From Megaustenia siamemsis (lineage: Eukaryota; Mollusca; Gastropoda; Stylommatophora; Ariophantidae), in contig JAVIAB010000024.1 in NCBI GenBank assembly GCA_032433765.1, positions 12,855,959 through 12,919,958 on the forward strand: DNA of 64,000 nucleotides. Direction: 5' to 3'. The notes below the pieces were generated by a model. It was not told the origin of the DNA. It ran no database searches and was given only the letters and a program-made list of their open reading frames with translations. Every line of letters begins with the position of its first letter. Within the stretch, counting starts at the first letter, position 1. Positions 1 to 64,000 of this stretch are shown piece after piece. A program made the translations under genes and the position numbers.

Positions 1-564
1 TGCCTAGCTAGTGGAAACTAGCCCAGATTCAACAGCACACAGACGTGCCGATTGCAATCTCGGCACTAAGAACATCGGGTGTTACCCTAGTCCGACCACG
101 CATCTTCCACCCCCCCAATTTTTCTGTTCAAACTTTGACATAATGGGAGGTAGCAAAGCAGTACCCAAAGACTACTGTGTCACGTAGCCGACATGACACA
201 GTCTGTGTTGATAGAGCAGACAACACGGCTTTGCTCCTAGGACAAGGTTTATAAGCCTTGCGTCTTAGCCAAAGAGAAAAATTGGGCAGTTGGTTTATAA
301 ATATTCACTAGAATTTCATAAACCCGGCCACTGAAAACTACATACAAAACAGCTAATTATATAAATCTCTTGCTATTGTAATTTTTTAAAAAGTACCACA
401 ATTTTGCATATCATTGGGAAAAAAAAATATTTTCTTTAAAATGTTTGTTTAAATATACAAAAACATATCAGGCAATCTGTCTTACAATGCACTAAAATTA
501 AACCTTATCAATCAATGTGTATGTGCTTTTAATTTATGATGCAACTAAAAATATTAATTTCATA
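1..564. other. AT-rich spacer, nothing recognised
   Basis: The first 300 bases are somewhat GC-richer than what follows. I see no coding signal, RNA box or tandem repeat here. Confidence 0.5.
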
Positions 565-1606
565 TGAATTTTTTAAAGTATTATTTCCCTTGCTTATTAA
601 GGGTAGCCACTGCAAAAGTGTAATTTTTCATAAAGTCAGAGTTATTGTTCCTGGGGGTAATTCCTTGTAACTTTTAGACAGTTAATATTATTCTCTAAAG
701 TATTAATCATTAGACAATGTTCAGCGATGCATATAGATTTCAGTTAATACGATAAATAAATGTGCTTCTAAGTTTTGTGCAAATTGTATGAAATTAATTT
801 GTTTTTAGATGGTAGCAATTAAAAATTATCCAGTATGCATAAAATTCAATCAGAACTCCACGATTTTACTCACAATCATAAACAATACATTAACCATTAG
901 ACATGTTTAGCAATGCATGTAGATTTAAATTAATTCAATAAATATATGTGCTTCTGCGTTTTGTGCATTTTATAGGAAATTAATTTGTTTTTAAATGATA
1001 GCAATTTAAAATAATCCAGTATGCATAAAATTCAACAAGAATTTCACGATTGTTATTTAAATGGATCATATGTAAACAATATATATTATTTTCATCTTAT
1101 CCTCACAAAATGCAGAGTGGATAGTAAAAATCAAACAATATTTTCAAGAACATGTGACCATATTATTTCAGGTTCTGTAACAGAATAACTTAGACTATCT
1201 TCAAATAGTTACTCAAATGCATTTGTAAATAATATGCCATAGTTCAAGCTACTTCAATTTTTATACTGAAAATGAATTAATATTCATTCATTATTATTCA
1301 ATGTCTATTTTTCATGAAGGACGAAGAGATAGAGGGAAACAAAAAGAAAAGATACCAGACAGCTTAAGAGAATGACTTGGCAGAAGGTCAACAACTGAAA
1401 TGATAACTGTCGAGATCAAAAGTTGTGGAGAGACATGATCACCTACGCCAGCAGGCCTGATACTTGATGATGATGATTTCTCATGATTCTAACTTCAAAA
1501 TAGAATTAAGTAAGTTTGTCACAGTTAAAAATTATATATATTAATAAGATTATAATGTCATTCTAATATTACAAATAATAATAAGAATTACCTTAATTGT
1601 TATATT
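565..1606 (+). repeat. Intra-window duplicated AT-rich segment, copy 1
   Basis: This segment aligns base by base with 2750-3410. Inside it a block of about 170 bp is itself tandemly duplicated (roughly 710-880 and 893-1050, each beginning near a CATTAGACA motif and containing ATCCAGTATGCATAAAATTC). Copy 1 differs from copy 2 mainly by that internal duplication and by a LINE-A fragment inserted at 1317-1476. No coding content is seen. Confidence 0.7.
1317..1476 (+). mobile_element. LINE-A 3' end fragment (endonuclease/RT-type non-LTR element)
   Basis: It encodes the end of the conserved LINE-A C-terminal tail (pattern GRRDRGK..EKIPDSLREW...LWRDMITYASRP) and ends in a TGATGATGATG microsatellite tail, as expected for RTE-like elements. 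It is flanked by an imperfect 9-bp target-site duplication, TTTTTCATG (1308-1316) and TTTCTCATG (1477-1485). The paralogous segment near 3285-3300 lacks the insertion. The fragment is 5' truncated and not functional. Confidence 0.8.
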
Positions 1607-2640
1607 AAAATTAAATAAATTAAATGAAATCAGAAATATTAATAGCTCTCTCAGACACACATTTTTTGCAGTCACAATTAATACAGTTCTGGATAAAAAT
1701 GGATTAGAAGCTGTATCTTATAGACATTCTTATTAAGTTATAGTTAGTGAATAAATAAAGGAGAAACTTTTCTTCAAAAATTAAGATAATTATTTTAGTA
1801 CAATACAATAAAACAAACTGCTCTCTTTGTTTGTTGAATGGAAACAGACAGTATGTTAATTTAATTATTAATTCTTAACTTTGTTGATTTTGTTTTTGCT
1901 TACAGTTTCTTACAATCATTTATTTGAGAATCACACTGGATTGATTAAGGACTATGGTTGAATTTGAAAGAGAAAAAAATATATATATAATTATGCCAAT
2001 GTGAAGAGAAAAAAGAGCTCTACAGATAATTTATGGAAATTGTTCAGTAGGTAATTGTTTAGTTTTTTTTTTTTTAAAAGTATCCTGAAATTGCCAACAA
2101 ATTAAGCACCAGTTATGTTGAAGAGCAGCATAGTACTTTAAAAAATCTCTCTTCTGTAATGATTTCACTCACCATTAATGCTCTTTTAATTTATAGATAT
2201 CATATAAGGGAATTCAAAATTGCTTGATGAGATGTAAAAGCTACCATGATTTCTCACAACTTTATGCTATATTTCACTATAAAGAGTGTTAGATTAGTGA
2301 TTCTATTAATTTTGTTATTTTACACATTAATTTATCACAAATATCAGTAACATGTATGTGTATATGTCTCTCTATCTGTCTCTCTGTCTGTCTCTGATAG
2401 CATTTCCCAGCAAACTTTGTGTAATGTTGATGTTGCTGTCTTGCAGGTTTTGCCAACTTCTTGGCCAGGTACAATCCATTTAGCCTCAGACCAAGTCTTT
2501 GATGATATATTAGACCATGATTGCCATCCAAAATTAAAAGTGTAAGTCACTTTTGCTTCATAAATTGAACATATATGTAATTGTTGTTTTCTTGTGGGAC
2601 TTTCAGCTGTTTGTTGCCAGTACATGCTCTAATTATTCAT
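1607..2640. other. AT-rich spacer with an unassigned short coding-like patch
   Basis: Mostly AT-rich DNA. Around 2390-2530 there is a CTGT-rich microsatellite-like stretch and then about 100 bases open on both strands: the plus strand after a TTGCAG reads LPTSWPGTIHLASDQVFDD, and the minus strand is also open. I cannot assign it. It could be a transposon tail or an exon remnant. Confidence 0.35.
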
Positions 2641-2669
2641 TGATCTTTGCCTTCAATGTTTATGCCGTC

Positions 2670-2745
2670 GACAATTTTTATTATTTCTTGTGCTTTACTT
2701 TATCAAATGCTTTGGTAAAATCTATGAAACATATAGATCTTTTTA
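2670..2745 (-). pseudogene. Reverse transcriptase motif remnant of a LINE
   Basis: On the minus strand the reading CFIDFTKAFDKVKHK is visible. It is the typical RT palm-region motif A context (F-x-DF-x-KAFD) of non-LTR retrotransposons. Stops surround it, so only a short relic remains. A second relic lies at 3430-3515. Confidence 0.6.
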
Positions 2746-2749
2746 GACA

Positions 2750-3410
2750 GTTTTTAAAAGTATTATTTTCTTTGGTTAATATATGAAGTCAGTGCAAATT
2801 TATTTTTTTAAGTTATTATTTATATAGGTAATTGCTTTAACCTTATAGACAGTTCATAATATTCTGTAAAATATTAATCATTGGACATGTTTAGCAATGT
2901 ACATAGATTGAAGTTATGCAGTAAATAATTGTTCTCTTAAATTTTTACGCAAATTATAGGAAATTAATGTGTTTTTAACTTGTAACAATTTATAATTATA
3001 CAGTATTCATAAAATTCAAAAAGAACTCAACTATTTTCAATATGGTTTCCTATGTAAACGAGATATTTTTTTCTTATCCCCACAAAATGAAGGGCAGATG
3101 GTCAAAATCAAATCATATTTTCAGGAACACTGTACGCTATCTCATTTCAGATTCTATAACAAAATAACTTAAAATATCCTCATGTAGTTATTAAAATGAG
3201 TTCTAAAATAATATTCCATCAGTTCAAGGTAATTCAATCTTTATATTGAAAAAGAATTAATTTTCATTCATTATTATTCATTCTCTTATTGTCATGTTTC
3301 TAATTAAATAACAATTAAGTTTACCGCATGTAAAAATTATATATAAATACAATAAACAATGTTATTCTAATATTACAATAATAATAATTACCTTAAGTTA
3401 CTATTCTTTG
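2750..3410 (+). repeat. Intra-window duplicated AT-rich segment, copy 2
   Basis: Paralogue of 565-1606, without the internal 170-bp tandem duplication and without the LINE-A insertion. It therefore serves as an empty-site reference for 1317-1476. Confidence 0.7.
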
Positions 3411-3429
3411 CTGTCAACTTTTAAGCCTT

Positions 3430-3515
3430 ATAAAAATTTGATTATTTCTTGGTGTTTTAATTTACGAAATCCTTTGGTATAGTCTATGAAACATATCTGT
3501 TTTCATCCTCTGTGG
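3430..3515 (-). pseudogene. Second reverse transcriptase motif relic
   Basis: The minus strand reads a degraded CFIDYTKGFRKLKH, the same RT motif as at 2670-2745. It sits just beyond the end of duplication copy 2. No longer frame is preserved. Confidence 0.5.
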
Positions 3516-3711
3516 CACTTTATGTTAAAGATCTTGTGATGTATATGTCATTGTTCATATCTTTACCTCCAACAGAATCACTTTTCATCACTAATTTTTA
3601 GACTGATTTTGTTTCGCACTCTTCGCATGATGATTCCTAATATTTTGGACATGTGACTCATACGCTTTTTGTGGGATGATCATCACATTCAATCGCACCA
3701 GATTTCTTTTG

Positions 3712-3848
3712 GTAATAAAAAAAGTAAAGTACCCCTATCACGCCAGCATATAAGGAATATGGTGTTAATGACCATAAATTTTACAGACACTCGGCACATG
3801 ATTTTTGGGGTAATGTGGTCAATATTACGCACGTATCACTTTACTTTT
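3712..3848 (-). mobile_element. SINE-A body without its tRNA-like head
   Basis: The minus strand contains the SINE-A body (GTAATACCGACCACATTACC-like core, then CAAAAATCATGTG). The head expected to the right, with A and B boxes, is absent and the sequence passes straight into ATTTCTTTGGTAAG at 3849. That junction sequence also follows the isolated SINE-A head at 5718-5790, suggesting one ancestral SINE split differently in the two duplicates. Confidence 0.7.
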
Positions 3849-4160
3849 CCCATTTCTTTGGTAAGGCTATGAGTATTGATTTTAATAGGCCATCTGGTAT
3901 ATTTTACCTGTTATAGATCTGCATTCACATGGAGCATAAAATAAATAAATATTCAGTTAATAAATAATATTCTATACAATAAATAAATATTCAGTAAATA
4001 TTCAAATATTCAGTTTAACTGTTTAAAACTTGTTTTCTTTGTAATTTTAATTATTCTCTTATGTCATGTCATTAAACAATTTAAAAATTCTTCCTTCGAC
4101 ATGCTTACGAGAACTGAGACTGAGTGATTGCAAAAGTGTAGCTGATCTAGGCATGCAAGA
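3849..4160 (+). repeat. Exon-bearing duplication, copy 1
   Basis: This aligns with 5788-6105 over about 310 bp at high identity, including runs such as GGAGCATAAAATAAATAAAT and the LRR-encoding exon. Further matching pieces follow in a different order: 4500-4690 matches 6203-6415, and 4915-5025 matches 6107-6200. The duplication has therefore been rearranged. Confidence 0.8.
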
Positions 4161-4214
4161 GTGGCCAAATTACGTAAGACTCTACGTTACCTCATTGTGG
4201 CAAAATGTATAAAG
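4084..4214 (+). pseudogene. Decayed exon of an F-box/LRR protein (FBXL7-like)
   Basis: Seen: the frame reads ILPSTCLRELRLSDCKSVAD, continues GMQE, then needs one inserted base at 4161/4162 to continue LAKLRKTLRYLIVAKCIK. This is an AMN1/FBXL-type leucine-rich repeat (LxELxLSDCxxVxDxGxxxLA...LRYLxVAxC). Known: FBXL7 has a matching repeat followed by an 'AHCGRVTD' type junction. The exon ends in AAG followed by GTAATG, a good splice donor in phase 0, and 7739 starts a matching phase-0 exon. F-box/LRR proteins are substrate receptors of SCF ubiquitin ligases. The single-base frameshift makes this copy non-coding unless the assembly is wrong. No clear acceptor is visible upstream. Confidence 0.6.
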
Positions 4215-5029
4215 GTAATGGAGGATGTTACATTCTAATGTCTCTTTATTTTTAAAAGTTGTGGGGTTTTGGGAAAAGTATGTTAGTACTCATATATTTT
4301 CATGACTGTTTTACTTCTAATGCCCTGCAGTGCCATCAGATGGCACACAGGGTTTTCGGTGTACTTTGTCATATGTCCTTATTCTGGCCGAACTTCTCAA
4401 TCTTCGCTAAAATTCTACCTTACTCAACTTTAAAGAAAAGTATAAACCCAAGGTAGTATAGCAATTATTGAAAAAACACCGCCTTCAAGAAACCACTAGT
4501 CCTGAAATTGATGTGAGTAATTGTACTATTCTGTAACAACTCACCAACTACCTGCATTTACAAGTTTAACAGCCAAATATTTGTTATAGAAAATATTGGT
4601 CTACGTGTAATGTGTATCATGCAATTTTTATCACCACAAACATTTGTACACAGATTGTTTTCTTTCAAATGATTTATTACATTAGCTCTTTCTGTACATT
4701 TCGCCGCACTGCGGCAATGAGATTACAGCATCGTACGTTTCGTTGTATAGTGCGCCACGCTCAATTTGATTAGTGTGAACGCCATCAAACCATATTCTTT
4801 TTACATGTCTTATATCATCTGGATATTTGTGAAATCTTATATCTTGTTCAATTATCTAAACATTCATATATAATATGTTATGTTAGATAATTATAAATAT
4901 ATAGAGTGATTCTTAAAACCAAGAACAATTTTGTCTCTGAAATCTCTTCTGTTGCTTCAATAAAATGTTTTCGTACGGAATGAGTTAACCAAAGAAGTAC
5001 AGTATAGACATATTTTTTTCTGTATTCGC
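4215..5029. other. Intronic-looking AT-rich sequence with rearranged duplicate blocks
   Basis: This follows the donor-like GTAATG at 4215. It holds the blocks 4500-4690 and 4915-5025 that reappear, in swapped order, after the second exon copy. No coding signal or RNA gene is recognised. Confidence 0.5.
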
Positions 5030-5330
5030 AGCTTTCACCTAAGCTGAAGTCCCTATAGCCTAGGAACTGAATTTTGCATGTTGATTCATTTTACCCTGGT
5101 AGCCATGTGCACAGGATCCCTCGCTATCCAGGCAGATAACTCCATCTTCACAGGTACTCATATTTTTTCTGTTGATGTGTAATTGACGTGTTCAACGGGG
5201 CCTCACTGATGAGACTAGGGATGGTTGCCACAGAGAGAAATCACAAATAAAAATCCCAACTTGTTCAGTCAGATTTGAAGTAACAAGCTCTCTGTGTCAA
5301 GACTGCCATAACTTGAGATTGAAAACTTCC
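5030..5330 (-). mobile_element. SINE-B, tRNA-derived, near full length
   Basis: It matches 29383-29692 over its whole length, sharing a body with TTGACGTG/TTGACGTT, a GGCAGATAACTCC motif and AATAAAAATCCCAACTTG beside the tRNA-like head. The B box is mutated here (minus strand around 5265-5285). It is inserted next to a duplicated block that continues uninterrupted in the second copy near 6200. Confidence 0.65.
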
Positions 5331-5645
5331 TCTTCAAGCAAATTCCACAGAGCATTGTGAATTGCTTTAGGCTCAAAACTTTCCACTGTGGGAATTTCAA
5401 TTACTGCTTATAGCTTCTGACACATATTCAGTGCATCCACCATTTTGATAACTAATACAAGGAAGCATGTGACCAGACTGTGGAAACTTTTTTTTGGAAG
5501 AGCAATAGAAAAATAATCTTGCTTTACATTGGAAACAATACATTTTATAAACATTTTGCAGTGCAGATACAGACTTTCACAGCTTATCAGTTTAAAATTG
5601 TTTCTTTAGAGAGCTAAGTATAAATGTTGACATTTTTATTTTTGT

Positions 5646-5718
5646 CATTCATAAGTGCGTCTCCGCACCAAAGTTGGCTACTGTGGAGCACCTTTCTTCT
5701 CTGTCTCTTGCTTTGATG
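5646..5718 (-). mobile_element. LINE-C 3' end fragment
   Basis: The minus strand encodes the last residues of LINE-C (ATIKARDRAE.. then VANLRCGDG-like). It is fused directly to an isolated SINE-A head at 5718-5790. Confidence 0.6.
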
Positions 5719-5790
5719 TTGTAGGGATCGAACCCTACCTCTTGTCCTTTGTAGTCCAGCTCACTAACCACTGAGCTATTGCGGTTCCCC
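5718..5790 (-). mobile_element. Isolated SINE-A tRNA-like head
   Basis: The reverse complement contains the A box region TAGCTCAGTGGTTAG and the B box GGTTCGATCC with correct order and spacing. The SINE body that should follow is missing and LINE-C sequence abuts instead. It is not a genuine tRNA gene: the acceptor ends do not pair, and the same head recurs with SINE bodies elsewhere in the window. Confidence 0.65.
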
Positions 5791-6450
5791 ATTTCTTTGG
5801 TAAGACTATGAGTTTTGATTTAATAGGCCATCAGCTATATTTCACCTGTTATAGATTTGCATTCACATGGAGCATAAAATAAATAAATATTCAGTTAATA
5901 AATAATATTCTATACAATAAATACATATTCAGTAAATATTCAAATATTCAGTTTAACTGTTTAAAACTTGTTTTCTTTGTAATTTTAATTATTCTCTATA
6001 TGTCATGTCATTAAACAATTTAAAAATTCTTCCTTCGACATGCTTACGAGAACTGAAACTGAGTGATTGCAAAAGTGTAGCTGATCTAGGCATGCAAGAG
6101 TTGAAGAACAAATTTATCTCTGTATTCTCTTCTGTTGCATTGATAAAAAACTTTCATACGGAAAGTGTTAACCAAAAAAGTACTGTATAGACATATTTTT
6201 TTTATTCCTGAAATTGATGTGAGTAATTGTACTATCTTGTAAAATTCAATAAAGTAATTGTACCAATTGTACCAGCTCACCAACTACCTGCATTTACAAG
6301 TTTAACAGCCAAATATTTATTATAGAAAATATTAGTCTACACGTAATGTGTATCATGCAATTTTTATCACCACAAACATCTGTACTCAGATTTTTTTTCT
6401 TTAAAATGATTTATTAAATTTACCCAATAAGTACAGTATAGTTATGTTTT
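5788..6450 (+). repeat. Exon-bearing duplication, copy 2
   Basis: Paralogue of 3849-5030 with internal blocks reordered. It retains the LRR exon start (6025-6105) and then jumps to a block that in copy 1 lies 750 bp downstream. Confidence 0.75.
6025..6105 (+). pseudogene. Truncated second copy of the FBXL7-like LRR exon
   Basis: It reads ILPSTCLRELKLSDCKSVAD and then GMQEL. It keeps the TTG codon whose T is missing in the copy at 4084, so this copy is in frame at that point. The sequence then diverges into non-LRR DNA and the second half of the repeat and the splice donor are gone. An exon-duplication product that cannot make a complete repeat. Confidence 0.6.
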
Positions 6451-6454
6451 TTTT

Positions 6455-6770
6455 CTGCATTTGAGAGATATCAGAAATGAAGAACTGAGGAGAAAGCTAG
6501 GAATAGCCCCCACCATAGAATATATAAAGAAACAACAGATAAAATGGTTTGGCCACATGACAAAGCAGAAAAATCAAAACACAACAGAGCGAGCCTTCAA
6601 CAAATGTGAGAATACCAGACACAATGGTCGACCATGAAAAAGATGGGTGGAATATTAGAAGCACTAGGAAACATAACAGCAGCCGAGGTGAACAAAAGAC
6701 CACAAATTATATCTCCCCTCGATGCTGAAAGGTAAATGAGGAAGGAAAGAAGAGGAAGAAGAATCATTTG
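6455..6770 (+). mobile_element. LINE-E 3' fragment
   Basis: The plus strand encodes IAPTIEYIKKQQIKWFGHMT followed by ERAFNK, the C-terminal domain after the RT (pattern I..QQ.KWFGH). Related copies on the minus strand lie at 28550-28890 and 61415-62420. A stop interrupts after RHNGRP. Confidence 0.7.
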
Positions 6771-6774
6771 TTTT

Positions 6775-7390
6775 CTTTTCTTTCATTTCAATTCTTCCTA
6801 TTCTTCTATAAATCCACATCTGAAAAGCTTAAATATTCTGTTCTATTTTCTTGTCTAATGTCCATCTTTCAGCACCATACATGAATGTTGAGAAGATATA
6901 ACATTTTGCTATTCTTAGTTTTAGCCCTGCTTTATTTGTTTTGATGTTAGTATATTTTTAATGACATTAAAATTACTTTTTACCATTTTCTATTTTTTTA
7001 TTTTTTCTTCCAGTCTTACATTTTCCATCACTGGTTATAGTATGTTCAAAGTAGTTGTAGCTTTGAACTGTCTTCAGGTGTATTTCTTGAAATTTGATAT
7101 CCGCTTGTAGGTTTAGAGTACTTTCTTTGTTTATGATCATAGTTTTAGTCTTTTTGATATTCATATCTAATCCATATTTTTTGCTTATCATGTTTATTTC
7201 ATTTAGCATTTGATGTAGATCTCCAGGATTTTCTGCTAGTAATACAGTATCATCAGCATGTATAACCTAGGTTGCTATCATTCCATTAATGTTTATGCCT
7301 GGCGTCTTTGTGATGTTTTTAAAGATTTTCTCATTGATTAGTTTAAACAAGCTTGGTAATAGAATTTGTGTCACTGTTAAAATATTGACA
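6775..7390 (-). mobile_element. LINE-C reverse transcriptase fragment
   Basis: On the minus strand, from right to left, the frame reads SLFKLINEKIFKNITKTPGI, then HADDTVLLAENPGDLHQMLN (the RT ADD motif, catalytic aspartates near 7250), then KKYGLDMNIKKTKTMIINKE, and then a LYGAE.WTLDKK-type region. Several stops and frameshifts are present. It lies inside what looks like an intron of the FBXL7-like gene remnant. Confidence 0.8.
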
Positions 7391-7738
7391 TATTTATATA
7401 TGGTCTGCTTCAAAAATGTATTTACACATCTACCATTTTATATGAAAAGGTAGTGCAACATTGCTTGATTCTGGTCACAACTTTAATTATAAAAGTCCTG
7501 TTGGTCATAAACAAATATGATCACTAACATCATTATTCCTCCATATATCAAAAGGGATGATGAGTTTAATTTCTACATGTTTACTAGTGTTATGTTTATG
7601 TACAATGTTTAAACATTTAAAGAAAAATATTATAATTGTTGACAGATATGCATATGGACTATTTACAAACATTTACATATATAATTGCTCACAAAGGCCT
7701 GTTATAAACATTTTACAAATTTTTTCATGTTTACCAAG
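7391..7738. other. AT-rich intron-like sequence ending in a splice acceptor
   Basis: Ends with TTTTTTCATGTTTACCAAG immediately before the exon at 7739. The pyrimidine-rich stretch and terminal AG fit a 3' splice site. No other signal is seen. Confidence 0.45.
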
Positions 7739-7985
7739 GTGTCAGACAAAGTGGTCATTTAGATTACTAAGAACTACAACAAGCTATGCTACTTCAACGT
7801 TTGGGGCTGTGAGGCTATCTCAGACACTGGCTTAGATTTTCTGGCACAAAACTGCTCAAGACTTTGCTCGTTGGACATAAGCAAATGTGACATAACAGAC
7901 GATGGACTGTATGCCTTATCTATGCATTGTCCAAATCTACATAAACTTGAGATGAAGTCATGTGATTGCAACAACAGACAAAGGA
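7739..7985 (+). pseudogene. Decayed FBXL7-like exon with three LRRs
   Basis: From 7739 in phase 0 the frame reads VSDKVVI, a TAG stop at 7760-7762, then ITKNYNKLCYFNVWGCEAIS, LDFLAQNCSRLCSLDISKCD and ITDDGLYALSMHCPNLHKLE, ending MKSCD. A frameshift then gives ATTDKGI. These are consecutive 26-residue FBXL/AMN1 leucine-rich repeats. Known FBXL7 has the same order (RVTD..IRYVAKYC..LRYLN.RGCEGITD..). It continues in phase from the donor at 4214|4215. The stop lies where an arginine-like codon is expected. The exon runs directly into LINE-A-derived satellite DNA at about 7988. Family level is fairly certain; orthology to FBXL7 is inferred. Confidence 0.7.
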
Positions 7986-7987
7986 AT

Positions 7988-8137
7988 AGTGAGGATGAGG
8001 ATGTTCTAAAAGAGTAACGAGGGTATTCTAAAAGACTAAAGCGATATTCTGAAAGACTAACGGGGATATTCTGAAAGAGTAATGGGGATATTCTAAAAGA
8101 GTAATTAGGATGTTCTAAAAGAGTAATTAGGGTGTTC
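7988..8137 (+). repeat. 22-bp tandem array derived from LINE-A coding sequence
   Basis: About six or seven copies of a unit of about 22 bp of the form GAGTAAT..GGATRTTCTRAAA. The unit equals the LINE-A segment that encodes KKSNEDVLKEA, and the array runs straight into an unexpanded LINE-A stretch at 8138. Confidence 0.85.
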
Positions 8138-8245
8138 TAAAAGAGGCCAAATCAAAACTGAAAGCTAATTTCCAAAATCAGGAGACATTCATCACTTGGG
8201 GTCATGTCAGGAGAAGGGAACAACTGGGATATTTTGTGACAACTG
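8138..8245 (+). mobile_element. LINE-A fragment between two satellites
   Basis: This aligns to LINE-A sequence between EAKAKRELI and the YIVTTG motif (GCTAATTTCCAAAATCAGG, then GGTCATGTCAGGAGAAGGGA). It connects the 22-bp array on the left to the 19-bp array on the right in the native LINE order. Confidence 0.85.
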
Positions 8246-10715
8246 GGATATTTAGTGACAGCTGGGATGTTTTATGACAGCTGGGATGTTTTATGACAGC
8301 TGGGATGTTTTATGACAGCTTGGATGTTTTGTTGCAGCTAGGATATTTTGTGACAGAGGGATATTTTGTTACAACTGGGATATTTACTGCTGTGATGTTT
8401 TGTGACAACTGAAATACTTTGTGACAACTGAGATATTTTGCTACAACTTTAATATTTTGTTACAACTGAGGTATTTTGTTACAACTGAGATATTTTGTTA
8501 CAACTGAGATATTTTGTTACAACTTTAATAGTTTGTTACAACTTTAATAGTTTGTTACAACTTTAATATTTTGTGGCAACTGAGATATTTTGCTACAGTT
8601 GGGATATTTTCTGTGAACTGATATATTTTGACTGCTGGAATATTTTTTATTACAGCTGGGATATTGCGGTACAGGTGGTATATTTTATGATAAATTGTAT
8701 ATTTTGTGACAGCTGGGATATTTTGTTACAATTGGGGTGTTTTGTAAGAGCTGCATTATTTTGTTACTGCGGGTACATTTTGTTACTGCTGGTACATTTT
8801 GTTACTGCTGTGACATTTTGTGACAAATGAAATATTTTGTAACAGCTGGAATATTTTTTATGACTGGGATAATCTGTTGCAGCTGTGATGTTTTCTGACA
8901 ACTGATATATTTTGTTAAAGCTGAGATATTTTGTGACAACTGAGATAATTTGTGACAACTGTGCTATTTTGTGGCAGCTTGGATGTTTTATGACAGATGG
9001 AATGTTTTATGACAGCTGGGATTTTTTTGTTACAGCTGTAACATTTTGTAACAACTGTGACATTTTGTTGCAGCAGAGATATTTTGTGACAGCTTGGATA
9101 TTTTTTTACAACTGGGATATTTTGTTACTGCTGTGACATTTTGTGACAACTGAAATACTTTGTGACAGCTGGGGTATTTTGTGATAACTGAGATACTTTG
9201 TCACAGCTGGATGATTTTGTGAAAGCTGGGATATTTTATAACTAAGATATTTTGTGACTGCTGGGATATTTTGTTACTGCTGGGATATTTTGTTACTGCT
9301 GGGATATTTTGTTACTGCTATGACATTTTGTGACAACTGAAATATTTTATGACAGCTGGAATATTTTTTTTACCACTGGGATACTTTGTTGCATGTGGGA
9401 TATTTTCTGACAACTGAAATATTGTATTACAGCTTTGATATTTTGTGACAACTAAGATAGTTTGTGACAGTTGGGATATTTTGTGTACATGTGATATTTT
9501 GTGACAGCTGGGATATTTTGTTACTGCTGGGATATTTTGCTACTGCTGGGATATTTATGTGACATCTGGGATATTTATATGACATCTGGGATATTTTGTG
9601 ACAGCTGGAATATTTTGTTATAGCTGGGATATTTTGTAACAAATTATATATTTTGTAACAGCTGGGATATTTTGTAATGACTGGGATACTCTGTTGCAGC
9701 TGGGATATTTTCTGACAACTGAGATATTTTCTGACAACTGAAATATTTTCTGACATCTGAAATATTGTGTTACAGCTTTGATATTTTGTGATAACTGAGA
9801 ATGTTTGTGACAGTTGGGATATTTTGTGACAACTGATATTTTGTGACATGTGATATTTTGCTACTGCTGGGATGTTTTGCTACTGATGGGATATTTATGT
9901 GACAGCTGGGATATTTATGTGACAGCTGGGATATTTATGTGACAGCTGGGATATTTATGTGACAGCTGGGATATTTATGTGACAGCTGGGATATTTTGTG
10001 ACAGCTGGGATATTTTGTGACAGCTGGGATATTTTGTGACAGCTGGGATATTTTGTGACAGCTGGGATATTTTGTGACAGCTGGGATATTTTGTGACAAA
10101 TTATATATTTTGTGACAGCTGGAATATTTTGTGATAGCTGGGATATTTTGTGACAAATTATATATTTTGTAACAGCTGGGATATTTTGTTATGACTGGGA
10201 TACTCTGTTGCAGCTGGGATATTTTCTGACAACTGAAATATTTTATTACAGCTGGGATATTTTGTGACAGCTGGGATATTTTGTGACAGCTGAGATTTTT
10301 TGTGGCATCTGGGATATTTTGTGACAACTGAGATTATTTTTGTTACAACTTTAATATTTTGTGAGAACTTTAATATTTTGTGACAACTTTAATATTTTGT
10401 AACAGCTGACATATTTTATAAGAACTAAGATATTTTGTGACAACTGGGATAATATGTGAAAGCTGGGATAATTTGTTATTTTTGTGGTATTTTGTGACAA
10501 ATGCGATATTTTGTTAGCTAGGATATTTTGTGTGAACTGACATATATTTTGACTGCTGGAATATTATTTTATTACAGCTGGTATATTTTGGTACAGCTTG
10601 TATATTTTGGTACAGCTTGTATATTTTATGACAGCTAGGAATTTTTGTGGCAGCTGGGATATTTTCTTGGATTGTGATATATTATGACAGCTGTGATTTA
10701 TTTGTGACAGCTAAG
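8215..10715 (+). repeat. 19-bp satellite grown inside LINE-A, about 2.5 kb
   Basis: About 130 copies of a 19-bp unit, consensus ACAGCTGGGATATTTTGTG, with 18- to 21-bp variants and frequent AACTTTAAT and CTGTGACATT forms. The first copies are continuous with LINE-A bases that encode QLGYFVTTG, and after 10715 LINE-A resumes at ACAACTGGAAAAATTG. Homogeneous blocks (9880-10090) imply recent local amplification. Frames opening through it are repeat artefacts. Confidence 0.9.
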
Positions 10716-10880
10716 ACAACTGGAAAAATTGTAGTAGGTAGCCATTAGAGCTGAAATAGAGAGGTAGATGCAAGACAATTTCAGAAATGCTCTATTTGTT
10801 AGTCAAAAAAAAAAAAAAACTACAGATATAGAAAGTTATGGAGAGATATGATCACCTACCCCAGCAAGCATGGTACTTGG
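10716..10880 (+). mobile_element. LINE-A 3' end resuming after the 19-bp satellite
   Basis: It starts ACAACTGGAAAAATTG, corresponding to VTTGKI of LINE-A, and ends GAAAGTTATGGAGAGATATG then ATCACCTACCCCAGCA, corresponding to the RKLWRDMITYAS end. A poly-A run lies at 10807. The middle is diverged. Confidence 0.8.
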
Positions 10881-10919
10881 TATTAATAATGACAGCTTTG
10901 CAGTAATAATCAATAACAC

Positions 10920-10990
10920 AAAAATGGTGTGGCCACAAACTATATCTTTCCTCATTGGTTAAATCAAATGAGAGAGGAAAGAACTACTAC
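10920..10990 (+). mobile_element. Short LINE-E 3' end fragment
   Basis: ACAAACTATATCTTTCCTC followed by GAGAGAGGAAAGAA matches the end of the LINE-E copy at 6700-6750. Too short for more. Confidence 0.5.
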
Positions 10991-10999
10991 CCTGCAACT

Positions 11000-11500
11000 C
11001 TGTGCCTCAGCTATGTTCTGTTCTGTTTCTCTTCACCTGTATTTTACAGTTTTGATGGTAAGGAGTGTTCTTGACACGGGTCTGTAGTTTGCTTCATTTA
11101 TAATTAGTAATATGTTTCTTCTGCCTCGTCTTTCCTTCCTTATTTAATTTTCACATCGAGGTGAGAAATAGTTTACAGAATTTTGCTCTTTGATTTCCTC
11201 TTCTGCTTTCACATTTCTTTTTAATATTCTGTCTATCCAACATATTTGAGTGGTATCCTCTTGGATTTTTTATTTTATAGCATTTGTTAATAACTGTATA
11301 GATTGTGTTTGGTTGTTTCTGTCTTTCTTGATTCATAGCCTATTGAATTCATTGTTAAATTATATATTCTTCTTTGGAGGTGTTCCCAAACCTAGTTCTT
11401 ACCTTCTGATTTTGTCTGTCAAGCTGGCTCCCATGATTTATCTGACACATTTCACTTCTGTGGCATTTAACTTATTCTTCTTATTCGACCTTTCAGCTCC
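11000..11500 (-). mobile_element. Unassigned retroelement-like minus-strand segment
   Basis: The minus strand reads NEANYRPVSRTL near 11050-11110, resembling the NYRPVS motif of non-LTR reverse transcriptases. Another open stretch, rich in lysine and arginine, lies at 11151-11336. I cannot connect them to a family. It abuts the 3' end of LINE-G. Confidence 0.35.
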
Positions 11501-14345
11501 CTGTGGAGCATAGGTCTTCAACAAACACTTTCCAAGATGTTCTGTTTCTTACCATTCTTTTAAGATCATTCCACGTCTTCCCCAACATCTTCATCTCTGC
11601 TTCCGTCTGTCTTCTCCAAGAATTCCTAGGTCTTCCTCTTTGTCTTTTTCCCTGAAATTCCAAAAAAAGGACATGTTGTGAAATATTCTCAGCTGCCTTC
11701 CGCAGTGTGTGTCCTATCCAGCACCATCGTCTTCACTGTATCTCTGGTACATTTTCATAATTCTTTGTTAGTGATTTTGTCCTGCCATTTCCATCCTTCT
11801 ATTCTGCATAAACATCCATTAATGAAAGTCTGTATCTTCATGATTGTAATTTTTGTTGTTCTCCATGTTTTGCAGTCTTATAATAAGACTAACTTAACAT
11901 TGGAGCTGAAAATTTTTATTTTAGTATTTAACCTAATTTCTTTGAACTTACATATGTTTCTCAGTGGAAGAAATGCTCCTCTTGCTTTTGATATCCTTAC
12001 TTTGGTATCATTTCTGTTCCTTCCTCTTTGTCTATATTACTGTCCAGATATATGTAAGATTGTACATTTAGTAGAGGTATTTCTCCTATTTTTATTTGGT
12101 TATTGCCAACTGCATTAATTCTCATAATTTTGTTCTTATCTCTATTTTCAGTCTCGTCTGTTGTGAACTCTCATCAAGTATGCTCATTTTATCTTGCATC
12201 TGTTGATGGTTGTGTGATAGGAGAGCTATGATAAATAATCGATTAGCTTGGTCAGTGACCACTGAATTCCATTTCTATTGTTTTGAATTATTTTCATAAT
12301 ACAATCTATGGCCAGTAGAAAGAGAAATGGAGATAGAAGGTATCCCTGACTTACTCCTGTTATTATTTCAAATGCTTTTGTAAGCTGCCCTTCATGCACC
12401 ACACTACATTTCATTTCTTCATACATTGTTCTTATCAGATTAATGAACTTTGTGGTGATTCCAAATTTACTCAGAAACTTCCAAAGCATTCCTCTGTCTA
12501 AACTATGAAATGCCTTTTTGTAATCTATGAATCCAATATAAAGTGGGGACTATAGTTCTAAACTTTGTCCAATTATTATACATAGGGTAGTTATTTGATC
12601 AGCACATGATCTGTTTTTCCTAAAACCTGCTTGTTCATCTCTCAAATGTTTCTCTATAGTCTGTTTTCTGCTTAATATTTTTTTCTGGCACTTATAGTAG
12701 CATATTTCCCCTATAATTTGTGCACTCCTGTAAACTTTAGTAGTTTGATCATATAACCTTCTTTCCGGTCTTTAGGTATTTCTTCCCTCTCCCAAATTTT
12801 ATCCATTAGATTATGTAATATCTTGGCTGAGGTGTTAATATCTGCTTTGATGACTTCCGAAGGAATTTCATCTGGTCCTGTGGCTTTACCATTTTTTAAT
12901 AGTTTGATGGCTTTCATTATTTCTTCCTTGCTTTGTTTTCCACAGTTAACGTGTAACTCTTCTTCTGCTGGCAGTATATCTGGAGGGTTATTTGAGCCAG
13001 ATCTGTTCAAAAGTTCTTCAAAGTGCTCTTTCCATCTCTCCATTTGTTCCTTTATATTACTAAGCAGATTTCCTTTCTTATGTTTAATAAAGGCATTGAT
13101 CTGTTTGTATTTTCCACTTAATTTCTTTATGCTGTTGTACAGTTCTTTCATATTCCCTTTATTTGCTGCTTCTTCTGCCTCTTTAACTAGTTCATCTAGA
13201 TATTTCCTTTTATCCCTTTTAATGCATCTTCTCACTTCTTTGTTCACCCTGTGTAAGCTTCCTGTGTCTTGACTTTATTACTTCTCATTTTGCTTTTATT
13301 TATGTCTGCTTTCTTGTTCTTTCTTTCTTTAATTTTATCCAGGGTCTCTGCTGTCATCCATGCCTTATTCAGGCATTCTCTTCCCCCCCCCCCAGCGTTT
13401 CTTCAAATGTCTCTTTCCATATATTCTTTACCTGTTTCCAATGATCTTCTATATTTATTGTATTTTCTAGTTGTTGGAGGACTTGGTATTTTTTAAATAT
13501 TGTGACTGCAAATTTATCTTTAATTCTCTGTTCTTTAAGAAATTATACATTGAAATACTTTCCACCCTTTTTTGTTGTAGTATCTTTTTAGTTTAAGTTT
13601 AAGTTTGGCTAGCAGAAGATGATGGTCTAAAGCCACATCTGCTCCTCTATATACTTTTACATTCTGTAAGGATGACTTCTACTTATTATTAATTCATATG
13701 TGGGCAATTAGATTCTCCATTCTATGATCTAGTGACACCCATATAGCTTTATGTATTCTTTTATGTTGGAATATTGTTCCTCCTAGGCTCATTTGATTAA
13801 GAGCACAGAATTTCATGAATATATCTCTATTCTCATTTATATCTCCAAGTCCATGTTTTCCCGTAATCTCTTCGAAGCCTCTGTTGTCTGATCCTACTTT
13901 TGCATTTAGATATCCCATCAAGATTATAATATCCTTGGCTCGTTTTGCATCCATCTGACATTGTAGCTGTTTATAGAAGTCATCTTTAACTAAATCATCC
14001 TTATCGTTGGTTGGTGCATAGCATTGGATAATGTGTAATTTTATTTTGTTTTTGGTTGTTTTAAATGTTGCTCTCATTAGTCTTGGTCCTACTGCTTCCC
14101 ATTCTATCAGTGTCTTCTGTGCTTTCCTTGATAACATTATGATAACTCCTTGACTATGTTGTGCTCCAGGTTCCCAGTGTCCTGATGATAAAATCATCTC
14201 TCCTGTATTTAGTTTTATCCTTTCCATTCCTAGCCATCATGTTTCACACATTCCTAGAATATCTATTTTGTCATTTCTAATTTCTGTTGCTACCTGTGCA
14301 ACTTTTTCTTGTTCATTTAGGGTACATACATTCAGGTGCCAAATC
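11501..14345 (-). mobile_element. LINE-G: near-complete, broken RTE-like retrotransposon
   Basis: Seen from 14345 leftwards on the minus strand: an apurinic-type endonuclease starting NVCTLNEQEKVAQV with IDILGMCET, a TGA stop where R is usual before W, then SSGHWEPGAQHSQGVIIMLS, IQCYAPTND, ILMGYLNAKVGSDN and a weakened SLDHRMEN. Next come a linker (13247-12850) with QMERWKEHFEELLNR, the RT fingers LLKNGKATGPDEIPSEVIKA, FIDYKKAF, and ITGVSQGYLLSPFLFLLAID. The YADD box region near 12200 is broken, and the C-terminal tail ends RPRNSWRR-like before 11500. Known: EN nicks target DNA and RT copies the RNA into the nick. About 2.9 kb is close to full RTE length. Stops and frameshifts make it dead. 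Plus-strand frames here are shadows. Confidence 0.85.
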
Positions 14346-14726
14346 TGGAGGATTTCCTGGTAGACAAAAGGTGAGTCGGCAACTCGGACTCCTTACGGCT
14401 TTCTCTGAATTGTGTCATACATCTCTTAGACAGAAAACCTTTATCTTACCTGGATGGCAGAATTACTTTTATTCTTTTCTTTGACTTGTCCATATTTGTG
14501 AAGTTTTTAAGCTTATCTTTTTACAGTACAGGATAGCCAGTCCAAATCCAACTCTCCTTAGTTGCCTCTTACGAAAATATATGGTAGGGAACAGTGCCAC
14601 TATTCTTAACTGCCCTTTTGTGCCTCGCAGTGCACTGGCACATTTAACTTATTAGTTATTCCCAAATCTACATCATTGATAACTCAACATTGTTATTTTT
14701 CTTTTTTTAAAAATATGTTGTCTCTC
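14346..14726 (-). other. Probable 5' UTR side of LINE-G
   Basis: Upstream of the endonuclease start on the minus strand, with no sustained reading frame. It contains CTCGGACTCCTTACGGC and a T-rich stretch at 14695-14715 that borders the next LINE. Assignment as 5' UTR is by position only. Confidence 0.35.
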
Positions 14727-15130
14727 TCAGAGTAGGATTCCAGACTCTCTCATGAAGTCAGCTGTCTGTTTAAGCGAATCGATTGCCCCATATAGTTTCT
14801 CTTCCAGGGAGGTGGGTGTCGACCACATTGCTCTTCTCACGTATGTGTACTTGGGGCAATCCTGTAGAACATGTTTTGTAGTCATATTATCCAGTGTACA
14901 GTGGCATAGGCTGGTTGTACCTATTTTGAATTTGGTGAACATGTGATTTCTCATTCTATTATGGCCAGTGTGTAGGCGAAGTATGATGACTTTATCCCTC
15001 CTTGATAGTTGGTAGTATCCGTCACATGTAATATGTTGTGATTTCTTCCTTTGTCAATAATGATATCATTTTACCAAAAATTTGGCTTGCTTCTCTGCAT
15101 CATAAGTCCACTCTTCCATTGCTTGGAGAT
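14727..15130 (-). mobile_element. LINE-B C-terminal tail (RNase H-bearing LINE family)
   Basis: The minus strand encodes MRNHMFTKFKIGTTSLCHCT, then NMTTKHVLQDCPKY and EEKLYGAIDSLKQTADFMRE, ending in a stop before a GAGAGAGACAAC tail. The same protein tail follows an RNase H domain at 24095-24692. The C-x-C...H...C arrangement looks like the zinc-knuckle-like end of these elements. Only the tail survives here. Confidence 0.8.
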
Positions 15131-15179
15131 AGGAGACAAATATAAAACATACAATATGTTGAATATCACGTGATGATGC

Positions 15180-15310
15180 AAGAAGAGCTACAGAAAAGTA
15201 AATCTATAGAATGATGAAACAAACTACAACATTTTGGCAAAAACCTTCATCAGCTACAAACCAACAGATAATATTATAAAAAAGCAGACACAAAAAGCAG
15301 GCAAGTACAA
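15180..15310 (-). mobile_element. Penelope-like element end remnant
   Basis: Shares GTAAATCTATA and the hammerhead-like core order with copies at 30245-30370 and 52685-52760. It is followed by AAAGCAGGCAAGTACAAAT, which also occurs at 31690. Confidence 0.5.
15231..15253 (-). ncRNA. Hammerhead-ribozyme-like core in a PLE end
   Basis: The minus strand reads CTGATGA (15253-15247), a short stem with loop AGG-TTTTT-GCC, then AAAAT where GAAAC is expected. Known: PLE terminal repeats carry minimal hammerhead motifs. The second conserved box is mutated, so catalysis is unlikely for this copy. Confidence 0.5.
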
Positions 15311-15511
15311 ATCTTAAAATGGATAAAGAGGTCTAATTATAGTGTATAAAGTAATGTTCTTAATACCACTTTGTGTTTATTTTACACATCTACCACTGCT
15401 TGCTTGTTGTCATGTCACATTATTTATTTGTCACTTATCAACTTGTTGAAATAAATTTTCTTATTTGAAATTTTACTGAACCATCTTAGAGGTCATATTT
15501 TTTATTTTATT

Positions 15512-15715
15512 TACTGTTTCATCTGATTGCTGTTGGATGCTCTTTTCTTTCTTTGCTGTTTCATCTTATTGCAGTTGGATGCTCTTTTCTGTTTCTGCTG
15601 ATTCATCTGTTTGCTGTTGGATGCTCTTTTGTTTTTTTTTGCAGTTGGATGCTCTTTTCTGTTTCTGCTGATTCATCTGATTGCTGTTTTATTTTTTGCT
15701 GTTTCATCTGATGCT
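15512..15715 (+). repeat. Short array of about 50-bp pyrimidine-rich units
   Basis: About four imperfect copies built from TTCATCTGATTGCTGTTGGA and TGCTCTTTTCTGTTT. No coding meaning is apparent. Confidence 0.8.
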
Positions 15716-16096
15716 TTTGATGCTATGTCAAAATTATTTAATTTCTTGTTTTTGAATGAAACTCAGAATTGGTCACACATCTACTTTTCTTTTTAATACC
15801 TTTGCCATTGCATGTCATACCTTCTTGTTACATTCAGCATTCTTCTGTGATGGGTCATTCTAGTGGTAGTCAATCTTTCTTTTGTTGTCATATTTTCATT
15901 TAAAAAAAAGACATTTAAATAAAGTAAATTGAGTTCACATTTAGCCTGCTTCTTTTTGTTGTTTTTGCTGTTGCTTTTGTTTTAATATGAAGAGGTGTTG
16001 AATATCAAGTCCACAGAGACATGTTTGAGGCAAATGAAAGTAAAATATTTAGGGTGATCTTCTATAGTGTTAAAAGAGCACCTCCACGGTTTCTCA
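15716..16096. other. AT-rich spacer
   Basis: Nothing is recognised apart from poly-T and poly-A runs near 15900. The stretch 15254-15511, before the short array, is similar. Confidence 0.45.
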
Positions 16097-16471
16097 TAGG
16101 TTTTGGAAAATAAGAAGAGGCCTGTGGTGGATATTATTGAACACATGCTGCAAACACAACTTCAACGTATGAAAACCTACTTTATCCAATACAAGCCCGC
16201 CAAGAGCAATAGTGTCTAGATGACTAATACACATTTTATTTACAATTTCCCGTAATTTCAAATATATTTTCACTGCGCCGCTACTTCCAATAGCTTTGTT
16301 TTCCTACTGTGGCAGAAGTTGTCTCCCGGGTGTTAAAAGAGGACGATAACTTTAAATTCTAGAAAGAAATTAATAATAATTTATTTCATTCTGGTCACTT
16401 GGCTGCTGAGTCGAGATGAGGATAACTTGAAAATATTGTAAGAACAAGAGAAAGTTTTAGAGTGCAAGTTG

Positions 16472-16620
16472 TCAAGAGGAACACACAGAAGAAGATGAAT
16501 AGATGCAGTGAAAGAGACATGTGACAACAAAGGAAAATCACTAATTCAGACAGTTCGAGCACATCAAGAACGACAAATGATATAAACCACGACACCTAAG
16601 GTATCAATGAATAGGAGATT
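16472..16620 (+). mobile_element. LINE-D 3' fragment inserted in duplication copy 1
   Basis: The frame reads RRRWIDAVKETCDNKGKSLI then QTVRAHQERQMI, the same C-terminus as at 35050-35170. Copy 2 has an uninterrupted empty site (GAGATGTCAATAACACAAGG, 19278-19297), and the flanks here are GTTGTCAA and GATGTAAT, a possible 8-bp degenerate target-site duplication. Confidence 0.75.
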
Positions 16621-17129
16621 AGGATGTAATAACACAAGGAAACTACAACTCTGCAGTTGACAACTCAAATGTATGGGCTGGGGATGTAGATAAAGGCAGT
16701 AACAGGGAAACCTTATCATTGAGAGATGGAGAAAGACAGTTTAAAATCATAATGTTAAGAGAGAGAAAGAAACAGTTACCAAAATAATCCTGGCTTGAAA
16801 GACAAAGATTAAAATGACATGATTATATGAGATGAATTGAAAATAATTGAGTTAAGAGAAGGGAGAGAGTTTATATATCTAGCTTAAACAAAATTAACAT
16901 TTAATAATTCAAGAATGACCTGAGAGACAGTCTAAAACACTAGCACGAAGAAAAACGCAGTTAAAAATCTTAATGTGTAAAGAAATAGTTTAAAATGCTA
17001 GTATTAACAAAGAAACATTTAACATCATAATAAGTAAATAAACGCATTTTAAAATCTTAGTATGAAAAGTAAACAAACGATGAAATTTTAAAACAACTAA
17101 AATGTAATGAGAACTACTAAATACAATTA

Positions 17130-17385
17130 GAACAAAAGACATGAAATTTTTGGGGCATGGTTAAAGACATGACAGCATAACAAATGTAATATTGATGGGA
17201 AAATACAATGTAAAAGAGGTAGAGGCATAAAAAGACTAACATGGACAAGTAACATCAAAGGATGGAAAAGTCAGACTATGACACTCTGTACCATTAAAGC
17301 AAGAGACAGAGTGACGTGGCGCTACATGATAGCCAACCTTAGATGCGGAGACGGCACTCAATGATGATGATAATGAGTATAAAAA
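17130..17385 (+). mobile_element. LINE-C 3' end (in duplication copy 1)
   Basis: Encodes RGIKRLTWTSNIKGW, then TIKARDRVTWRYMIANLRCG and DGTQ, ending in an ATGATGATGATAATG tail. Shared with copy 2 at 19780-20030, so it predates the duplication. Confidence 0.75.
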
Positions 17386-17620
17386 AGAGATAGACAATTA
17401 CAGGTCAGACATTCAAATAGAGAGACAGTCAATTATTTCTTTAAATTTGTAAACTGAGAATCAAGTTCTAAATAGTTTATAAAACTTGTAGTATGTGGTG
17501 TTACATTGAGCGTTGTTCATTTATTCTTGCTGTGGAAGTCAAAAGTTAAAGTAAGGAAGATAACTTCTAGTTTTCGAAAAAAATTATTACTAATTTGGTA
17601 TTTGCAACCACACATTAAAA

Positions 17621-18339
17621 ATAGATACATATCTTTTAGTTTGAGAGGCTAGAGATAATGCTTTCTTACAAAGATTTTAAAAGTCGAGTTATATATTTTG
17701 TGAAAGAATATTTTTTGTAGCGTAATATACAAAATCTTGACACTGATAATAATTTGCAATATATAGTTGTTTTGGCCATTTTTGCAATTTTTAACATTAT
17801 AGCAGTTGCTTCCCTTTTAATAAAAGAATATAACTGTAAATTTCTAAATCGGACATGAATTTATTAATTTTTTCATCAACAATTCAACGGCAGAAGACTT
17901 TCTTGCATTTAAGTTTGATACCTTAGAACGAACCGTGCCTGTAAATATTATGCAACATTTGAATATACATTCTTCAAAGAATTATTATTTTTCTTAGCTG
18001 ATAATCAACTGATTAATGTTTATAAGCATTTTTATAGATTACAGCAGCAAAAGAAATTAAGTTACAAAAACTATGCCGTCTGGTCACTTCAACTGTAGAG
18101 TCGAGTAGAGATAACTTGAAAATATTGTAACAACAAGAGAAAATGTTGCAGAGAGACAGAGAAAGATATCAATAACACAAGGAAAAATACTATGCATTTG
18201 AAAATTCAAAATTGTGGTAGAAAAACTGAGGGGTGTTAGAGATAGACAATTACACAAAATTCATGTCACTGGGAGAGGGAGGGAGGCAGCTTAAAATCCT
18301 AACATTAAGAGAGAGAGAGTGGCGGTTATAAACAATTCC
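17621..18339. other. AT-rich spacer with a third, diverged partial copy of the duplication
   Basis: At 18083-18330 the sequence again resembles the duplicated unit (AGAGATAACTTGAAAATATTG, ATCAATAACACAAGG, CTTAAAATCCTAACATTAAG), with much lower identity. The rest is AT-rich without signal. Confidence 0.55.
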
Positions 18340-18905
18340 ATGAACTTCTGATTGTGGTTTCAGAACCTTATCTCTGGACAAGGTGATGAAATCATTGCCG
18401 TGACTTTCTTCACTGATGAGGCACGGTTTCATCTCCCCGATTATGTCAACAAGTAAGAACAATCGTGTGTGGAGCAGTAAAAACGGCATGAATTATATCA
18501 AATATCCCTTAGTGATCGGAAAGTCGCATGCGGATAATAATGAAACATTTTTCAATCCAACAACCAACTCAGCACGTTATCGTACTTTAAGCCTGGAATT
18601 ATTCGTAGACCACCTTACTGGGCGAGAAATTAAAGAAACTTGGTTTCAGCAAGATGGTGCAACAGCAAACACAATCGCAAACATCACTTACTTATTAAGA
18701 AAACGTATTTGCAAATTGCATTATTTCACTTGGAATCTGGCCTGCTCTTTCACCAGACCTAATCCTGTCTAATTATTATCGGGGGAAGGGGAGGGGGGCG
18801 GTGAGTTGAAAATATAATGTTTATCAAAACAATGTGCAGACAGTTAATGACCTGAAGAAGGAAATAGTCACCCAGAGCGAACAAATATCATCGGTCATTA
18901 TCCAA
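18340..18905 (+). pseudogene. Mariner/Tc1-type transposase remnant
   Basis: Spread over three frames: VTFFTDEARFHLPDYVNK (first catalytic D in TDE), stop, then NNRVWSSKN, TTNSARYRTLSLELFVDHLT, ETWFQQDGATANT (second D) and WPALSPDL (third D, about 35 residues later). This order is the DDE/D catalytic core of the mariner/Tc1 superfamily (DDE_3). At least two frameshifts, a stop, and loss of the motif between WSSKN and TTNSARY make it dead. It ends where duplication copy 2 begins. No terminal inverted repeats were found by eye. Confidence 0.8.
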
Positions 18906-18906
18906 G

Positions 18907-20272
18907 TAGGTTTTGGAAAATAAGAAGAGGCATGTGGTGGATATTTAGAACACATGCTGCAAACACAACTTCAACGTGTGAAAACCTACTTTACCCAATA
19001 CAAGCCCGCCAAGAGCAATAGTGTCTAGATGACTAATACACATTTTATTTACAATTTCCCGTAATTTCAAATATATTTTCACTGCGCCGCTACTTTCAAT
19101 AGCTTTGTTTTCTTTCTGTGGCAGAAGTTGTCTCCCGGGTGTTAAAAAAAGAGGACGATAACTTTAAATTCTAGAAAGAAATTAATAATAATTTTTTTCA
19201 TTCTGGTCACTTGGCTGCTGAGTCGAGATGAGGATAACTTGAAAATATTGTAACAACAAGAGAAAGTGTTAGAGAGCGAGATGTCAATAACACAAGGAAA
19301 CTGCAACTCTGCAGTTGAAAATTCAAATGAATGGACTGGGGATGTAGAGAAAGGTAATTACAGGGAAACCTTATCATTGAAAGATGGAGAGAGACAGTTT
19401 AAAATCATAATGTAAAGAGAGAGAAAGAAACAGTTTTTAAAAAATGCTGACTTTGAAAGACAAAGATTAAAATGATATGATTATAAGAGATAAAGTTGAA
19501 AATAATTGAGTTAAGAGAGTTAGAGAGAGTTTATATTTCTAGCATAAAATGTTGACATTTAAAAATCCAAGAATGACAAGAGAGACGGTTTAAGATACTA
19601 GCATAAAGAAAATCTCAGTTAAAAATCTTAATGTGTAAAGAAATAGTTTAAAATGCTAGTATTAACAAAGAAACATTTAACATCATAATATGTAAATAAA
19701 CGCATTTTAAAATCTTAGCATGAAAAGTAAACAAACGATGAAATTTTAAAACAACTAAAAATGTAATGAGAAATACTAAATACAATTAGAACAAAAGACA
19801 TGCAATTTTTGGGGCATGTTTAAAGACATGACAAGTGTAATATTTGAAGGGAAAATACAATGTAAAAGAGGCAGAGGCATAAAAAGACTAACATGGACAA
19901 GTAACATCAAAGGATGGGAAAAGTCAGCCTATGACACTCTGCTCCATTAAAGCAAGAGACAGAGTGGAGTGGCGTTACATGGTAGCCAACCTTCGATGCG
20001 GAGACGGCACTCAATGATGATGATAATGAGTAATAAAAGAGATAGACAATTACAGGTCAGACATTCAAATAGAGATACAGTGAATTATTTCTTTAAATTT
20101 GTAAACTAAGAATCAAGTTCTAAATAGTTTATAAAACTTGTAGTATGTGGTGTTACATTGAGCGTTGTTCATTTATTCTTGCTGTGGAAGTCAAAAGTTA
20201 AAGCAAGGAAGATAACTTCTAGTTTTCGAAAGAAATTATTACTAATTTGGTATTTGCAACCACAAATTAAAA
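18907..20272 (+). repeat. 1.4-kb duplication, copy 2
   Basis: Paralogue of 16097-17620, shorter mainly because it lacks the LINE-D insertion. It begins exactly where the mariner-like transposase remnant ends, so the duplicated unit probably includes the end of that transposon. Confidence 0.85.
19780..20030 (+). mobile_element. LINE-C 3' end (in duplication copy 2)
   Basis: Same sequence as 17130-17385 with small differences; reads ARDRVEWRYMVANLRCGDGT before an ATGATGATGATAATG tail. Confidence 0.75.
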
Positions 20273-20283
20273 ATATTTTATTT

Positions 20284-20715
20284 TGGTTATTGAAGGCCCC
20301 GGTATCACTGCAAAAGAATTAAAATCCATAATTGCTTAACTGCCCGTTCCAGTGGAATCATCCGAATTATTATCTCATCTCACAAACAAAGAAAGGTAGC
20401 TGTTGCCCCCATCATTGCAGTCTCAGCACACGCCAAAAGACATAAGTTGAAAATGCACAAAAAGTGAACACAGCCAAGTGTTCCCTGTCATACGATATCA
20501 TCACTCATCGTAAACAATCGGAATATCGAAACACGATCAAAACGGATGAGACACACAGCTCACAGTGTGCACGGAGCACTTAACTCAGTAGCTCATGCAA
20601 CAAGCCGGACCGGGAATACGAGGAAACTGCAACGAGGAACACATTTAGACATAGCCTCCAATGGTTTCTGCCGCCTATCCACTATATTGACCAGAAGTTC
20701 ACGCCCTCATAAAAA
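20284..20715 (+). repeat. Dispersed repeat X, copy 1
   Basis: Starts ATTGAAGGCCCCGGTATCAC. Broken frames read IEGPGITAKELKSIIA and later AHSVHGALNSVAHATSRTGN, conserved with the copies at 33985, 59655 and (minus) 30375, so the repeat was probably protein-coding. The protein is unrecognised. It has an uninterrupted AATCGGAATATCGAAACACG site where copy 33985 carries a SINE. Confidence 0.7.
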
Positions 20716-20759
20716 TGACGATCGCCATATTTTTTTTATGTATAGCGCTTGATGATGTT

Positions 20760-21450
20760 ATGACATCGTTTTTGACACCAAATCCGAAAATATAAAAAAC
20801 AAGTACAAACAAAAGCACTTGGGTTTAGGACAGAATGTGAGAGTTGTTATGGCTAAGCTGAATATCGGTTTTTGCTGGAGAAGTTCCACTTGTCCGGCCT
20901 AGAGGTGCTACAATACTAGGTCTTCTATATCAGTAAATGTTTCCACTACAAAGAATGCGTCGACCATTGCCTTTGTTGGTTAGTATGTTTCCAGGTACAC
21001 AACTAGGAGGTCGAGGCAAGGTTTTGATCAGTAGTTGAATCAATAGTAGGTCTTCCTGTTATCTCCTAATCCAAATAGAACAGAATTATTGAGATAAGTC
21101 TACTCTGGTCGCCTCAAACCAGCTTGCATTGTATGTAAATGTGTTATTGCAAAGCGAGTCACAATACCCTCGTGACACTCTCGTTATTTGTTTTATTTAG
21201 TGTCACCTGTTTCAGTAATGTCCAGCTTAGCACGAAATCTCGCAAGGGGCATTAGGATATCTCAAATAGTGAACACAAAAATGCATATTAGATACAACCA
21301 GAGTTAGTCCACTCGTTATAATTTCGACTTAGATAATCATTTTCTAAATTTCAAACTACTTGTCTTGTAGCAGATGCCATCATTGCAATTGATGTATTTA
21401 ATGGACTGTCAGTTATTATTAGTATTATGTAATTGATTTAAATAAATTAG
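20760..21450. other. Unique-looking spacer
   Basis: Moderate AT content with no sustained frame. No repeat shared with the rest of the window was noticed. Confidence 0.4.
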
Positions 21451-21451
21451 C

Positions 21452-21935
21452 TAATCATCATCATCAAGAACCGTGCCTGCTGGCATAGTTTATCATGTCT
21501 CTCCACAACTTTCGATCCCGACAGTTATTTATCATTTCTGTTGTTGACCTTCTGCCAAAGCCATTCTCTTAAGCTTCTGGTATATTTTCTCTTTGCTTCC
21601 CTCTATCTCTTCGCCCCTCAATTTTCACAGTTGTTACAATATATTCCATTCGTTCTCTTCTCATTACATGGCCAAAAAATAATGATTGTTTTTTCCTAAT
21701 ATTGGAAATTAGCTCTCTTTTTGCTTTGGCCTCTTTCAGAACATCTTCATTGCTCTTCTTAGCTGTCCATGGTATTCTCAACATTCTTCTGTATAATCAC
21801 ATTTCTACAGACTCCAGTGATTTTCTTGTCTGTTGTCCTATTGTCCATGATTCACATCCATATGTTAAGACTGGCTCTACATAACATTTAAGAACTCTTT
21901 TTCTTGTTTCTATTGCCAAAAATGGATTACATTAT
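21452..21935 (-). mobile_element. LINE-A 3' half
   Basis: The minus strand reads a CESWTIGQQTRKSLE-like region, MLRIPWTAKKSNEDVLKEAK, ISNIRKKQSLFFGHVMRRER and MEYIVTTVKIEGRRDRGKQR, ending in a (TGA)n tail at 21452-21465. This copy keeps the unexpanded sequence from which the 22-bp array at 7988 grew. Confidence 0.85.
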
Positions 21936-21983
21936 TAGCTAATAAAAAAACATATAACTACTGTCAGGGTCAAAGCTTTGTTC

Positions 21984-22110
21984 ATGTAACAACAAAGGAA
22001 AATCACTAATTCAGATAGTTCGAGCAGCTCAAGAACGACAAATGATATCAACCAAAACATTTGCGGTATCAGTGAAAGAGAAAAGAAGAGAAGAAGATAG
22101 GTCAAAGCAA
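21984..22110 (+). mobile_element. LINE-D 3' fragment
   Basis: Reads CNNKGKSLIQIVRAAQERQM, matching LINE-D at 16520 and 35095. Confidence 0.65.
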
Positions 22111-22184
22111 AGAAATGCATAAACATGCGAAGTTGCAGTAAAGCTCATTGCAAGGAGAAGTGAAAAAAAATGTATAGAAAAAAA

Positions 22185-22330
22185 AACAGAAAAAAAACGG
22201 TATTGTTAAAGCGTTACGTAATAAATGGACGATACAAATTTGAACGACGTTTCAGCTATATAGGCCTTTAGCAGGAACGAACATACAGCACAAACACAGA
22301 TATATAAGTAAAAATATTATAACCTTGCAA
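22185..22330 (-). mobile_element. Penelope-like element terminal repeat, minus strand
   Basis: The reverse complement matches 23395-23530 over about 120 bp (shared CGTTCAAATTT, ATTACGTAACGCTTTAAC, ATACCGTT). The pair is inverted around a LINE-A copy. A degraded hammerhead-like core lies inside: GAAAC on the minus strand at 22253-22249 and CTGCTAA in place of CTGATGA at 22274-22268. Confidence 0.55.
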
Positions 22331-22439
22331 ATAATTTGGAACTAGAATGAGAAATAAAAAGAAACACCACAGCGTAGTCTACTGGGAAGACATTTTTATT
22401 TGTATTTCCCATTCTAGTCCGGAATGAACTGTAAACCAA

Positions 22440-23366
22440 TTGGTAATGTTTCAACAAATACAACAGGGTGTTTGGCAAGGTTGTGTGCTGTCACCAGATT
22501 TGTTTAATATGGATAGTGAGATTATTTTAAGATCCATAAGGGGCATGCCTGAAATAACAATCGGAGGTCATAATATAAATAATCTATGGTATGCTGATGA
22601 TACAGCCTTAATCGCTAAGAGTGAAAGTAAGTTACAGGAAATGTTTGACATTATAATGAAAGAAAGCCAAAATAAAGTACCCAGGCTTAATTGCTAAAAG
22701 GCAGAAATAATGGTAACAATAAAGAAAATGACATCAGCTCATTGCAAAATAAAGACAAGTGGACCAATATTAAAACAGGTAAATGAATTTAAATATCTGG
22801 GAACAATGTTAAATTCAGATGGTAGATGTGCAACAGAGGTGAGATGTAGAATGGCTCAGGCAAAAGCAGCTTTCCAGAATTGAGGTAGATATTATGCAAT
22901 CCATATATGACAGTGAAAACACGAAAATGTGAACTTAAATGTTATGTAGAACCAGTTTTAACATATGGATGTGAATCATGGCAATAGGGCAACAGACAAG
23001 AAAATCACTGGAGGCTGTAGAAATGTAGTTTTACAGAAGAATGTTGAGAATACCATGGACAGCTAAGAAGAGTAATGAAAACGTCCTGAAAGAGGCCAAA
23101 GCAAAAAGACAGCTAATTTCCAATATTAGGAAGAAACAATCATCCTTTTTTGGCCGTGAAATGAGAAGAGAACAGCTGGAATATATTGTAACAACTGGGA
23201 CAATTGAGAGATAGAGGGAAGCACAGAGAAAAGATACCAGACAGCTTAAGAGAATGGCTTGGCAGAAGGTCAACAACAGAAATGATAAATAACTGTAGTG
23301 AACTAAGTTGTGGGGAGACATGATCACCTTCGCCAGCAGGCTTGGTACTTGATGATGATGATTCTA
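22440..23366 (+). mobile_element. LINE-A RT-to-tail copy
   Basis: Contains the RT palm QQGVWQGCVLSPDLFN, the catalytic NLWYADDTALIA box, VNEFKYLGTMLNSDG, a YGCES-like region, the SNENVLKEAKAK segment, YIVTTG and the RKLWRDM-like tail, ending TGATGATGATGATT. Stops occur after RLNC and elsewhere. It is the longest LINE-A copy in the window. Confidence 0.85.
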
Positions 23367-23394
23367 GTACGAGATTATTTTTTTTTAATTATTT

Positions 23395-23545
23395 ATTATT
23401 TTTTAAATTTTACTTACATATCTGTGTGTGTGTTGTATTTTTGTTCCCGAGGAAGACCTATTGAGCCAAAACGCCGTTCAAATTTATTTCGTCCAATTAT
23501 TACGTAACGCTTTAACCATACCGTTATTTGTTCCATATTTCTGTT
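23395..23545 (+). mobile_element. Penelope-like element terminal repeat, plus strand
   Basis: Carries CCGAGGAAGACC...GAGCCAAAACGCCG (23447-23474), a degraded version of the hammerhead CTGATGAAGGCC...GGCCGAAAC layout, followed by ATTACGTAACGCTTTAACCA. Inverted partner at 22185-22330. Confidence 0.55.
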
Positions 23546-23693
23546 ATTTCTCCTGACATCCGTCAGGGAAGAACACATGCAGCAAGCAGCAAATTTGTTC
23601 TCATCTCTACCATTTCATGGCTACGATTGTTAATTGTAATTCTAGTTAAAATGTATATCGTCTCAGACAAGATGTTATTCGTTGAAATCAGCG

Positions 23694-24093
23694 TATTTCT
23701 TTGTCTCCAAAGAATAGAAGGATATGGCTGATCCCTCAATTATGGTATTGTTACACATTTCTTTGTCTCCATTAAAATATGGCTGATCCCTCAATTATGG
23801 TATTGTTACACATTTCTTTGTCTCCATTAAAATATGGCTGATCCCTCAATTATGGTATTGATACACATTTCTTTGTCTCCATTAAAATATGGCTGATCCC
23901 TCAATTGTGGTATTGATACACATTTCTTTGTCGCCATTAAAATATGGCTGATCCCTCAATTATGGTATTGTTACACATTTCTTTGTCTCCATTAAAATTT
24001 GGCTGATCCTCAATTATGGTATTGATACTCATTTCTTTGTCCCCATTAAAATATGTCTGATCCCTCAATTATGGTATTGATACGCATGCACAA
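23694..24093 (+). repeat. 55-bp tandem array
   Basis: About seven copies of a 55-bp unit containing ATGGCTGATCCCTCAATTAT and ACATTTCTTTGTCTCCATTA. It ends at the LINE-B RNase H segment. Confidence 0.9.
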
Positions 24094-24094
24094 T

Positions 24095-24732
24095 AAATTG
24101 GTGATTCTGACTGATGCTCTGTCAGTACTATCAGCTCAAAAGCCCCAAGAACAATGAACTAGATGACTTGAGAACAACCCTGGACCAACTATGCAATAAC
24201 TTCCAGAGAGTAGTCATTCAGTGGATACCATCACACTGTAATATACACGGGAGCGAGCGCGCAGACAAATTAGCTAAAGAGGGATGGAGATCACCACAAG
24301 AGAACCATCCGCTCAGTTATGATTAAGCCAAATCCATCCTCAAAGGTCAGTTCCATGAAAAATGGAAACGAGAACATCCAAAGCATAACGAGAGTGACGG
24401 ATACCATCAACTATCAAGGAGGGATCAAGTCATCATACTTCGCCTACGCACTGGCCACAATAGAATGAGAAACCACATGTTCAACAAATACAAAATATGT
24501 ACAACCTGCCAATGCCACTGTACACTGGAGAATATGACTACAAAACATGTTCTACAGGATTGCCCCCAGTACACAATCTTGAGAAGAGCAATGTGGTCCA
24601 CACCCACCTCCCTGGAAGAGAAACTATATGGGGCAATCGATTCGCTTAAACAGACAGCTGACTTCATGAGAGAGTCTGGAATCCTACCCTGATTGAGTCT
24701 TGATCGCAGAGAGAGAGAGAGAGAGAGAGAGA
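24095..24732 (+). mobile_element. LINE-B RNase H domain and C-terminal tail
   Basis: Reads LTDALSVLSA (the catalytic D region of RNase H), a frameshift, then VVIQWIPSHCNIHGSERADK (the W-IPSH..G.E.AD signature with active-site H and D), DQVIILRLRTGHNRMRNHMF, and NMTTKHVLQDCPQY, stopping at 24690-24692. A (GA)n tract follows at 24708-24732. RNase H in such LINEs removes template RNA. The segment lacks EN and RT and carries a stop after PLSYD, so it is dead. Confidence 0.85.
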
Positions 24733-24740
24733 CGCATTTG

Positions 24741-26331
24741 TACACAACTGTCATTTCTTCTACTCAATATCCATGAAGTGACTAAAGAAACAACACAACT
24801 GTCAGTTCTTCTACTCAATATCCATGAAGTGACTAAAGAAACAACACAACTGTCATTTCTTCTACTCAATATCCATGAAGTGACTAAAGAAACAACACAA
24901 CTGTCAGTTCTTCTACTCAATATCCATGAAGTGACTAAAGAAACAACACAACTGTCATTTCTTCTACTCAATATCCATGAAGTGACTAAAGAAACAACAC
25001 AACTGTCAGTTCTTCTACTCAATAGCCATGAAGTGACTAAAGAAACAACACAACTGTCATTTCTTCTACTCAATATCCATGAAGTGACTAAAGAAACAAC
25101 ACAACTGTCAGTTCTTCTACTCAATAGCCATGAAGTGACTAAAGAAACAACACAACTGTCATTTCTTCTACTCAATATCCATGAAGTGACTAAAGAAACA
25201 ACACAACTGTCAGTTCTTCTACTCAATAGCCATGAAGTGACTAAAGAAACAACACAACTGTCAGTTCTTCTACTCAATAGCCATGAAGTGACTAAAGAAA
25301 CAACACAACTGTCAGTTCTTCTACTCAATATCCATGAAGTGACTAAAGAAACAACACAACGGTCAGTTCTTCTACTCAATAGCCATGAAGTGACTAAAGA
25401 AACAACACAACGGTCAGTTCTTCTACTCAATATCCATGAAGTGACTAAAGAAACAACACAACGGTCAGTTCTTCTACTCAATATCCATGAAGTGACTAAA
25501 GAAACAACACAACGGTCAGTTCTTCTACTCAATATCCATGAAGTGACTAAAGAAACAACACAACTGTCAGTTCTTCTACTCAATATCCATGAAGTGACTA
25601 AAGAAACAACACAACTGTCAGTTCTTCTACTCAATATCCATGAAGTGACTAAAGAAACAACACAACGGTCAGTTCTTCTACTCAATAGCCATGAAGTGAC
25701 TAAAGAAACAACACAACGGTCAGTTCTTCTACTCAATATCCATGAAGTGACTAAAGAAACAACACAACGGTCAGTTCTTCTACTCAATATCCATGAAGTG
25801 ACTAAAAACAACACAACGGTCAGTTCTTCTACTCAATATCCATGAAGTGACTAAAGAAACAACACAACGGTCAGTTCTTCTACTCAATATCCATGAAGTG
25901 ACTAAAGAAACAACACAACGGTCAGTTCTTCTACTCAATAGCCATGAAGTGACTAAAGAAACAACACAACTGGCATTTCTTCTACTCAATAGCCATGAAG
26001 TGACTAAAGAAACAACACAACTGTCAGTTCTTCTACTCAATAGCCATGAAGTGACTAAAGAAACAACACAACGGTCAGTTCTTCTACTCAATATCCATGA
26101 AGTGACTAAAGAAACAACACAACGGTCAGTTCATCTACTCAATAGCCATGAAGTGACTAAAGAAACAACACAACTGGCATTTCTTCTACTCAATAGCCAT
26201 GAAGTGACTAAAGAAACAACACAACTGTCAGTTTCTTCTACTCAATAGCCATGAAGTGACTAAAGAAACAACACAACTGTCAGTTCATCTACTCAATAGC
26301 CATGAAGTGACTAAAGAAACAACACAACTTG
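24741..26331 (+). repeat. 51-bp tandem array, about 31 copies
   Basis: Unit of 51 bp with fixed positions and a few variable ones (CTGTCATTT/CTGTCAGTT/CGGTCAGTT; ATATCC/ATAGCC). Because 51 is a multiple of three and units lack stops, both strands stay open for more than 370 codons (LLNIHEVTKETTQ on plus, LVTSWILSRRTD on minus). A 2-bp deletion at about 25805 breaks the frame. There is no start, splice or expression context, so I treat it as non-coding. Confidence 0.9.
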
Positions 26332-26920
26332 GATCGGACGACTCGCGAGATCTTTGCGGGCAACAGTTAAGTCCTTCTACCTTGCGCTGATCATTGCACC
26401 CTGGTCTGGCTCACACTAACGACACAACCTCCCGCCGCCATATATCTGTTCTGTCTGAATCAACGGATGATATATACGATCGTCTACCTGCCAATACTAT
26501 GTGTGTCTCTCATAAAGTGTACCTGTGGGGTAATTCTGTAATATTATTTCTTTGGACAAATAATATGTATAACTGATATCAAGAAGAATATGTAGCAAAT
26601 TAATGTCATAAAAGCAATTACATATAAACGGAAACATACACAAATACTTGATATATAACAGTATTATGTATATGCGTCTGTGAAATAGATCGAACTGAAA
26701 ATTAATATGCTTAATGTAGAACACATATTTGAATAAACTTATTTTTAGTGGTCCTAAATATCAAAGGAATTCGCCGATGTGCAGAATCTGTTGTATCTGT
26801 GAAATAAAGAACAGCAATATTTTTTAGCGTCACGGATATTCTAATTCTGCATGCAAGAAATCTCTGCGATCTAACATGTAGTTTCCCCGCAAATCGAAAA
26901 CAAACGCTATTCCAAGTGAT
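26332..26920. other. Spacer after the 51-bp array
   Basis: The first 80 bases are GC-richer (GGATCGGACGACTCGCGAGA); the rest is AT-rich. Nothing recognised. Confidence 0.4.
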
Positions 26921-26949
26921 ATTTGAATATTGTACTTTCCTTGATGTTT

Positions 26950-27090
26950 AATAAAACCACCCGTGGTATACCGCAAAACCACAACGCAACGCAGACACGC
27001 CCACTTAACGTCCTTTTAAGGACAGATGACGAAGAGGTGTTCTCCTTTCGTCACCGGACAAACGCAAGCAATAAAATCATCACAAACATT
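26950..27090 (+). mobile_element. SINE-C 3' part
   Basis: Matches, in opposite orientation, the 392-bp insertion at 47945-48336 around CCACTTAACGTCCTTTTAAG and GATGACGA. It ends in an AATCATCAC tail. 5' truncated. Confidence 0.55.
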
Positions 27091-27164
27091 ATGAGGACTG
27101 CAAGTCTGTTTCTAATGATCTTATATGTACCTATTTCTCCTATCACTGTAACCTTTAAGAAAAA

Positions 27165-27397
27165 TGGGAGAGCTCTGTCACACCACATGACGTGTAAGGA
27201 ATATGCTATATTTGTTATGGCATATTCGTTTTGGGGTAATCTGGTGAGTATTACGCCCGTGTCGCTTTACTTTCCCAGAAAAAAAAAATAATTCCGGTCT
27301 CAATTCGGCTTGGTAAACCTGGAAGCCGTCGATCAGAATTGAACTCCGATCTCTTGTCTTTAGTAGTCCAGTTCACTAACCACTGAGCTATCACTCA
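27165..27397 (-). mobile_element. SINE-A copy
   Basis: The minus strand has the tRNA-like head (AGCTCAGTGGTTAGTGAACT), a mutated B box (GTTCAATTC) and the body with GTAATACTCACCAGATTACC. It follows immediately after the SINE-C fragment. Confidence 0.75.
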
Positions 27398-27399
27398 TT

Positions 27400-27434
27400 C
27401 CCCAACCCTCCCCCCCACCCACACCCCACCCCCT
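27400..27434 (-). other. G-quadruplex-prone C-rich tract
   Basis: The plus strand has at least five runs of three or more C within 35 bases (CCCC, CCC, CCCCCCC, CCC, CCCC, CCCCC), separated by one to three bases, giving G runs on the minus strand. It lies at the 5' edge of the SINE-A head. Confidence 0.6.
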
Positions 27435-27594
27435 AACAGTTGCCTACCTTTAAGTGTTGAGAAAAATAATGATTATCAGTGCTAATGTGTCTCCTACTCC
27501 TACATGATGCTCATAGTAATGTTTACTAATTCATGAATACATGTTTTTTTAGGTATTCGGTAATACATATATTTTACATATTATAAACGTAAAA

Positions 27595-27790
27595 TGGTAA
27601 AGAACCCCGTCACGCCAAGTGGCGTACAGGGAAATAGTTTTAGCAACCATAATTTTTACAGATCTTCAGAACATGATTTTGGGGGTAATGTGGTGTGTAT
27701 TACCCCCTGCCGCTTTACTGTCCCAGAAAAAAACCTAATTCGGTACCCATTTAAGGCTGGATGAACCTAGAGCCGTCTACCTACTTCTGA
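27595..27790 (-). mobile_element. SINE-A body, head lost
   Basis: The minus strand shows GTAATACACACCACATTACC, ATCATGTTCTGAAG and GCCACTTGGCGTGACGGGGT, the usual 3' part of SINE-A. A and B boxes are absent. Confidence 0.7.
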
Positions 27791-28270
27791 GTCACTTCGT
27801 GACAACAATGGCCGACAAGACAAACTCTCTGTTCTAGGGCATGCAGTGATGATGAATTCATTGAACAAAAGAGGCGATATTTGCTAATACTTGGAGTCCA
27901 GAAAGAGTGCCATTAAAACAAGATGAGAACCAATGTCTAATTTATTCTTTAAAAAAAAAAATAAAAATAAAAACATGTACAAAGCTGGCTTTTGAAAACG
28001 CGCCCTATTTTGTAATAATGAACAAAAGCATTTCTTTATTTTACACGTCCCATTGAACGTCGTTCATGTAACACATCACTTTTAACATGTTAATTTACTT
28101 GTGCAGATCACGTGATTTAACTAAGGCAGACAGGAAGAGAAAGCAGCGGTAAAGACTTGCAACAGAAGACATTTCATCTAATTTCTTAGTTACACTTGAC
28201 ACGGCTGCAGAGCTTTCAGTAACCGAGCTAAGAAGTTTGTGGCAGCTCCTTCATTGTCTTCAGTGTAGAC
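27791..28270. other. Low-repeat stretch before a possible first exon
   Basis: Apart from a poly-A run near 27950, this looks unique. 28130-28270 is less AT-rich than its surroundings and could be 5' UTR of the candidate at 28288. Confidence 0.3.
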
Positions 28271-28287
28271 TTGAATCAAGTTTTAAA

Positions 28288-28306
28288 ATGTCCAGCAAAA
28301 AAGAAG
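28288..28306 (+). CDS. Possible short first coding exon (weak)
   Basis: AAAATGTCCAGC gives a start in reasonable context, reading MSSKKE, immediately followed by AAG|GTACGC, a splice-donor-like site. The upstream 150 bases look unlike the surrounding repeats. No downstream exon was found in this window, so this is a suggestion only. Confidence 0.2.
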
Positions 28307-28447
28307 GTACGCGTTTGCAGTGCTTTGTTTCTGTCCTTTATTATTTGATCACGGCGACAGAACTGGTTTACGTGACATTTTTGTCACACTTTTCTAGTTA
28401 ATTTTAAAATTGATGAATCTAGTCAAATTCTAATTTACTGCCCGGCT

Positions 28448-28523
28448 ATCATTACATTATCATTACAGTATCACTACAGTATCATTACAGTATCATTACA
28501 GTATCATTACAGTATCATTACAG
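28448..28523 (+). repeat. 11-bp tandem repeat
   Basis: About seven copies of TATCATTACAG. Confidence 0.9.
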
Positions 28524-28549
28524 TGAAAGATGCTTTACTTTGTTCTACA

Positions 28550-28890
28550 GATCAAATATAGAACAAGTTATTACATTATTCCTCTTCTTCTTTCCTTCCT
28601 GATTTACCTTTCAGCATCGAGCTGGAGATGTAGATTACATTCAATTGCTCTTCTGTTGTTTCTCCTGATGTTATGTTTTCTAGTGTTTCTAACTTTCATT
28701 CAATCTATCAGTTTCTTAGTCGGCCCTTTGATCTGGTGTTCTCATAACGTTCGTTGTATTTTTATCTGTGTATCTCATTGCGTGGCCAAACCATTTTATA
28801 TGTTGTTTCTTTATATATTAAATGGCGGGAATTACTCCTAGCTTACACGTCAGTTCTCCATTTCAGATCTTATCTCTCAGGCTGTTTCAT
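28550..28890 (-). mobile_element. LINE-E 3' fragment
   Basis: The minus strand reads EELR-like, then YIKKQHIKWFGHAMRYTDKN and NERYENTR, matching the LINE-E domain at 6455-6770. Apparent plus-strand frames are antisense shadows. Confidence 0.7.
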
Positions 28891-29382
28891 ATCATGAGTC
28901 AAACACATATTATCTAGGTAATGTTAATTTTTCATGAGTCTAAAATCCATGCCTAGCATTGGTTGCACAATGATGAGATAAGAATTGTGTTGTAGAGTGC
29001 CCGTTTTGCCTCTCGCGTTATTTCCTAGTACTTTCAAAGTATGAACAATCTAATTTGGTTATTAACATAGGAAACTGTGACTAAAATATACAAAAATAAG
29101 ACTCATAAATAACAAGTTAATACTCTGACAGATGCCTTTACGACAACAAAGATATATAAAATATGAGACGAAAGTTTCAAATTACGAGGGCAGAGAAAAG
29201 ATATAATCTAAGAAATAGTTTTTACTGGAAAATAGAAACAAGAGAGAGAAACAATAACGGAATTATGAATGCGGTAGCTACATGTCTTCGGAGATAAATC
29301 TGAAGAAAGTGTGTCAACAGGTAAAAGTGAAGGTAGGGAGATCGAGGATGACAGAAAGAAAGATTTGCGTTTGCCAGCTTTC
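28891..29382. other. AT-rich spacer
   Basis: No gene or repeat noticed. Purine-rich around 29180-29370. Confidence 0.4.
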
Positions 29383-29692
29383 GCTTCTGGCGATGTCTCT
29401 AGAGACTAGGAACTGAACTTTACGTGTTAAGCCGTTTTATCCCTGGCAGCCGTGTGCACAGAGGTCCCACTCCGCAAAGGCAGATAACTCCGTCTTCGGA
29501 GGCACTCATATTTTTTCCGTCAATGAGTAATTGACGTTTCAAGCCGGACCTCGCTGTTCAGACCAGGGGTGGTTGTCGCAGAGAGAAATCATAAATAAAA
29601 ATCCCAACTTGTGTAGCCGGCATTTGAACTCATAACCTCTCTGTCTCGAGTCCGGCGTCTTGCCTCGAGACCAACTAATCGCCGAGAAGAAT
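29383..29692 (-). mobile_element. SINE-B, full length
   Basis: The minus-strand head has the A-box-like TAGTTGGTCTCGAGG and B-box-like GAGTTCAAATGCC, then GTTGGGATTTTTATTTATGA and a body of about 200 bp shared with 5030-5330. A truncated copy lies at 47430-47525. Confidence 0.75.
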
Positions 29693-29937
29693 TAATCTAG
29701 CCTTCATTAAAAGAAGCTTGTGAGCAGAATTGTAACTTTCTCATTCTTTCCTGCTGATGGTTTTCAACATCAAAGCTTACTCCAGCAAATATTTTAATGA
29801 GGTTCAGAGAATCTCCAAAGGCCAACGGTTTGATTTTTCAAAGACTCTCGACAAATGAGGCTCGACCTTATATACGTATCCACATTGTTAACAAATGTTA
29901 ATGTTCACGTTGTTAACAAAATGACTTGTTATAATTG
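29693..29937. other. Spacer with GTTAAC-rich patch
   Basis: 29885-29935 has four GTTAAC motifs with spacing of about 20 bp, leading into the 25-bp array. Confidence 0.4.
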
Positions 29938-30252
29938 TTAACAATTTCAAATATCCAAATTGTTTAAATGTTCAAATATCCAAATTGTTTAAAAGTTCAA
30001 ATATCCAAATTGTTTAAAAGGTCAAATATCCAATTGTTTAAAAGTTCAAATATCCAAATTGTTTAAAAGTTCAAATATCCAAATTGTTTAAAATTTCAAA
30101 TATCCAAATTGTTTAAAAGTTCAAATATCCAAATTGTTTAAAAGTTCAAATATCCAAATTGTTTAAAAGTACAAATATCCAAATTGTTCAAAAGTTCAAA
30201 TATCCAAATTGTTTAAAAATTCAAATATCCAAATTGTTTAAAAGTTCAAATT
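29938..30252 (+). repeat. 25-bp tandem array
   Basis: About twelve copies of a 25-bp unit, GTTTAAAAGTTCAAATATCC plus AAATT. It stops at a PLE end. Confidence 0.9.
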
Positions 30253-30370
30253 ATTGAAGCAACACGATGGTGTAAAAGAACCACAAAATGATATCAATCA
30301 GGTAAATCTATAACGAGACGTAACAAACTTCGACGTTTAGAGAAAGTCGTTATCAGGTACATACCAACTA
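30245..30370 (-). mobile_element. Penelope-like element end with hammerhead-like core
   Basis: The minus strand reads CTGATAA (30356-30350), a CGACTTTCTC hairpin-like stretch, then TAAACGTCG (30339-30331), GTAAATC-type sequence and GATATCATTTTGTGG. This is close to the layout CTGATGA-stem-GAAAC-GTCG of hammerhead ribozymes in PLE terminal repeats, with one change in each box. Repeat X lies directly upstream in the same orientation. Confidence 0.6.
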
Positions 30371-30374
30371 ATAT

Positions 30375-30558
30375 TAATTGCTACTGAGTTAGTGCTCTGT
30401 GCACACCGTGAGCTGTGTTTTTCTTCCGGTTCGTGTTTCGATATTGCGATTGATGACAATGAATCCTTCGATGAGATCAGTTTTAATTTGGGTGATTCTA
30501 CTGGCACGGGCGGTTGAGCTATTATGGATTTTAATTCGTGTGCAGTGATACCGGGGTG
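30375..30558 (-). repeat. Dispersed repeat X, copy 2
   Basis: The minus strand reads PGITAHELKSIIAQPPVPVE, open for over 70 codons, and ends CAQSTNSVAI just before the PLE end. It is the best-preserved frame of repeat X and shares the protein-like segments of the other copies. Confidence 0.65.
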
Positions 30559-30775
30559 TGATAACATTGCTGAGAGAGGCAAAAGCAGCAGGAGTCGGCT
30601 CCCTCAATGAGATAGAACTGCTTACACAGAACAGAGACAAATGGCGAGATTTGATAAAATATCTTTAAAAGAATTGAAAACTGCTAGAACAAAAATTCAG
30701 ATAAGAGAGGGAGTATCTTGGTCTACGCCCTATGGGCCGGCTACGGCTCGAAAGGTCAATAGAAGATACCGGAGA
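30557..30775 (+). mobile_element. LINE-H 3' end
   Basis: The frame reads LREAKAAGVGSLNEIELLTQ, NRDKWRDLIKYL, stop, followed by a conserved 3' UTR (GGGCCGGCTACGGCTCGAAA, GGTCAATAG). The same end occurs at 52125-52335 and inverted at 52500-52690. Confidence 0.75.
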
Positions 30776-30894
30776 CTTCGACTAACTATAGTTATAACCA
30801 AATATTATTTTAAAAATATAACACCGTTACTGGACTGTATAGATGACTGCTGGGCACTTGCCTAGTTCATTTACTCCGTATAGTCATCTATCTG

Positions 30895-31660
30895 TACAGT
30901 CATCTATACAAACGGATCTGTAATACGACACCAAAAGAGTACATGGACATGTACAGCACGCTCGGCAGAAAGAATAGTCAAGGAAGACAGTGGTGCATAC
31001 GTCATGACCGCGAGTAGCATGACGACGGAGGTTATGGCAGTGACCAAGGCATTTAAATGGTTAGAGTCACAAGACTACACCCATGGCTGCATACTGAGTG
31101 ATTCGATGAGCATGATAAGAAAAGTGGAGGCGGGATCTGTACGTATGCAATGGGTAGAGTCACAAGACTACGCCCATGGCTGCATACTGAGTTATTCGAT
31201 AAGCATGTTAATAAAAGGGGAGTCGGTATCTGCATGCATGCAATGGGTAGAGTCATTGCTAAAGTAAAAATACGTAAGGTCACCTTTGTTTACGTCCCAG
31301 AACATGCGGGAGAACAGGGAAATGAATGAGCAGACAGGTTGACTAACTGCGCTATTGAGGACGGTCAAACAATGGATCGGGCGGACATCATCAGTGTCCT
31401 CCGGGAAGTGAGAAGGACACAGGACTTCAACAACCATGAGTCCACGTCACTCCTTCGGATGAAAGAGGTGGTGTTTAAGATGAGCACAGAGAGAAACGAG
31501 AAACTTAGTGGGCGTGCAAGAAGACTAATCAACCATCACAGAAATGGAGTCGTCAGTCACTGGACACTGCGAGATTTGCTGAGAAGGGGATCTGAGAACT
31601 TATGGACATGTTCGGAGTGCAATGATGATGATGATGATGCAATGATAACTCAATAACTCA
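30895..31660 (+). mobile_element. RNase H-bearing LINE-I fragment with internal duplication
   Basis: Reads IYTNGSVIRHQKSTW (usual TDGS; D is N here), TTEVMAVTKAFKWLES (catalytic E), GCILSDSMSMI (catalytic D), a 31-residue in-frame repeat in which SDS becomes SYS, then VTFVYVPEHAGEQGNE, a TGA stop, and ADRLTNCAIEDG (H and final D region). The tail shows WTCSECNDDDD and an ATGATGATG microsatellite. RNase H would degrade the RNA template. The altered first Asp and the stop make it inactive. Confidence 0.8.
31062..31247 (+). repeat. 93-bp tandem duplication in the RNase H frame
   Basis: Two copies, 31062-31154 and 31155-31247, each encoding ESQDY.HGCILS.S.SM...E..S..MQWV. Exactly 31 codons, so the frame is kept. 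Confidence 0.85.
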
Positions 31661-31984
31661 ATAATTTAATATTTTTAAAAAGAGGAAAGGCAGGCAAGTA
31701 CAAATTTAACACGATGATATTCTTGTGTGAGACATTTTTATTATCAACTTGGATTCAAACGTAGCTTGACTCCATGCAATCAACCCAGCAGAAGAAAGAA
31801 TGGGTTCATGTTGATTAAAATTGTGATAAGTAATACCAGCAAAGAGCAGCACTAGCCCTCTCACGTTCAAATGTTGTAACCGTTTATGGTTGTTGTTGTT
31901 GTTGTTTGTTTATGGGACAAGTGGATACAAGCAGTAGCCCTTTGACTCCACGAGAAGGATTTCACCTTCATAACTGAAACTTCC
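31661..31984. other. Spacer
   Basis: Contains GCAGGCAAGTACAAAT at 31690 shared with 15295, and a GTTGTTGTTGTTGTTTG run near 31890. Nothing else. Confidence 0.4.
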
Positions 31985-33160
31985 GCGTCACAGGTTTAGT
32001 ATCTAAAGACAGAAATTCACCTCATGAAAATAGATTCCACTTCCAAGGCACAGATTTAGTATCTAAAGACAGAAATTCACCTCATGAAAATAGATTCCAC
32101 TTCCAAGGCACAGATTTAACATCTAAAGACATAATTAACCTCCACAACAGAGATTCCACTTCCAAGGCACAGATTTAGCATCTAAAGACATAATTAACCT
32201 CCACAACAGAGATTCCACTTCCAAGGCACAGATTTAACATCTAAAGACATAATTAACCTCCACAACAGAGATTCCACTTCCAAGGCACAGATTTAGCATC
32301 TAAAGACATAATTAACCTCCACAACAGAGATTCCACTTCCAAGGCACAGATTTAACATCTAAAGACATAATTAACCTCCACAACAGAGATTCCACTTCCA
32401 AGGCACAGATTTAGCATCTAAAGACATAATTAACCTCCACAACAGAGATTCCACTGCCAAGGCACAGATTTAGCATCTAAAGACATAATTAACCTCCACA
32501 ACAGAGATTTCACTTCCAAGGCACAGATTTAACATCTAAAGACAGAAATTCACCTCATGAAAATAGATTCCACTTCCAAGGCACAGATTTAACATCTAAA
32601 GACATAATTAACCTCCACAACAGAGATTCCACTTCCAAGGCACAGATTTAACATCTAAAGACAGAAATTCACCTCATGAAAATAGATTCCACTTCCAAGG
32701 CACAGATTTAACATCTAAAGACATAATTAACCTCCACAACAGAGATTCCACTTCCAAGGCACAGATTTAGCATCTAAAGACATAATTAACCTCCACAACA
32801 GAGATTCCACTGCCAAGGCACAGATTTAGCATCTAAAGACATAATTAACCTCCACAACAGAGATTCCACTTCCAAGGCACAGATTTAACATCTAAAGACA
32901 TAATTAACCTCCACAACAGAGATTCCACTTCCAAGGCACAGATTTAGCATCTAAAGACATAATTAACCCCCACAACAGAGATTCCACTTCCAAGGCACAG
33001 ATTTAGCATCTAAAACATAATTAACCCCCACAACAGAGATTCCACTTCCAAGGCACAGATTTAACATCTAATAAAAATAATTCACCCCCAACAACAGAGA
33101 TTATACTTCTACGGTACAGATTTAGTATCTAAAGACATAGTTTCCTCATCAAAATAGATT
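31985..33160 (+). repeat. 59-bp tandem array, about 20 copies
   Basis: The unit contains ATTCCACTTCCAAGGCACAG and TAAAGACATAATTAACCTCC. Two unit types alternate (ATTTAACATC and ATTTAGCATC), with a third type, AGAAATTCACCTCATGAAAA, recurring at 32020, 32545 and 32665, indicating higher-order structure. Edge copies at 33080-33160 are diverged. Confidence 0.9.
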
Positions 33161-33394
33161 AGACTTTGTCATCAGAGACGTAGAATCTAAAGACATAATC
33201 CACCTCCACAGCATCGATTACACAGAATCCTAACTGCAGGAGAATGTGTTTACCTCCACAAACTTGAATGTGTGTTAACAATCACACGGTTCGTAAATGT
33301 TTTCTTGACATTCCCGGCCTTTACTGAAGAAATGGTAGTACGTCTAATTTCAGGCTGTGGGACTTTTGCTGCCTAGAGGTTCTGCAATACCATT
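33161..33394. other. Spacer between array and LINE-A
   Basis: Nothing recognised beyond faint edge copies of the 59-bp unit. Confidence 0.4.
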
Positions 33395-33770
33395 ATAATC
33401 ATCATCATATGCCAAGCATGCTGGCGCAAGTGATCATGTCTCTCCACAACTTTCGATCTCGACAGTTATTTATCATTTATGTTGTTGACCTTCTGCCAAG
33501 CCATTCTCTTAAGCTGTCTGGTATATTTCTTATTGCTTTCCTCTTTCTTTTCGTCCCTCAATTTTCCCAGTTGTCAATATATATATTCCATCTGTTCCCT
33601 TCTCTTAACATGGTCAAAAATGATGCCTGTTTCTTCCCAATATTGGATATTAGCTCTCTTTTTGCTTTGGCGACTTATGTAACGTTTTCATAGCTTTTCT
33701 TAGCTGTCATTGTATTCTCAGCATTTGTTTGTAGAACCACATTTCTACAGCCTCCAGTGATTTTCTATTG
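33395..33770 (-). mobile_element. LINE-A 3' fragment
   Basis: The minus strand starts in the MWFYKQMLRIQ-like region, passes ISNIGKKQ, and ends with the WRDMITCASMLG-like end and ATGATGATGATTATAATG. Several frameshifts. Confidence 0.8.
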
Positions 33771-34132
33771 CTATATCAGGTCGTCAATATCGATAAGAGC
33801 CTCCACTACAGGGTCACACACAATACAGGATACATTGATCCTAGCTGTTGTTAGCCAGCATGTTTTGACCCAGGCTCAATACCAATTATTCCATATCAGT
33901 AAATGCCACCACTGTGAGAAACACGACGACTGTTAGCCAGCATGTTTTTTTTTTTCTAATGCAGATTGTTGTAGGTATAGATAATTGAAGGCCCCGGTAT
34001 CACTGCAAACGAATTAAAATCCATAACTGCTCAATCGCACCTGCCAGTGGAATCATCCGAATTAGCATCTCATCGCATGGAAGGATCCAAAAAAGGAAAG
34101 ACAGCTGCAGCCTTCATCATAGAAGTTACAGC

Positions 34133-34230
34133 ACGCGTTAAAAGACGCGTTAAAAGACGCGTTAAAAGACGCGTTAAAAGACGCGTTAAAAGACGCGTTA
34201 AAAGACGCGTTAAAAGACGCGTTAAAAAGT
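34133..34230 (+). repeat. 12-bp minisatellite CGCGTTAAAAGA, eight copies
   Basis: Perfect repeats of CGCGTTAAAAGA, giving R-V-K-R in the repeat-X frame. Other repeat-X copies carry a single CACGYCAAAAGACA at this place. Confidence 0.9.
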
Positions 34231-34309
34231 AACCGTGTCGAAAGTGAACTCAGACAATCTGTCTTTCGTCATACGATATCATCATTGATATTAAACAATC
34301 GGAATATCG

Positions 34310-34571
34310 GGAGCCGCGATAGCTCAGTGGTTAGTCAACTGGACTACAAAGGACAAGAGGTAGGGTTCGATCCCAACCGACGGTTTCCGGGTTCACCCAG
34401 CCTTAAATGGGTACCGGATTTTTTTTCTGGGAAGGTAACGCAGCACGGGCGTAATACCGACCACATTACCCCAAAAATCATGTGCTGAAGGTCTGTAAAA
34501 GATAGGGACACTAACACCATATTCCCTATAGGCCACTTGGCGTGACGGGGGTACTTTACTTACTTTTTTTT
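34310..34571 (+). mobile_element. SINE-A, full length with target-site duplication
   Basis: The tRNA-like head has A box TAGCTCAGTGG (34320-34330) and B box GGTTCGATCC (34364-34373); the body has GTAATACCGACCACATTACC and GCCACTTGGCGTGACGGGGG, with a T-rich end. The flanks are ACAATCGGAATATCG (34295-34309) and ACAATCAGAATATCG (34572-34586). Repeat-X copies at 20520 and 59880 show the empty site. RNA polymerase III would transcribe such an element. Confidence 0.9.
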
Positions 34572-34769
34572 ACAATCAGAATATCGAATCGCAATCCGGA
34601 TGAAATACAATACACAGCTCACGGTGTGCACAGAGCACTAAACTCAGTAGCTCCATCAGCAAGCCGAACTTGGAATATGAAGAAACTACAACAAGGAACA
34701 CTTTTCAGACTGAGCCTCAACGGTTCCGGCCGCCTATTCGCCACATTAATCAGAAGTAATTACGTTGTG

Positions 34770-35205
34770 ATAAATAGCATCTTCATACCAACTTTGTGCT
34801 ATGAAAGTCAAACATGGACCCTTTCTAAATCACATTTAGAAAGATCGACACATGTGAGATGCGTTGCTTGAGAAAAGTAACAAACAACACAAGAAGAGAT
34901 AGAATACCAAATGAAAACATAAGAAAAGTAGTAGGAACAAAACCCTGCCAAAAATATATAGAACAACAACAACTTAAATGGTTTGGCCACCTGGTCAGAA
35001 TGAATCCTCACCAATCACCAGCAAGGGCGTTCTTCTCGAGAATGTATGGAAAAAGACCCAGAAGAAGATGGATAGATGCAGTGACAGAGTCATGTAACAA
35101 CAAAGGAAAATCACTAATTCAGACAATTCGAAGCACAAGAACGACAAATAATATAACCACGACACCTTTTATGTATCAGTGAAAAGAGTAAAGAAGAAAG
35201 TAGAA
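34770..35205 (+). mobile_element. LINE-D C-terminal fragment
   Basis: Reads INSIFIPTLCYESQTWTLSK (post-RT region), a frameshift, MRCLRKVTNNTRRDRIPNEN, QQQLKWFGHLVRMNPHQSPA and RRRWIDAVTESCNNKGKSLI. The WFGHLVRM motif is typical of RTE-like C-termini. Upstream RT is missing; repeat X directly precedes it. Confidence 0.8.
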
Positions 35206-36082
35206 GAGGAATTACGTTGTGATATGTATGCTTGTGAATAACTACCCTCTCAGTCTTAAGAGACACGGACACATGTCTAACTTCTTTATTTCCATTTTCT
35301 TAAGGTGGGTTTTTTCAAGAGGTGGTGCTGGGTTGGAGAAAACCACAATATCAAGACATACTTCCTTAAACGTGTGTAGTAAAGGCGTATTGATTTGTCT
35401 AGTTTCTGTTGACAAGTTGAATTACCTTTCCATGAGCTTCTTGTGTTGCCCAAATTTTGAATTCGATTGATGTTACAGGATCGCAACAAGATTATCTGAT
35501 CTTGCGTTTTGTTACAGTAGGAAAGCTAGCTCGTATCCTGGAGCTTTTTATTTATTCCAAAAACAGAAACGATTTAAGTTAAGAGCTGAGCTTTCGTTTC
35601 AGAAATATATTCGGCAAGACTCGTCAAAGATGTCAATCGTCCGTAGTTTGGCCAGAAGGGCAATATAAGACCGCAACTCCTAGACAACACGTTTGGTGTT
35701 TTCTTCTAACACCATTAAGTTGTTATCATACAATTTGTGTTTTCTCTATTCTCTCTTCCAACAACATTACAGCAGGCATATATATTTACGTTTATTTCAG
35801 CACGAGCCAATGTAATTGTTTTCTATTGTGGCCATTAATTGATGTTTCCCAGGGGTCTACAGAACTGAGAGCGTTATCTAATCCGATATCTGTTCGCGAG
35901 CATTATAATAATTCTCATCTAATCTTGCAGCATTTCTATTGTTTATTAACGAGATCATAAAGGAAATTAGCAACATTTGAACCAAAAAATAATATAAGCT
36001 AACTATGGCTTGTCCTTAATAAACGTATTTATGTAGAAAACGTGACCAGAAGAAGAACAACATGTTGAAACCCCCGGTGTGA
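35206..36082. other. Spacer, largely unique
   Basis: AT-rich with no convincing exon or RNA. The open minus-strand stretch at 35286-35489 has no recognisable domain. Confidence 0.4.
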
Positions 36083-36525
36083 GAAATAAACGTTAGTAGC
36101 TGTCATCTCAACTCTACCACGTAATTAAAGAGTGAGTCATGAAGACAATGTTGAACAAAGTACTAGGCTGGGTCCTAGAATAAACGTTAGTAGCAGTCAT
36201 CTCAACTCTACCACGTAATTAAAGAGTGAGTCATGAAGACAATGTTGAACACAGTGTTAGGTTGGGCCCTAGAATAAACGTTAGTAGCTGTCATCTCAAC
36301 TCTACCACGTAATTAAAGAGTGAGTCATGAAGACAATGTTGAACACAGTACTATGCTGGGCCCTAGAATAAACGTTAGTAGCTGTCACCTCAACTCTACC
36401 ACGTAATTAAAGAGTGAGTCATGAAGACAATGTTGAACAAAGTGTTAGGTTGGGCCCTAGAATAAACGTTAGTAGCTGTCACCTCAACTCTACCACGTAA
36501 TTAAAGAGTGAGTCATGAATAGACT
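36083..36525 (+). repeat. 94-bp tandem array, five copies
   Basis: The unit contains AATAAACGTTAGTAGCTGTC and AATTAAAGAGTGAGTCATGA, with AATAAA in every unit. The last copy is truncated. Confidence 0.9.
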
Positions 36526-36769
36526 ACTGAACAAACTCAGTGCTAGGCCAGACTCAAGATCAGCACTTGTCTCCTAAAGTAACATTGATATTGCATGACT
36601 TCTAATTCGCCATAGATGATTATGAAGTTTAGTAACAATTTCAAATAATTTTAATAACTTTATGGACACGTGTTTATATTACACGGACTGTAATAATTTA
36701 CAATGTGAACACAGCATATGTACACATATCCACTTTTAAAAAAAATGATTATGTATGTATTAGAAACAA
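36526..36769. other. AT-rich spacer
   Basis: Nothing recognised. Confidence 0.4.
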
Positions 36770-37227
36770 GACAAAAAGAGTTCTTAAATGTTATGTAGAG
36801 CCAGTCTTAACATATGGATGTGAATCATGAACAATAGGACAACAGACAAGAAAATCACTGGAGTCTGTAGAAATGGGGTTTTACAGAACAATGTTGAGAA
36901 TACCATGAACAGTTAAGAAGAGTAATGAAAATGTTCTGAAAGTGGTCAAAGCAAAAAAGAGAGCTAATTTGTAATATTAGTAAGAAACAATCATCATTCT
37001 TTGGCCATGCAATGAGAAGACAACATGTGGGATATATTGTAACAACTGGGAAAATTGAGGGACGAAGAGATAGAGGGAAGCAAAGAGAAAAGAATAACAG
37101 ACAGCTTAAGAGAATGGCTTGGCAGAAGGTCAACAACAGAAATGATAAATAGCTGCCGAGATCGAAAGTTGTGGAGAGACATGATCACCTACGCCAGCAG
37201 GCCCGGTACTTGATGATGATGATGATA
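36770..37227 (+). mobile_element. LINE-A 3' half
   Basis: Contains the post-RT YGCES.T-like region, SNENVLKVVKAKKRAN in a shifted frame, YIVTTGKIEGRRDRGKQREK, and ends in TGATGATGATGATG. It keeps the unexpanded AAGAG...AAAG and CAACTGG-type spacing. It abuts a LINE-C copy of opposite strand. Confidence 0.85.
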
Positions 37228-37450
37228 TTTTTCATGGCATTAAAATTACTTTTTACCATTGCTATTCTTTTGTTCATTTTAGTTTTAAATTTTCCATCAC
37301 TGGTTATAGTATGTCCATGGTAGTTGTAGTTCTGAACTGTCTCCAGGTCTATTTCTTCAACTTTAATATCCACTTATAGATTTTGAGTATATCTTTGTTT
37401 ATGACCATAGTTTTAGACTGTTTTTTCATGCCTAATCCAACTTTTGTGCT
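37228..37450 (-). mobile_element. LINE-C RT-thumb fragment
   Basis: The minus strand reads VDIKVEEIDLETVQNYNYHG and HTITSDGKFKTKMNKRIAM. It is joined directly to the LINE-A tail, with no spacer. Confidence 0.75.
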
Positions 37451-37547
37451 TGAAAAGAGAAAGGTCGTCTAAAATGAAACCTGCGGAAAAGATTCTTATT
37501 TTAAGATCAGAATAGGACACTTATTATTCTTGTCGGGTAATAAGATG

Positions 37548-37725
37548 GAGATTGTTGAAGACGAAGAGATAGAGGGAAGCAAAGAGAAAAGATACCAGAC
37601 AGTTTAAGAGAATGGCTTGGCAGAAGGTCAACAACAGAAATGATAAGTAACTGTCGTGGTCTAAAGTTGTGGAGAGACATCATCACCTACGCTAGTGGGC
37701 TTGGTACTTGATGAGGATGATGAGT
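37548..37725 (+). mobile_element. LINE-A 3' end fragment
   Basis: DEEIEGSKEKRYQTV reading, the native EGRRDRGKQREKIPDS in frame terms, and the TTGATGAGGATGATG tail. Confidence 0.7.
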
Positions 37726-38350
37726 TAGTTGGTATTTTTTATTTGTATTTTTATTTATTGCCAGGTTATCGCTTTTATTTATTTGTTTCTTTAGTTCTCG
37801 TTGGTAGTGTCTACGTTAGTCATTTGGAATGTTGATTCACAGCTTGATTCATTTTTTCTGTTATTTGAAAGGTTGGATGGCTTGTTAACTTTTTACGTAC
37901 TTAAAAGTTTTACAAATATATGTAATTGGGCGTGTTCGCCTATATGTATCTGTGTATAAAAGTGTGATTGCTCTCTTTATGTTGCCAACACGACACGTTT
38001 TTACAACGTCATCACATTCTGTCCTGACTAGAACTGGCATGCGCAGAAGATGTTAGTGGGCGGGTCATACTAGGTTAGGAGGTATTTAAGGTTCAGGTGA
38101 TCTAATTTCAGGCGTAATTTACGGTCAGTACAACACGCATCTAGATAATAGTGTCTCCACAGGGTCGGTATGTACATTTGTAATAAATATGTTGATTTGT
38201 CCCTGGTGTGTATTGTATTGGTGTTTGAGGATATTATAATTGTTCGTCACTGCTTTTGTGTTATTTTCTCTTTAAATCGCCTGTACGTAAAGACATATTC
38301 ATGTATATCTATAATTCTAATTATTACAGAGCGACTAGAGACTAATTTAG
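37726..38350. promoter_or_regulatory. Spacer with a promoter-like patch
   Basis: 37950-38170 has TATAAAAG (37958), a GC box-like GGGCGGG (38051), and TATTTAAGG (38088) followed by mixed-base sequence. No downstream exon is evident. It may be a relic of a mobile-element promoter. Confidence 0.25.
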
Positions 38351-38351
38351 C

Positions 38352-38406
<55 letters not shown>

Positions 38407-39110
38407 TATCATCGAGTGCCATCTCCGCAACGAAGGTTGGCTACCATGGAGCGTCATTCCACTCTGTCTCTTGCTTTGATGGTGCAGGTTGTTATAGGCT
38501 GACTTGTCCATCTTTTGATGTTACTCACCCATGTTAGTCTTGGTCTGCCTCTGCCTCTTTACCTTGTATTTTCCCCTCCAGGATTACGTTTAGTAGGCTG
38601 TTGTGTCTTTTAACATGGCCCAAAAATCGCATTTGTTTTGTTTGAATTGTATTTAGTAGTTCTCTTTTTATTTTTAGTTGTTTTAAGACTTCATCGTTTT
38701 TCTTTTCTTTACATCCAAGTCTGCATATTCTTCTATAAATCCACATTTCGAAAGCCTCAATTATCTGTTCTATTTTCTTGTCTAATGTCATGTTTCTGCA
38801 CCATATAGGAATGTTGAGAAGATATAACATTTTGCTATTCTTACTTTTAGCCCTGGTGTTATTTTTTTTCATGTTAGTATATTTTTTCTTGGCATTAATA
38901 TTACCTTTTTGCCATTTCTTTTCTTTTGTTTATTTCAGTTTTACATTTCCCATCACTGGTTATAGTATGTCCAAGGTAGTTGTAGATCTGAACTGTCTCC
39001 AGGTCTATTCCTTCAATTTTGATATCCACTTGTAGTTTTGATTACTTTCTTTGTTTATGATCATAGTTTTAGTCTTTTTGATATTAATATCTAATCCATA
39101 TTTCTTGCCA
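38351..39110 (-). mobile_element. LINE-C 3' half with long (ATG)n tail
   Basis: On the minus strand from right: KKYGLDINIKKTKTMIINKE, VDIKIEGIDLETVQIYNYLG, KNSKMLYLLNIPIWC, MTLDKKIEQIIEAFEMWIYR, KQMRFLGHVKRHNSLLN and the VANLRCGDGT end, then about 20 ATG units (CAT on the plus strand, 38351-38412). Stops interrupt it. The sequence breaks off at 39110, 300 bp from the 27-bp satellite. Confidence 0.85.
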
Positions 39111-39405
39111 CAATTTAGTTAGTGTTATCGGCTAACTCCAGATTGCAATGAGACGATCAGAGATTTTGCTGACTCCCCTCCCCTATTCTGGGGTGTGTAA
39201 TGGTTACCTGTGGAAGTGAATGATAAGGGTTGCATGCTCGTGTATAGTCTCCCCTTGATGCCAAGGTGAAGGTCTTTTTAACTCTTGAAAGACAAATAAT
39301 TTATTTGAAAATAGCTGCAACGACATGTGCCTATTTTAGTGGAAGCCCATAAGTCCACTTCAGACGATCAGATGGCCCACTGTTGCGAAGTTCTTTAAAA
39401 AGATT
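39111..39405. other. Left flank of the 27-bp satellite
   Basis: Unique-looking sequence (ACTCCCCTCCCCTATTCTGG and so on); no coding or repeat signal. Confidence 0.4.
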
Positions 39406-42400
39406 GTTCATCTTTGGATAGGATGGGACAAATTACAATTGTGGGCATGATGGGGCAAATAAAAGTCTAAATTATGATTGGTCAACAAATAATCTTAAAT
39501 AAAATGGGAAAAACAAAATTCTATGATAGGATGGGAAAACCAATAATCTATGATTGGATGGGGCAACAAATAATCTATGATTGGATGGGGCAACAAATAA
39601 TCTTGGATAGGATGGGACAATCATTAATCTTGGATAGGATGGGACAACCAATAATATTGGATAGGATAGGGTAACAAATAATCTTGGATAGGATGGGACA
39701 ATCAATAATCTTGGATAGGATGGGAAAACCAATAATCTATGATTGGATGGGGTTACCAATAATTTTTGGATAGGATGGGGTAACAAATAATCTTGGATAG
39801 GATGGCGCAACCAATAATCTTGAATAGGATTGGGTAACAAATAATCTTCGATAGGATGGCACAACCAATAATCTTGGATAGGATGGGGTAATAAAAAATC
39901 TTGGATAGGATGGGACAACCAATAATCTTGGATAGGATGCGACATCCAATAATCTTGGATAGGATGGGACAACCAATAATCATGGATAGGATGGGACAAC
40001 CAATAATCTTGGATAAGATGAGGTAACAAATAATCTTGGATAGGATTAGACAACCAATAATCTTGGATAGGATGGGGCAACTAATAATCTTGGATAGGAT
40101 GATGTAACAAATAATCTTGGATAGGATGGGACAACCAATAATCTTGGATAGGATGGGACAACCAATAATCTTGGATAGGATGGGGTAACAAATAATCTTG
40201 GATAGGATGGGACAATCAATAATCTTGGATAGGATGGGACAAACAGTAACCTTAGATAGGATGGGACAACCAATATTCTTAGATAGGATTGGACAACCAA
40301 TAATTTGGGATAGGATGGGACAAAAAATAATCTTGGATAGGATGCGACAATCAATAATCTTGGATAGGATGGGACAACCAATAATCTTGGATAGGATGGG
40401 ACAACAAATAATCTTGGATAGGATGGGACAACCAATAATCTTGGATAGGATGGGACAACCAACAATCTTGGATAGGATGGGACAACCAATAATCTTGGAT
40501 AGGATGGGACAACCAATAATCTTGGATAAGATGGGACAACCATTAACCTTGGATAGGAAGAGACAACCAACAATCTTGGATAGGATGGGACAACCAATAA
40601 TCTTACTTAGGATGGGACAACCAATAATCTTGGATAGGATGTGACAACCAATAATCTTGGATAGGTAGGGTCAACCAATAATCTTAGATAGGATGGGACA
40701 ACCAGTAATCTTGGATAGGATGGGACAACCAATAATCTTGGATAGGAAAAGACAACCAATAATCCTGGATAGGATGGGACAACCACTAATCTTAGATAGG
40801 ATGGGACAACCAATAATCTTTTATAGGATGGGACAACCTATAATCTTGGATAGGATGGGACAACCAATAATCTTGGATAGGATGGGACAACCAATAATCT
40901 TGGATAGGATGGGACAACCAATAATCTTGGATAGGATGGGGCAACCAATAATCTTGGATAGGATGGGGTAACAAAAATAATCTTGGATGGGATAGGACAA
41001 CCAATAATCTTGGATGGGATGGGACAACCAATAATCTTAGATAGGATGGGACAACCAATAATCTTGGATAGGATGGGACAACCAATAATCTTGGATAGGA
41101 TGAGACAACCAATAATCTTGGATAGGATGGGACAACCAATAATCTGGGATGGGATGAGACAACCAATAATCTTGGATAGGATGGGACAACCAATAATCTT
41201 GGATAGGATGGGGTAAAAAATAATCTTGTATAAGATGGGGCAACCAATAATCTTGGATAGGATGGGGCAACCAATAAACTTAGATAGGATGGGACAACCA
41301 ATAATCTTGGATAGGATGGGGTAACAAATAATCTTGGATATTATGGGACAACCAATAATCTTGCATAGGATGGGATAACCAATAATCTCGGATAGGATGG
41401 GACAACCAATAATCTTGGATAGGATGGACAACCAATAATCTTAGATAGGATGAGACAACCAATAATCTTGGATAGGATGGGACAAATAATAATCTTGGAT
41501 AGGATGGGACAACCAATAATCTTGGATAGGATGGGACAACCAATAATCTTGGATAGGATGGGACAACCAATAATCTTGGATAGGATGATGTAACAAATAA
41601 TCTTGGATAGGATGGGACAACCAATAATCTTGGATAGGATGGGACAACCAATAATCTTGGATATAATGGTGTAACAAAAAATCTTGGATAGGATGGGACA
41701 ATCAATAACCTTGGATAGGATGGGACAACCAATAATCTTAGATAGGATGGGACAACCAATAATCTTAGATAGGATGGGACAACCAATAATCTTGGATAGG
41801 ATGGGACAACCAATAATCTTGGATAGGATGGGACAAATGGGACAACCAATAATCTTGGATATAATGGGACAATAAATAATCTTGGATTCGATGGGACAAC
41901 CAATAATCTTGGACAGGATGGGACAACCAATAATCTTGGATAGGATGATGTAACAAATAATCTTGGACAGGATGGGACAACCAAAAATCTTGGATAGGAT
42001 GGGACAACCAATAATCTTGGATAGGATGGGGTAACAAATAATCTTGGATAGGATGGGACAATCAATAATCTTGGATAGGATGGGACAACCAATAATCTTA
42101 GATAGGATGGGACAACCAATAATCTTAGATAGGATGGGACAACAAATAATCTTGGACAGGATGGGACAATCAATAATCTTGTATAGGATGGGACAAATAA
42201 TAATCTTGGATAGGATGGGACAACAAATAATCTTGGATAAGATGGGACAACCAATAATCTTGGATAGGATGGGACAACCAATAATCTTGGATAGGATGGG
42301 ACAACAATAATCTTGGATAGGATGGGACAACCAATAATCTTGGATAGGATGGGACAACCAATAACCTTGGTTAGGAAGAGACAACCAACAATCTTGGATA

Positions 42401-45400
42401 GGATGGGCAACCAATAATCTTACCTAGGATGGGACAACCTATAATCTTCGATAGGATGTGACAACCAATAATCTTGGATAGGATGGGACAACCAATAATC
42501 TTAGATAGGATGGGGCAACAAGTAATCTTGGATAGGATGTGACAACCAATACTCTTGGATAGGAAGAGACAACCAATAATCTTGGATAGGATGGGACAAC
42601 CACTAATGTTAGATAGGATAGGACAACCAATAATCTTGGATATGATGGGACAACCAATAATCTTGGATAGGATGGGACAACCAATAATATTGGATAGGAT
42701 GGGACAACCTATAATCTTGGATAGGATGGGACAACCAATAATCTTGGATAGGATGGGACAACTAATAATCTTGGATTCGATGGGACAACCAATAATCTTG
42801 GATAGGATTGGGTAACCAATAATCTTGGATAGGAGGGGACAACCAATAATCTTGGATACGATAGGAAAACCAAAAATCTTAGATAGGATGGGACAACCAA
42901 TAATCTTGGATTGGATAGGACAACCAATAATCTTGGATAGGATGGGACAACCAATAATCTTGGATAGGATGGGACAACCAATAATATTGGATAGGATGGG
43001 ACAACCTATAATCTTGGATAGGATGGGACAACCAATAATCTTGGATAGGATGGGACAACTAATAATCTTGGATTCGATGGGACAACCAATAATCTTGGAT
43101 AGGATTGGGTAACCAATAATCTTGGATAGGAGGGGACAACCAATAATCTTGGATACGATAGGAAAACCAAAAATCTTAGATAGGATGGGACAACCAATAA
43201 TCTTGGATTGGATGGGACAACCAATAATCTTGGATAGGATGGGGTAACGAATAATCTTGGATAGGATGGGACAACCAATAATCTTGGATAGGACAACCAA
43301 TAATCTTGGATAGGATGGGACAACCAATAATCTTGAATATAATGGGACAACCAATAATCTTGGATAGGACGGGACAACCAATAATCTTAGATAGGATGGG
43401 ACAACCATTAACCTTGGATAGGATGGGACAACCAATAATCTTGGATAGGATGGGACAACCAATAATCTTGGATGGGATGGGACAACCAATAAACTTGGAT
43501 GGGATGGGACAACCAATAATCTTGGATGGGATGGGACAACCAATAATCTTAGATAGGATGGGACATCCAATAATCTTGGATAGGATGGGACAACCAATAA
43601 TCTTGGATAGGATGGGACAACCAATAATCTGGGATAGGATGAGACAACCAATAATCTTGGATAGGATGGGACAACCAATAATCTTGGATAGGATGGGGTA
43701 ACAAATAATCTTGTATAGGATGGGGCAACCAATAATCTTGGATAGGATGGGGCAACCAATAAACTTAGATAGGATGGGACAACCAATAATCTTGGATAGG
43801 ATGGGTAACAAATAATCTTGGATAGGATGGGACAACCAATAATCTTGGATAGGATGGGACAACCAATAATCTTAGATAGGATGGGACAACCAATAATCTT
43901 GGATAGGATGGGACAACCAATAATCTTGGATATTATGGGACAACCAATAATCTTGCATAGGATGGGATAACCAATAATCTCGGATAGGATGGGACAACCA
44001 ATAATCTTGGATAGGATGGACAACCAATAATCTTAGATAGGATGAGACAACCAATAATCTTGGATAGGATGGGACAACTAATAATCTTGGATAGGATGGG
44101 ACAACCAATAATCTTGGATAGGATGGGACAACCAATAATCTTGGATAGGATGGGACAACCAATAATCTTGGATAGGATGATGTAACAAATAATCTTGGAT
44201 AGGATGGGACAACCAATAATCTTGGATAGGATGGGACCACCAATAATCTTGTATAGGATGGTGTAACAAAAATCTTGGATAGGATGGGACAATCAATAAC
44301 CTTGGATAGGATGGGACAACCAATAATCTTAGATAGGATGGGACAACCAATAATCTTAGATAGGATGGGACAACCAATAATCTTGGATAGGATGGGACAA
44401 CCAATTATCTTGGATAGGATGGGACAAATGGGACAACCAATAATCTTGGATATAATGGGACAATAAATAATCTTGGATTCGATGGGACAACCAATAATCT
44501 TGGATAGGATGGGACAACCAATAATCTTGGATAGGATGATGTAACAAATAATCTTGGATAGGATGGGACAACCAAAAATCTTGGATAGGATGGGACAACC
44601 AATAATCTTGGATAGGATGGGGTAACAAATAATCTTGGATAGGATGAGACAATCAATAATCTTGTATAGGATGGGACAACCAATAATCTTAGATAGGATG
44701 GGACAACCAATAATCTTAGATAGGATGGGACAACAAATAATCTTGGACAGGATGGGACAATCAATAATCTTGTATAGGATGGGACAATAATAATCTTGGA
44801 TAGGATGGGACAACAAATAATCTTGGATAGGATGGGACAACCAATAATCTTGGATAGGATGGGACAACCAATAATCTTGGATAGGATGGGACAACCAATA
44901 ATCTTGGATAGGATGGGACAACCTTTAATCTTGGATAGGATGGGACAACCAATAACCTTGGATAGGAAGAGACAACCAACAATCTTGGATAGGATGGGCA
45001 ACCAATAATCTTACCTAGGATGGGACAACCTATAATCTTCGATAGGATGTGACAACCAATAATCTTGGATAGGATGGGACAACCAATAATCTTAGATAGG
45101 ATGGGGCAACAAGTAATCTTGGATAGGATGTGACAACCAATACTCTTGGATAGGAAGAGACAACCAATAATCTTGGATAGGATGGGACAACCACTAATGT
45201 TAGATAGGATGGGACAACCAATAATCTTAGATAGGATGGGACAACCAATAATCTTGGATAGGATAGGACAACCAATAATCTTGGATAGGATGGGACAACC
45301 AATAATCTTGGATAGGATGGGACAACCAATAATATTGGATAGGATGGGACAACCTATAATCTTGGATAGGATGGGACAACCAATAATCTTGGATAGGATG

Positions 45401-46615
45401 GGACAACTAATAATCTTGGATTCGATGGGACAACCAATAATCTTGGATAGGATTGGGTAACCAATAATCTTGGATAGGAGGGGACAACCAATAATCTTGG
45501 ATACGATAGGACAACCAAAAATCTTAGATAGGATGGGACAACCAATAATCTTGGATTGGATGGGACAACCAATAATCTTGGATAGGATGGGGTAACGAAT
45601 AATCTTGGATAGGATGGGACAACCAATAATCTTGGATAGGACAACCAATAATCTTGGATAGGAAGGGACAACCAATATTCTTGGATAGGATGGGACAACC
45701 AATAATCTTGAATATAATGGGACAACCAATAATCTTGGATAGGATGGGACAACCAATAATCTTAGATAGGATGGGACAACCATTAACCTTGGATAGGAAG
45801 AGACAACCAACAATTTTGGATAGGATGGGACAACCAATAATCTTGGATAGGATGGGACAACCAATAATCTTGGATAGGATGGGACAACCAATAATCTTGG
45901 ATAGGATGGGGTAACAAATAATCTTGGATAGGATGGGACAACCAATAATCTTGGATACGTTGGGACAACCAATAATCTTAGATAGGATGGGCAACCAATA
46001 ATCTTGGATAGGATGGGACAACCAATAATCTTGGATAGGATGGGACAACCAATAATCTTGGAAAGGATGGGACAACCAATAATCTTGGATAGGATGGGAC
46101 AACCAATAATCTTGGATAGGTTGGACAACCAATAATCTTAGATAGGATGGGACAACCAATAATCTTGGATAGGGTGGGACAACCATTAACCTTGGATAGG
46201 AAGAGACAACCAACAATCTTGGATAGGATGGGACAACCAACAATCTTGGATAGGATGGGACAACCAATAATCTTAGATAGGATGGGACAACTAATAATCT
46301 TGGATAGGATGGGACAACCAATAATCTTGGATAGGATGGGACAACCAATAATCTTGGATGGGATGGGACAACCAATAATCTTGGATGCGATGGGACAACC
46401 AATAATCTTGGATAGGATGGGACAACCAATAATCTTGGATAGGATAGGACAACCAATAACCTTGGATAGGATGGGACAACCAATAATCTTGGATAGGATG
46501 GGACAACCAATAACCTTGGATAGGATGGGACAACCAATAACCTTGGATAGGATGGGACAACCAATAATCTTGGATAGGATGGGACAACCAATAATCTTGA
46601 ATAGGAAGGGACAAC
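39406..46615. repeat. 27-bp satellite array, 7.2 kb, about 267 copies
   Basis: The unit is ATAATCTTGGATAGGATGGG followed by ACAACCA. Both strands stay open for long stretches because 27 is a multiple of three; MGQPIILDR on plus and SYPRLLVVP, DYWLSHPIQ or ILSKIIGCP on minus are all artefacts. Each consensus unit carries CCAAT. Edges are more diverged (39406-39900) than the centre. From about 41300 a higher-order unit of about 2.59 kb repeats: a 1-bp-deleted monomer at 41424 recurs at 44015, and a monomer with CTTACCTAGG at 42421 recurs at 45012. A smaller 297-bp duplication lies at 42700-43120. Confidence 0.95.
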
Positions 46616-46949
46616 CCTCATACACATATCTTCAGTTTCTGTGTATGGTGTCGGGTATACAACCTTCTCATCTCATATCAGATCTAGAGCTCATGAAATA
46701 AAATCTGCAGAGCTGGAGTTACAGTCAAACCCTCACAAAATGTCAACATTAAAATAAAAAATCTCATTAACTCTAGAAAAGTAGCTTTTAGATATGTTGT
46801 ATCGATTATCGATGTGAGCTCTACGGGTCGTGTAAAAGTGATCTCTTTTTATTAAATATACTGATCGAATCGGAATCGTTAATGGACATGGCAGCATACA
46901 ACATAACGCGTTTTTTTCTTCAAAATTAAAAATTATATCAAATGTTCAT
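46616..46949. other. Right flank of the 27-bp satellite
   Basis: No gene. AT-rich from 46730. Confidence 0.4.
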
Positions 46950-47429
46950 AATAAAATGATATGCTGATGATACTGTACTACTAGCACAAATCCTAACGAT
47001 CTACTACAATTACTTAATGAAATAAATATGACAAGCAAAAAATATGGATTAGATGTGAATATCAAAAAGGCTAAAACTATGATCATAAACAAGGAAAATA
47101 CTGAAAACCCACAAGTGGATATCAAAATTGAAGCAATAGACTTGGAGACAGCTCAGAACTAACCTATCTTGGACATACTATAACCAGTGATGGAAAAAGT
47201 AAAACTGAAATAAACAAAAGAAAAAGGAATGGCAAAACGTAATTTTAATTTCATGAAGAACATACTAACATCAAAACAAATAACACCAGGGCTAAAACTA
47301 AGAATAACAAAATGTTATGTCTTCTCAGCATTCCTATATGGTGCAGAAACATGGACATTAGACAAGAAAACAGAACAGAGAATTAAAGCCTTTGAAATGT
47401 GGATACATAGAAGAATAGAGAAATTATAA
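46950..47429 (+). mobile_element. LINE-C RT fragment, first part
   Basis: Reads MLMILYY-type ADD region in a shifted frame (YADDTVLL expected), KKYGLDVNIKKAKTMIINKE, GHTITSDGKSKTEINKRK, then RNFNFMKNILTSKQITPGLK, YGAETWTLDKKTEQRIKAFE and MWIHRRIEKL. It is interrupted by a SINE-B fragment. Confidence 0.8.
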
Positions 47430-47525
47430 ATAAAAATCCCAACCTGTGTAGCCGGGATTTGAACCCACAACCTCTCTGTCTCGAGGCCGGCGTCTAGCCT
47501 GGGGCCAACCAGTCCCCCAATAACC
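47430..47525 (-). mobile_element. SINE-B head inserted in LINE-C
   Basis: The minus strand has the B box GGTTCAAATCCCGG, CTAGACGCCGGCCTCGAGAC and GTTGGGATTTTTATTTATAA. About 30 bases of LINE-C are missing at the insertion, so it may have been accompanied by a deletion. ACCAACCAGTCCCC is doubled at the 5' edge. Confidence 0.7.
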
Positions 47526-47860
47526 AACCAGTCCCCAATTGATGAAGTCTTAAAACAACTAAAAAAAAAAGAGAACTACTAAACACAATTCAAACAACAC
47601 AAATGCGTTTTTTGGACCATGTTAAAAGACATAACAGCCCACTAAAAGTAATCCTGGAGGGGAAAATACAAGGTAAAAGAGGCAGATTCAGAGGCAGACC
47701 AAGACTAACATGGACGAGTAACATCAAAAGATGGACAAACCAGCCTATGACAACCTGCACCATCAAAGCAAGAGACAGAGCAGAATGGCGCTCCATGGTA
47801 GCCAACCTTCGATGCGGAGATGGCACTAGATGACAATGATGAATGAAATGATCAATAAAA
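47526..47860 (+). mobile_element. LINE-C fragment, 3' end
   Basis: Reads DEVLKQLKKKRELLNT-like, TQMRFLDHVKRHNSPLKVIL, RGRPRLTWTSNIKRWTNQPM and ARDRAEWRSMVANLRCGDGT, then an ACAATGATG tail. Together with 46950-47429 it forms the right inverted arm around the 27-bp satellite. Confidence 0.85.
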
Positions 47861-47944
47861 TGCATGTCCCTGACTGTGAACAATCATTAATATCATTAAA
47901 AGAAAACTTCACATCAAACTTCTGAACATCGTTTGAAGGAATAT

Positions 47945-48336
47945 GATGATGATGATGATGATGCGTTCGTCCGATGATTTGAGGTATTCTAACGGATACG
48001 AACCGTAGACTTCCTCCTCGTCATCCGCCCTTAAAAGGACGTTAAGTGGACGTAGTTACGTTGTGTTGCAGTTTGCAGTGTAACACTGTGATATCTGTGC
48101 CTTTCGGCCCAACACATCCGATTTCAGCCGACGCTTTTTTGTGTACCGGGTTCGTCTTCCCACTTCGATCCCTGCTCGCTTGGCCAGACTAGACAGGTTA
48201 GTCTGTTTCTAGAGGCACCACGAAGAGGTGTAGCAGGGTCTGGATGGTTCTGGTTCACCGATCCTGGCGCAAGCCATCAGTTGTGAGTCACTGACGACTT
48301 CCAGCTCTGGTGCTGGGTGGGGCGCGCCTTCGCCTC
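47945..48336 (-). mobile_element. SINE-C, 392-bp insertion with 15-bp TSD
   Basis: Flanked by exact copies of CGTTTGAAGGAATAT (47930-47944 and 48337-48351). Oriented on the minus strand it starts GAGGCGAAGGCGCGCC and ends in an (ATC)n tail. It is GC-richer than its surroundings and has no open frame. A 5'-truncated relative lies at 26950-27090. No clear tRNA A or B box was found, so its head origin is unknown. Confidence 0.75.
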
Positions 48337-48351
48337 CGTTTGAAGGAATAT

Positions 48352-48749
48352 AACTTCACATCAAAACATTAAAATAAAAAGAAACCATTCTTGCCATTAA
48401 TCCCAAGTCGTGCTACGGAGTTTGTGCATGTGGGTCAGGAATCTCCTTGGAATGTCTGTAGTTAGATATCGGAGAACCTATGTGTTAATCCACTGTGCAT
48501 TGATGATGATCCTGACAGCAAGAACAACAATGCAAGAAGTAAGAAAAGAGCTATAAAAAGAAACAGAATTAAAATAGGAAAAGCGGCAGAAGAACATTAG
48601 AACATTGAGGATGTAAAAGAAGAGATTCACAGAAGAGTAAATGAAACAAGTTATTATAGAATAAGAAATAACATGTATGTGAAGAAACAAAGAGAAGACG
48701 ATGGTGGGGAAAGAGATGAATTTGAGGAATAAGATAGAGATATAGGGGG
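48352..48749. other. Spacer
   Basis: A-rich; no recognised feature. Confidence 0.4.
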
Positions 48750-49030
48750 TGAAGTCTTAATTAAAACAACTAAAAATGAAAAGTGAACTACTAAGCACAA
48801 TGCAAACAAGACAAATGCGATTTTTGGGCCATGTTAGAAGGCACAACAGCTTACTGAAAGTAATCCTGGAGGGGAAAATACAAGGTAAAAGAGATAGAGG
48901 CAGACCAAGACTAACGTGGACAAGTAACATCAAAAGATGGACAAACCAGCACCATGAAAGCAAGAGACAGAGCAGAATGGCGCTCCATGGTAGCCAACCT
49001 TCGTTGTGGAGATGACACTCGATGATGATG
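48750..49030 (+). mobile_element. LINE-C 3' end
   Basis: Reads LKMKSELLSTMQTRQMRFLG, HVRRHNSLLKVILEGKIQG and RPRLTWTSNIKRWTN, ending in a GATGATGATGAC tail. A short internal deletion removes the TTCTIKA region. Confidence 0.8.
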
Positions 49031-49429
49031 ACATTGATGGAGAGAAATTTTAAAAAAGGAAACAATAATTGGGGGACAAGAAATGGTGAAGAAGAAATGA
49101 TGAAGAAGAAGTAATGGTAAAAGGAATAAGAGAAAGTAGACAGAGATATCGATGAAAAGGAAGAGGCAGAAGGAAAATAAGAGAACACGCGGAAAAAAAT
49201 ATAAAAAATCAGTAGCATCAAAAATATTGGGGGGGGGGGAGAGACATAACAGATAAATAAGCTGAATAGAGGAAGAAAGAGAGAATGCAAGAAAAAAAGT
49301 CAGAAAAGAAGATTAGAATAAAGAAAATAGAGCATATTAGAGTAAAAGATGAAGAAGTTTAGGGTGGATACAGCTACAAGGGAGATAATGCGGCAGTAGC
49401 GAGATAAAGAGGAAAAATGTGAACAAAAT
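49031..49429 (+). other. Purine-rich stretch
   Basis: The plus strand is strongly biased to A and G (GAAGAAGAAATGATGAAGAA and similar), with a G10 run at 49229. Open minus-strand frames are consequences of this bias. Confidence 0.5.
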
Positions 49430-50660
49430 ATATAAAAGTTGAAATTAACAACGACGTTAGGTACCATCATCAAGTACCGGATCTGCTAGCGTAGGTGATC
49501 ATGTCTCTCCATAACTTTCGATCTCGACAGTTATTTATCATTTCTGTTGTTGACCTTCTGCCAAGCCGTTCTCTTAAGCAGTCTGGTATTTTTTTCATTT
49601 TGCTTCCCTCTATCTCTTCGTCCGTCAATTTTTGCAGTTGTTACAATATATTCCATTTTTTCTCTTCTCATTACATGGCCAAAAAATGATGATTGTGTCT
49701 TCCTAATATTGGAAATTAGCTCTCGTTTTGCTTTGACCTCTTTCAGAACATTCTGAAATTACGTTAGGTAAAAAAGCTGAAATTAACAATAACGTTGGGT
49801 ATAAAAGCTGAAATTAACAATGACGTTGGGTATAAAAGCTGAAATTAACAATGACGTTGGGTATAAAAGCTGAAATTAACAATAACGTTAGGTATAAAAG
49901 CTTAAATTAGCAACGACGTTGGGTATGAAAGCTTAAATTAACAACGACGTTGGGTATAAAAGCTAAAATTAACAATGACTTTAGGTATAAAAGCTGAAAT
50001 TAACAATGACGCTGGGTATAAAAGCTAAAATTAACAATGACGTTGGGTATAAAAGCTGAAATTAACAATGACGTTTTGTATAAAAGCTGAAATTAACAAT
50101 GACGTTTTGTATAAAAGCTTAAATTAACAACGACGTTATGTATAACAGCTAAAATTAACAATGACTTTGGGTATAAAAGCTAAAATTAACAACGACGTTA
50201 GGTATAAGAGCTAAAATTAACAATGACGTTGAGTATAAAAGCTGAATTTAACAATGACGTTGAGTGTAAAAGCTAAAATTAACAACGACGTTGGGTATAA
50301 GAGCTAAACTTAACAACGACGTTAGGTATAAAAGCTAAAATTAACAATGGCGTCAGGTATAAAAGTTAAAATTAACAATGACGTTAGGTATAAAAGCTAA
50401 AATTAACAACGACGTTAGGTATAAAAGCTGAAATTAACAATGGCGTTAGGTATAAAAGCTAAAATTAACAATGACGTTAGGTATAAAAGCTAAACTTAAC
50501 AACGACGTTAGGTATAAAAGCTAAAATTAACAATGGCGTTAGGTATAAAAGCTAAAATTAACAATGGCGTTAGGTATAAAAGCTAAAATTAACAACGACG
50601 TTAGTTATAAAAGCTGAAATTAAGAACGACGTAAGGTATAAAAGCTGAAATTAACGCGAT
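49430..50660 (+). repeat. 31-bp tandem array, about 29 copies, split by LINE-A
   Basis: The unit is TATAAAAGCTGAAATTAACA followed by ATGACGTTGGG. The first unit (49430-49463) is separated from the rest by a LINE-A insertion. Subtypes ACGACG/ATGACG/ATGGCG are interspersed. Confidence 0.9.
49464..49760 (-). mobile_element. LINE-A 3' fragment inserted in the 31-bp array
   Basis: The minus strand reads from EVKAKRELISNIRK-like to YIVTT and the DMITYAS end. Flanked by the exact 10-bp duplication ACGTTAGGTA (49454-49463 and 49761-49770), a repeat-unit sequence. Confidence 0.85.
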
Positions 50661-51165
50661 CTTACAAGTACGTCATTCTATTTCCCTGACTGCCATGTTG
50701 GAACACAATGATTACTAACAATTATCAAACAAATAACCTTCACTGACCTCATTCTAACTGAAACCACGTGTCTTTATTTAATTCAAGCATGGCGTCAGTG
50801 ACTACGTTAACATTGCTGTTACTATTATCATGAGCCGTACCCACAGGATTAATTAAACGAGTCCCCCTGATCCTAATTATCGATTACTGCTCTTTGTGTT
50901 TGTTTATTATTTCTGACATGGACCGTGTGTTCCATTTAACATGTTTATTTCCATCTGGAGTGTCTGGCTATAGAACATGATGATTATCAGAGATACAAGT
51001 CACTTGCCAGTTCTTGCAATTATCGCATTTTTAATGTTTCATAATTTCTAAATATCTCACTCCAATCTCATTAACCCCCCCCCCTCCCCAATCTTCAACA
51101 GTTATAGAATTGCCAGTATCTAACCTCAAGGGTTCTCAAGTTGGTGTGCGTTAAGGATATTCGAA
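50661..51165. other. Upstream region of the secreted-protein gene candidate
   Basis: Unique-looking, moderate GC for this window, with a C-rich tract (51075-51088). No TATA box with clear spacing was found. Confidence 0.4.
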
Positions 51166-52042
51166 ATGAGACGAGCGGTTCTCATATCATCATGTATTAT
51201 TGTGTTCTGTGTCACCGACTTGACAATGTCTAACATTGTACCTGATAAACGTGAGCCTGATACGATCTCTGATAGCAAGAGAGATGTCAATGATGACATC
51301 AAACATATAAAGCCTGATATTATTGTTGTTAGTCCAAGAGATGTCGCTGATGAAACCAACCAACCTGATATGGTTGTTATTAATCCAAGAGATGTCGCTA
51401 ATAAAACAAGTCAATCGGTGTCATCGGATAGCATCGCTAATAGTATCAGAAATGCCGGTAGCGTAACCGGCCAGCCTGATGTGATCGTAACAAGTCTAAG
51501 AGATATTAATGATGAAATCAACCAACCATCAGAATTAATAAGTAAGTACGCTTCATGTGTTTTGTGAGTTTTCATATAATTTTTTTAAAAATTTAGTATT
51601 GATGAGTTTGTTATAAAACGAGTTGAGAAGTCGAATATTAAAACATTCGACTCGTATGCTCCAATAGCTTTACACCGAATCAGATATATAAGCGTCTCTT
51701 TGATTCACGTGTTCAACTGTCCTCTATAGTCCGTTAATAAATTCATGAACACTTTTGCTTTTCATTATACGCGAAAACTGCATCTTAGATCCCATTGATT
51801 TTTTTGCATGCAGCCTTAGAATATCCATGTCGCAAAAATATTTCTTTTCTTTATTCTATAGTTACAACAGATTTTGCACATCAGAGAATTTCTAAAATCT
51901 TTTAGGGCCATTGTAAATAAGTTGATTCAAATGTTAGATTTTACAGTAAACATGCTAATATCCAGTTCATTTCTTTTCAGAGTCGTATCTACATAATGCC
52001 TTTACAGATCAAGTAATTGTGTGTGTTGCCGGTTATGTGTAA
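51166..52042 (+). CDS. Candidate two-exon secreted repeat protein
   Basis: Exon 1 is 51166-51541: start CGAAATGAG, then a hydrophobic N-terminus MRRAVLISSCIIVFCVTDLT (signal-peptide-like). Four imperfect repeats of about 17 residues follow, built on RDVADETNQPD-V-V-(S/N)P (KRDVNDDIKHIKPD, PRDVADETNQPD, PRDVANKTSQ, LRDINDEINQP). It ends in phase 1 at A|GTAAGT. A strong acceptor TTCATTTCTTTTCAG precedes exon 2 (51981-52042), which continues KSYLHNAFTDQVIVCVAGYV to TAA. Predicted length 145 residues, acidic, no cysteine pattern. The repeated part and codon structure are free of stops, unlike every other frame here. It resembles no family I know. Additional exons or a different acceptor are possible. 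Confidence 0.5.
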
Positions 52043-52124
52043 TGGCAAACATGAGTCCAACTTTACAGTTACTCTTGCCCTTTGGTCACCATTAGACCTC
52101 AGAGTGTCCTAACTAACGTGCCTT

Positions 52125-52335
52125 TTAACATTGATGAGAGAGGCAAGAGCAGCAGGAATCTGCTCCTTCAATGAGATAGAGCTGCTTACACAGAACAGAG
52201 ACAAATGGCGAGATTTGATAAAATATCTTTAAAAGAATTGAAAACTGCTAGAACAAAAAATTCAGATAAGAGAAGGAGTATCTTGGTCTACGGCCTATGG
52301 GCCGGCTACGGCTCGAAAGGTCAATAGATAGATAG
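52125..52335 (+). mobile_element. LINE-H 3' end, right arm one
   Basis: LREARAAGICSFNEIELLTQ, NRDKWRDLIKYL, stop, then GGGCCGGCTACGGCTCGAAA and a GATAGATAGA tail. Inverted partner at 52500-52690. Confidence 0.8.
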
Positions 52336-52499
52336 ACGCTTTTTGAAAAGGAAATATATTTGTTGCCATTGTACATACACTTAACCAGGAAATGAGTAAA
52401 AGAATTAAGATGCACCAAGATGCATAGAGTTGCCAAGCTGCTGTAAAGCTGATGATAATAACAATTTGTAAAAAAAAAGAATAAAAAAGTGGTATGGTA

Positions 52500-52690
52500 A
52501 CAGATTTCTATCTATCTATCTATTGACCTTTCGAGCCGTAGCCGGCCCATAAGGCGTACACCAAGATACTCATTCTCTTATCTGAATTTTTGTTCTAGAA
52601 GTTTTTTTTTAAAGATATTTTATCAAATCTCGCCATTTGTCTCTGTTCTGTGCAAGCAGCTCTATCTCACTGAGGGAGCCGATACAGATT
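52500..52690 (-). mobile_element. LINE-H 3' end, inverted partner
   Basis: The minus strand gives the same LINE-H end, with the (ATAG)n tail facing the first copy across a spacer of about 165 bp. The protein end reads LSEIELLAQNRDKWRDLIKY. Confidence 0.8.
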
Positions 52691-52764
52691 TACGTGGTAA
52701 TTAAGAAAACAAAAATCGACGTTTCTGACAAGTAGACCTTCAGCTGGAACAACAAATAACAACG

Positions 52765-52827
<63 letters not shown>

Positions 52828-53254
52828 ATATGTACACAAATATAGCTACATGGCGATAAGATGCTAGATGCTCAAGAAATGAAATAAAAAGGCCACTTCC
52901 CTGTGGTCCAGAGAGTGGTCAGTTTCTGAAAGAATTAAAATAAGTAGGCGACTATATATCTCACTGAACTGACAGACAGGTGAGAAGAAAGAAGGGTTCC
53001 AACAATATGGGGAGGTGGGTACAAGATACGTATAAACTGGTATATCTAACTCAGTGTATGCACAACGAACTGATGTGTAAAAAAGCATGTGTACATAACA
53101 ATACATGCGTACAAGCGTAAATCTGTATATATTACCACACAGCACACACACGAAAACCCAAAGGTTTCCAAATGTGTCAATACATATGCAGGCAAATATA
53201 CATACATATATAGGTTCCGTAGCGCATGAGGGTAAGAAATGTGTGGTAGGTGTC
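52691..53254 (-). mobile_element. Penelope-like element 3' region with hammerhead-like core and (TA)n
   Basis: On the minus strand, downstream of the GIY-YIG frame: moderately AT-rich DNA, a (TA)n tract at 52769-52823, then GCTGAAGG...GTCAGAAACGTCGA (52743-52716), a hammerhead-like layout with an intact GAAAC box and an altered CTGATGA box, then CGTAAATCTG. Confidence 0.5.
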
Positions 53255-53620
53255 CTATGTGTATGAGAGAGATATGTTCATGCCTTGCGGGGACAGCGAA
53301 ACCAACTGGGGAATGAGACGATTCTCAAAGGCGAACCGGCTGCGATTGCTGGAGTGACTCAAGACAATGCCAGTAACTCGCATGTCAGGTTTACCACTAT
53401 GGCCAGGAGAGTTGAAATGTGCAGACACCCGGCTGCCTATCTTTTGCTCAACATCATGAAGATGCTCACAAAATCTGTCACTCAAGCGTCGTCCATTCTC
53501 GCCCACATACGTCATCTGGCAATGCTTAAATATTATGGCGTAGATGATATTCCGTGACACACAAGTAAACCCTTCCTTAATGTCGAATCGCCTATTATGG
53601 AACAAGACCGAATCGGTGCA
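53255..53620 (-). pseudogene. Penelope-like element GIY-YIG endonuclease domain
   Basis: The minus strand reads RRFDIKEGFTCVSRNIIYAI and CQMTYVGENGRRLSDRFCEH, then LHDVEQK, VSAHFNSPGHSG and MRVTGI...RFAFENRLI, ending with a stop at 53255. NIIYAI...TYVGE is the GIY...YIG pair, with R of GRRLSDR, H of the EH pair and E of FAFENRLI in the expected order. Known: this domain sits C-terminal to the RT in Penelope-like elements and nicks DNA. The RT part is missing; upstream sequence is a 16-bp tandem array. Only an isolated domain, so probably non-functional. Confidence 0.75.
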
Positions 53621-53905
53621 TACACTTAACCATGCATACGCTTAATCATGCATACACTTAATCATGCATACACTTAATCATGCATACACTTAATCATGCA
53701 TACGCTTAATCATGCATACACTTAATCACGCATACACTTAATCATGCATACACTTAATCATGCATACACTTAATCATGCATACACTTAATCATGCATACG
53801 CTTAATCATGCATACACTTAATCATGCATACGCTTAATCATGCATACACTTAATCATGCATACACTTAATCATGCATACACTTAACCATGCATACGCATA
53901 ATCAT
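53618..53905 (+). repeat. 16-bp tandem array
   Basis: About 18 copies of CATGCATACACTTAAT with ACGC variants. It directly abuts the PLE domain. Confidence 0.9.
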
Positions 53906-54242
53906 CCCAGACTATTACTCAGTTTGTCACCAATATATGGTCTTCATTATTCAGAATATGATGATTCAAAGAGGTTGATAATAGTTAATGGTTGACCATA
54001 TTGTAATCCATCCCGTTGCCAGTACTTGTCTTCCACCCAGAGCACATGTGCAGCACGCTTCTTACAGAACTGAATGTCTATTTTTAAAAGGGACTCACGT
54101 TTCAGAACTTGAACATCACACATTTTAAAAATCCTGTCCCGTTCTACAACTAAACTTTAGTCCACATAAGCTCGATCGAATTAATATGCGCATGATATGC
54201 AGGAAGTCGCAGGAAAATATGGCCATAGTCCTCAATGATTGT
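53906..54242. other. Spacer
   Basis: No feature recognised. Confidence 0.4.
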
Positions 54243-54650
54243 GTCAATCATCATCACCATGAGCATGTGCCATACCGGTTGGCGTAGGCGATCATGTCTT
54301 TCCGCAATCTTCTATCTACTGTGCATCGTATCAGTTCTTTTGTTGACTGTTTTCCATGCCATGACGCGAAGCTATCCAGTATTTTCTCTCTTTGTTGTCC
54401 GCGATCTCTCTTTCCTTTTATTTTGCCAGTTGTAACCAAGTATTCCAACTTTCATCTTTTCATGATGTGCCCGAAAAAATGTTGAATGTTTCTTTCTGAT
54501 GTTTTTTAAGAGCCCCCTTTTTGTGTTTGCCTTTTTGAGAATTTCCTCATTGGTCTTTTTAGCTGTCCAGGGAACTTTTAACATTCTTCTGAGAAATCCC
54601 ATCTCCAGGCATCCACCCAAATGGCTCATTGACACCGAGACAGAAATACT
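54243..54650 (-). mobile_element. LINE-A2 3' half
   Basis: The minus strand reads MGFLRRMLKVPWTAKKTNEE, ILKKANTKRGLLKNIRKKHS, a frameshift, MEYLVTTGKIKGKRDRGQQR and STKELIRCTVDRRLRKDMIA, with a TGATGATG tail. Subfamily of LINE-A; the other copy is at 60230-60606. Confidence 0.85.
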
Positions 54651-55266
54651 AGAAAGGAAAAGTTTTGTATTTTAAATGTGAGATATATATAACGAAAAGT
54701 CATACTTATATTCCTGGGGAGTAAATTATTTTACTTTTGTTTACACATTTACAAGTCCTTCCGTATCCGATGGAGGTAATAGTAATGCGTTTTCTCCCAA
54801 CAGTAATTGCAATATTTTTGCTTTATTTCATTAGGAGAATATTTTTTTTATTTCAGTGTAACCTTGTTTTTGAATATTCTCTTTTTTCGTATCTCAGACC
54901 AAGATAATATACCTCACAGCTTGTAAGTACTTTAGTGAATCCATTATATGACAAATGACACTTCGCATGTATAAAGATTTGTCTTTCATTATATGCTTAT
55001 AGTTGTCTTCAACTGTTGCATATTTCAAATACAGTGATTAATATGTTAGTATAGGAGTTACCGGTTTTAACTCGTTTAATCCCACTTGACCTGTGAAAAA
55101 TAGTTTATGTGAAAGAACTGTCCAAGCTACATACCGTACATACCGAAATAAAGGAGCTGAACAATAACATTATTTATATCATCATTTATCTTCCAGATCG
55201 GCAATATCTAAGTGTATAATGGTTGTGAGGTCTAATACAAACGTCACTAGTGTGACGAGGCACGCA
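54651..55266. other. AT-rich spacer
   Basis: Nothing recognised. Confidence 0.4.
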
Positions 55267-56107
55267 GAGACGTCCAACATTAACTCTAGACATGCTCCCA
55301 TCACAGCTGTACTACTACATGGACAAAACGTTCAACATTAACTCTAGACATGCTCCCATCACAGCTGTACTACTACATGGACAAAACGTTCAACATTAAC
55401 TCTAGACATGCTCCCATCACAGCTGTACTACTACATGGACAAAAGGTTCAATTTTCCCTCAATACATGTCTCCATCACAGCTGTATTACTACTTGGACAA
55501 AACGTCCAACTTTCCCTCGAGGCATGCTCCAATCACAGCCGAACTACTACATGGACAAAACGTCCAACTTTCCCTCGAGGAATGCTCCCATCACAGCTGT
55601 ACTACTACTTGGACAAAACGTCTAACTTTCCCTCGAAGTATGTTCCCATTATAGATGTACTACTACATGGACAAAACGTCCAACTTTCCCTCGAGGAATG
55701 CTCCCATCACAGTTGTACTACTACATTAACAAAACGTCTAACTTTCCCTCGAGGTATGTTCCCATTATAGATGTACTACTACATGGACAAAACGTCCAAA
55801 TTTCCATCGAGGCATGCTCCCTTCATATCTGTACTACTACATGGACAAGACGTCCAACTTTCCCTCGAGGCATACTCCCATTACAGCTGTACTACTACAT
55901 GGACAAGACGTCCAACTTTCCCTCGAGGCATACTCCCATCACAGCTGTACTACTACATGGACAAAGCTTCTAACTTTCCCTCAAAGTATGCTCCCCATCA
56001 CAGCGGTTCTACTACATGGACAAAACGTCCAACTTTCCCTCAATACATGCGCCCATCACAGCAGTACTACTACATGGACAAAACGTCCACCTTTCCATCC
56101 AAAAAAT
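55267..56107 (+). repeat. 58-bp tandem array, about 14 copies
   Basis: The unit contains TCCAACTTTCCCTCGAGGCA and ACAGCTGTACTACTACATGG. The first three copies are a distinct subtype (TTCAACATTAACTCTAGACA). All frames are open over long stretches because units lack stops. Confidence 0.9.
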
Positions 56108-56559
56108 GTCCATGGTTTCAGGTCTATCAGGCCTATATCATTAACAATCTATGAGAAATGGGTTGAAGAAGGGACTTTGAGAGAAGTACAAATACACGGT
56201 TGTCTAGAGTGAGTGAACTGGGAGTGAAGACCGGTGTTACCAGCGCAGAGCGATATTCTGGACGAATGGTGGGGATTTGTCAACCAACACTGAACTGCTA
56301 CAATTAGTCACTGTGTGCTGATGAACATTTCAAGAAGATCGGAGCACCTATTGGTGTCCGGAGTTACGTAATGATGATCCTAATTTAGCAAAGTATAACA
56401 TAACATTGCATAATGTTTGCATTTCTTTCCATTTTTTTTATTTCTGCATGAAATGTTGCGATTTCTTAAGTAATTATTACATTTGTTTCTTTTTAAATAT
56501 TTTTATTGGAATCATAATTATTCCCGTTATCCTTTTCTATTACCACCAAACAATCATAA
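56108..56559. other. Spacer
   Basis: No feature recognised. Confidence 0.4.
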
Positions 56560-56720
56560 TTTTTTAGTCATGTATTGAGAAGAGAGCAACTGGAATATAT
56601 TGTAACAACTGGAAAAATTGAGGGACGAAGAGATATAGGGAAGCAAAGAGAAAAGAATAACAGACAGCTTAAGAGAACGGCTTGGCAGAAGGTCAAAAAC
56701 AGAAATGATAAATAGTATGT
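56560..56720 (+). mobile_element. LINE-A fragment
   Basis: Encodes RREQLEYIVTTGKIEGRRDI in one frame and stops before the usual tail. It contains an intact CAACTGG...CAACTGG pair 19 bp apart (56589 and 56608). Confidence 0.75.
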
Positions 56721-57012
56721 CATCAACCGGTCCCTGGTTACATCGTCAGCTCTCATTTGTATCAACAGTATTTTCGCGTTAACAATATTATTAATAAGGC
56801 CGAGCCACGCCACTGTAGCTAGATTAGGATTGACCAAAGCACCTGATTCTCCATCAAGGAAGAGATGCGATCGAAATTTTGCAGTGCAGAAGTGATTACC
56901 TGTCTGTCGCTTCTCTGTCGCTGTACCATAATGCCATCAGCAAAAGTCATAGTTCTTCCCCTCCCATCCATCTGTTATTCTGTGATTGCTTTCGTGTACT
57001 GTTAAATGAAAC
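56721..57012. other. Spacer before the 34-bp array
   Basis: Unique-looking; no feature recognised. Confidence 0.4.
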
Positions 57013-57719
57013 TGGTGAGCCTTGCAGTAACCCTGGACGGTGACAATGGTGAGCCTTGCAGTAACCCTGGACGGTGACAATGGTGAGCCTTGCAGTAACC
57101 CTGGACGGTGACAATGGCGAGCCTTGCAGTAACCCTGGACGGTGACAATGGTGAGCCTTGCAGTAACCCTGGACGGTGACAATGGTGAGCCTTGCAGTAA
57201 CCCTGGACGGTGACAATGGTGAGTCTTGCAGTAACCCTGGACGGTGACAATGGTGAGCCTTGCAGTAACCCTGGACGGTGACAATGGTGAGCCTTGCAGT
57301 AACCCTGGACGGTGACAATGGTGAGCCTTGCAGTAACCCTGGACGGTGACAATGGTGAGCCTTGCAGTAACCCTGGACGGTGACAATGGTGAGCCTTGCA
57401 GTAACCCTGGACGGTGACAATGGTGAGCCTTGCAGTAACCCTGGACGGTGACAATGGTGAGCCTTGCAGTAACCCTGGACGGTGACAATGGTGAGCCTTG
57501 CAGTAACCCTGGACGGTGACAATGGTGAGCCTTGCAGTAACCCTGGACGGTGACAATGGTGAGCCTTGCAGTAACCCTGGACGGTGACAATGGTGAGACT
57601 TGCAGTAACCCTGGACGGTAACAATGGTGAGCCTTGCAGTAACCCTGGACGGTAACAATGGTGAGCCTTGCAGTAACCCTGGACGGTGACAATGGTGAGC
57701 CTTGCAGTAACCCTGGACA
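57013..57719 (+). repeat. 34-bp tandem array, about 21 copies
   Basis: The unit is CCTTGCAGTAACCCTGGACG followed by GTGACAATGGTGAG. It has no stop in any minus-strand frame, which gives three overlapping open frames of over 270 codons; these are artefacts. Each unit holds a TTGCAG and an ATGGTGAG, resembling splice acceptor and donor. Confidence 0.95.
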
Positions 57720-58259
57720 AATTTCTGAAGGCTCGGACGACAACATCCACATCTAAGTACAACCTTCCTTTGAAACAGTGCTGCAGCGATACATCTAAAG
57801 AGGAAGATGTGTACCACCAGTTTGAGGAGGACATGCATGTGGTGCTCAAATAGTACTCTGTTGTGTGCAATTGCAATACATCTGGAAGATTCACCACCAT
57901 CATCGGAATGTTTATCAATTTGCCTTTCTTTTCGGGTGTACAGTTATAAAGTCGTCCATCGTTATTACGTAACACGCACAACATTGCCAACAATGGATAC
58001 ATCTACAACGCTTGATTCACACTAAAGACCACCGCCAGATATGTATGAACATCGTATCGACAGCACGGAATAGTTCATGTGATACCTTCGGTTTAGCTGA
58101 CACATAGATCTACATAATATAGCTGAAAATAATCTACGCCAAACGAATTCAACAGCGGTAACTGAACCACTCTCAATGTCATAATATGCACATCGACTCT
58201 GCGAAAAACGTCGTGTTCACATCGCACTATTCACCAAAAATGACCGCTGCCAGGTGCAT
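57720..58259. other. Spacer upstream of LINE-F
   Basis: Moderate GC, mixed short frames. It may contain diverged LINE-F RT sequence, but I cannot confirm that. Confidence 0.35.
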
Positions 58260-59230
58260 GAATTCCGTATCAACGACGCAAATTCGCAAATGGAACATCC
58301 GGTTTAACTTTAACGCAGCGATCAACACTTACATTCGCACAAGATCAGGTGTCTCACTGGTCAACTTAGCACGACTAAGAGCAAAAACAAAAACAAATGT
58401 TGTCCCACTTAAATAACTTTTATTTGTTGACGATGCTGCCCTAGTCGCTCATAGAAGCCACCCTACAATCGCTGATCAACAACCTGGACAAAGCATGCCA
58501 CCTTTTTTCACTGTCAATTAATGTTCAGAAAACAGTAATACTAAATCAAGGCGACATCAAACCTCTATTAATCACACTAAAAGATTGTCCACTAGAATCA
58601 GTTCGGGAATTTACGTATCTTGGATCCCAAATTACGCAAACCACTTCTCTTGATGATGAAATAAACAGCCGAATTGGTAAGGTAGCTACGACATTCGGCA
58701 AACTCACAGAAAGGGCCTTCAACAACATGAAGACCAAACTCTTAATATATCAAACTTGTGTGCTTAGCACACTATTATATGGATCTGAAACCTGGACAAC
58801 ATACTCAAACCAGGAAAAAAACGAAATGTCTTCCACATGCGATGTCTCCGCAGAATAATGCACATCAAATGGCAAGACAAATTAACCAACTTAACTGTCC
58901 TGCGACGTGCTAAGACCCCAACAATCATGTCGATGCTCAGAAGTCGAAGACTAGGATGGCTGGGCACGTCCAGCGAATGGAAGAAAAACGCATCCCCAGG
59001 CAAATACTATATGGTGAACTAACACACGGAAAAAGACAAATCGGCAGATCTAAACTACGATATAGAGATATCTGTAAATCATTTATGAATGACTTCTCCA
59101 TCTGTGAATATGACTGGGAACATCTGGCAAGTGATAGCGCATCATGGAGAGCATGTATCGGGAACGGTATAACATCATTTGGAGCTGTGCTAAGGCAAAA
59201 CGTAGAAGAGAAAAGACTCATGAAATAGGA
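58260..59230 (+). mobile_element. LINE-F: RT C-terminal half, broken
   Basis: In order over three frames: RTRSGVSLVNLARLRAKTKT, LFVDDAALVAH (catalytic DD box, usual FADD), KACHLFSLSINVQKTVILNQ, VREFTYLGSQITQTTSLDDE, NSRIGKVATTFGKLTERAFN, LSTLLYGSETW, MRCLRRIMHIKWQDKLTNLT, RRLGWLG, MAGHVQRMEEKRIPRQILYG and ELTHGKRQIGRSKLRYRDIC. This is a very widespread animal RTE/BovB-related C-terminus. There are at least three frameshifts and a stop before the DD box. The end lacks an obvious microsatellite tail. Confidence 0.85.
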
Positions 59231-59654
59231 TGGACAACACTGTGGATCAGTGTGCCTGACTTATTCATTCTGTGGCCGTGTGTGTTTGTCAAACATTGGT
59301 AGAATTAGCCACGAGAGGAGCTATTCGACAAAAATAAAATATAAAAAAATACACAATAGCTTCCACTAGACCGTCTGACAAGACGAAAAGGGTCATATAC
59401 CGATCTATATTAGAGAGATTAATTTTAATAATTGGGGAATTACTTAAACACGATATCGATATTTTATTTTAAATGTACCACTAACCCTCCATCTATGTCA
59501 CAATACTTCCAGAGAAAAGCGACAACGTGGCTATTGGAAAGTAAGTACATTTAACCCAGATGTGATTGTTTGCCTTCTTTAATTAAATGTGCGACATTCT
59601 GTTTTGTGTGACAGTGAAGATGTTGGAAACAATTTGTTTGCTACAAATTTATGG
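59231..59654. other. AT-rich spacer
   Basis: Nothing recognised. Confidence 0.4.
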
Positions 59655-59980
59655 TTATGGAAGGCCCGGGTATCACTGAAAACAAATTAAAATCCATAAT
59701 TGCTCAACCGCCCATGCCAGTGGAATCATCCGAATTACTAACTCATCTCTCAAACAAAGAAAGGTAGCTGAAGTCCCAAATTATAACAGTCTCAGCACAC
59801 GTCAAAAGACATAAGACAAAACCGCACAGAAAGTGAACACAGCCGACTGTTCCTTGTCATACGATATCATCATTCATCGTAAACAATTGAATATCGAAAC
59901 ACAATAAAACCGGATGAAACACACAGCTCACGGTGTGCACAGATCACTTAACTCAGTAGCTCCTGCAACCAATTTATGTT
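59655..59980 (+). repeat. Dispersed repeat X, copy 4
   Basis: Starts GGAAGGCCCGGGTATCACTG and carries the IIAQPPMPVESSELLTHLSN reading. It has an empty SINE site (AACAATTGAATATCG) and only a single CACGTCAAAAGACA unit. Ends near ACTCAGTAGCTCCTGCAACC. Confidence 0.7.
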
Positions 59981-60229
59981 TAAGACAAATCCATGGCCAA
60001 GATCTTCCTCGTCCTGTATGTTCTCATTGTACAACAATGTGTACTTAAACTGATTTTGCTTCACCGAAGCAAACATTTTTATCTTTTTCATAAGGCAATA
60101 AAAAATCACTGTTGATTTGACATCTCATTCAACTTCTTTCGCTGTCCTATAAGTGCATAGAATCATACACTAACCTACTCTGTAACATGTACGTAAGGGA
60201 ATGACAATGACATTGATATTTATAGCTAA
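59981..60229. other. Spacer
   Basis: Nothing recognised. Confidence 0.4.
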
Positions 60230-60606
60230 TGTGAAGTACATACTTGGAGGCCACAGAGATGGGATTTCTCAGAAGAATGTTGAAAGTTCCCTGGACAGCT
60301 AAAAAGACCAATGAGGAAGTTCTCAAAGAGGCCAACACAAAAAGGGAGCTCTTAAAAAACATCAGAAAGAAACAATCAACATTTTTCGGGCACATCATGA
60401 GAAGATGAAAGTTGGAATACTTGGTTACAACTGGCAAAATAAAAGGAAAGAGATATCGCGGACGACAAAGAGAGAAAATACTGGATAGCTTGGTATCATG
60501 GCATAGAAAACAGTCAACAACAGAACTGATACGATGCACTGTAGATAGAAGATTGTGGAGGGACATGATCGCTTACGCCAACCGGTATGGCACATGATGA
60601 TGATGA
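60230..60606 (+). mobile_element. LINE-A2 3' half
   Basis: MGFLRRMLKVPWTAKKTNEE, VLKEANTKRELLKNIRKKQS, TFFGHIMRR then a stop, LEYLVTTGKIKGKRYRGRQR and STTELIRCTVDRRLWRDMIA, ending in a TGATGATGATG tail. It is the better preserved of the two LINE-A2 copies. Confidence 0.85.
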
Positions 60607-60669
60607 AGTACATACATCGTGCCATGAATCAAGAACCTATGTTTTTTAATTGGAAACAACAAGTAAAGG

Positions 60670-60880
60670 TCAAGGTAAAGTACAAGACTTGAACCAGCGT
60701 CTTAGCACGTGAGTTTCCACCCATATGTGCTCGGCCGCCTATCCAGAAATGTTCTGAGACTTCTGAATAGTGTTGCCTCAAGCATCGAAACTCACGAGGC
60801 GAGCTTACACTGCTCCCAGCGGGAATCGAACACGGGTTGCCCGAACGTCGGTAGCCCAGTCGAGGGGAGGGAAATAACAA
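60670..60880 (-). mobile_element. Possible tRNA-derived SINE, unnamed
   Basis: The minus strand has GTTCGATTCCCGC (B box-like) downstream of GACTGGGCTACCGACG. A single copy in this window, so SINE status is inferred from the B box only. Confidence 0.35.
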
Positions 60881-61074
60881 ATTATACACACACATATAGT
60901 TGTAGTAGCTTGGAAGGCTAAACAGTCTCTTTCTGTTTCTGAAAGAACGTTGACTCATATTTGACTTAAATTTGCAATAAACTCATTATAGATAGGACGT
61001 CTTTGTGAGATATCACTCACTCATATGGTGTAGCGAATATGGGATACATTCATAAATAATAATCGCAAAATTAA

Positions 61075-61335
61075 AAAAAAAAAAGTAGTGCCTCGTCACG
61101 CCAAGTGGAGTATAGAGGGAATATGTTGTTAGTGACCATAATTTGTACAGACCTTCACACATGATTTTTGGGGTAATGTGGTCGGTATTACGCATATGTT
61201 GCTTTAGTTTCAGAGAGAAAAAAAGCCGGTACCAATTAAAGACTGGGTGAACCTGGAAGCCGTCGATCAGGATCGTACCCGACCACGTGTCCTTTGTAGT
61301 CCAGTTCACTAATCACTGTGCTATCGCGGCTCCAA
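61075..61335 (-). mobile_element. SINE-A copy
   Basis: The minus strand shows GGAGCCGCGATAGCACAGTG, the body GTAATACCGACCACATTACC and GTCACGCC...; it ends at a poly-A run (plus strand) at 61070-61084. The B box is altered (GTACGATCC). Confidence 0.8.
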
Positions 61336-61414
61336 TCGCAAAATAATACCCGATACAATATTTCCAATACTCAATAAATAATGCCTGATATAGAATATAT
61401 TAAAAATGGCCGAT

Positions 61415-62420
61415 ATAGACTATATGTATTCTGCTTCTTCTCCTTTCCTTCCTCATTTACCTTCCAGCGTCGAGGGGAGATATATTTTTCGGTACTTTGC
61501 TCTTTTGTTCGCCTCTGCTGCTATGTTTCCTAGTGTTTCTAAAATACCGTCGATCGATCTTTTTCGTGGTCGGCCTTTGGGTCTGGTGTTCTCACGGCGT
61601 GTAGTGAAGGCTTCTTATGTTGTGTTTTGATCTTTCTGCCTTGTCACGTGGCCATACAATTTTACCGGTTGTTTCTTTATATATTCTATGGCGGTGGCTA
61701 TTACTAGCTTTTTTCTTAGTTCCTCATTTCTGATCTAGTCTCTCTTCTTATCTTATTGTTCTTGCGTCAAGGGGCCCAGGACTGATATTAGTGGCACAAT
61801 GTTGGAATGTGGATTGTGCTTCAGAGTGTCCGTTTTGCCTCTAGAGTTGTTTGTTTCCTTGTTGGATAATAGAGATTATAGCTATCCTTTGATTTGACAA
61901 GCTTTGTTATCTAATCTTGAGTCTATTTCTGGTGTTTGTATTTTTATCATTTGTCACTAGACTTCCTAAGTATTTACATTCCTCTACTTGTTTTAGTTGT
62001 CTGCCGACTATAGTTATGATAATATTATGTTTCTCTTTTGTAATATTCATGAGTTCTGTTTTTCTGATTTTCATGTTGTATTTTGTGCCTGTACTGTTGA
62101 GTCTACTTAAATATTCTTGTAGGTCTTCTATTTGTCCATGTATTAGTGTCTGATCGTCTGCAAATATAGGCTCGTTGATCTCCCCTGACTCTGATAGGTC
62201 GGCTAACTTGCATATATAGTTCATGTATGCAATAAATAGAAGGGGGTATAGCACATACTTCTATCTTACACCTTATCTAACTTCGAAGTAGTATGTGTAG
62301 CCTGCTGCTGTTAAGATTGCCAAGCTGCTTTTGATGTAGCGACTTTTAAAATAGTTTGGTTAGATGTTGGCTTACTCCGTATGTTGTTAGTATTGTCCGT
62401 AGTCTCTTTTTAATAATGTA
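61415..62420 (-). mobile_element. LINE-E RT C-terminal half
   Basis: The minus strand from right: a YPLLFIAYMNYICKLADLSE region, PIFADDQTLIHGQIEDLQEY (catalytic ADD), STGTKYNMKIRKTELMNITK, QLKQVEECKYLGSLVTNDK, then after frameshifts the KWFGH-type tail complementary to the 61640-61700 region (CACGTGGCCATACAATTTTA). It lacks the upstream RT and EN. Confidence 0.75.
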
Positions 62421-62434
62421 GACTACCTTTAATA

Positions 62435-62690
62435 ACCAGCTCAGTGGTTAGTGAACTGGACTACAAAGAACAAGGGGTAGGGTTCGATCCAAACCCACGG
62501 GTTCCGGGTTCACCCAGCCTTAAATGGGCACCGGATTTTTTTCTGGGAAAGTGAAGCGACACGGGCGTAATACCGACCACATTACCCCAAAAATCATGTG
62601 CTGAAGGTCTGTAAAATTTATGGTCACTAACACCATATTCCCTGTACGCCACTTGGCGTGAAGGGGGGTACTTTACTTTTTTTTACTTAC
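62435..62690 (+). mobile_element. SINE-A copy next to LINE-E
   Basis: It starts within the head at AGCTCAGTGGTTAGTGAACT, has B box GGTTCGATCC, and the standard body ending GCCACTTGGCGTGAAGGGGG. Possible degenerate duplication TTTAATAACCA and TTTAGTAACCA at its edges. Confidence 0.8.
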
Positions 62691-62939
62691 GTTTAGTAAC
62701 CACTAAATAATATCCGACATAAACTATATTAAATGACGTCTAAAAATATACAAATTGCTATCAAATTAAGGCGTAAGAGGCGGTATTGAGGCAAGACAAC
62801 CAGCGTAGTTGAAGAAGTGAAGAACACAAGAGTGTTCTGTCATGGTTTTCCCTCGCAATGCTTTTGGACGTGTCTGCTTTTACAAATTGACTTGCGCATT
62901 CATGGCACGCACTTATTTCTTTTCATTCCTTATGTAGCT
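62691..62939. other. Spacer
   Basis: Nothing recognised. Confidence 0.4.
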
Positions 62940-63041
62940 GTTAGCGTCCAGCGAGGATATAACCTGCGACCTCTCTGCTTAGCAAATCTTGTTAGCGTCC
63001 AGCGAGGATTTAACTTGCGACCTTTCTGCTTAGCAAATCTT
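62940..63041 (+). repeat. 51-bp tandem duplication
   Basis: Two copies (62940-62990, 62991-63041) starting GTTAGCGTCCAGCGAGGAT, differing at four or five positions. Confidence 0.9.
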
Positions 63042-63065
63042 GCAGCGTGGCAATGTTGGGTCAAC

Positions 63066-64000
63066 GGTAAATTGATTTTAACCATCAGGGGTCACATATT
63101 ACTTAATTATTATAAAAGGTGGGTTACATGTTACTTGGCTATTATAAAATGCGGGTTACATGTTACTTGGTTATTATAAAAGATGTGCCCCATGTTACTT
63201 GGCTATTATAAAAGGTGGGTTACATGTTACTTGGCTATTATAAAAGGTGGGTTACATGTTACTTGGTTATTATAAAAGATGTGCCCCATGTTACTTGGCT
63301 ATTATAAAAGGTGGGTTACATGTTACTTGGCTATTATAAAAGATGTGCCCCATGTCACTTGGCTATTATAAAAGATGTGCCCCATGTCACTTGGCTATTA
63401 TAAAAGATGTGCCCTATGTTACTTGGCTATTGTAAAAGATGTGCCCCATGTTACTTGGTTATTATAAAAGATGTGCCCTATGTTACTTGGCTATTGTAAA
63501 AGATGTGCCCCATGTTACTTGGCTATTATAAAAGATGTGCCCCATGTTACTTGGCTATTATAAAAGATGTGCCCCATGTTACTTGGCTATTATAAAAGAT
63601 GTGCCCCATGTTACTTGGCTATTATAAAAGATGTACCCCATGTTACTTGGCTATTATAAAAGATGTGCCCCATGTTACTTAGCTAATATAGAAGGAGGGT
63701 TACATGTTACTTGGCTATTAACAAAGATGTGCCCTATGTTACTTGGCTATTATAAAAGATGTGCCCTATGTTACTTGGCTATTATAAAAGATGTGCCCTA
63801 TGTTACTTGGCTATTATAAAAGATGTACCCCATGTTACTTGGCTATTAAAAAAAAGATGTGCCCCATGTTACTTGGCTATTAACAAAGATGTGCCCTATG
63901 TTACTTGGCTATTATAAAAGATGTGCCCCATGTTACTTGGCTATTAAAAAAAGATGTGCCCCATGTTACTTGGCTATTAAAAAAGATGTGCCCCATGTTA
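63066..64000 (+). repeat. 32-bp tandem array running off the window
   Basis: About 29 copies of TGTTACTTGGCTATTATAAA plus AGATGTGCCCCA, with a second subtype having AGGTGGGTTACA. The two subtypes alternate near the start (63115-63330) and the first becomes uniform later. The right boundary lies outside the window. Confidence 0.95.

Follow-up and report, generated by a model that had tools for sequence, protein, structure and literature searches.

Birth of minisatellites between direct repeats of 5-10 bp, also inside transposable elements, is described in the consulted sections of two reports (PMC6947457, PMC3389668), through which the route between short direct repeats can be followed back to Haber and Louis (1998) and Taylor and Breden (2000). 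For human, the consulted part of Ahmed and Liang (2012, PMC3389668) counts 300 element-derived tandem repeats flanked by direct repeats of 5-20 bp among a total of 7,276, and it also refers to the Alu-derived minisatellites of Jurka and Gentles. The 19-bp array described here was found in a window of 64,000 nucleotides (the whole stretch of DNA that was analysed). It resembles the births presented in those sections (PMC6947457, PMC3389668) in that short repeats flank the future unit, the period equals the spacing of these repeats and the edges keep them. We found no description of this particular array in the literature searched, which does not establish that none exists. The features of the locus and two unexpanded seeds are as follows.

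7763..7963, plus strand: F-box/LRR-like coding stretch, a probable exon, just upstream of the arrays (LRR_6 and PDB matches)
7995..8145, plus strand: 22-bp array, 6.9 copies, from about positions 630-657 of the LINE-A consensus (TRF; unit match to LINE-A)
8115..8219, plus strand: left LINE-A piece, its last 75 bp or so lying between the two arrays (68-78% to longer window copies; single-copy query; profile)
8220..10712, plus strand: 19-bp array, 131.3 copies, consensus ACAGCTGGGATATTTTGTG (TRF; monomer list)
10716..10895, plus strand: right LINE-A piece, which resumes at ACAACTGGAAAAATTG and is strongly diverged at 10732-10813
23172..23200, plus strand: unexpanded seed in another LINE-A copy (allowing up to 3 mismatches, nothing else outside the array matches the 19-mer)
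56587..56612, plus strand: unexpanded seed with an exact CAACTGG pair 19 bp apart (at 56587/56606)

The 2.5-kb array of 19-bp units reported in the initial annotation was recovered by TRF at 8220-10712 (period 19, 131.3 copies, 76% matches). When cut into units it gave 133 pieces (8220-10735), 105 of them exactly 19 bp long, with a mean identity of 0.84 to the consensus. Unit identity reached its peak of 0.915 at 9970-10219, was 0.85 at the left edge and was lowest (0.794) at 8470-8719 and 10470-10719, and a core at about 9882-10095 was nearly uniform. Also, 95-bp stretches within the array reappeared 400, 457 and 514 bp further on, with 88-93 positions matching. This combination of a uniform centre, diverged sides and block duplications fits turnover by unequal exchange. 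An open frame of 140 aa was present on the minus strand inside the array (9427-9849); it exists because the 19-bp unit is free of stops in every minus-strand frame, and it was not taken as a gene.

The LINE-A stretch at 22440-22694 matched RVT_1 (E 6e-9) and a short-repeat 3' tail, TGATGATGA, was observed; we take the element to be of the RTE-like clade. LINE-A had been annotated on both sides of the array, and the flanks are indeed colinear, but the left one starts at about 8115 (7995 counting the 22-bp array) and not at 8138. Over 8115-8248, similarity was 73-78% to five longer copies in the window and 68% to a sixth; on the right side, it covered 10814-10892 together with a short match at 10715-10731. 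A query taken from one other LINE-A copy (22440-23375) found 8116-8264 (E 2e-14) and 10685-10885 (E 2e-7) in colinear order. A profile made of ten other LINE-A copies of the window, with the 8220-10712 locus excluded, gave 121.1 bits for the joined flanks, 86.8 for the left flank alone and 38.7 for the right one alone. In the profile alignment, every LINE-A position was present at the join, where one extra base is a product of the chosen cut position. The diverged stretch 10732-10813 scored better as LINE-A than 494 of 500 shuffles. As previously reported, LINE-A resumes at 10716 at the coding position VTTGKI, where ACAACTGGAAAAATTG was read. The sequence ACAACTGG is present at 8220 and at 10716, i.e., both array ends bear the repeat and the host LINE-A continues.

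The 19-bp consensus matches the LINE-A consensus at the junction at 16 of 19 positions, a score found anywhere in 1 of 1000 dinucleotide-shuffled LINE-A sequences. Among the 79 matches of the 19-mer in the window (up to 3 mismatches), 78 fell in the array and one at 23172-23190, against 0.04 expected by chance outside the array. A scan of viral contigs for a 27-nt pattern of the repeat gave nothing, in a collection not expected to include this genome. The unit agreed at 14-16 of 19 positions with eight seed-bearing LINE-A copies and at 11-13 with five more distant relatives. The array is thus a transposable-element-derived tandem repeat, its unit being homologous to one place in LINE-A and lying inside a LINE-A copy. 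The initial annotation had attributed a CAACTGG pair with a spacing of 19 bp to the unexpanded copies in general. Such a pair does exist, at 56587/56606 rather than 56589/56608, but outside the array the window has no second exact pair, and the others are degenerate. When each of the eight unexpanded copies with a seed is compared with itself at a shift of 19 bp, only 5-11 of 18 positions agree, which makes the seed a degenerate direct repeat (ACARCTGG at 19-bp spacing). Spaced repeats of 7-10 bp occur elsewhere in these LINE copies without arrays, and the seed is permissive for expansion and insufficient by itself.

Altogether, birth of the 19-bp array from LINE-A coding sequence is well supported, and the proposal that it grew in place is supported, since the flanks are colinear, the position is exact, the period equals the direct-repeat spacing and the window holds no other source of the unit. 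Its likely route is the known one, in which short direct repeats spaced by 19 bp undergo slippage or unequal exchange. Hairpins at CAGCTG palindromes were predicted in six uniform units (z -5.9) and could favour slippage; no weight was given to this prediction, as any tandem palindrome folds in this way.

The neighbouring array, which the initial annotation does not mention, presents a similar relationship to its host. Its 22-bp unit agrees with the adjoining LINE-A consensus stretch at 18 of 22 positions, which was equalled by 3 of 1000 shuffles, and (A)AAGAG occurs twice in LINE-A, 22 bp apart, at the source of this array. Thus, each of the two arrays has a period equal to the distance between short direct repeats that pre-existed in the local LINE-A sequence. 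LINE-A sequence was also searched for upstream of the 22-bp array and none was found.

Among 21 arrays of the window with a period of at least 10 (small and overlapping TRF rows having been removed by hand), only one besides the two LINE-A arrays was shown with an empty site. This 12-bp array (34133-34227, 7.9 copies, 100% matches) lies inside another dispersed repeat and is absent from the copies of this host near 20380-20560 and 59750-59930, a further in-place expansion. A minus-strand LINE-A copy (49463-49754) has one 31-bp unit (49431-49463) on one side and a 31-bp array (49757-50655) on the other; it may have landed within the array, or the array may have expanded next to it. The largest array of the window (39476-46616, 7.1 kb) contains 264 copies of a 27-bp unit, and no dispersed copies of its flanks were found in the window. 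Scans of the window for tRNAs and Rfam families gave no hit. The endonuclease-like frame at 13697-14227 had no Pfam match; it gave 273 protein matches, and the named ones among the 120 listed were largely from Schistosoma and gastropods.

Copies of the locus were searched in the 2.59-Gb assembly, in which the window was placed at C24:12855959-12919958, each search scoring its best candidates only. The initial annotation had described one LINE-A copy, but the array-bearing left piece was found at 40 scored places including the window (94-100% identity, the best of 1567 first-look candidates), with 94-99% identity at the 39 other places. Fifteen of these 39 were fetched as 10-kb stretches, and all 15 kept the order 22-bp array, LINE-A piece, 19-bp array; the LINE-A piece is there by selection through the query, and the finding is the presence of arrays on both sides. 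The 19-bp array contained 36 units in copies L015 and L016 and 60 in L012, whereas L009 had 247 and L023 had 332 or more; measured lengths lay between about 0.7 kb and 6.3 kb or more.

A query consisting of the array alone, for which the best 40 of 1174 candidates were scored, gave 215 matches. From those listed, 43 were chosen by hand and formed 33 clusters, and the ten clusters absent from the left-flank places were sampled at both ends. Arrays without LINE-A flanks, named in the initial annotation as evidence against the LINE-A origin, could thus be looked for. The 5' edge was reached in six of the ten, and all six had the LRR segment and the 22-bp array as well as LINE-A (the four other 5' tiles being still in the array or unresolved), but the right LINE-A piece was missing in five of the ten, which go from the array directly to window position 10986. 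One more goes to window position 12810 and four gave no 3' edge.

A third query, made of the joined flanks, gave 60 matches (40 of 3703 candidates scored). The join lies at 93/94 of this query, and the 40 main matches start at position 93, 94 or 100. No match spans the join, and no unexpanded sister locus was found among the scored candidates. At eight places known from this query alone, the array ran up to the same junction in all eight. After merging (40 + 43 + 40 places, 20 minor joined-flank matches being excluded), the searches yielded 100 sites on 26 contigs, 10 of which were common to more than one search. Sequence was read at 34 sites (the window plus 15, 10 and 8), with the 19-bp array in 34 of 34, and beyond these we infer a site from one edge or from the array alone. 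As each search scores only the best candidates, the real number of sites may exceed 100. The 15 fetched copies and the eight right-flank loci were found by flank queries, and only the sequence beside the query is independent. No array with as few as two or three units, as an intermediate, was seen.

These results bear on the reading that the array grew recently in a single LINE-A copy, the window then holding seed, product and flanks of one fresh event. All observations made inside the window agree with it, including the uniform core. The genome search refutes it, as the same arrangement occurs at many sites and the diversity of units is common to the copies, and we regard it as barely credible. 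What had been presented as a direct view of satellite birth is an old product, and no unexpanded version in the same context was found.

The right LINE-A piece and its junction were retained in six of the 15 fetched copies, in addition to the window. Six copies (L011, L012, L013, L015, L016 and L020) are without this piece, and a SINE-like piece precedes window position 10859; the right array edge was not found in three of the 15. At about 20 right-flank places, a second match to query positions 237-252 was seen about 260 bp onward (window 10838-10860), which would fit the insertion of an element of about 260 bp that left a target-site duplication of some 16 bp. The 19-bp array of L021 contains a LINE-A copy (9296-9569) whose seed is unexpanded, and LINE-A and array therefore also meet in reverse order. 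This order would suit an array that arose elsewhere and was subsequently inserted or gene-converted into the LINE-A remnant. We nevertheless consider such an origin very unlikely, given that the match of the unit to LINE-A falls exactly at the insertion point, in phase and with no LINE-A position lost, and that none of the six 5' edges reached was free of LINE-A.

Just upstream of the arrays, the stretch 7763-8014 matched LRR_6 (E 1.3e-7), and its best PDB sequence match was F-box/LRR-repeat protein 2 (6o60_C, E 1e-24). The part at 7763-7963 was recovered in 21 of 25 sequences searched, the remaining four being tiles inside the array; 11 of these 21 other copies are open and 10 present a stop or a frameshift. 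The LINE-A remnant lies just 3' of this probable exon and probably in an intron. LRR-like stretches are also found at 4016-4162 and 5954-6101, as near-copies of one another, and together with 7763-7963 they may represent a large F-box/LRR-like family or the remains thereof.

Similarity between copies extends further on both sides. Tiles about 13 kb upstream matched the sequence just before the window in three of three copies (89-96%), and about 13 kb downstream, two of four tiles matched window 17131-18950 at 90-92%, another matched at 76% and one had no match. As both ends match in the C47 and C73 copies, the shared segment, which was sampled and not fully read, spans no less than about 23 kb when counted in window coordinates, and 27 kb in these two copies; its ends were not found, the common sequence reaching past the sampled tiles. 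Spread by retrotransposition of an active LINE-A subfamily carrying the array might be proposed, as LINE-A is a dispersed family and the array sits within it. This is extremely improbable, because the copies have in common non-LINE flanks far past LINE-A, with the LRR exon in 21 other copies and the tiles at about 13 kb. Further out, tiles 25-40 kb downstream of three copies (L045, L046, L048, L049, L051, L052) were mostly 94-100% identical to one another, with offsets that fit a tandem unit of about 2.73 kb (derived by hand), and tiles about 25 kb upstream of three copies (L056, L058, L060) had another tandem repeat in common, about 74-82% identical between tiles.

The shared segment may be either a giant mobile element or a segmental duplication. 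It is conceivable, if rather doubtful, that a giant mobile element of more than 20 kb, bearing an F-box/LRR gene fragment and a LINE remnant, seeded the LINE-born minisatellite genome-wide. If so, a gene-bearing transposon would spread a minisatellite, and the array of each copy would then grow or shrink.

Compared with the window, the LINE-A piece of the 15 copies was identical at 71-73 of 74-75 positions, and the stretch 6900-7700 was 93-98% identical; the stretch 11000-11600 was 95-98% identical in 12 copies and unaligned in three. In nine arrays (the window and 8 of the 15), unit similarity was 0.72-0.79 within arrays and 0.73-0.76 between them, units being slightly more alike within the two shortest. 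Since units differ about as much within a copy as between copies, the array was, we infer, already long and diverse before it spread. Assembly artefacts in array lengths or copy number are very unlikely: the near-uniform core (about 9882-10095) could cause the exact length to be misjudged, but the units are heterogeneous (mean identity 0.84, as above) and unique flanks on many contigs differ from each other, as over 6900-7700.

We therefore hold it as highly probable that the minisatellite was born once, long ago, in a 5'-truncated LINE-A remnant and was then multiplied within a larger segment. This history would start from a LINE-A coding sequence with the ACARCTGG repeat at 19 bp and (A)AAGAG at 22 bp, both of which are seen in LINE-A. 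Slippage or unequal exchange within each repeat pair would have given the first duplication, and ordinary tandem-repeat turnover, suggested by the block duplications and the uniform core, would have made both arrays grow. A segment of about 23 kb or more, with the exon, the arrays and the LINE-A flanks, would then have been copied to many sites, the array being already long and diverse; the basis of this step is the colinear sequence shared in the samples. Afterwards, array lengths changed copy by copy, as the unit counts show. Against this history stand the absence of few-unit intermediates and the rarity of the exact seed pair (one in the window), the presence of the right LINE-A piece in just six of the 15 fetched copies and the window, with five of ten sampled arrays skipping it, and the downstream tiles, one of the four reaching only 76% and one being unmatched.

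For this array, a single assembly contains the position it came from, the product itself and numerous descendants that have evolved separately. One can thus measure how fast array length changes relative to flank divergence; for example, the window has 131 units and L009 has 247, though two flank stretches are 97.8-97.9% identical. These copies also make it possible to ask if the LINE positions that expand can be predicted from spaced direct repeats. Our data further indicate that a view limited to a window can take an old, multiplied array for a fresh birth.

The array is real and was correctly traced to LINE-A, and it is an old, multiplied example of a kind of array already known. Unlike the direct-repeat births described in the consulted sections of PMC6947457 and PMC3389668, it concerns a coding stretch on the reverse-transcriptase side of a LINE, where two adjacent expansions took place and the product was subsequently multiplied as part of a larger segment. 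As with the human element-derived tandem repeats, single element copies expand in place; however, most human cases, in the consulted part of PMC3389668, have few units at one locus, whereas 36 to over 300 units are found here at many loci. The satellites of Lathyrus LTR retrotransposons, as presented in the sections consulted of Vondrak et al. (2019, PMC7004042), are similar in that arrays reside in a dispersed carrier and are lengthened in some copies, but their carrier is an LTR retrotransposon and the present one is a segment that combines an F-box/LRR-like exon with a dead LINE piece. The satellite-like arrays of Helentrons in the Pacific oyster, according to the portion of PMC7492417 consulted, offer a further parallel, as there too short arrays are dispersed by a larger carrier.
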